From positions 1-30,521 of IMG/VR virus record IMGVR_UViG_3300025695_000068: 30,521 bases of DNA. One strand, given 5' to 3'. Positions within the stretch are counted from its first letter, which is position 1. Every line of letters begins with the position of its first letter. Source of the stretch: a virus. Shown piece by piece: positions 1 to 30,521 of the stretch. The notes under the pieces were generated by a model. The model was not told where the DNA came from. It saw nothing but the letters and a program-made list of their open reading frames with translations, and made no database searches. The translations under genes and the position numbers were made by a program.

Positions 1-6
1 TAAATT

Positions 7-1656
7 ATGAAAAGACTTGTAGTTGACATCGAGACAGATAGCCTAGACGCAAAAGAAATCTATTGTGTCGTAGCAAAAGACATTGATGAAGACCGCATCT
101 ATACCTTTACTCCTACCAACATGCAGCATTGCAAACCTATCATAGATAATGCTGACATTATTATTATGCACAATGGTGTGTCCTTTGATGCACCTGTGTT
201 GAAGAGATTACTTGGTTGCGACATCCCACTCTCCAAGATACGGGACACTCTCCTTCTGTCGCAGATGGCTGACCCTATGCGAGATGGTGGACATTCACTG
301 GACGCATGGGGAAAGTCACTGGGCTTCAAGAAGATTGAGTTCAACGACTTCAGTGGCTACTCTGATGAGATGCTGAAGTATTGTATCCGTGACGTGGATT
401 TGACAGCCAAAGTATATCAAACCCTTGTCCCTATGCTGAAGTCATTCAGCCCTCGTTCTATTAAACTGGAGCATCAGGTACGTGCTATCATTGACAAGCA
501 AGAGCAGAACGGGTTCAAACTAGACGAACCAAAAGCCATGCAGTTACTTGCTAGACTTACTGATGAATCAGAACAAATCAAGGAGGAGTTACAAGAAGTC
601 TTCAAGCCTATCGTAGAGGTGCGCTTCTCTGAGAAGACAGGCAACAGACTGAAGGACAAGGTGACTGTGTTCAATCCAGGTTCACGCAAACAGATTGCAG
701 AACGTCTTATGGATTTGGGATGGAAGCCTGACCGCTTCACCGAAACAGGACAACCAATCGTAGCTGAAGAAGTATTGTCCACACTAGACATACCAGAGGC
801 ACAACTCATTGCCAAGTATCTCCTGCTGGAGAAACGTGCATCACAAATCAAGTCGTGGTTAGAACACGTACAAGATGATGGTAAGGTGCATGGTAAGGTG
901 TTGACATTGAGAACTATCTCTGGTAGAATGGCTCACACATCACCCAACATGGCACAGATACCTGCTGTGTACTCACCCTACGGTAAGGAATGCAGAGAGG
1001 TATGGACTGTTGATGAGGGTAATGTGTTACTAGGTAGTGATGCGAGTTCATTAGAGTTGCGTATGCTTGCACACTACATGAATGACCCAGACTTCACTCG
1101 TGAGGTTGTGGACGGAGACGTACACACAGCTAACCAGAAAGCTGCTGGACTACCTACCCGTGATAATGCAAAGACATTTATCTATGCGTTCATCTACGGG
1201 GCAGGTGCTGCAAAGATAGGACAGATTGTTGATGGCTCTGCCAGAGATGGACAGCAACTAATCAATAACTTCTTATCTAACATGCCAGCCTTGAAAGCAC
1301 TACGACACAAAGTCGATAAGCTTGCAGGGCGTGGTTATCTAAAAGGTTTGGATGGTCGTATCCTAAAGGTACGCTCTGCCCATGCCGCCATGAACTTACT
1401 ACTACAAGGTGCTGGTGCTATTGTGTGTAAGGAGTGGTTAAAGTTTATAACGCTGGAAGCATCACGTAGAAAGCTAGACTATAAACTTGTTGCGAGTATC
1501 CATGACGAATACCAATTTGAGGTACGTAAGGAACACGCAGAAGAACTTGGTAAGGTGACTGGACTAGCCATGAAACTTACCGAACAATCCCTGAAGGTAC
1601 GCTGTCCTTTGGATAGTGAGTACAAGCTGGGAGAAACGTGGGCTGATACTCACTAA
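7..1656 (+). CDS. T7-type family A DNA polymerase (3'-5' exonuclease + polymerase)
   Basis: Replicative phage DNA polymerase. The N-terminal proofreading exonuclease shows Exo I (D7, E9 in DIETD), Exo II (HNGVSFDAPVL, D61) and Exo III (YCIRDV, Y125/D129). The polymerase domain shows motif A (GSDASSLELR, D345), motif B (RDNAKTFIY, R385, K389, Y393) and motif C (HDE, 499-501), all very close to T7 gp5. At 549 residues it is much shorter than T7 gp5 (about 704). The segment between LQEVF (about residue 195) and VFNPGSRKQ (about 221) is only some 25 residues, where T7 carries its thioredoxin-binding insertion, so that processivity loop appears to be missing. The Tyr in motif B is the phage-type residue at the site that governs dideoxynucleotide discrimination. 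First gene of the window; the stop is followed directly by a promoter. Confidence 0.97.
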   Translation: MKRLVVDIETDSLDAKEIYCVVAKDIDEDRIYTFTPTNMQHCKPIIDNADIIIMHNGVSFDAPVLKRLLGCDIPLSKIRDTLLLSQMADPMRDGGHSLDAWGKSLGFKKIEFNDFSGYSDEMLKYCIRDVDLTAKVYQTLVPMLKSFSPRSIKLEHQVRAIIDKQEQNGFKLDEPKAMQLLARLTDESEQIKEELQEVFKPIVEVRFSEKTGNRLKDKVTVFNPGSRKQIAERLMDLGWKPDRFTETGQPIVAEEVLSTLDIPEAQLIAKYLLLEKRASQIKSWLEHVQDDGKVHGKVLTLRTISGRMAHTSPNMAQIPAVYSPYGKECREVWTVDEGNVLLGSDASSLELRMLAHYMNDPDFTREVVDGDVHTANQKAAGLPTRDNAKTFIYAFIYGAGAAKIGQIVDGSARDGQQLINNFLSNMPALKALRHKVDKLAGRGYLKGLDGRILKVRSAHAAMNLLLQGAGAIVCKEWLKFITLEASRRKLDYKLVASIHDEYQFEVRKEHAEELGKVTGLAMKLTEQSLKVRCPLDSEYKLGETWADTH

Positions 1657-1666
1657 AAAAAAGTTG

Positions 1667-1695
1667 TTGACATTTGTTTTTATATGTCATATACT
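1667..1695 (+). promoter_or_regulatory. sigma70-type promoter P1 upstream of SSB
   Basis: TTGACA at 1667-1672, a 17-base spacer, and TATACT at 1690-1695. An A-tract just after the polymerase stop (1655-1662) may act as an UP element. The core AAAAAAGTTGTTGACATT (1657-1674) is repeated exactly at promoter P2 (7708-7725). The expected start is near 1702. Host RNA polymerase is the likely user. Confidence 0.8.
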
Positions 1696-1702
1696 ATACG
1701 AG

Positions 1703-1727
1703 TTGCTGCAAGAGGTAGCAATTTTTT
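1703..1727 (+). promoter_or_regulatory. 5'-leader hairpin plus T6 tract (attenuator-like)
   Basis: TTGCTGC (1703-1709) pairs with GTAGCAA (1715-1721) around an AAGAG loop, giving seven pairs with one G-U. Six T follow (1722-1727). The shape is that of an intrinsic terminator, but it begins at the predicted transcript start of P1. It may be a stabilising 5' hairpin or an attenuator for the SSB transcript; it could also stop read-through from the polymerase gene. Confidence 0.5.
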
Positions 1728-1766
1728 GAAGCCAAAACGAAAACCATATTTGAAAGGTAAATTAAT

Positions 1767-2228
1767 ATGACTGTTATTACTGGAAAAGCATACTGGGCGC
1801 ACGTCCAACAACCAAACACAACTTACGAACCAGAGTGGTCAATCGACATCTGTGTTGACGACACCAACCGTGAAGCTATCACACGTGATGGTCTCCCTAT
1901 TAAGAACAAGGGTGACGAGCGTGGTGACTTTGTTCACATCCGTCAGAAAGTAAAACGCCGTGATGGTACAGACAATGACTCACCAGTTATTGTGGATGCT
2001 AAGAAGAACGTGACACGTGAGTTGATTGGTAATGGCAGTACAGTAAATGTGATGTACACACCCTTTGAGTGGGAGATGAACGGCAAGTCTGGCGTATCAC
2101 CCATCCTGAAGAAAATCCAAATCGTTGACCTCGTATCATATGGTGCGAAGGAAGACTTTGACACAGTAGATGGTGGCTTCGAGACCACAGCTACTGAAGG
2201 CATGCCAAGTGACGAAGTACCCTTCTAA
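1767..2228 (+). CDS. Single-stranded DNA-binding protein (T7 gp2.5-like, OB fold)
   Basis: Probably coats ssDNA at the phage fork. The 153-residue protein opens with a beta-rich body starting ITGKAYWAHV, has basic and aromatic residues suited to an OB fold (VHIRQKVKRRDG, about 57-68), and ends in an acidic tail DEVPF with a terminal Phe. An acidic tail ending in an aromatic residue is the hallmark of gp2.5-type SSBs, which use it to contact polymerase and helicase. It is shorter than T7 gp2.5 (232). It sits directly after the polymerase with its own promoter. The ribosome site GAAAGG (1752-1757) lies nine bases before ATG and matches the CCUUUC of an alphaproteobacterial 16S tail. The call rests on tail, size and context more than on strong motifs. 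Confidence 0.8.
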   Translation: MTVITGKAYWAHVQQPNTTYEPEWSIDICVDDTNREAITRDGLPIKNKGDERGDFVHIRQKVKRRDGTDNDSPVIVDAKKNVTRELIGNGSTVNVMYTPFEWEMNGKSGVSPILKKIQIVDLVSYGAKEDFDTVDGGFETTATEGMPSDEVPF

Positions 2229-2246
2229 ACTATAGGCAGATTGGGA

Positions 2247-2300
2247 GATGACATCGAGTTATTGGTCATCGAAGATAGCTGCGTGGAAGGGGACGCTATC
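2247..2300 (+). other. Two tandem predicted RNA hairpins between SSB and a small membrane gene
   Basis: GATGAC (2247-2252) pairs with GTCATC (2265-2270) across a 12-base loop. GATAGC (2274-2279) pairs with GCTATC (2295-2300) across a purine-rich loop and is followed by ACTTTTATC. The 92-base gap 2229-2320 has no other content. It could be an RNA-processing or stability element or a weak attenuator. I recognise no known RNA family. Confidence 0.4.
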
Positions 2301-2320
2301 ACTTTTATCAGGAGATTATT

Positions 2321-2476
2321 ATGTCAATGTATTCATCAGGTATCGCTGAACTATTTGCAGTAGGTGTTACCTCTTTTTTATTAGGCTACGGATTCCCACG
2401 TGCAGAGTGGTTGAAGATGTGGCAAGAGCGTCTACTTAAATGGGCGCATGATTATTTTGTAAGGGAGAAAAAATAA
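2321..2476 (+). CDS. Small single-span membrane protein, unknown function
   Basis: A 51-residue frame with a good ribosome site (AGGAG at 2310-2314, six bases before ATG). Residues about 7-25 (GIAELFAVGVTSFLLGYGF) form one hydrophobic span. The C-terminal half is amphipathic and basic with several Trp (EWLKMWQERLLKW, ending REKK), so the tail would lie along the inner membrane face. The stop is separated by one base from the next ATG, which supports a real coding unit. I do not recognise the family. It might disturb the host membrane or anchor replication proteins, but nothing in the sequence decides this. Confidence 0.6.
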   Translation: MSMYSSGIAELFAVGVTSFLLGYGFPRAEWLKMWQERLLKWAHDYFVREKK

Positions 2477-2477
2477 A

Positions 2478-2669
2478 ATGACCAAGACAAGAGTAGTAAA
2501 AGATGTGGACTATGTGACCATCAACTTTGCAGACAACGGATATATCTTAGAATATTCAGGACAGGACGGAAACGCTGACTATGCTAACGCAAAGATTCTC
2601 GTATCCAAATTTGAGGAACTTGTAGAGGCACTTAAAGTTGCCGACAAAGCAAGCAGTTACAAGGTATAG
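2478..2669 (+). CDS. Small hypothetical protein (63 aa)
   Basis: Unrecognised small acidic protein. The sequence alternates short beta-like stretches (YVTINFADNGYILEYSG) with a C-terminal helix (SKFEELVEALKVADKA). No cysteines, membrane span or signal peptide. It starts one base after the preceding stop, with GGGAG at 2463-2467 as ribosome site, so it is probably translated together with the 51-aa membrane protein. The next gene starts four bases after its stop. Confidence 0.65.
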   Translation: MTKTRVVKDVDYVTINFADNGYILEYSGQDGNADYANAKILVSKFEELVEALKVADKASSYKV

Positions 2670-2673
2670 TAAA

Positions 2674-3201
2674 ATGTATTTACCAAACAACCTACCCAAC
2701 ATTGCATTCCATACACGTGTTCGTGATGAGAGTGTAGGCGGAGACAATCCGTATCGCTGGCAGGACGTAACAACAAAAGACCTGTTCGAGGGTAAGCGGT
2801 GTGTGTTGTTTGCGCTTCCAGGTGCGTTCACACCTACGTGTTCCACCTTCCAACTACCTGACTTCGAGAAACTGTATGACGACTTCAAGGCACAGGGCAT
2901 AGACGAAATCTATTGTCTGTCTGTTAATGATTCATTCGTGATGAACAAGTGGGCGCAAGACCAAGGACTGAAGAACGTCAAGGTTATCCCTGATGGTTCA
3001 GGTAGATTTACACAACGTATGAACATGCTAGTGTTCAAAGACAATCTAGGCTTCGGTGCTAGGTCATGGCGGTACGCTGTCATTACTGATGGCATGAAGA
3101 TTGAACAAGGTTTTATTGAAGAAGGCTGGGGACACAATGTAGAAGACGACCCGTATGGTGAGTCATCCCCACAAAACATTCTTAAATATCTGAAAGGCTA
3201 A
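2674..3201 (+). CDS. Peroxiredoxin (Prx5/AhpC-TSA family)
   Basis: Thiol peroxidase that reduces hydrogen or organic peroxides. The 175 residues carry the catalytic loop PGAFTPTCS with peroxidatic C56, plus the family features DEIYCLSVND, FVMNKWAQDQG and the conserved Arg region ARSWRYAVITDG. Other cysteines (C43 and the Cys in YCLSVND) exist, but I cannot assign a resolving one; many Prx5 enzymes use external thiols. A TTG start at 2638 would add 12 residues overlapping the previous gene; ATG 2674 fits the family better. It lies among replication genes, ends two bases before the nuclease gene, and is an auxiliary metabolic gene, perhaps protecting the cell from oxidative damage or keeping thiols reduced for RNR during infection. 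Confidence 0.93.
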   Translation: MYLPNNLPNIAFHTRVRDESVGGDNPYRWQDVTTKDLFEGKRCVLFALPGAFTPTCSTFQLPDFEKLYDDFKAQGIDEIYCLSVNDSFVMNKWAQDQGLKNVKVIPDGSGRFTQRMNMLVFKDNLGFGARSWRYAVITDGMKIEQGFIEEGWGHNVEDDPYGESSPQNILKYLKG

Positions 3202-3202
3202 C

Positions 3203-4048
3203 ATGAGTAAAAGTATTCACACCCTTATCCCTGACATCTATGCTATGCTAGAGCAGGGAGTAGACGTAGAACAATCTGACATGCAGGAGTGGCTAGACGA
3301 CTTTGCATCACAGGTGCGTGAGGCTGCGGCTATAGTACTTCAGGAGGGTCAGCGTAATGGTAAGACGAACTTACGCCTATCTCAAATCGGTAAGCCAGAC
3401 CGTCAAATCTGGTATGGAGTCAAGGGTGTGGAGGGAGAGCCTCTTAACGGACAGACCAAGATTAAGTTCGCAATGGGTCATCTGTTGGAGGCTCTTCTTA
3501 TCCTATTCACAAAGGCGGCTGGACACACAGTAGAAGGCGAGCAAGGGGAAGTCGAGGTAGAAGGAGTGCTTGGTCATCAGGACTGCATCATTGATGGTAT
3601 GCTGACTGACATCAAGTCTGCCTCGTCCTATGCCTTCAAGAAGTTTAAGGAAGATAGACTGGCAGAGGATGACCCCTTTGGTTACATCTCACAGATTAGT
3701 GCGTATGCTACCAAGCGTGGTGATAAGGAAGCTGCCTTCTTCGCTATCGACAAGAACAGTGGCGAGCTTGCTTTGAATGTGATACACGACATGGTTATGA
3801 TTGATGCCAGTGAACGTATCAACTACCTGAAGAAGGTGACAGCATCAGACACAGCACCACCTCGCTGCTACAATGACGTACCAGACGGTGCATCAGGTAA
3901 TCGTAAGCTGGCTATTGGCTGTGTGTTCTGTGGCTACAAGACGAAATGCTGGGACAACCTACGTGCCTTCAAGTATTCTAATGGCTTACGATACCTGACA
4001 AAGGTAGCACGTGAACCAGACGTAGAAGAGGTGAAGATTGAAAGTTAG
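3203..4048 (+). CDS. PD-(D/E)XK exonuclease, RecB/Cas4-like
   Basis: Likely the phage exonuclease for host DNA breakdown and recombination, doing the job of T7 gp6. In the 281 residues the nuclease core reads H93/E96 (GHLLEALL), D131 (CIIDG), D136-I-K138 (TDIKS) and Q164...Y168 (QISAY), the RecB-type QxxxY element. A C-terminal cysteine group, C222, C240, C243 and C249 (CxxC then five residues then C), resembles the iron-sulphur site of Cas4/AddB nucleases. The usual first Cas4 cysteine lies N-terminal to the core, so metal binding here is a guess. It starts one base after the peroxiredoxin stop and overlaps the next gene by 11 bases. Confidence 0.87.
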   Translation: MSKSIHTLIPDIYAMLEQGVDVEQSDMQEWLDDFASQVREAAAIVLQEGQRNGKTNLRLSQIGKPDRQIWYGVKGVEGEPLNGQTKIKFAMGHLLEALLILFTKAAGHTVEGEQGEVEVEGVLGHQDCIIDGMLTDIKSASSYAFKKFKEDRLAEDDPFGYISQISAYATKRGDKEAAFFAIDKNSGELALNVIHDMVMIDASERINYLKKVTASDTAPPRCYNDVPDGASGNRKLAIGCVFCGYKTKCWDNLRAFKYSNGLRYLTKVAREPDVEEVKIES

Positions 4049-4238
4049 AAAAGGTAAGGCTGTATCGGTTGCTTTGTATGGTGACATTGATACAGTCAAG
4101 CCAGTTAAAGAAGTGTTAACTATAGAAGCAGCAGATGGCGGCATACTTATTAAGACTAATCAGCCTGTGTTTATAGGTAAGAACAAAATAAAGAATGTCA
4201 TAGATTATTTAGAAAGGTTTAAGAATGAAACTGGCTGA
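4038..4238 (+). CDS. Small hypothetical protein (66 aa, TTG start)
   Basis: No ATG exists in this frame near its start; TTG at 4038 is the plausible start, with AGAGG (4026-4030) upstream inside the nuclease gene. The basic N-terminus (KVRKGKA) is followed by beta-like stretches (SVALYGDI, VLTIEAADGGILIKT) and a C-terminal helix (KNVIDYLERFKNE). It overlaps both neighbours (11 and 14 bases), as expected in a translationally coupled run. No family recognised. The overlap pattern and absence of stops make it likely real, though the start is uncertain. Confidence 0.55.
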   Translation: MKVRKGKAVSVALYGDIDTVKPVKEVLTIEAADGGILIKTNQPVFIGKNKIKNVIDYLERFKNETG

Positions 4239-4830
4239 ACTAACAAACGAAAAGTGGAAAGCTAAGTACACAGAGGTACATTCCCGTGAGAATCCACAGA
4301 TGATTGGTAACATGGTTATGCTACACATCTGGGACATCCAAGAGTTATGCCATAAGCATAAGCCAGAATTAGTTATGGACTACGGATGCGGCAAGGGCTT
4401 TGCCTATCATGGGAAGAAGGTACATAAGATGTGGGAGACAGAGATGTTCTTGTACGACATCGGCATCCCTAAATACAGACGACTACCAACAGAAGAAGAA
4501 GCAGAGAAGATTGGCGGCATCATCTCTTGTGACGTGTTGGAACATATACCAGAAGAATTTATTGAGGCTACCTTTGAATACTGGTACAGCCTCAAACCAA
4601 AGTTTGTGTATGCTACTATTGCACAATACCCTGCTGTCAAGAAGTTAGACGATGGCTCTAATGCACATTGTACTATCAAGCCAGCAAGCTGGTGGGAGGA
4701 GCGGCTCTATAAATATATGAATTGTGATACAACTATTCTGTACTATCCTACAGGAAATCACTACATAAAAAATAATTATATAATCAGGAGCGCAAATGAA
4801 AAAGAAAGTAAAGAAGAAACACAGGTATAA
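4225..4830 (+). CDS. Class I SAM-dependent methyltransferase
   Basis: A Rossmann methyltransferase of unknown target. Motif I is MDYGCGKGF (51-59), an acidic residue ending strand 2 is D78 (FLYDIG), and motif IV is CDVLEHIPEEF (102-112), the usual HIP/EE stretch. Near the C-terminus HCTIKPASWWEERL resembles the closing region of small phage methyltransferases. The ribosome site AGAAAGG (4211-4217) is perfectly complementary to an alphaproteobacterial 16S tail. The last residues (EKESKEETQ) are coded by bases that also encode the start of endonuclease I. DNA, RNA, a small molecule or a sugar could be the substrate; the context of DNA genes gives only a weak lean to nucleic acid. Confidence 0.85.
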   Translation: MKLAELTNEKWKAKYTEVHSRENPQMIGNMVMLHIWDIQELCHKHKPELVMDYGCGKGFAYHGKKVHKMWETEMFLYDIGIPKYRRLPTEEEAEKIGGIISCDVLEHIPEEFIEATFEYWYSLKPKFVYATIAQYPAVKKLDDGSNAHCTIKPASWWEERLYKYMNCDTTILYYPTGNHYIKNNYIIRSANEKESKEETQV

Positions 4831-5185
4831 ATCAGAGGCAGAATATCAAACATCAATCCAACTTAATAACCACAAGATAAAGTTTGAGTATGAGACGTTC
4901 AAGATTCCATACGAGTGGCGTGAAGATAAGAACTACATACCAGACTTTATCCTACCCAATGGTGTGATACTTGAAGTGAAGGGTAGGTTCAGGCTGGAAG
5001 ACAGAAAGAAACATTTGTTCTTACGTAGCCAGCACCCAGAGTACGACATTCGCTTTGTGTTCCAAGCACCGAACAACAAGCTACAACGTGGTGGCAAGAT
5101 GACTTACGCAGACTGGTGTGACAAGAATGGTTTCTTGTGGTGTAAATTATCTGATGGTGTTCCACAAGAATGGCTTGACAAGTGA
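4796..5185 (+). CDS. Endonuclease I, Holliday-junction resolvase (T7 gp3-like)
   Basis: Resolves branched DNA before packaging and helps degrade host DNA. The 129 residues match T7 gp3 closely: KFEYETFKIPYEW, then PDFILPNGVILEVKG, DRKKHLFLRSQHPEYDIRFV. Predicted metal ligands are E16, D50, E60 and K62 (T7 E20, D55, E65, K67). The lysine-rich N-terminus (MKKKVKKK) is longer in charge than in T7. AGGAG lies seven bases before ATG. The gene starts inside the methyltransferase gene and overlaps it by 35 bases in another frame. T7 forms an intertwined dimer, and the length here is compatible with that. Confidence 0.95.
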   Translation: MKKKVKKKHRYKSEAEYQTSIQLNNHKIKFEYETFKIPYEWREDKNYIPDFILPNGVILEVKGRFRLEDRKKHLFLRSQHPEYDIRFVFQAPNNKLQRGGKMTYADWCDKNGFLWCKLSDGVPQEWLDK

Positions 5186-5186
5186 T

Positions 5187-5525
5187 ATGAAAATTAGTAA
5201 CATAAGTTTAATAACGGATGAGTTCCGTCCAGAAGAGTCGTCACCAGAGAGGTCACTGTTCTTGTGTGTCATACTACAGGCACTACTGGATGCAACTAAA
5301 CCAGAATATCCAGGTGAGCCACGCAAGGCAGCATTGGAAAGGGATAGAGCAAAGGCTTGGTTCTTTGCGTCCTTCGGGACAACAGCAGAGGACTTTGAGG
5401 AGGTATGTATTAACGCTGGGGTAGACCCCGATTACATGAGGGACTTTGCATTTAAAGTTTTAAAATCAGGAGAAGTTGAATATGTCAGAAAGAGAATTAA
5501 CGCAGTCCTTGGACATGGTAAATAA
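5187..5525 (+). CDS. Hypothetical phage protein (112 aa)
   Basis: A conserved-looking phage protein of unknown function. ATG 5187 begins one base after the endonuclease I stop; a longer frame from 5118 would lie inside endonuclease I and is unlikely. The sequence is mostly helical: PERSLFLCVILQALLDATKP, then AKAWFFASFGTTAEDFEEVC and a C-terminal helix FAFKVLKSGEVEYVRKRINAVL. No catalytic motif or membrane span is evident, although Trp/Phe-rich AWFFASFG may form a binding surface. Small proteins of this type occur in DNA-metabolism blocks of marine phages. Its last 44 bases overlap the DUF3310 gene. Confidence 0.75.
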   Translation: MKISNISLITDEFRPEESSPERSLFLCVILQALLDATKPEYPGEPRKAALERDRAKAWFFASFGTTAEDFEEVCINAGVDPDYMRDFAFKVLKSGEVEYVRKRINAVLGHGK

Positions 5526-5811
5526 CCCATCACACTACAACCACAAGGGTGTAGAATGTATTGATGCTATTGAAGCGTCCATGACAGAGGAAGAATTTCA
5601 AGGCTACCTCAAAGGTAACTTGATGAAATACACATGGCGATACAAGTACAAGGGCAAGCCTGTGGAAGACTTAAAAAAAGCTGAGTGGTATTTGAAAAAG
5701 CTTATTGCTTCCGTTGAGAAGACGTGTTATAATTCGAGTTCTGCTGTCTCGAAAGAGGAGCTAGAACCCCACCAATACGTAGACTTAATGAGAGGAAAAA
5801 AAGTAATATGA
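5482..5811 (+). CDS. DUF3310 family protein
   Basis: Small phage protein of the DUF3310 family, whose hallmark is an N-terminal NPSHY followed by a helix with G-N-x-x-K-Y and a DLKKAEWYL stretch. All are present: VNNPSHYNHKG, KGNLMKYTWRYK and VEDLKKAEWYLKKL. The family is widespread in phages, is sometimes annotated as a nucleotide kinase without good proof, and usually sits near nucleotide-metabolism genes. Start choice: ATG 5482 has AGGAGA at 5468-5473; an in-frame TTG at 5476 adds only two residues. It ends in an ATGA overlap with the RNR gene, so the two are probably translated together, which fits a role around dNTP supply. Confidence 0.88.
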   Translation: MSERELTQSLDMVNNPSHYNHKGVECIDAIEASMTEEEFQGYLKGNLMKYTWRYKYKGKPVEDLKKAEWYLKKLIASVEKTCYNSSSAVSKEELEPHQYVDLMRGKKVI

Positions 5812-7709
5812 AAAACAATTACCTACCCACAGATTACCAAACATTTATTGCAACATCACGCTATGCCCGTTGGATTGAAGACGAAGGCAGACGTGAGACT
5901 TGGAACGAAACAGTTGCAAGATTTATGAAAAACATCGTAGAGCCTAGCGGCATTGACAGCAAGGACATCAAAGCTATTGAAGAAGCCATCCTCTCATTAG
6001 AAGTCATGCCCTCTATGCGAGCCTTGATGACTGCTGGTCCAGCCGCAGAACGTGACAACACTTGTGTGTACAACTGTAGCTACCTGCCTGTTGACCACCC
6101 ACGTGCCTTTGACGAGGCTATGTTTATCCTGCTGTGTGGTACAGGTGTAGGGTTCTCTGTCGAGCGTCAAGCTATCAGCAAGTTACCAACAGTACCAGAA
6201 GACCTACAGGATGTAGAAGACATCATCGTAATACAAGACAGCAAAGAAGGCTGGGCTAAAGGACTACGTAAACTTATCTCATTCTTGTATGCAGGTGAAG
6301 TACCGAAGTGGGATGTGTCAAAGATTCGTCCTGCTGGCGCACGTCTGAAAACATTTGGTGGTCGTGCCTCTGGACCTGACCCATTGAATGACCTGTTCAA
6401 CTTTACTGTTGCCAAGTTCCGTGGAGCAGCTGGTCGTAAGCTGTCCAGCATTGAGTGCCATGACATCATGTGTAAGATTGGCGAGGTTGTAGTTGTTGGT
6501 GGTGTAAGACGTAGTGCTATGATTAGCCTGTCCAACCTATCTGATGACCGTATGCGTCACGCCAAGTCAGGTCAGTGGTGGGAGAATGAAGGGCAACGTG
6601 CATTGGCTAACAACTCTGTTGCCTACACTGAGAAGCCTGACATGGAAACATTCCTGCGTGAGTGGACTGCTCTCGTAGAATCTAAGTCTGGTGAGCGTGG
6701 TCTGTTCAGCCGTGATGCGGCAGACAAACACGTGGCACGTAGTGGTCGTAGAGATACTGGTCACGAGTGGGGTACAAATCCATGCAGTGAAATCATCCTA
6801 CGTCCCTACCAGTTCTGTAACCTGACAGAGGTTGTGGTACGTCCAACTGACACAGAACGTACACTTGCTAAAAAGATTCGGCTTGCTACTATTCTAGGAA
6901 CAATCCAATCTACATTTACTAACCTACCATACTTGCGTCCTATCTGGCGTAAGAACACAGAAGAAGAAAGGCTGTTGGGTGTAAGCCTAACTGGAATTAT
7001 GGACAATGAAATCACTAGTAAACCTACTGAGAAAATGCTGGAGAAGCTTCGTGGTATATCTGTACAGACTAACAGGGAGATTGCAGAGCAGCTTGGAATT
7101 AATCAATCTGCGTCCATCACCTGCGTCAAGCCTTCTGGTACTGTATCACAGCTTGTTGATAGTGCCAGCGGCATCCATGCTCGCCATAGCGACTACTATA
7201 TCCGTACTGTACGGGGTGATAACAAAGACCCTCTCACGCAATTCCTAACGGATGCAGGTGTACCAGCCGAGCCTTGTGTAATGAAGCCTGATAGCACAAC
7301 TGTCTTCAGCTTCCCTACCAAGTCACCTGATGGTGCTGTCACACGTAACGACATGTCAGCTATCGAACAGCTAGAGTTGTGGAAGATGTACGCCCTGAAC
7401 TGGTGTGAACACAAACCATCTGTCACCATCACTGTCCGTGAGGAAGAGTGGATGAAGGTTGGTGCATGGGTATACGATAACTTCGACATCTGTTCTGGCG
7501 TGTCGTTCCTACCACATAGCGACCACACATATGCACAAGCCCCTTATCAGGACTGTGATAAAGAGACATATGAAGAAGCACTATCCAAGATGCCAAAGGC
7601 TATTGACTGGACACAGCTTGCCGCTTACGAGGTAGAAGATAACACGGCTGGGTCACAAACTCTTGCCTGTTCTGGAGACTCCTGTGAGATTGTGGACATC
7701 AACGCATAA
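5808..7709 (+). CDS. nrdJ: Adenosylcobalamin-dependent (class II) ribonucleotide reductase
   Basis: Makes deoxyribonucleotides from ribonucleotides using a B12-generated thiyl radical. In 633 residues, NPCSEI holds C326 (thiyl site) and E328, with C337 exactly 11 residues later, matching C408/E410/C419 of the Lactobacillus leichmannii enzyme; N324 also fits. An N-terminal pair region NTCVYNCSYLP (C86/C90) supplies one reducing cysteine, and the C-terminus ends in CSGDSC (C621/C626), the shuttle pair. GTGVGFSVER and KPSGTVSQLVDSASG are further signatures. It resembles the monomeric triphosphate-type enzyme of marine phages, though shorter than the 739-residue bacterial protein. It needs host cobalamin and no oxygen or second subunit. 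Last gene of the first operon; promoter P2 follows at once. Confidence 0.96.
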   Translation: MKNNYLPTDYQTFIATSRYARWIEDEGRRETWNETVARFMKNIVEPSGIDSKDIKAIEEAILSLEVMPSMRALMTAGPAAERDNTCVYNCSYLPVDHPRAFDEAMFILLCGTGVGFSVERQAISKLPTVPEDLQDVEDIIVIQDSKEGWAKGLRKLISFLYAGEVPKWDVSKIRPAGARLKTFGGRASGPDPLNDLFNFTVAKFRGAAGRKLSSIECHDIMCKIGEVVVVGGVRRSAMISLSNLSDDRMRHAKSGQWWENEGQRALANNSVAYTEKPDMETFLREWTALVESKSGERGLFSRDAADKHVARSGRRDTGHEWGTNPCSEIILRPYQFCNLTEVVVRPTDTERTLAKKIRLATILGTIQSTFTNLPYLRPIWRKNTEEERLLGVSLTGIMDNEITSKPTEKMLEKLRGISVQTNREIAEQLGINQSASITCVKPSGTVSQLVDSASGIHARHSDYYIRTVRGDNKDPLTQFLTDAGVPAEPCVMKPDSTTVFSFPTKSPDGAVTRNDMSAIEQLELWKMYALNWCEHKPSVTITVREEEWMKVGAWVYDNFDICSGVSFLPHSDHTYAQAPYQDCDKETYEEALSKMPKAIDWTQLAAYEVEDNTAGSQTLACSGDSCEIVDINA

Positions 7710-7717
7710 AAAAGTTG

Positions 7718-7746
7718 TTGACATTGATGTAATAATTTAGTATAAT
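7718..7746 (+). promoter_or_regulatory. Consensus sigma70 promoter P2
   Basis: TTGACA (7718-7723), exactly 17 bases, TATAAT (7741-7746): a perfect match to the bacterial consensus. AAAAAAGTTGTTGACATT (7708-7725) is identical to the P1 core, including the A-tract, which here also overlaps the end of the RNR stop codon. The predicted start lies at about 7752-7753, the first base of a strong hairpin. It should drive the 55-aa gene and the sugar/terminase block. Confidence 0.9.
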
Positions 7747-7751
7747 TATAG

Positions 7752-7819
7752 TGGTAGTAGGCTTGTACCTCCTTTCTTCTCCTCTCTCACTTGCCTACTA
7801 CCATTTAATTTAACAGGAG
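7752..7819 (+). promoter_or_regulatory. 5' leader: 10-11 bp hairpin with anti-Shine-Dalgarno loop, then ribosome site
   Basis: GGTAGTAGGC (7753-7762) pairs perfectly with GCCTACTACC (7793-7802); T7752-A7803 extends it. The 30-base loop is almost purely pyrimidine from 7767 on and contains ACCTCCTTTCT (7767-7777), the same as the 3' tail of alphaproteobacterial 16S rRNA. A second CTCCT lies at 7779-7783. The ribosome site AGGAG (7815-7819), seven bases before ATG 7826, could pair with the loop and form a pseudoknot. Role inferred: translation control or a decoy; the pairing itself is seen in the sequence. Confidence 0.65.
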
Positions 7820-7825
7820 TTTATT

Positions 7826-7993
7826 ATGAACGACAACGAACAGTTATTTACATTTAGTTTTACAGAAGAAGAGATGGGTGTCATTATGTATTGTTTGGGT
7901 GAAGCCCCTGCACGCATGACCACTGACCTTATTAATCGCATCAACGAAGAAGGCGCAGAGCAAAAAGAAAAGTATGCTGATGCTGAACAATAA
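7826..7993 (+). CDS. Small hypothetical protein (55 aa)
   Basis: First gene after P2 and its structured leader, so it may be strongly expressed. Ribosome site AGGAG at 7815-7819. The acidic protein reads MNDNEQLFTFSFTEEEMGVI at the start and ends in a charged helix (LINRINEEGAEQKEKY). The spacing of hydrophobics suggests a short beta hairpin followed by two helices. No family recognised. It overlaps the next gene by 20 bases. Its position at the head of the sugar/terminase operon makes a regulatory role possible, but nothing in the sequence shows one. Confidence 0.7.
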   Translation: MNDNEQLFTFSFTEEEMGVIMYCLGEAPARMTTDLINRINEEGAEQKEKYADAEQ

Positions 7994-8753
7994 GAAACCT
8001 ACAATCTACATTGGATATGACCCTCGTGACCATCAGGCTTACGAGGTTCTCGTCCATTCAATTCAGAAGTATTGCGACAAGTTTCCTATTGTCCCTTTAC
8101 TAGAACCTGCGCTACGCCGTGCTGGTTTGTATCGTAGAACGATTGTTGTAGACCAGCGCAATCCCACACAGAAGGTTGACTTCTTTGACCGCCGCCCCTT
8201 CAGCACAGACTTTACATTCACACGCTTCCTTGTACCAGCCCTGAACCAGTACTCTGGTCTTGCTTTGTTCATGGATGCAGACATGTTTGTACGTGCAGAC
8301 ATTGAACAGATATTTGATGTGTATGGTACACGTAAGGAATATGCTATCTCCTGTGTCAAGCACGACTACGTACCTACAGCTAAGAAGAAGATGGATGGAG
8401 TTGAGCAGACAATCTACCACCGAAAGAACTGGTCTAGCTTTATGCTATTCAACTGTGACCACGAGAAGACCCGTGAACTTACTGTTGATGATGTCAACCT
8501 AAAGACAGGTGGCTGGTTACACAAGCTATCATGGCTAATGGATGACGAGATTGGTTCTATTCATGAGGAGTGGAACTGGTTAGATGGACACAGCCCTATG
8601 CACACAGAGGCAAAGAACGTACACTTTACTACGGGTGGTCCTTGGTTTGATAACTGGAAACCTAAAAGAAAAATAGATGAGGAGTACGCATTTGAATGGA
8701 AACTCTTTCAAGATAAAATATATACAGAACATTTAATGGAGTCACTAGGATAA
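7974..8753 (+). CDS. GT8-like glycosyltransferase
   Basis: Retaining-type nucleotide-sugar glycosyltransferase. The 259 residues begin PTIYIGYDPRDHQAYEVL, the donor-binding start of a GT-A fold, and carry a DxD metal motif in ALFMDADMFV (D101-A-D103). FSTDFTFTRFLVPAL precedes it as in GT8 enzymes, RKNWSSFMLFNC follows, and HFTTGGPWFDNW (217-228) stands where GT8 proteins have their HxxGxxKPW element. Donor and acceptor are unknown. Start could be ATG 7974 or 7980; both overlap the preceding gene. Its stop shares TAATG with the next gene, a large sugar-modifying fusion, so the two likely act on the same glycan. Confidence 0.85.
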   Translation: MLMLNNKKPTIYIGYDPRDHQAYEVLVHSIQKYCDKFPIVPLLEPALRRAGLYRRTIVVDQRNPTQKVDFFDRRPFSTDFTFTRFLVPALNQYSGLALFMDADMFVRADIEQIFDVYGTRKEYAISCVKHDYVPTAKKKMDGVEQTIYHRKNWSSFMLFNCDHEKTRELTVDDVNLKTGGWLHKLSWLMDDEIGSIHEEWNWLDGHSPMHTEAKNVHFTTGGPWFDNWKPKRKIDEEYAFEWKLFQDKIYTEHLMESLG

Positions 8754-11026
8754 TGTACACATTCGTAACCACATTTAATAAGAAGCACTACGACCTATAT
8801 GCAAAGCAGATGTTGGAATCTGTTGTTGAAAACTTTGACCCGTCTATGCGGCTGGTCGTATACTATGATGGTTATGGATGTCAGCCTTACGATAAACCAG
8901 ATGCGCCAGAGGCAGACTTTATTGAGTATCGTAACCTTGACCTACTAAAAGCACGCAATGATTTCATTGAACGCAACAAGGATAAGAATGGTAGCTTTGC
9001 TGAAGCACCCTACAACTACAAGATGGATGCTGTTCGCTTCTGTCACAAGGTGTATGCCTATACTGACCTAGCCTATGAACTCATCGACCAAGAATATAAT
9101 GGCTGGCTTGTATGGCTTGATGCAGATACGCTTGTCAATCAGAAGTTTACAGCAGAAGATGCACAGAAGATTATGCCTGATACAGCAGACGTAGTACACC
9201 TTGGTCGTATCGACATTGACTACAGCGAGACAGGCTTTGTTGGTTGGAATATGGCTATGCACAATGCGGTATCATTTATTGTAGATATTCGTGGAGCATA
9301 CGACACCAATGAAATATTTGGTTATCGTGAGTGGACAGATTCATTTGTATTCGAGAGACTACTTAACATCTATAAAGCACACGGAATGAAAGCATTAAAC
9401 CTATCAGAAGGTGTGCGTGGTCTAGCCGTGTTCGAGAACTCCATATTGAAAGATTACTTTACACATAACAAAGGTAACTTAAAGTACAACTCACAAGTAT
9501 CTCCAGACGTACAAGGACCACAAAGATATAAGCAGTTAGCTGACATTGTTCGCCATTACTCTAAAGGATTAGAGACATACTCTATCGTAGAGACAGGTAC
9601 ATGGAATGGTGGTCGTGCTATTGAGATGGCTCTTGCTGCATTTCAGAATGTAGACAAGGTACACTATCGTGGCTTTGATTTGTTTGAGAACGCTACGGAA
9701 GAGACGGATAAGGTAGAACTTAATATCAAGAAGCATAATGCAGAAGAAGCTGTAGGTACACGCCTTGCACAGTTTGCTGCAAAGATGCAAGAGGTTGGAA
9801 AATTGTTTACCTTTACCTTACATTCTGGTGACACCAAAGATACAATGAAGGGACACAAATACAATGATGTGGATTTGGCTTATATTGATGGTGGTCACTC
9901 TTATGACACAGTTCGTAGCGATTGGGACTATCTTTCTAATGTCCCAGTTGTTGTATTTGACGATTATTATTCTTTCCCAGATGGGGATGTACCCGAAGAA
10001 TACAGAGGAATAATTAAAGTCTTTGAAGATATTAAAGATAAGAACAGATATATCCTACCTTCTGACGACAAGACTGCATTAGGCGGTGTCGTACATCTTG
10101 CGGCTGTAGTAGACCCCTCAGTAGGTTCGCTTCCTGACGAACTAATCCGTAGACCTATCGTTGTCAAGCCAAAAGACTGCGTACCTTCTGACTATATCAT
10201 CAACAACATCAAGACAAACGTAAAGAATATTGAAGACTACTCATGGGTCAAACATTACAAACACACAGACCGACACGTAGCTGTTGTATCTGGGGGTGAC
10301 ATAGACTTCGAGGCGTTTGATAACTTCATACAGGAACATCCTGATGCTCTAGTGTGGTGTGTTAAACACGCATATCCCAAACTAATACAGCACGGAACAA
10401 TTCCTGATGCCTGTTTAGTACTAGACCCACGCCCCGTAGAAGGCGTAAGTACACACGGCGTTGTACGTAAGAACCTATTCAAGAACATCCAGAAGCAAAC
10501 CACATTCTACATTGCATCTATGACTGACCCATCTGTTGTTGAATACATCATGAGCAAGACAGATAACATACGTGGCTTCCATGCTTTCACGGGAGGCATC
10601 GTAGACCCAGAAGTAAAAAACCGTATGCAAATCCTAAAGGGTATCGGTATTGAAGAAGGTGAGTTGCTTATCTCTGGTGGTACTGGAGCAGCGACTCGCA
10701 TCATCGGTATGCTGGAGACATTAGGTTATCGTAACCTACATCTCTTTGGCTTTGACTGTAGCATCAACAACCTAACAGACGAGCAGAAAGAAGAGAAGAC
10801 TGAAGAAGGTCAACCTACATACCTACACGTTGAGACAGGTGGTAAGAAATTCTGGACAACTGGAGAGTTGCTTGCTATGGCACAAGACCTAGAGAAGATG
10901 TTTGAGAAAAACAATCTTGAACTTAACATCAGGTTCTACGGTAAAGATAGTCTTGCCTTACAGATATGGGAGCAATCCTACTACAATACTCAGTTTAAAA
11001 CCTATGAGGAAAGCTTGAATGAATGA
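8753..11026 (+). CDS. Three-domain fusion: glycosyltransferase + methyltransferase + DUF115/MptE-like
   Basis: A 757-residue protein. Residues 1 to about 245 are a GT-A-like glycosyltransferase: MYTFVTTFNKKHYDLYAKQM start, DxD at 123-125 (WLVWLDADTLV), FVGWNMAMHN later. Residues about 265-455 form a SAM methyltransferase of the Methyltransf_24 type: motif I VETGTWNGGRA (279-289) and DLAYIDGGHSYDTVRSDW (374-391), then VVVFDDYY. Residues about 505-735 resemble DUF115, a family covering MptE and Maf flagellin-glycosylation proteins: VVSGG, VLDPRP, SGGTGAATRIIGMLETLGY and LHLFGFDCS. It starts in a TAATG overlap with the GT8-like gene. Inferred role: build, methylate and transfer a sugar. There is no stop or frame break between domains, so this is one chain. 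Confidence 0.85.
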   Translation: MYTFVTTFNKKHYDLYAKQMLESVVENFDPSMRLVVYYDGYGCQPYDKPDAPEADFIEYRNLDLLKARNDFIERNKDKNGSFAEAPYNYKMDAVRFCHKVYAYTDLAYELIDQEYNGWLVWLDADTLVNQKFTAEDAQKIMPDTADVVHLGRIDIDYSETGFVGWNMAMHNAVSFIVDIRGAYDTNEIFGYREWTDSFVFERLLNIYKAHGMKALNLSEGVRGLAVFENSILKDYFTHNKGNLKYNSQVSPDVQGPQRYKQLADIVRHYSKGLETYSIVETGTWNGGRAIEMALAAFQNVDKVHYRGFDLFENATEETDKVELNIKKHNAEEAVGTRLAQFAAKMQEVGKLFTFTLHSGDTKDTMKGHKYNDVDLAYIDGGHSYDTVRSDWDYLSNVPVVVFDDYYSFPDGDVPEEYRGIIKVFEDIKDKNRYILPSDDKTALGGVVHLAAVVDPSVGSLPDELIRRPIVVKPKDCVPSDYIINNIKTNVKNIEDYSWVKHYKHTDRHVAVVSGGDIDFEAFDNFIQEHPDALVWCVKHAYPKLIQHGTIPDACLVLDPRPVEGVSTHGVVRKNLFKNIQKQTTFYIASMTDPSVVEYIMSKTDNIRGFHAFTGGIVDPEVKNRMQILKGIGIEEGELLISGGTGAATRIIGMLETLGYRNLHLFGFDCSINNLTDEQKEEKTEEGQPTYLHVETGGKKFWTTGELLAMAQDLEKMFEKNNLELNIRFYGKDSLALQIWEQSYYNTQFKTYEESLNE

Positions 11027-11471
11027 CCTAAAAGAGAGACAGGAAAAGTTTTGTCAGAACTATGTGTTAAGTCGTAACGCTACAAAGGCTGCGTTAGCTG
11101 CTGGATATAGTGAGCGTTCTGCACACAACACTGGCTATCGTCTTCTTCAGGAAGAAAAAATAAAAGACAGGCTAAAAGAATTAGAGGGTGAGATTGTCAC
11201 AGACATTGACGTTATTGCAGAACTAGAACAGCAATACGAGACAGCAAAGATGAATGGCAATGGGCAGACAGCATTGAAAGCCCTTGAACTACTAGCTCGT
11301 GCTAGAGGTAATAATGTAGAAGACGATATGCCTACCGATATGGATAGCCTAGAAGATGCTATCAAAAATAATATGTACATCATCGGCAAAGAAAAGATGT
11401 ATGAGTTATTTATGGCTACCTTCCCTGAAGACTTTGAGGAAGAAGAGGAAGAAGAACATGTCGAACAATAA
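11019..11471 (+). CDS. Terminase small subunit
   Basis: DNA-recognition subunit of the packaging motor. The N-terminal helix-turn-helix region [29 protein letters not shown]...A is the classic Terminase_2 start (KQxKFxxxYLxxxNATxAAxxAGYS). A central coiled coil follows ([30 protein letters not shown]), and the C-terminus is strongly acidic ([11 protein letters not shown]), which usually contacts the large subunit or portal. 150 residues is normal. Overlaps the fusion gene by 8 bases and gmd by 14. Its place among sugar genes is odd; no large subunit is in the window. A rather long poly-Glu stretch at DNA level also supplies the purine-rich ribosome site for gmd. Confidence 0.92.
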
Positions 11472-12492
11472 GACAGCATTTATAACAGGCATCACGGGAC
11501 AGGACGGGGGCTATCTAGCAGACCTTTTACTTGATAGAGGGTATGAGGTACATGCACTACGAAGACGTACTGCTGGGGCAAATCTGGGGCGTATAGAGCA
11601 TATACTAAAACACCCTAACCTACACCTACATTACGGGGATTTGACTGACACTGGCTGTCTGATGAAGTTGTTTGCTACCTACAAGTTTGATGAGGTATAC
11701 AATCTTGGCGCACAGTCCCATGTTCGTGTATCATTTGACGTACCAGAATACACAGCAGATGTGGACGGACTAGGCACACTACGTTTACTAGAGTGTATCC
11801 GTACTCTTGGACTAGAAAGCCACACTAAATTCTATCAGGCATCTACATCAGAACTATATGGTAAGGTACAGGCTACACCACAAGATGAGAACACACCCTT
11901 TTACCCACGTTCTCCTTATGGTGTTGCTAAATTGTTCTCCTTCTGGACTGTAAAGAATTACCGTGAGTCCTATGGCATACACGCATCCAATGGTATCTTG
12001 TTCAACCACGAATCCCCGTGGCGTGGTAGTGAGTTTGTTACACAGAAGATAGTACAAGGTGCTGTCAATATAGCAAAACAAAAGGAAGATAAGTTAAGTC
12101 TTGGTAATCTGGATGCACTACGTGACTGGGGACACGCCAAAGATTATGTCGAAGGTATGTGGCTTATGACACAGCAGGATAAGGGTGACGACTATGTACT
12201 AGCTACTGGTGAGATGCACTCTGTCCGTGAGTTAGTAGAGATGTGCTTCAAAGAATGTAATATGTACATCAGATGGGAAGGAGAAGGACAGGACGAAAAA
12301 GGATACGACCAACACGACAATCTAGTAGTAGATATTAACCCAGAATTTTATAGACCAGCAGAGGTTGACCTGCTTGTAGGTGACGCTACCAAAGCAAAAG
12401 AACTTCTTGGATGGAAACCAAAGTACACATTTGAAACAATGATAAAAGAAATGATAGATGAGTACATAAATAATGATGCAGCTAGATTGTAA
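11458..12492 (+). CDS. gmd: GDP-mannose 4,6-dehydratase
   Basis: Converts GDP-D-mannose to GDP-4-keto-6-deoxy-D-mannose, the precursor of GDP-fucose, GDP-rhamnose and related sugars. The 344 residues are typical in length. NAD(P)-binding GITGQDG (11-17), the catalytic triad region STSELYGK (S/T129-130, E132), and YGVAK (Y154, K158) are intact, as is [12 protein letters not shown] and [15 protein letters not shown] 11458 is chosen; a longer frame from 11356 would lie wholly in the terminase gene and add a non-family N-terminus. The ribosome site is the GAGGAAGAAG stretch in the terminase tail. No fucose synthase or reductase follows in the window, so a host enzyme or another gene would have to finish the sugar. 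Confidence 0.97.
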
Positions 12493-13195
12493 TAACAAAC
12501 ACATCGTGCTGGTAGGTAACAGCATAGATTCCCTGACAAAGAAACAGGGCAAAGAGATTGATAACTTCGATATAGTTGTACGTTTTGGTAAGGGTGTACC
12601 GACAGGACGTGAGGAATATATAGGCAGTCGTACAGACATCTGGGCTACTGGTTCACTACGTAGTAAGATGCGTGACCAATATCCAGAAGATACAAAGGTA
12701 TTATACAATCCTTCCTGCTTCACATATCTTGAAGAGTATCCAGACTACGAACACACTGTTATGTTCACGCCATCTGAACTTGAATATATACATTCAGATT
12801 ATTTGAACTCTTACACACCGAACACCGACCAAAGAAAAAGACTGTCAATCGGTTTACTGACAGCCCTATACTTCTGTACAAAAGTAAATACCTTTGCATC
12901 ATTAACATTTATTAACTTTGATTTCTTTCATAAGGGTACAAAGTTTAAAGACGAGATGCACGACAAAGAATCTGTAGCTACTAGCTGGCATCTACCTCTT
13001 GCTGTCCCACAGTTTGAAGACAAAGAAGATGCACTACGTAACCACCCATCACACGACTCACAACAAGAAAAGAAAATCGTACAGTCGTTACTATACAATC
13101 GTAATGATATTTATTTTATTGGGGATATTGCTCCAGAATATTCTTATGAAGATGTATCGGAACTAGCTTTCGACAAGTACCGTAAACCTATCTAA
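12473..13195 (+). CDS. GT29 (sialyltransferase)-like glycosyltransferase
   Basis: 240 residues with the ordered motifs of GT29. A sialylmotif-L-like stretch occupies about 10-55: [41 protein letters not shown] motif-S-like stretch lies at 124-150: [19 protein letters not shown] motif-VS-like HxxxxE is HDSQQE (194-199). Family enzymes transfer sialic acid from CMP-sialic acid; relatives in bacteria and phages may use other donors or have lost that use. It overlaps gmd by 20 bases and is the last + strand gene. The Cys pair that joins motifs L and S in animal enzymes is not evident. No CMP-sialate synthesis gene is in the window, so the donor is open. Confidence 0.75.
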
Positions 13196-13198
13196 GAA

Positions 13199-13255
13199 AT
13201 GAGTCTGAACCCAACAGATGCAGAAATATCATCTCGCTCAAAAGAATTTAGTTAA
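13199..13255 (+). pseudogene. Decayed inverted fragment of the 795-aa virion gene
   Basis: A short frame reading MSLNPTDAEISSRSKEFS, then stop. The part LNPTDAEIS-x-RSKE is the same as a stretch of the 795-aa protein coded on the other strand (residues about 729-746). At DNA level 13201-13250 matches the reverse complement of 19394-19444 at about 46 of 51 positions with one single-base gap, which shifts the frame into the stop. No ribosome site. It lies between the last + gene and the last - gene and overlaps the end of the latter. Confidence 0.75.
13201..13250. repeat. Inverted repeat arm A (partner 19394-19444)
   Basis: 50 bases that are an imperfect inverted copy of 19394-19444, separated by about 6.1 kb. 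Four substitutions and one gap. The arm contains the stop codon and last few codons of the Gln-rich gene on the - strand. Confidence 0.8.
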
Positions 13256-14038
13256 CATATTTGAATTAAAAGGTGTGAACAGATTCGGAATGTTTCCACT
13301 CCCGTTGCTAAGAGGCTGCTTACTAAAAGAAGGTAATGAGGTAGGCTGTAGAGCATCCTGTTGCTGTTGCAGATTTACCACGAAATGTTGCTGTGGCTGT
13401 TGCCCTTGCTGTAATGAAGGCAAAGATGATATACCTCCTTGGTAAATCGGTTGAGAAGCAGGGGCTTGTTGGTTTTGTCTAAATTGCTGTCTGTATTGTG
13501 CGGCATCAAACCCTTGACTAGGCTGTTGCTGTTGCTGCCACTGTTGCTGTAATGAAGGTGCGGCGTTATTCAACATTCCAAAATAACCTTGATTGCTTAC
13601 AGGAGAATTATACATCATGTTTAAATAACCACCGCCCATAGGTAGATTAGATGAAGGCAAAGATGATAGACCTCCTTGGTAAATCGGTTGATTGGCATAC
13701 CTAGCATAATCAAATTGTAAAGGAGGAGAAGGTTTTCGTAAAGATGGAAAATATGACATGCCGCCTGGAGTAAAAGGACTACCACCGTACCCTGAATACG
13801 GAGCAGAGGCTGGCGTATCCTGAGTAGCTACAGGACTTCCGTATTGATTGTTAAAAATCTCCTGTTCAGCTTCAGTCATATCAATACCTGGGCGAATAGG
13901 CTGAAACCCTTGACTAGGCTGTTGGTATATAGGTTGGTTACTATATTTACTATAGTCATAATTTAAAGGTGTAGATTTACGTTCTGCACCTCCAGGTGTT
14001 TTGCCTGTATCTATTGGTTTGAATCCACCACCTGCCAT
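13238..14038 (-). CDS. Gln/Pro-rich repetitive protein, probable virion component
   Basis: 266 residues rich in Gln, Ser, Pro and Gly with no recognisable domain. It is built of repeats: QPIYQQPSQGF near the N-terminus, QPIYQGGLSSLPS and QPIYQGGISSLPS further on, each preceded by a Tyr/Ala-rich DYSKYSN or DYARYAN. Long Gln runs (QQQWQQQQQ) lie in between. Such low-complexity chains are likely disordered. Its ribosome site is GGAG ahead of ATG 14038. As the last gene of the long - strand block it may be a minor virion or fibre-associated protein, but this is only context. Its final codons (KFF) and stop fall in the inverted repeat, so its end appears to come from a recombination event. Plus-strand frames here are only Cys-rich shadows of the Gln codons. 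Confidence 0.75.
   Translation of the reverse strand: MAGGGFKPIDTGKTPGGAERKSTPLNYDYSKYSNQPIYQQPSQGFQPIRPGIDMTEAEQEIFNNQYGSPVATQDTPASAPYSGYGGSPFTPGGMSYFPSLRKPSPPLQFDYARYANQPIYQGGLSSLPSSNLPMGGGYLNMMYNSPVSNQGYFGMLNNAAPSLQQQWQQQQQPSQGFDAAQYRQQFRQNQQAPASQPIYQGGISSLPSLQQGQQPQQHFVVNLQQQQDALQPTSLPSFSKQPLSNGSGNIPNLFTPFNSNMLTKFF
13414..13454. repeat. 41-base direct repeat, copy 1
   Basis: Matches 13651-13691 at 40 of 41 bases. Codes on the - strand for the QPIYQGG(I/L)SSLPS unit of the Gln-rich protein. The near identity suggests a recent duplication inside the gene. Confidence 0.9.
13651..13691. repeat. 41-base direct repeat, copy 2
   Basis: Second copy of the 13414-13454 repeat with one substitution. 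A separate 21-base exact direct repeat, coding QQPSQGF, lies at 13508-13528 and 13904-13924 in the same gene. Confidence 0.9.
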
Positions 14039-14048
14039 AATTTACTCC

Positions 14049-14426
14049 TTATTTCTTAAACTGTCCGATAGACTTGATACCAAAGCTTGCGCCGATTGAT
14101 GCAAGGATACCCCATGACAACCAGTCAGGACAATCCTCACGTAAAAACTTAAAACCATCTGCGATGTATGGCTGTAGCGCAGGAACGAAACACGCAAATA
14201 TAATAATCACGAAGGTCACAGTCCAGAGTTCGTCTTTCCAGGACGTATCCGCACCCTGTACAGCATAAGCCTCCCAGTCTGCATCAGCTTGCGCTCTCTT
14301 CTTCATAACAGTAGCTTCAGCTTCAATCTTCACAATCTCTGCCTTTGCTTTTGCTTCTGCTTTCTTTTGTTTACCTTCTAACCAAGTCTTACCTAGACCT
14401 AGTACTGGTCCTAATATCTGCATCAT
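14049..14426 (-). CDS. Holin-like membrane protein with N-terminal coiled coil
   Basis: 125 residues. An Ala/Lys/Glu-rich helix (KQKKAEAKAKAEIVKIEAEA, about 19-38) precedes SWKDELW and two membrane spans: about 70-90 (VTFVIIIFACFVPALQPYI) and about 102-118 (WLSWGILASIGASFGIKSI). Proteins with this order are common in marine phage genomes near structural and lysis genes and are usually guessed to be holins. Three genes upstream on the same strand order (15156-15581) is the endolysin, which has no export signal and needs a holin. An alternative is a virion or assembly membrane protein. The 56-aa protein at 29397-29567 is a second holin candidate. Confidence 0.65.
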   Translation of the reverse strand: MMQILGPVLGLGKTWLEGKQKKAEAKAKAEIVKIEAEATVMKKRAQADADWEAYAVQGADTSWKDELWTVTFVIIIFACFVPALQPYIADGFKFLREDCPDWLSWGILASIGASFGIKSIGQFKK

Positions 14427-14428
14427 AA

Positions 14429-15163
14429 TTACACACTCACATTCTTAATTAAATAGCCTTCTAATGTTGCGGCAACAGCGTTGTCTTGTGATTTACTAAC
14501 AACAGCAGTAGCCTCAATGTCACTCTTTTCAGGAATACCTAAAGGAGTCTCCCATGTAAAATCAACAAACTGGTTATTTAAAACAACAACAGCCTGTGTT
14601 CTCATTACACCACCAGGGTTTCTTACCTTCAAACGTCCAGTAACAATCTGGTTAGTGCCTTCTGTAGCTGTAGAAATTGTACCACGTGCTAGAAACAAAG
14701 TATATCCAGCAGGTACAGTATACACAGCCATCAGTGTTTGGTTCTCCCCTGAACTAATCTGTGCTACTAAGTTACCAGAGTGACGAATAGCTACATTACC
14801 AGCAGGTTCGTTATCATCACTTACAAAAGCACGATAGGCACGTATGTAAGATGCGCTTGTTGTTACTGTTGTTGTACCATTTAATGTCACAATGTTTGAT
14901 ACCTCGTTGTAGTCTGCATCCAAACCTATCACAGTAATTTGTGAGTTGTCCGTAGTCGAAGTACCTACCACACCAAGAGGAGCAGCGGATGTTGGATAAG
15001 AATACAAACCACCACCATCCCAGATTGTTTCTTCGGTAGAAGTTACAAGAGCATTATATCCATACTTAAATAGATTCTCATGCCCCTGTACATATCCACG
15101 TGCTACGTGTAAACTAAATGGTTCGTGTTTACCTGTTCTTGTTATACTTGAAAATTCACCCAT
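14429..15163 (-). CDS. Virion structural protein (marine podovirus type)
   Basis: 244 residues, beta-rich, Thr/Ser/Val-rich, without membrane spans. The start FSSITRTGKHEPFSLHVARG and the following NLFKYGYN, TIWDGGGLYSYP and GLDADYNEVSNIVTLNGTT resemble a family that I know as a conserved structural protein in pelagic phages. A central MAVYTVPAGYTLFLARGTI stretch and repeated short beta strands suggest a decoration, fibre or tail-associated protein. It overlaps the endolysin gene by 8 bases and lies two bases before the holin-like gene. Exact virion position is unknown. Confidence 0.75.
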   Translation of the reverse strand: MGEFSSITRTGKHEPFSLHVARGYVQGHENLFKYGYNALVTSTEETIWDGGGLYSYPTSAAPLGVVGTSTTDNSQITVIGLDADYNEVSNIVTLNGTTTVTTSASYIRAYRAFVSDDNEPAGNVAIRHSGNLVAQISSGENQTLMAVYTVPAGYTLFLARGTISTATEGTNQIVTGRLKVRNPGGVMRTQAVVVLNNQFVDFTWETPLGIPEKSDIEATAVVSKSQDNAVAATLEGYLIKNVSV

Positions 15164-15581
15164 CTTTACCAGTCTCCATCATTTTAGATAATCTTTTAGC
15201 TCTTCCTTTGACCTGTCTAGCCCACTTGGAATCGAGCATTTCCATCGCTGCCCGTCTGTAGTCGCCTTCTTCCAAAGCTCCCCACATCTTACGAAAGGCA
15301 GACAAACGAGGTACGCCGATGTTAAAAGCCATATCAAGAAGAACCCTACAGCGGACATCATCAAGCCTATCAATGACAGGGAAATTTCTAGCAAGCTCAG
15401 ACTCAACAATCTCAATATCGTTATTACATAGAAAACGGGCTTCGTCCTCAGTAATACCACGGTCATCAAGATTACGACCAATTCCAATCGTGAGCTTGCC
15501 AGCCGTACATTCGTAAGGTTGTAGTTCCAGCCCTTCATGCTCAATAAGTTGGTCAACTAATTTCTCCTTATCGTAGTTCAT
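15156..15581 (-). CDS. Endolysin, GH24 lysozyme (T4 e-like)
   Basis: Cleaves the N-acetylmuramic acid-N-acetylglucosamine bond of peptidoglycan at lysis. In the 141 residues the catalytic set is E16 (EHEG), C25 and T31 (KLTIGIGRNL): the E-8-C-5-T pattern, with Cys in place of the T4 Asp, a known variant in phage lysozymes. VLLDMAFNIGVPRLSAF and SKWARQVKGRAKRLSKMMETG are the usual C-terminal features (T4 RW...NRAKR...TG). No signal peptide, so release depends on a holin. It begins in an ATGA overlap with the 1216-aa gene and overlaps the next virion gene by 8 bases. A further - frame at 15179-15556 is a shadow. Confidence 0.95.
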   Translation of the reverse strand: MNYDKEKLVDQLIEHEGLELQPYECTAGKLTIGIGRNLDDRGITEDEARFLCNNDIEIVESELARNFPVIDRLDDVRCRVLLDMAFNIGVPRLSAFRKMWGALEEGDYRRAAMEMLDSKWARQVKGRAKRLSKMMETGKDG

Positions 15582-18500
15582 CTAACCTCTTTACCTCGTA
15601 AAAATCTAGTAGCTTCGTCTATTTTATCCCAAGGTATAGGAGTTTGCAATAGCCTTTGTCTATCTGCTCTAGGTAATTCATAAGGCTCAAACCTTCCTTG
15701 CTGCACATTACGTATATGCTCCATTGCTTTGCCAAGTGACTCCTTTGTCTTATCTCCTGTCAAAGCCCTGTCGATATATGAATCAAAGGCATCACCATAA
15801 AGAACCTCATAGTTTTCAACTAAAGCTTTTAGCCTTTCATATTCTGATGCTCTAACCTTTTGAGTGTCCACAAATAATTTATATATATTTAAAGAGTCCT
15901 CGTCTGTAAAAAGATTAGGGTCTTTGTCAATAGTATCCTTTAGTCTTTGTGGCGAGTTCTCAATAGAACCTATTACCTCATTAAAAGCATAAGGAGCAGA
16001 AGACAAAAGGTCAGCACGTTGTCTTTTGATACCCATAGTTGCGAGCATGTCCACCTCACCATCAGACCAAGTTGCTAATGAGTTTGGTTTGATAGCATAA
16101 TCACCATACTTTTCTAAACTCTTTTCATACTCTGCTCGTTTAAGGGCAAGGTCAATAAACTTAGGTGTTACAACACCAATAATAGGCTCTAGGGCTGCTG
16201 CTGTTTTACCTGTAAGACTTGGACCACCCTCTCTTTTAATTCTGTCCATGTCAAAAGTTTTAAACAAAGCATCTGTAATCATAGAGGGTGAAGCAAAAGG
16301 TCCAACAGCTTGCTCAAACGTACCCAATGCAATCTTATTTAGCTCTGTATCAGTATACTCTTCTTCTAAATTACCTCCTAGTATAAGGCTGTGCATACCT
16401 TTTCCCATACTTTTTAGATACGCAAACGGGTCAATAGGTCCAAGGTTAACATAATCAACACCAGGACGACCACGCTCATCCTCATCTAAACCACTAAGAT
16501 AAATTCTATCTTGGTTGTATTCCCAAGAAGGCAGAACATTATTTAATGCTTCTTCCTGTTCTTGAGATATACCTGCAACTTGCATACTGTAATCTTTTAA
16601 CCATTCACCAGCAACACCAGCCGCAGTAATACCAGCTGCTCTCTTGGCTCCTTCAGCAAACAAAGTCGCATCTCCACTTGTCAGGTCTTTCAAAGTATAC
16701 TTAACAAGGTTCTTAGAGATACGTGTCATCTCAGCTGGAAAAGAAAGGAAGTCACCCACAGGTGCTTTTCTCAAAGCCTTAACAGCAGTAGGAACAAGAT
16801 TGTAGTTAGGCATCAAATCTCTAGTTCTCTCTGCCGCTATCTTTTCTAAGTCCTCTATAGGAAGGTCTTTATACTTCTTTGACTTTTTAAGATAGTCAAG
16901 AGTTTTCTCAAAGTGTGCAATTTTAAAGAAGTCATCCTCTGCTTGGTACACATCCGTAATCTTCTTAGTAGTTTTTTTAAGAGGAGACAAAGCCGTTCTT
17001 TCAAGAAACTTTTCAGGGGCTGTGTCAAAGGCAGATAAGTTTTTCCTAATAATGTTGGCGGCAAGTCCGCTGTTAGCAATGCCAAGCTCTACGTATCGTG
17101 CGTACGTATCAGCTAACTCTGCATTTGATTTATTTAGAAGTCTTTTAGTTATTGACTTTGGCATAACGGCTCTGGCTGACTGAGCAAAACCTTTTACAGG
17201 AATCATTCCATTAGCCAAAGTAATGACAAAGTTACCCATTACGTTACGCCCATGAGTAACTGGACTCATAACTGTCTGCGCTGATTGTGTAACACCTTTA
17301 GCTCTCATAAATAGCTTTGCAACTGCGCCATCAGGACGCATTAAATCTAAACCATTCTCAATAAAATTCTTATAGTTGGCATCAACATACATACCTTCCA
17401 GAGGATTGTCCATTTGAGATGCTGATTCCTTGCCAAATATTTTACTTAGCTTTGAGTTTCCAACATTAGTTAAAGCCATATCTTTATCAGCAGTCACCGT
17501 TCTGTTTGCAAGACCTTTGTTTTGTAGATGAGTTGCCACATCGTCTAGGTATTTTGTCTCAGCAGTAATCTCTGACAGATTGCTAAATGTCTTAACATAA
17601 TTTGTATATGGGTCTTTAACCTCTCCTAATAGTTCTCTGATACTTTGAGGTAACTTCTCATTTCGTTTCAAACCACTCTTTACAGAATTAATATTCTGAC
17701 CATATCCAAGTAACGAATCAAAGATACCCATAATACCTTTCTCATCCGTACCACGTATCAAAGTATGCAAAGCATTAATAGCCTCGTCATCTGATTTTAC
17801 ACCTGCATTACGAAGAGACTTAATAGCGTCCGCAAACACACCATTTTCGTCTGTACCGTCTGTAAGGTATTGTTTAAATTTTTGCTTTATGTTGCGAGCA
17901 TAAGCAGGGTCATCAAACAGATTGTAGCTACGTGTTACATAGGTGTCAAGATTTTTATTAATCTTAGTCTTTAACTCTCCCTTTGCTTTTCCCGCTACCT
18001 CTTTTGACAGACCAGAAATATTCTGACGCATCTGCAAGATAATATCTCTAACGTCACCTTTCAAAGACGAGGCAGCAAATGAATCACCTGACAAAGCCTT
18101 ATTCATAAGCTCAACTACTTCTTCACTTTCTTTTCCATATTCTTTTTTAACTGCCTGCTTCAAATCAAGAGCCAAACCCTCTGCCCGTGTCAATGCTGCC
18201 TGTCCTGCATTAGTTCTTTCAACAACCATACCAAGCAATTCATCATCTGTCCCTCGTCTTGATGTCAAGTTAGCAGACAGAAATGACGGAAGCTTTTGAA
18301 AATTAGTTTTAGTAGCCTTAATCAATGGGTCTTTATATGCAGCAGCTATAGCAATAGGAGAAAACAAACCTGCAAATCCCAAGTTGTTTAAGAAGGCATC
18401 AATGTATTGACCCGCCTCACTATCATCAGGGTCAACTGCAAAGCGTTCCAGATACTGTTCTGATTCTGGAAAAATCTCAATCATTGTATTAGCGATGTTT

Positions 18501-19228
18501 TCTTTAGGGTCTTCTACTACTGTAGCCGCAGCTGCACCAGCAACACCATACTTTGCTGCATTTCCCAGTTTGCTTATTGGAGTCTTTGATTTACTTACTA
18601 TAGCACGGGTAGCAGGAGATAAAGTTTGTGCGCCTTTTAAACCAAGGTTCAGTATCTTTACACCTGCGGTAGAAGGAGCAAGATACGAGCCAATAATACC
18701 TGCCACCTCTTCACCACCAGCTACAAGACCCTCACCGTGATAAGGGTCAAACAGTTCGTTAAATTTTAACTTCACGCTTCTAGGTATGTATTCACCCACA
18801 GCTTCAGCAGCAGAAGATACGTTTGAAGTAATTACTTCTGGTAAAAAAGCATCACCAAAATTAATTACACCACGTCCAATATCTCCAACACCCCTGCCAA
18901 TAATCCTTGTAGCCATTTCAGGGGTACTTAAACCTTCTTCTATAAAATCAGGAACATAATCACCAATGCGCTTACGTGTCTCCAAAGAAATACCAAGAGT
19001 ATCAGCTATGTCAGAAATAACTCTACCGCCTCTAAAATCATCCTCTCCTGATTTAACAGCATTATTAAAATCACGGGCTGCGAGATTAAAGTCTTCAGCA
19101 TCTACACCACGTCTAGCAAGAATAGCCTGATAGTCTTCGCTTGATACAGAACCTTTTTGTTTTTTCTTTAGCTCCTGTATTTCAGCCAAGGTATCTCTGA
19201 ATGTTTCAGTTCTATAACTTAAAGCCAT
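15578..19228 (-). CDS. Large internal virion / ejection protein candidate (1216 aa)
   Basis: The largest product of the window. It is mostly helical and charged, with hydrophobic glycine/alanine-rich patches at about 105-130, 165-200, 228-238 and 275-298, then long helical parts. I see no lysozyme or protease motif. Size, patchy hydrophobicity and position just after the 795- and 386-aa proteins and beside endolysin match the ejected inner-core proteins of T7-like phages (gp15/gp16) by analogy, not by visible homology. Such proteins enter the cell first and form a channel across the envelope. AAGGA lies about eight bases before ATG 19228, and the end overlaps the endolysin start. Confidence 0.7.
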   Translation of the reverse strand: MALSYRTETFRDTLAEIQELKKKQKGSVSSEDYQAILARRGVDAEDFNLAARDFNNAVKSGEDDFRGGRVISDIADTLGISLETRKRIGDYVPDFIEEGLSTPEMATRIIGRGVGDIGRGVINFGDAFLPEVITSNVSSAAEAVGEYIPRSVKLKFNELFDPYHGEGLVAGGEEVAGIIGSYLAPSTAGVKILNLGLKGAQTLSPATRAIVSKSKTPISKLGNAAKYGVAGAAAATVVEDPKENIANTMIEIFPESEQYLERFAVDPDDSEAGQYIDAFLNNLGFAGLFSPIAIAAAYKDPLIKATKTNFQKLPSFLSANLTSRRGTDDELLGMVVERTNAGQAALTRAEGLALDLKQAVKKEYGKESEEVVELMNKALSGDSFAASSLKGDVRDIILQMRQNISGLSKEVAGKAKGELKTKINKNLDTYVTRSYNLFDDPAYARNIKQKFKQYLTDGTDENGVFADAIKSLRNAGVKSDDEAINALHTLIRGTDEKGIMGIFDSLLGYGQNINSVKSGLKRNEKLPQSIRELLGEVKDPYTNYVKTFSNLSEITAETKYLDDVATHLQNKGLANRTVTADKDMALTNVGNSKLSKIFGKESASQMDNPLEGMYVDANYKNFIENGLDLMRPDGAVAKLFMRAKGVTQSAQTVMSPVTHGRNVMGNFVITLANGMIPVKGFAQSARAVMPKSITKRLLNKSNAELADTYARYVELGIANSGLAANIIRKNLSAFDTAPEKFLERTALSPLKKTTKKITDVYQAEDDFFKIAHFEKTLDYLKKSKKYKDLPIEDLEKIAAERTRDLMPNYNLVPTAVKALRKAPVGDFLSFPAEMTRISKNLVKYTLKDLTSGDATLFAEGAKRAAGITAAGVAGEWLKDYSMQVAGISQEQEEALNNVLPSWEYNQDRIYLSGLDEDERGRPGVDYVNLGPIDPFAYLKSMGKGMHSLILGGNLEEEYTDTELNKIALGTFEQAVGPFASPSMITDALFKTFDMDRIKREGGPSLTGKTAAALEPIIGVVTPKFIDLALKRAEYEKSLEKYGDYAIKPNSLATWSDGEVDMLATMGIKRQRADLLSSAPYAFNEVIGSIENSPQRLKDTIDKDPNLFTDEDSLNIYKLFVDTQKVRASEYERLKALVENYEVLYGDAFDSYIDRALTGDKTKESLGKAMEHIRNVQQGRFEPYELPRADRQRLLQTPIPWDKIDEATRFLRGKEVR

Positions 19229-19242
19229 TTAGATTATCCTTA

Positions 19243-21630
19243 TCATTCTAGGTCTTCTAAATACTTGAGAGCATCATTTACAGATTGAGACATCCCATCT
19301 ACTGCTCCTTGACCAGTAATAGAATCTTGAATAGCTCTTGTATCTAAAACGGGTTCAACTTTACTATCGGCTAAAGAAGATATTAGACCCATATAAATTT
19401 CTTTTGAGCGAGCTGATATTTCTGCATCTGTTGGATTAAGACCCAGTGAGCCTGCTTTAGCCTCTGTTACAGCTTGTCTATCAGACTGTAATCTCATTGT
19501 CGCTCTATTTTTTGCCACTTTGTCTGACTTAATAGAAAGTCTTTCTGTTAGTGCTTTATCAATGTTTTCAAATTCAGTATCTGATACACCAGAAAATTTA
19601 ATATCTCCAAGATTACCCAGTGCTGCTTCTCGTGCTGTCTTCTCAGCATCCTGAAGTTTTTCGTAAATTGTAACTTGGCTTAACAAGTCTTTGATTTCCT
19701 CTGCACGTTCTTTCTCATCAAGACCTTCTTTCTCTTTTCTTATCTTAGAAAGTTTTTGAATAGACGATGGCGCAGCAGAACCAATAGCTGCTAATGCACC
19801 TCGGCTAGGGTCAGCGGCTAAAATATTAGCACCTAGCTCCGCAAGAGCAAAGCCCTGTAATTGTTTCAGTTTATCTTCTTCTTTTTCTCTGTCAAATTTT
19901 GGTTTATCTTCAATCAAGCCAAGTAACTCTTGATAATATTCTGGCAAAACAGCACCTCGACCAACAGAACCACCAGGCTGACGGTACACAGTAGCAAGAC
20001 CACCGCCAGTCTTGGCTTTAATAACACCACGACCAATCAATACATCCTTCTGTGTTATCTTACCATCACCACTAAGGTCTGTAAGCTTCTTACCACCTTT
20101 ACCTACATTACCACCCTCATTAAAGAAGCCAAGGGTACGACCAAGACCAACGCCAGCAATACCTGTACCAATAGCTTGTTGCATTGGAGAAGGTTGTGCG
20201 CCAGGCATACTAAATTGGAAAGGAAAACCTTGAATAAGTGAAGAGTATTTTTGTAATTGTTCTGTTGGGAAGTCACGTTGACGTAAAAACTCTTCATAGG
20301 CATAGTCTGCTCTTTGTTGTTGCTGACCACGTTGAGCTTCACCAACACCAGAAAGATAACCAAGCTCACGATAACCCTGACCAAGAGCTTGTTGACCCAA
20401 CGAACCGTACTGACCAGACAATGCACCAAGACCTTGTGCTACACCACCAAACTGTTGACCAACACCACCCAGAGCTTGTGCTAGTCCAGCACGAGTACTT
20501 GCAACATTACCAAACTGTCCACCTAAACCAGCTAACTGTTGACCGACACCACCAATAGCCTGTGCAGTACCTAGTCCCTGTTGCGCCAACGCACCATACC
20601 CACCGATACCTAGTTGTTGCTGTTGTTGTCCAAGACCTGCTAAAGCAGAACCAAGACCAGCCTCACGCTGACGTTGTTGTGCAGCCTGTGATAATCCTAC
20701 TTGTTGTTGCTGTGCAGCAGTCTGTAAAGCTTGTTGATATGCTCTCTGCTGCCCACGTGATTGAATATCTGCCAGACGAGTACCCAAATCAGAAGCAGCT
20801 TGCGCTTCGAGAATAGCTTGACGTGAACCACCAAACGCACCCATGCCAGCAGCTTTAGCGGCAATAGCTTGTGCAGTTTGAGCAGCATCTTGTCTAGCTT
20901 TACGCTTTTCAATGTCAACAACCTGTTGCTGATACGGGTCCATATACTGTTGAATGTCTTGACCTGTCAAACCAAAAGCCCGACTCTCTTCAGGAGTTAT
21001 GGCTCTTGCAGCACCTCGTTGCGTCATACCAGCTTCTCTAGCAAGACGACCAGATAAACCTAGTTGACGTTCAGCATCACTTAATAGTGGGGTAGTAGCA
21101 CCAATCATTTGTTCCTGTGTTAGGAATCGTTGGCGACCCTCTTCAATAGCTCGTTGTTGTCTAGCAATGTCAGCAGGAGTACCAGATAAAGCAGCTTCAG
21201 ATGCACCAGCAAGACGAGCCTGTTCACCCATTGTACCACGTACATCACCAAGTAAACCATAAGCAGGAGCATAGTAAGCAGCAGATGACGTAAGACCAGG
21301 GGCAGTAGCAGCCAGACCACGTAGACCAGCTTGCTCATAAATACCTTGTTGTGCTGCTTGTTCTAAAGGAGTAAATCCTACAATAGGGTCGCCTGGATAA
21401 GCTTGATACCGTACACCTGGACCGTATTCACCACTGGCTCTTTCTAGTACTTCTGTAACATAAGGACGAAGGGTTGGTGGAACATCTTGCTGTTGCTGAC
21501 CTCCGCCACCGCCACCGCCAAAGTAACAAATATTTGAGTTTAATTTCTTATTAAGCCATTTGTCCTCTGTCTCAATGGTAGCACCCATCAAGTCTTCAAA
21601 TTGGTCAAAGTTATTGTCAAGTGTAATCAT
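19243..21630 (-). CDS. Ala/Gln/Gly-rich virion (ejection-type) protein with EF-hand-like loop
   Basis: 795 residues. After a short N-terminal stretch comes a Gly7Gln4 run (about 38-48), then a long Ala/Gln/Gly-rich helical region to about residue 455 with many GxGQQ and ALGGVG repeats. At 518-529 DLSGDGKITQKD fits the 12-residue calcium-binding EF-hand/dockerin loop (acidic or hydroxyl residues at 1, 3, 5, 12, Gly 6, Ile 8), followed by VLIGRGVIKAKTGGG. The C-terminus is a charged helical region. Phrases such as GMGAFGGSRQAILEAQA recur in marine phage proteins thought to be internal or tail-associated. ATG 21630 is one base past the preceding stop; the true start could be nearer the Gly run. 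Bases 19394-19444 are copied, inverted, at 13201-13250. Confidence 0.7.
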   Translation of the reverse strand: MITLDNNFDQFEDLMGATIETEDKWLNKKLNSNICYFGGGGGGGQQQQDVPPTLRPYVTEVLERASGEYGPGVRYQAYPGDPIVGFTPLEQAAQQGIYEQAGLRGLAATAPGLTSSAAYYAPAYGLLGDVRGTMGEQARLAGASEAALSGTPADIARQQRAIEEGRQRFLTQEQMIGATTPLLSDAERQLGLSGRLAREAGMTQRGAARAITPEESRAFGLTGQDIQQYMDPYQQQVVDIEKRKARQDAAQTAQAIAAKAAGMGAFGGSRQAILEAQAASDLGTRLADIQSRGQQRAYQQALQTAAQQQQVGLSQAAQQRQREAGLGSALAGLGQQQQQLGIGGYGALAQQGLGTAQAIGGVGQQLAGLGGQFGNVASTRAGLAQALGGVGQQFGGVAQGLGALSGQYGSLGQQALGQGYRELGYLSGVGEAQRGQQQQRADYAYEEFLRQRDFPTEQLQKYSSLIQGFPFQFSMPGAQPSPMQQAIGTGIAGVGLGRTLGFFNEGGNVGKGGKKLTDLSGDGKITQKDVLIGRGVIKAKTGGGLATVYRQPGGSVGRGAVLPEYYQELLGLIEDKPKFDREKEEDKLKQLQGFALAELGANILAADPSRGALAAIGSAAPSSIQKLSKIRKEKEGLDEKERAEEIKDLLSQVTIYEKLQDAEKTAREAALGNLGDIKFSGVSDTEFENIDKALTERLSIKSDKVAKNRATMRLQSDRQAVTEAKAGSLGLNPTDAEISARSKEIYMGLISSLADSKVEPVLDTRAIQDSITGQGAVDGMSQSVNDALKYLEDLE
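19394..19444. repeat. Inverted repeat arm B (partner 13201-13250)
   Basis: Lies inside the coding region of the 795-aa protein (residues about 729-746, LGLNPTDAEISARSKEIY). This is the intact copy; the partner at 13201-13250 is truncated and frameshifted. Confidence 0.8.
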
Positions 21631-21631
21631 A

Positions 21632-22054
21632 TCAATTTATCTCTGTTACGTGAGTTGTTTCTGATTTAAAATTAAATCGTGAAGCAAATCTGCCCCATCC
21701 TTTTCTACCTGTTAAACTTATTTTATTACAATTAAATAACTTTGCTACTTCTTTAAAACAGTCAAGCCAGTAACTGTAATCTCCCTTCTTACCATCTACA
21801 ACAACTGTTAAACACACATGAAGGTAAGAACTAATATCGTAAGGTACTACAGATGTTATAAATATAGAATTAAGCTCATCATCCTCTATCACAACAAACA
21901 GTTGAACATAATTACTTTTAATTCTGTTGTATAAACCTTCAACTGTGTAGTCAGCATTATTTGTTTTATCAATAGCTTTTTTTATTAAGCTAGAGAGTAA
22001 ACCCCAATGTGCATCTATATCATCAGGATGTACTTGAAAATATTGTTTAGTCAT
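21632..22054 (-). CDS. GNAT-like phage protein
   Basis: 140 residues with the order of a small GNAT (acetyltransferase) fold: N-terminal helices (LLSSLIKKAIDKT), VQLFVVIEDDELNSIFITSVV as central strands, HVCLTVVV, then a helix (YSYWLDCFKEVAKLFNC) and GRKGWGRFASRFNF at the end. The GRKGW-R motif is common to a group of phage proteins annotated as acetyltransferase-like, found next to internal virion proteins in T7-like marine phages. The acetyl-CoA pyrophosphate loop is not clear, so activity is uncertain; it may be structural. It starts in a TAATG overlap with the 386-aa gene. Confidence 0.65.
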   Translation of the reverse strand: MTKQYFQVHPDDIDAHWGLLSSLIKKAIDKTNNADYTVEGLYNRIKSNYVQLFVVIEDDELNSIFITSVVPYDISSYLHVCLTVVVDGKKGDYSYWLDCFKEVAKLFNCNKISLTGRKGWGRFASRFNFKSETTHVTEIN

Positions 22055-23214
22055 TAAGCAAGTCTACTAAGTTCTTTAGCACCATCTATTTCGTTAGGTT
22101 GCTCCTTACTCCCATAAACCTTCTTTCTCAACGCTTCTCTAAATTTATCTAATTTATCTGCACCAGCATCGGCAGAACCGTTACCTAATGCAGCTACTGT
22201 ATATGCGTCCATTACATACTCATCTGGACTTAACATAGCACGACCAATTTCAGGGTCGCCTACCACCTCAAACTCTACGTTGTCTGACATACCATCGCCA
22301 TTACCGTTGTCCTCTACCATTCCAGAAAACATTTCACCACGTGGTGTCTCTGATAAGCTACCACCTTCCTGTGCATATGTGTATGGATAACCTACTTGTG
22401 CAGGTGAGTAGTTAAAGAATGTAGGCGCAGCACCGCCTTGACGAATGTATCTATCAATGTCTGCTCGTTGTTGTTCTGGTGTTCCTGTAGGTGTTTGTTG
22501 TTGTATAGTAACTTGTTCTGGTCTTTCATATCTTGGAACTTCTGGAACATCTTGTGTAAATCCTGATGCTGACAAACCACCAAGACCAGCACCAGCTGCC
22601 TGTTTTAAAGCCTGCCCACCAAAACCAGTTACAGCTTGTTTACCTGCTTCTGCAAAAGTTTGCGCTCCTATCTCTTGTAGACCTGCCTGACTGATAGCTT
22701 GTTTGGTTCCTTCAACCCCTAAACCTTTACCAGCTTCTAAAGCCAGTTCTTTACCTAATCCTTTTTGTAATGTTTCCTGCCCTGCTTTTGTAAAGCTACT
22801 TGCTCCACCTCCAGCACCGCCAATCATACCAGCAGTAACACCAGAAAGCAGACCAGAGGTGAGAATCTCTTCTTTGTTACCGCCAGCTAAAGCAGTACCA
22901 GCAGCAGAACCTGCACCAGCAGCAGCCGCACCAGCCAAGCCAGTTGCAGCAGTACCAGCACCTAAACCCATTAAAGCACCAGCAGCGTAAGGAGCAGCAA
23001 TACCTAATAAGATAGGCAAAGCATCTTTAAGTTTAAACGCTTCAGGTAATCCTGTTGTTGGGTTCTTTGTAAGACCGCCTGGAGCCATAGCATCCAGTGC
23101 TTTTAGCTCCATAGGATTAACATGCACTAGCGTATTATCACCCATACGACCTTTCATAGCCGCAAGTGACATTAACCCAGACATCGGTGCATTCATATTT
23201 TGTCCATAAGCCAT
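22054..23214 (-). CDS. Probable internal virion protein (386 aa)
   Basis: The N-terminal part contains DALPILLGIAAPYAAGALMG (64-83) and a long Ala/Gly region to about 215 rich in AGAAAAGAGSAAG-type repeats, likely membrane-active. The linker 220-300 is Pro/Gln/Tyr-rich. The C-terminus has a conserved-looking module, MSDNVEFEVVGDPEIGRAML then SPDEYVMDAYTVAALGNGSA and DKLDKFREALRKKVYG, which I recall from many marine podovirus proteins of unknown exact role, usually adjacent to other ejection proteins. A DNGNGDG stretch (302-308) just before it may bind calcium. TAATG coupling to the next gene; ribosome site AAAGGA before ATG 23214. A weak promoter is possible upstream. Confidence 0.7.
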   Translation of the reverse strand: MAYGQNMNAPMSGLMSLAAMKGRMGDNTLVHVNPMELKALDAMAPGGLTKNPTTGLPEAFKLKDALPILLGIAAPYAAGALMGLGAGTAATGLAGAAAAGAGSAAGTALAGGNKEEILTSGLLSGVTAGMIGGAGGGASSFTKAGQETLQKGLGKELALEAGKGLGVEGTKQAISQAGLQEIGAQTFAEAGKQAVTGFGGQALKQAAGAGLGGLSASGFTQDVPEVPRYERPEQVTIQQQTPTGTPEQQRADIDRYIRQGGAAPTFFNYSPAQVGYPYTYAQEGGSLSETPRGEMFSGMVEDNGNGDGMSDNVEFEVVGDPEIGRAMLSPDEYVMDAYTVAALGNGSADAGADKLDKFREALRKKVYGSKEQPNEIDGAKELSRLA

Positions 23215-23239
23215 ACTATTTTTCCTTTATGTTTCTCCT

Positions 23240-23269
23240 ATTATACTATAAATGTTGGAATTATGCCAT
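23240..23269 (-). promoter_or_regulatory. Possible promoter before the 386-aa virion gene
   Basis: On the - strand TATAAT (23245-23240) lies 18 bases after ATGGCA (23269-23264), four of six matches to the -35 consensus. This falls in the 59-base gap before the 386-aa gene. The AT-rich surroundings make chance matches likely. Confidence 0.35.
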
Positions 23270-23273
23270 ACCT

Positions 23274-23510
23274 TTAATTAAAATCTACCCATCCAGTTCC
23301 ACTTACGTACCCTCTAAATTTACCAGCACTAGCAGCAAATGCAATATCTCCACTCAAAGGTCTACCAATCTCCGATACAGACACTACTGTGTATATACGT
23401 GTAGCAGGTCTGTTGTCTACGTTTCTATCCCGTGTATCTAATTCACGAGTTAATTCGTTAGCCCAGAAATCAAGTCTATCAATACCTGTGTATTTAGGAT
23501 AGTTAGCCAT
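23274..23510 (-). CDS. Small hypothetical virion-block protein (78 aa)
   Basis: Short soluble protein beginning MANYPKYTGIDRLDFWANEL, with a central PATRIYTVVSVSEIGRP and the ending GKFRGYVSGTGWVDFN. The second half looks like a beta sheet of the type found in surface or fibre segments (AASAGKFRGYVSGTGW). It starts in a TAATG overlap with the tail hub gene and is followed by a 59-base gap. Perhaps a small tail-associated protein; function unknown. Confidence 0.7.
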   Translation of the reverse strand: MANYPKYTGIDRLDFWANELTRELDTRDRNVDNRPATRIYTVVSVSEIGRPLSGDIAFAASAGKFRGYVSGTGWVDFN

Positions 23511-25363
23511 TAGCGTTCTCCATCAGGTTGCATACTCATACGTACAGCACCCCAACGCCAAGCTCCTTCGTTAGTAGCAGACAGGCGTACAGTTGCTTCT
23601 CTACCTCTGGCTCTCATATTAATACGCTGTGTATTCTGTGAAATAGTAAATGGTCCCTTTGTTGTTTCTGTTCCAGTAGGATAATCCTTAACTTTAATAT
23701 TAAATGTAATTTCTTCACCAGCATCAAACGTATAGTCTGGAATAATTTTATCTATAAACATAAGCTGCTTACCTTCTTGTAAATCAAACGTAGCAGATTC
23801 AATGAAAGATGTAAGAGCCTCACCATCTCCTGTGTAGATTCCATCTGGTTCGTTGTTATATACATAGAAGTCATCAGAAGCAGATACTTTACCTGTTGTT
23901 ATTGTAGAATCATATACTGTTCTGTCATTAAATGTAGTAATAATACCATCCTCAAACAACTTACCATATACCCATGTTTGTTCTTCGTAGTTATATATTA
24001 CGTAAGCATTTGGTTCTGAACTATCTGCCAAAGGATACAACCAAATAATTTCTTTAAACTCTGAATTTAAAGCAGCGTATACTTTTTCTTTATTGGTCAT
24101 ATTAAAGTCTTCAAACAACTTACGTCTGATTGTACAAGGCATAGTACGTACACGACCATCATAAGCAAAGAAATTATTATTACCCATCCAATAAGATATA
24201 CCATCAATATTAACAGTAGCATGCGGACCAATCAAACCACAGTTAGAACCAACCTGTGTAAAGCTAAATATAAAAGGAGGACCAACAAACTGTTGTGTGT
24301 ACATTGCTTTGTCTGTCCAGATATTGATAGCATTACGAGAACGATTAGCACCAATAATTCTAGCACCATCTGCCAATATAACTTCGCCTGAAGTAGAAGT
24401 AATTGATGGTGTCCAGTTTGTAAAGTCTTCTTGGTCTGACCAACGTACTAGCATATTATTAAGAGGCGCATTAGCTGAAGCAGCAAACTCTTTAGTTCCG
24501 TAACAAACAACATGTCTGTCATTAGGAGATACAAGGAATGTATTTGCAGACGGAGCAGCACTTACAATTACAGAACGCAGTGGTACTACAGATAAATCAG
24601 TATCCATATAGTAAAGCTTTGACCCTCTACGTAAAGCAAGTAAGTCCTCACCCCATGTATCTAGTGACCACTGGTTTGCTAAAAAGGTAATAGCAGATTG
24701 ATTTGCAGGGTCATTCCAAGCCCTCGCTCCAGAAACGGAAACCCCTGCATTGTAAACTCCAGCACCGTATCCCAAACCTTGAATGTCATCTGTGTTCTCC
24801 ACATTCATTAAGAAATTAATTGAACCTGCTGTGCCTTGGTCTGCACTTGCAGAACTTGCAGTAGTACCAGCGTCAATATAAAAATCATTAATACCAGATA
24901 CACTAACAATAGTATATACGTCATTAATATCTAAGTTACCACCTAGCGTACTAACACCTATAAACTCAACCCTATCATTAACAGCGGCTGGATGATTGTT
25001 AGTACTTACACGAACTAATGTAGAATTAGTATATGTCTGAAAGTTATTAGCGACACTAACAATAGATGTAATAGGAGACACATCATAAAATGTTTCATTC
25101 TGTACTACATAAAGCTGTTCATTAGTACCAATGGCTTGGTAAGGACGAGAGTTATTATCCGACCACAATAATACATCACGAGGCGTTCCATTCAAAACTG
25201 TGGTAGAAAACTTTTCATAGCCTCTAATGTTTTCTGGTTTACCTTCACGGAAACGCACACGATTACCGTCAAACCATTTACCCTCTTCAGAGTATTGTGT
25301 AGACTCACGGTGAAATCCAGGAGCAAAGTTTATCTTTACTAATTGTGCGTCAGTAGATGCCAT
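23510..25363 (-). CDS. Tail hub/nozzle protein (P22 gp10 / T7 gp12-like)
   Basis: 617 residues, almost entirely beta, consistent with a beta-propeller-type tail protein that closes the tail end and holds DNA in. The start KINFAPGFHRESTQYSEEGKW and WFDGNRVRFREGKPENIRGY, then LLWSDNNSRPYQAIGT, NMLVRWSDQEDFTNWTPS, GARIIGANRSRNAINIWTD and CTIRRKLFEDF are features I associate with podovirus packaged-DNA-stabilisation or tail tubular B-like proteins. A polysaccharide-degrading motif is not visible. It is translationally linked on both sides (TAATG at 25363 and 23510). The assignment to gp10/gp12 type is from sequence style and context. Confidence 0.75.
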   Translation of the reverse strand: MASTDAQLVKINFAPGFHRESTQYSEEGKWFDGNRVRFREGKPENIRGYEKFSTTVLNGTPRDVLLWSDNNSRPYQAIGTNEQLYVVQNETFYDVSPITSIVSVANNFQTYTNSTLVRVSTNNHPAAVNDRVEFIGVSTLGGNLDINDVYTIVSVSGINDFYIDAGTTASSASADQGTAGSINFLMNVENTDDIQGLGYGAGVYNAGVSVSGARAWNDPANQSAITFLANQWSLDTWGEDLLALRRGSKLYYMDTDLSVVPLRSVIVSAAPSANTFLVSPNDRHVVCYGTKEFAASANAPLNNMLVRWSDQEDFTNWTPSITSTSGEVILADGARIIGANRSRNAINIWTDKAMYTQQFVGPPFIFSFTQVGSNCGLIGPHATVNIDGISYWMGNNNFFAYDGRVRTMPCTIRRKLFEDFNMTNKEKVYAALNSEFKEIIWLYPLADSSEPNAYVIYNYEEQTWVYGKLFEDGIITTFNDRTVYDSTITTGKVSASDDFYVYNNEPDGIYTGDGEALTSFIESATFDLQEGKQLMFIDKIIPDYTFDAGEEITFNIKVKDYPTGTETTKGPFTISQNTQRINMRARGREATVRLSATNEGAWRWGAVRMSMQPDGER

Positions 25364-25824
25364 TAAAATGTTACCTTAATATTAATATATTCATTATGTT
25401 TAGTTTCTGTGTAATTTTTTAAAAATTTAGAAACTACTTTTAAAACATTATGCATAGGGGAATCTTCAAGAACTTCAGAAGACCAACCAATAGCACCTAT
25501 ATCTTTACATCCTGCTTCAAGAATATCCCAATATTCTTTTTCATATACCCAATCCTTACTGTCATTATAATCGTTATGTAGTGATAATGTAAGATGTGCG
25601 TATTTAGTTTTTAATTTACTACCTAAAAGTAAAGCTATTGGAGCATCAGACTTTTTAATTAAAAAAGAAACAGGAAACTTTTTAATTTCTTTAGTAAATA
25701 TATTTTTATACTTATCCAAAGAAATATCTTTAATGTTTTTATTTATGTCTTCTTTACTAGAACTATAAAGACTTTCTATAAGTTCTACAGAAATATTTTT
25801 TTCATTAATAATTGTAAAAGACAT
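25363..25824 (-). CDS. Hypothetical, GNAT-like phage protein (153 aa)
   Basis: Lysine-rich protein with unusually AT-rich coding sequence. Layout: N-terminal helix (VELIESLYSSSKEDINKNI), strands (PVSFLIKK, PIALLLGSKL, YAHLTLSLHN), then KDWVYEKEYWDILEAGCKDIGAIGWSSEV and a C-terminal helix/strand. The order, and the segment K-x-W-(V/L)-Y-x-x-E-Y, is shared with the 174-aa protein at 29578-30102, suggesting two paralogues of a GNAT-like fold. No clear acetyl-CoA loop. Located between two tail genes, so a virion or tail-linked function is possible. TAATG coupling to the tail hub gene. Confidence 0.6.
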   Translation of the reverse strand: MSFTIINEKNISVELIESLYSSSKEDINKNIKDISLDKYKNIFTKEIKKFPVSFLIKKSDAPIALLLGSKLKTKYAHLTLSLHNDYNDSKDWVYEKEYWDILEAGCKDIGAIGWSSEVLEDSPMHNVLKVVSKFLKNYTETKHNEYINIKVTF

Positions 25825-25836
25825 AATATTTACCTA

Positions 25837-26409
25837 CTATAAAAACGTAACATTTGTTGTAAATCCACTTCTAAATGTTTCGCTTCCACCACTTACACCA
25901 GACCAAAACCAAAGAGTACGAGCAGCACTCGTAGAATATGAAGCATCAGTTCTATTTAAAGTTAATATCGTTGTTCCGCCGCCTGACACCTCACGTTCAA
26001 ACGTAACTGTATCAAATCCAGAATTTGAATAACTACCGCTTACTTCAAAATAAACACCAGCTGTAACAGTAAAGTTATTAGTTTGATATAATCTTGATAA
26101 AGTAGCATCACTTAAAAAATCTACTGTTATATCTGTAGCCTCACCTATATTACCTGCTTCATACCCCTCAGTCGTACCACTTTTAAATGGTATTAAACCA
26201 GAAGAAACATCTGTAACATAAACAGCCGAGATTGCTCCATAAAAATCACTAAAGCTTATTGTTCCGCTAGTCGGTACAGAACTATTTGTTCCAATGTCAG
26301 GGACAAGCCCAGCACCACGATAATACTCACTAAGTGAATGAGGTGCGCTGCCGCCAAACTCATTGACAATATCTGTCATTGTAATTGTTCCTGAACTAAC
26401 AATAGCCAT
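25837..26409 (-). CDS. Fibre-like tail protein (190 aa)
   Basis: Begins with the short repeat typical of phage tail adhesin parts: SSGTITMTDIVNEFGGSAPH, SLSEYYRGAGLVPDIG, then PTSGTISFSDFYGA. This G-x-I-x-(M/F)-x-D-(I/F) element recurs in many marine phage fibre or tip proteins. Residues about 70-190 form a beta-sandwich-like domain (SGTTEGYEAGN, FTVTAGVYFEVSG, FDTVTFEREVSGGG) that may bind glycan. It is coupled by TAATG to the S74 tail-fibre gene at 26409 and is likely a component of the receptor-binding apparatus. Confidence 0.75.
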   Translation of the reverse strand: MAIVSSGTITMTDIVNEFGGSAPHSLSEYYRGAGLVPDIGTNSSVPTSGTISFSDFYGAISAVYVTDVSSGLIPFKSGTTEGYEAGNIGEATDITVDFLSDATLSRLYQTNNFTVTAGVYFEVSGSYSNSGFDTVTFEREVSGGGTTILTLNRTDASYSTSAARTLWFWSGVSGGSETFRSGFTTNVTFL

Positions 26410-27590
26410 TATTTGCCTTTCAGTTCTTCAATCTCTTCTTTCAATAACTTTACAGCCTCAATCAAATAACCTACAACATTACCATAGGCTACTGACTTAT
26501 ATCCGCCATTCTCTGTAATTAGTTCAGGTGCTACCTTTTCAATCTCTTGTGCTATTACACCAGAACTTTCTTTACCGTCTTTAACAAAAGATACACCACG
26601 CATTTCAAATGCTTTTGACCCATCTAGGGTTTCTACGTTTTCTTTTAGTCGTTCATCTGAATATGCAGTTAGTTCACCAGATGCAACAACACTACCTACG
26701 TTAAGTTGATTACTTGATGGATTATAGTAGAACTGCCCGCCGCTATCTTTATAAAGTGAATAGTGACCAGAACTATTACCTGTATCAGCAAGAGCTACAC
26801 GATAACTACCAGATGCTCCTGTACCCGATACATATACTTTTGTTGCATCAGTAGCAGTCGTAGCAAATGTAGCATTAGTAGCACTAGATGCAAAAGCAGC
26901 AGTCGCAGCACTCCCAGCAGTTGTAGCACTTGTAGCAAACTGAACAGAAGTTTTAACATCAGCAATACTCGCAGCTAATGTAGAACTAACAGTTGCAACA
27001 CGACTCTCTAAAGTTGCGGATACATTAGCAATACTTGTAGCCATTGTTGTAGAAACACCAGCAATACGACTTTCTAAGGTGGCTGATAAAGCAACAGTTA
27101 TAGCTGTATTAGTATCAATGTCACTCTGCAAAGCAGCAGATGTAGCTGCTAGTTGTGTAGTAGTGGCAAACCCACTTGTATCTGGTTCTTCAAAACTTGT
27201 AATGCTTGTACCATTTGTAGCTACCATAGATGAGAAACCTTGGTCAACTACACTGACTGCTGTACCACCAGCATTTTTAATAAACACAGTATGGGAGCCA
27301 GTCGTCTGGTTGTTGATAAAATAAATCTTTTCTTGTGCAGGAATAGTTACAGTAGTATTAGCTGATAAAGAACCAGTTAGCTTTAGTCCAAAGTTTCTTG
27401 CTTCATCATCAGAACCATTGTTAGCAGTTAATGTTACTGCGCCTCCTGAAAGGTCAATCTCTTTATATCCAGAGATAGCCTCGTCAATTAGCTCAATGAC
27501 GTTCTCATTTAAACGCAGACCCCATGTGTTTGCATTTTCTCCGTCACCCTGTTTCTCTAATCTAATTCGTGATGTATATGTACTTGCCAT
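26409..27590 (-). CDS. Tail fibre with C-terminal S74 chaperone domain
   Basis: 393 residues. The N-terminal part (to about 130) holds RIRLEKQGDGENANTWGLRL and NNGSDDEARNFGLKLTG, a common start for fibres that attach to the baseplate or tail. A long alpha-helical region with repeated (S/T)ATLESR(I/V)A units and an Ala/Thr/Ser-rich shaft follow (about 140-260). From about 309 on is the Peptidase_S74 intramolecular chaperone: SDERLKENVETLDG (S311 and K316 of the self-cleaving dyad), MRGVSF, SGVIAQEIEKVAPELI and a C-terminal coiled coil. The domain folds the trimer and then cuts itself off just before S311. It is the main host-recognition candidate. A promoter lies just upstream. Confidence 0.9.
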   Translation of the reverse strand: MASTYTSRIRLEKQGDGENANTWGLRLNENVIELIDEAISGYKEIDLSGGAVTLTANNGSDDEARNFGLKLTGSLSANTTVTIPAQEKIYFINNQTTGSHTVFIKNAGGTAVSVVDQGFSSMVATNGTSITSFEEPDTSGFATTTQLAATSAALQSDIDTNTAITVALSATLESRIAGVSTTMATSIANVSATLESRVATVSSTLAASIADVKTSVQFATSATTAGSAATAAFASSATNATFATTATDATKVYVSGTGASGSYRVALADTGNSSGHYSLYKDSGGQFYYNPSSNQLNVGSVVASGELTAYSDERLKENVETLDGSKAFEMRGVSFVKDGKESSGVIAQEIEKVAPELITENGGYKSVAYGNVVGYLIEAVKLLKEEIEELKGK

Positions 27591-27605
27591 TTTACAATTC
27601 CTTTA

Positions 27606-27652
27606 ATAAGTATACTTGCTTATATTATATACCATATATGCCTATTATACAA
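27606..27652 (-). promoter_or_regulatory. Probable promoter and +1 hairpin before the tail-fibre gene
   Basis: On the - strand TTGTAT (27652-27647), 17 bases, TATAAT (27629-27624). The predicted start falls in the palindrome AAGTATACTT (27617-27608). ATAAG (27623-27619) can pair with CTTAT (27610-27606). It occupies the 64-base gap upstream of the tail-fibre gene. AAAGGA follows as ribosome site. Confidence 0.5.
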
Positions 27653-27654
27653 CG

Positions 27655-28062
27655 CTATTTGAGAGGATTAGACACAGCATCCATGCCTCGCCATAGGTCG
27701 TCTATCTCTCTATTAATATTAACAAACAACCCATCAAGACCCTTTATCTTCTCTTCAAATTGCTGCATCTTAATATTATTTGTTTCTACTAGCTTCTCTG
27801 ATTCTGCAATACGGTCACGCATATCCAGCAGTTCTTTCTGTTGTTCTAATACAGTTTGTAAGTTTGTACCTACCTCTGTCAGTTTTGTTTTAGTTGCACC
27901 ATTACTAGATACAGCAGACTCTACTGCCTCAATACGTCCATAGAACTCTGCGACAGCCCAGATACCACCAGCCAATGTAGTGGCTATAGACAGTACGATA
28001 GCTATCCATACGCCCTTTAGGTTAACGTCACCAATCTTTAACTCAGTATCTTCAAGACCCAT
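27655..28062 (-). CDS. Single-span membrane protein with long coiled coil
   Basis: 135 residues from the ATG at 28062; an in-frame ATG at 28080 adds six residues but has no ribosome site. A short N-terminal segment LEDTELKIGDVNLKG is followed by one span (about 14-38, WIAIVLSIATTLAGGIWAVAEF) and a long heptad-like helix (IEAVESAVSS, LQTVLEQQKELLDMRDRI, KLVETNNIKMQQFEEKIKGL). This N-in, single-span, coiled-coil form is that of inner-membrane spanins and also of unassigned marine phage proteins. No lipoprotein partner with a Cys lipobox is seen in the two neighbouring secreted genes. It overlaps the 260-aa gene by 11 bases. Confidence 0.65.
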   Translation of the reverse strand: MGLEDTELKIGDVNLKGVWIAIVLSIATTLAGGIWAVAEFYGRIEAVESAVSSNGATKTKLTEVGTNLQTVLEQQKELLDMRDRIAESEKLVETNNIKMQQFEEKIKGLDGLFVNINREIDDLWRGMDAVSNPLK

Positions 28063-28834
28063 TGTGTAATGTATTCCCATCGTATATTGACTGACCCATG
28101 CCCATAATGTCTTCGGCAGTTTTAAAGTCTGAATTAAAAAAACCTACATACCCATGACTATGACCACTTTGCCAAGTAACCTGTAGGAAATCATTAGCGG
28201 CATTGTATTCTACAGTAGCGGCATAGCTATTGTTGTTGTAAGCCTGTGCTTCATTATCAGTCGAGTCAGTAATATATGTATTCTTAGAAGCCTGTAAGAA
28301 AGCTGCCGCAGACTGTGCATAAGTCTCCACGTCATCCAAGCTGTTATTATATGCAGTTACTTTTTCTTGCGTAAGCTCGACATCATTCGATTGTACAAAT
28401 TGCTGGACTTCAAGCTGTTGCTCAACTGTTGTAGCTTCTGTTGCCATTTCGCTAACGGCAGCCACTTCTGCAAGTTGTTGCGTTGCCACCACAAAAGTAT
28501 CAACAGCCCCACTAAAATTATCCATAGCTTCATCGTGTTTCTCCTCAAATAGCTGTGCTGCATTATAGTATACGGCATCCTTTACACCTTGCAGCGCATT
28601 GTTATAATCTAATACTTGTTGCTCTGTAATTTTATAAGAGTCTGTAAAACCATCAGGAGTAATACCACCAACACCAGCATAGTATCCTATACCAGCTACT
28701 GCTTTCTTTGCATCCTCTACAATAGTTACAATCTGATTACTTGCATTAACAAGGTCAGTTATTGTCTGTTCTGCCTTTGCTTGTACGGAAGCGGTCAGAA
28801 ATAGAACCGCTGCTATTAGTATTCTCTTCATCAT
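28052..28834 (-). CDS. Secreted helical protein with signal peptide, unknown
   Basis: The N-terminus is a clear Sec signal: KR followed by ILIAAVLFLTASVQA and a cut after AKA. The mature 240 or so residues are acidic and helical, with repeated short heptad-like parts (NASNQIVTIVEDAKKAVAG, YNNALQGVKDAVYYNAAQLF, YNNSLDDVETYAQSAAAFL). Two YNN(A/S)L units in similar settings hint at an internal duplication. The C-terminus is Gly/Asn-rich with no Cys. A signal-peptide-bearing coiled protein is uncommon in phage virion blocks. GGAG before the ATG lies inside the previous gene, with which it overlaps by 80 bases. Periplasmic role such as lysis or superinfection exclusion is possible, unproven. Confidence 0.7.
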   Translation of the reverse strand: MMKRILIAAVLFLTASVQAKAEQTITDLVNASNQIVTIVEDAKKAVAGIGYYAGVGGITPDGFTDSYKITEQQVLDYNNALQGVKDAVYYNAAQLFEEKHDEAMDNFSGAVDTFVVATQQLAEVAAVSEMATEATTVEQQLEVQQFVQSNDVELTQEKVTAYNNSLDDVETYAQSAAAFLQASKNTYITDSTDNEAQAYNNNSYAATVEYNAANDFLQVTWQSGHSHGYVGFFNSDFKTAEDIMGMGQSIYDGNTLHNGS

Positions 28835-29396
28835 CTATTGGTTTCTCCAGTTGTAGGACTACTTTATAGTAATCTTTTCTCTCTTTATAATCAGGTATGA
28901 AAAGGATTGGTTCCTTCTTCATGGTATAATAGGCAGCCTTACCAACCAGTAGCTTACCATTAATACTCAAAGGACAAGGTGTACCAGAATCAAACATAGA
29001 TTGCCATACCTGTGTATCCTTACACATTATAGAAACAGCAGCAATGTTCATACCTAAATCTTTTAAAACCTTTGCGTCTCTTCTTCTATTACACGCATGG
29101 TCTTGAACATAAGCACCTGCTGATATACCCACTAATGAATATTGTACTGCGGCTGAACGACTAACTAAACAACTCTCTTGACCGCTACTCATCAAACTTG
29201 GAGCTACTGCTGTGGGTGGTGAGTCACTACTTGACCCTGCTCCATTATAATTCGTTGTACTATTATTTGTAGTATTGTTGCTATCTAATATTGAATCCTG
29301 CGTATTAGTATTCAAATCGCCTTGCTGTGTATTTTGTGCATTGACAGGAAGGACGAATAATGATATAATGAATAAAATTCGCAGGGCAAGGTACAT
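28755..29396 (-). CDS. Secreted Cys-containing phage protein, unknown
   Basis: 213 residues with a signal peptide (ALRILFIISLFVLPVNA, cut before QNTQQ). A Thr/Asn/Ser/Gly linker (residues 24-65) leads to a domain with conserved-looking features: QESCLVSRSAAVQYSLVGIS, GAYVQDHACNRRRDAKVLKD, LGMNIAAVSIMCKDTQVWQS, SGTPCPLSINGK. The four Cys (CLV, HAC, MCK, PCP) may form two disulphides in the periplasm. I recall similar SxGxxC...AAVSIxC...AGTPCP proteins in marine phages, all without function. It starts directly after the 56-aa gene (TAG then ATG) and its charged tail (SDRFRTSKGRTD) overlaps the next secreted gene by 80 bases. Confidence 0.75.
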   Translation of the reverse strand: MYLALRILFIISLFVLPVNAQNTQQGDLNTNTQDSILDSNNTTNNSTTNYNGAGSSSDSPPTAVAPSLMSSGQESCLVSRSAAVQYSLVGISAGAYVQDHACNRRRDAKVLKDLGMNIAAVSIMCKDTQVWQSMFDSGTPCPLSINGKLLVGKAAYYTMKKEPILFIPDYKERKDYYKVVLQLEKPIDDEENTNSSGSISDRFRTSKGRTDNN

Positions 29397-29567
29397 CTAC
29401 TCTTCTTCTCTACCTAACAGCTTTTTAACTGTCTCCGTTTCATATATACGTAATAGTACCCACACAAGTGATGCTACTGCTGTTGCTTCTGGTATCCACG
29501 AGAAGTAAGCTCCTAGCGTTACGCCTCCTGCACCAACATCTATAATCTGTTTAGTTTCTTCGTTCAT
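29397..29567 (-). CDS. Small membrane protein, holin candidate (56 aa)
   Basis: Too short for most ORF cutoffs, but has good features. MNEETKQIIDVGAGGVTLGA then YFSWIPEATAVASLVWVLLRIYE form one or two short spans, and the tail is charged (KKLLGREEE). The opening MNEETKQIID followed by a Gly-rich segment is typical of small marine phage proteins usually assigned as holins. An AAGGAT sequence sits before the start and the stop codon abuts the next ATG. Together with the holin-like protein at 14049-14426 the window holds two candidates. Residues about 12-24 and 31-40 are the hydrophobic parts. Confidence 0.7.
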   Translation of the reverse strand: MNEETKQIIDVGAGGVTLGAYFSWIPEATAVASLVWVLLRIYETETVKKLLGREEE

Positions 29568-29577
29568 CTTATTATCC

Positions 29578-30102
29578 TTATATTGTTAAGTTCATTTCTC
29601 TCATGTTGTGTTCAAGATTTGCTCCAGAAACAGATACTAATGATACTATTGCTTTTGAATCATATGGAATATTTAAAGTAATTCGTGTTCCAGTATGAGT
29701 ATCCATTTTTGAATTTGTTAATGTCTTTGCTTTTACTCCAACCAAACTATCAAGGTCTAACATTCTTTTAAACTCACTATCATATTCAGAAGAGTATAAC
29801 CAAGACTTTGTATTGTTTTCATTCTGCCTATAAAAAGCTAACGGAAGATAAAGATAATCAGGGTCAGAAGGTACTACGTATCCAAAGTACAAACCAACAA
29901 GATAGTTATTATCTTCACACTTATACTTGTGTGTGAACATTCCATTATCACCATTCTTTAGAAATGTCTTAAACTCATTAAGAGACATTCCCATTGGATT
30001 TGCAGGAACCGTTCCTCCCTCCATTTCTGTACGACTTGCTTCAAACAAATCATCAACATCTTGTGCGGCAAACGAAGAAACTTTTGAAAATACGATAGCC
30101 AT
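29578..30102 (-). CDS. Hypothetical, GNAT-like phage protein (174 aa)
   Basis: Begins MAIVFSKVSSFAAQDVDDLF. Probable strand pattern YKCEDNNYLVGLYFGYVVP, DYLYLPLAFYRQNENNTKSW, then LYSSEYDSEFKRMLDLDSLV and a late beta part (GTRITLNIPYDS, AIVSLVSVSG). The order and the segment KSWLYSSEY parallel KDWVYEKEY of the 153-aa protein at 25363-25824, so the two are probably distant paralogues. No clear active site. Linked by TAATG to the upstream partial gene. Unknown function. Confidence 0.6.
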   Translation of the reverse strand: MAIVFSKVSSFAAQDVDDLFEASRTEMEGGTVPANPMGMSLNEFKTFLKNGDNGMFTHKYKCEDNNYLVGLYFGYVVPSDPDYLYLPLAFYRQNENNTKSWLYSSEYDSEFKRMLDLDSLVGVKAKTLTNSKMDTHTGTRITLNIPYDSKAIVSLVSVSGANLEHNMREMNLTI

Positions 30103-30521
30103 TATCTTACACTTTCCATTCTTTTTCTAAACTTACTGTATCCATTTTGATTCCGAATACTTACCTTTTTAATTTTATTCTGAACTCCTTCAGACAAACC
30201 ATCAAGATAGTCTAGTGCTTTATCTAAACAGTAAGCAAATCTCTCAGATGCAGATACCTTTCCTTTTTCAAAACATCCTACATAATTTAGGACTGATGCG
30301 CTTTCTCCTAACAATCCGTACTTAAAACAATCATACGCACTTAACGATTCAGGAACAAGCATATCCATCTTGTGATTCATATAGCGAGGCATATATAAAG
30401 TTTTACAATCTGCTAATATACCTACATCACTTTCTGGTACACTGTCCCACATATCTGGGTTAATAACAAAGACAGATAAATCAAGAATATTAAAGTTCAA
30501 ATCCTTACCTGTTAATGTAGG
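30102..30521 (-). CDS. Partial hypothetical protein, runs off the window edge
   Basis: The frame is open to base 30521, so the 5' end is missing. A TTG at 30500 is possible as start, but its only purine-rich sequence lies too close, so a longer gene is more likely. Visible part: DLSVFVINPDMWDSVPESDV, a Cys/Tyr-containing middle (CKTLYMPRYMNHKMD, YDCFKYGLLG), and a helical C-terminus rich in Lys/Arg (RFAYCLDKALDYLDGLSEGV, KIKKVSIRNQNGYSKFRKRM). The strongly basic tail could bind nucleic acid. No family recognised. Stop overlaps the next start as TAATG. Confidence 0.6.
   Translation of the reverse strand, partial: PTLTGKDLNFNILDLSVFVINPDMWDSVPESDVGILADCKTLYMPRYMNHKMDMLVPESLSAYDCFKYGLLGESASVLNYVGCFEKGKVSASERFAYCLDKALDYLDGLSEGVQNKIKKVSIRNQNGYSKFRKRMESVR

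Follow-up and report, generated by a model that had tools for sequence, protein, structure and literature searches.

A conserved hairpin leader with a pyrimidine-rich loop before a phage glycosyltransferase operon

The leader and its operon

We describe a leader in a virus genome from IMG/VR (record IMGVR_UViG_3300025695_000068). The window, by which we mean the whole stretch of DNA that was analysed, is 30,521 nt long, and the leader occupies positions 7752-7819 on its + strand, with its features and those of the operon behind it collected in Table 1. The promoter in front of the leader was originally predicted to be a perfect sigma70 site, and it does match the consensus at 12 of 12 positions; within 5-12 kb it is the sole promoter to do so. 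The spacing to the -10 element places the predicted start of transcription at about 7752-7754, which would make the hairpin 5'-terminal. The stem is free of mismatches and grows to 13 pairs when 7750-7751 and 7804-7805 are included (the outer pairs being A-U and G-U). On the sequence, the stem, the loop, ACCTCCTTTCT and AGGAG all lie exactly where the prediction had placed them.

Table 1. Coordinates of the leader and of the operon genes in the window
Feature	Position	Strand	Basis or remark
sigma70-type promoter	7718-7746	+	12/12 consensus: TTGACA 7718-7723, 17-nt spacer, TATAAT 7741-7746
Leader stem, 5' arm	7752-7762 (to 7750 when extended)	+	sequence and folding
Leader stem, 3' arm	7793-7803 (to 7805 when extended)	+	sequence, folding, covariation
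Pyrimidine loop, 30 nt, single-stranded	7763-7792	+	folding; core unpaired probability 1.00
ACCTCCTTTCT, exact copy of the alphaproteobacterial 16S rRNA 3' tail (anti-Shine-Dalgarno)	7767-7777	+	
Shine-Dalgarno (SD) AGGAG of the first operon gene	7815-7819	+	open in the predicted fold
55-aa ORF	7826-7993	+	first operon ATG at 7826; homologs follow the leader in some lineages only
Glycosyltransferase 8-like protein	7974-8753	+	first constant gene past the leader
Large protein	8753-11026	+	methyltransferase and MptE-like domains
Terminase small subunit	11019-11471	+	
GDP-mannose 4,6-dehydratase	11356-12492	+	listed ORF begins upstream; domain from ~residue 42
Glycosyltransferase family 29-like protein	12473-13195	+	near the end of the + strand block

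Pyrimidines fill 27 of the 30 loop positions (90%; binomial p ~4e-6). The claim that this loop copies the tail of 16S rRNA holds: the match of ACCTCCTTTCT is exact, and the tail position was confirmed in two genomes, where GGATCACCTCCTTTCT is the 3' end of the 16S rRNA (the pattern lies at 1501-1516, and the Rfam SSU model ends at 1514). The two genomes come from a set of 58 chosen by the class of a Sphingomonadales MAG, 9 of which contain the exact GGATCACCTCCTTTCT pattern; many genomes of the set are incomplete and may be without rRNA. Shuffling the loop, which keeps its composition, gives p ~0.001 for 11 bases that match the 16S tail.

How strongly does the hairpin itself stand out? Dinucleotide shuffling of the 90 nt behind the -10 element, repeated 1000 times, never produced an equally good hairpin just past the promoter, and the leaders reach hairpin scores of 17-23 while other promoters of the same loci score at most 8. 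The z-score of the minimum free energy of the whole leader is only -1.4, so that folding energy alone would miss the hairpin, which is revealed by covariation in relatives.

The 55-aa ORF is missing from leader-bearing records of 53-60 kb, and we thus assign the leader to the promoter and operon and not to this ORF. The same long genomes rule out autoregulation by the 55-aa protein. Used alone as a query, the 55-aa protein of the window gave no match; a profile search with this family returned the same contigs together with distant ORFs that have no leader.

Conservation among relatives

Relatives were collected through the glycosyltransferase gene (7974-8753), which gave 80 IMG/VR contigs, mostly fragments and with many near-copies, 79 of them with upstream sequence. 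When glycosyltransferase identity is at least 64%, promoter, hairpin, pyrimidine loop and SD follow each other in the same order in 51 of 52 contigs, with the same promoter in front of the leader; the lone exception (L025) has only 399 bp of upstream sequence and no promoter. The 27 more distant contigs divide into 18 that, at an identity of 63% or less, have the promoter and a short leader but no hairpin (L054-L062, L064-L072) and 9 with unrelated, weaker 5' hairpins. In a tree of the glycosyltransferase, the leader-bearing sequences form one supported branch (96/99). The leader always stands before the glycosyltransferase operon, in a single copy per genome. Since the 18 orthologs use the same promoter hairpin-free, the hairpin is not needed for expression of the glycosyltransferase.

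We built a covariance model (R1) from 11 leaders and searched 30 virus records with it: 15 of them, the window and records of 52-60 kb among them, contain a strong match on the correct strand, one per record. L366 and L367, which are contigs of L051 and L203, lie outside its building set and are recognised as well (E 0.002-0.005); they are the sole R1 matches in the 55-aa profile search. Searching Rfam at gathering and at relaxed thresholds gave no credible match to the leader, manA and wcaG included. The leader is a conserved phage RNA element that has strong covariation support and is absent from Rfam. The nearest known elements in setting are the manA and wcaG motifs, which are leaders of marine phages (PMC2864571). 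They resemble the present element as phage-borne structured leaders before sugar or exopolysaccharide genes, but the hairpin here is much simpler, a single one. A BLAST search of the leader against named phages gave short matches only, to promoter-like AT-rich stretches, and no isolate with the leader was found in it; glycosyltransferase homologs in named phages have at most 41% identity. The host can for these reasons only be inferred, and the leader phages are a marine group, probably with alphaproteobacterial hosts. In cellular genomes we find 10 pattern matches, close to the few expected by chance (our estimate from pattern size), and none of them has the leader; a hairpin in a Sphingomonadales MAG (L350), which sits after an ammonium-transporter-like gene, was discarded.

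The original prediction proposed to look in relatives for compensatory stem changes and for conservation of the loop. Compensatory changes are abundant. A first MAFFT alignment misaligned the stems. Covariation was counted over five lineages, which have ten distinct stems between them, with the arms anchored by hand and the spacer kept constant; this procedure leans towards the named structure, and shuffles and slid partners serve as its control. In this set 94.2% of cells are paired (71.0 +/- 2.6 in shuffles), 7 of 12 stem pairs have changed on both sides, and cells with two-sided change number 24, compared with 6.9 +/- 2.0 in shuffles. When the partner arm is slid, the pairing signal collapses. 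The R1 score of the + strand is 60.9 bits and that of the - strand 24.6 bits; this difference, along with G-U pairs on the + strand, indicates that what is conserved is a transcribed RNA. In every lineage the stem base lies 2-9 nt past the -10 element, and the predicted RNA should therefore begin at the helix or a few nucleotides from it (the L016 lineage probably has 2-3 unpaired 5' nucleotides). Sequence evidence supports a genuine leader that is conserved and structured and begins at the predicted start of transcription or close to it.

Conservation of the loop is of a different kind: the pyrimidine tract is kept, and the exact anti-SD is present only in part of the lineages. The loop is 21-30 nt long across lineages and C/U-rich, and its core has an unpaired probability of 0.93-1.00 across the folds of the variants, with the SD mostly open. 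The window, the L003 group and most members of the L022 group have the 9-mer CCTCCTTTC, which thus spans the deepest split in the leader clade and outlasts the divergence of the stems. Elsewhere less of it remains: AGTCCTTTCTCTC in the L016 group, TTCATTTCTCTC in L051 and CTCCATTTCTCTC in L203. CCTCC is absent from these lineages, which keep only a TTTCTCTC tract. The 9-mer also varies within the L022 group (L028, CCTCCTTCT; L326, CCTCCCTTCT). All loops in these alignments share a pyrimidine tract that is poor in G and has a TTTC/CTC core; the exact anti-SD is frequent in it and not universal, and its distribution fits one anti-SD origin followed by losses as well as two gains.

What the hairpin and its loop may do

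We tentatively favour a cis-acting role, to which we would give slightly less than an even chance: a 5'-terminal hairpin that shields the end of the mRNA and presents a pyrimidine docking site. The consensus promoter would start transcription at the stem base or within ~3 nt of it, so that the 5' triphosphate end would stack on a helix of 10-15 bp, and the stem would most likely serve to protect the mRNA against decay that depends on its 5' end (RppH, then RNase E). The long, G-poor loop would stay open, without pairing within the leader, and leave the short downstream SD unblocked. Its pyrimidine core (CCUCCUUUC and/or UUUCUCUC) would most likely dock a factor that binds pyrimidines (ribosomal protein S1, for instance, or some other RNA-binding protein), and the docked factor would favour translation despite the weak SD; the choice of partner is a guess. 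Of this account, we observe the position and structure of the hairpin, its covariation, the open loop, the distribution over lineages, the single copy and the weak SD; the parts that we infer are the transcription start, the stabilisation and the docking partner.

Stem-loops at the 5' end that stabilise mRNA are established in E. coli for ompA and papA (works cited in PMC3997798). The phage leader is like them in that its stem is predicted to open the transcript and precedes an SD left unpaired, and differs from them by its long conserved pyrimidine loop; its stabilising effect is putative. A pure stabiliser needs neither a loop of 20-30 nt nor a conserved CCUCCUUUC that outlasts stem divergence, and this counts against stabilisation as the whole function. 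Unrelated stems occupy the same place in two other glycosyltransferase lineages (L073, L080), and the 5' hairpin thus recurs whatever its sequence, which suggests that 5' hairpins were gained repeatedly before this operon.

A self-regulating switch through a pseudoknot of loop and SD was originally predicted. In such a switch, CUCCU of the loop would bind the AGGAG before the first gene and keep that gene silent until a ligand or the state of translation released it. The window does offer 5 bp of complementarity between loop and SD, and an H-type geometry is feasible with a 30-nt loop and an 11-nt linker. The relatives, however, speak against such a switch. The pairing of a loop with its own SD is no better than with the flanks of other lineages (at -6.9 kcal/mol, the window's own pairing is the weakest of its family-A row), the SD changes between AGGAG, TGGAG and TTGGAG without compensation in the loop, CCTCC is missing from the L016 and L051 lineages, and across the leader lineages we found no pairing of a loop with its own SD that is conserved or covaries. 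Genes behind a leader always have a short SD, which pairs with the 16S tail at -5.6 to -8.2 kcal/mol; the hairpin-less orthologs, by contrast, mostly have an extended GAAAGGAG or GAAAGG (-9.3 to -12.5 kcal/mol), and an extended GAAAGGAG would be fully complementary to the loop. The short SDs look like avoidance of loop-SD pairing, possibly through one evolutionary split. With the SD short beside the leader and extended in its hairpin-less relatives, loop and SD show no co-adaptation, and we regard the cis switch as distinctly improbable. Scarcely better placed, and still improbable, is a transcriptional device, either an attenuator or antiterminator or a CU-rich, G-poor loop within a Rho-loading (rut) site that sets read-through. 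A rut site is usually ~80 nt of unstructured, C-rich, G-poor RNA; the loop is likewise C/U-rich and G-poor but, at 21-30 nt, far below that length. U-runs follow the stem in the L003 and L051 lineages and would suit a terminator, but they are absent in the window and in the L016 and L022 lineages and so are not conserved. The SD and start codon directly after the leader mean that translation should begin early, which also counts against this device. CU-rich tracts of a 5' UTR stem-loop are known to be able to act in Rho-dependent attenuation, as in E. coli cfa (PMC12691595); the phage leader shares the CU-rich tract within a 5' UTR stem-loop with cfa and differs in being short, with an immediate SD, a strong stem and a tract wholly in the loop.

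Action in trans is unlikely in our judgement, though it has a clear precedent. Here the leader, perhaps processed to a hairpin of 50 nt, would pair through CCUCCUUUC with host or phage SDs and repress or divert translation. In a form that we hold to be a shade less likely still, one transcript would both encode the operon and, with its copy of the 16S tail, compete with ribosomes for SDs, tuning host or phage translation. The exact 16S-tail copy in an open loop is what such a role would call for, as is the presence of CCTCCTTTC on both sides of the deepest split while stems diverge. The NfeR1-type sRNAs of alphaproteobacteria share this design, with constant anti-SD loops on divergent stems; they are defined by three hairpins, each with an ultraconserved CCUCCUCCC loop, and silence by pairing at initiation regions (PMC10746234). 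They belong to the cuckoo/alpha-r14 RNAs (NfeR1 of Sinorhizobium, CcsR RNAs of Rhodobacter), with which the leader has in common the presumed alphaproteobacterial setting, the divergent stems and the unpaired anti-SD loops. Unlike these three-hairpin trans sRNAs, the leader has one hairpin, carries CCUCCUUUC (the 16S tail itself) or a loop without CCUCC, and is fused to an mRNA. Hairpin number, motif and the lack of a separate transcript thus keep it out of the cuckoo/alpha-r14 family, although NfeR1 is its closest design and the leader may act in a similar mode. Against a trans RNA or the abundant decoy of the original prediction, the element forms the 5' end of an mRNA and has one copy per genome; looking for a separate transcript end, we found no conserved terminator, and every family-A leader is followed within ~25 nt by its SD and ORF. 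Moreover, the L016 and L051/L203 lineages have lost CCTCC, and no dedicated target is evident in the window, where the best pairing sites lie mostly inside genes. An ordinary promoter spacer, with a chance hairpin inherited by close relatives, has a vanishingly small probability: hairpin-less orthologs exist and the whole-leader z-score is modest, as this reading would have it, but covariation lies far above the shuffled and slid controls, the shuffles and the other promoters do not reach the leaders, and the compensatory stem changes refute it.

We prefer the shielding stem with a docking loop to the trans, transcriptional and pseudoknot readings on account of the predicted 5'-terminal position of the stem and of an anti-SD that appears not to be tuned to its own SD. 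The element brings together, in a single mRNA leader, a hairpin at the 5' end and a loop with an anti-SD, each of them an idea already known; if the loop acts on translation, a copy of the mRNA-binding tail of the ribosome would serve the phage as a regulatory part. The series of lineages with a full anti-SD, with a degraded anti-SD, and with no hairpin and an extended SD is a ready natural experiment.

Other promoter-hairpin leaders

Other phages also carry hairpins just past a strong promoter. Enclosed hairpins numbered 3 in 116 contexts for a purine control pattern and 23 in 66 for the pyrimidine-loop pattern, many of the 23 belonging to the family of the window's leader. The TCCTTTC loops of unrelated promoter-hairpin phages prove nothing, because the search pattern contained the loop.

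Five phages with a T4 sliding clamp-like protein (L084, L118, L123, L155, L184) have a perfect promoter and a TGGTGTTGGTGGT hairpin of 12-14 bp with loop TCCTTTCCTTTC, then an ORF of 71-75 aa and a further glycosyltransferase-like gene. The architecture is that of the window's leader, and the stem is unrelated. Distant lineages of the window's own glycosyltransferase operon carry 5' hairpins GAGGATAGT..ACTATCCTC (L073-L076, L078, L079) and AGGAAATA..TATTTCCT (L080-L082). Promoter-proximal hairpins of the form TGAGAGnGnGnG with loop TCCTTTCTT occur in L102, L128 and L159, where the stems covary and no start codon is nearby. Leaders of the form GGGCAG-tcttttttcctttctctt-CTGCCC (L089, L096, L108, L110, L117, L129, L140, L143, L145, L149, L192) allow an alternative pairing of GGGCAGT with a downstream ACTGCTC and are possibly two-state leaders before a 58-aa cysteine-rich protein. 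Finally, the window itself holds, in the stretch 1657-1735, a second strong promoter (TTGACA-17-TATACT), which has an 18-base block in common with the region 7708-7725 and is immediately followed by a small hairpin with a purine-rich loop (TTGCT-gcaagaggt-AGCAA), a T-run and an ORF at 1767.
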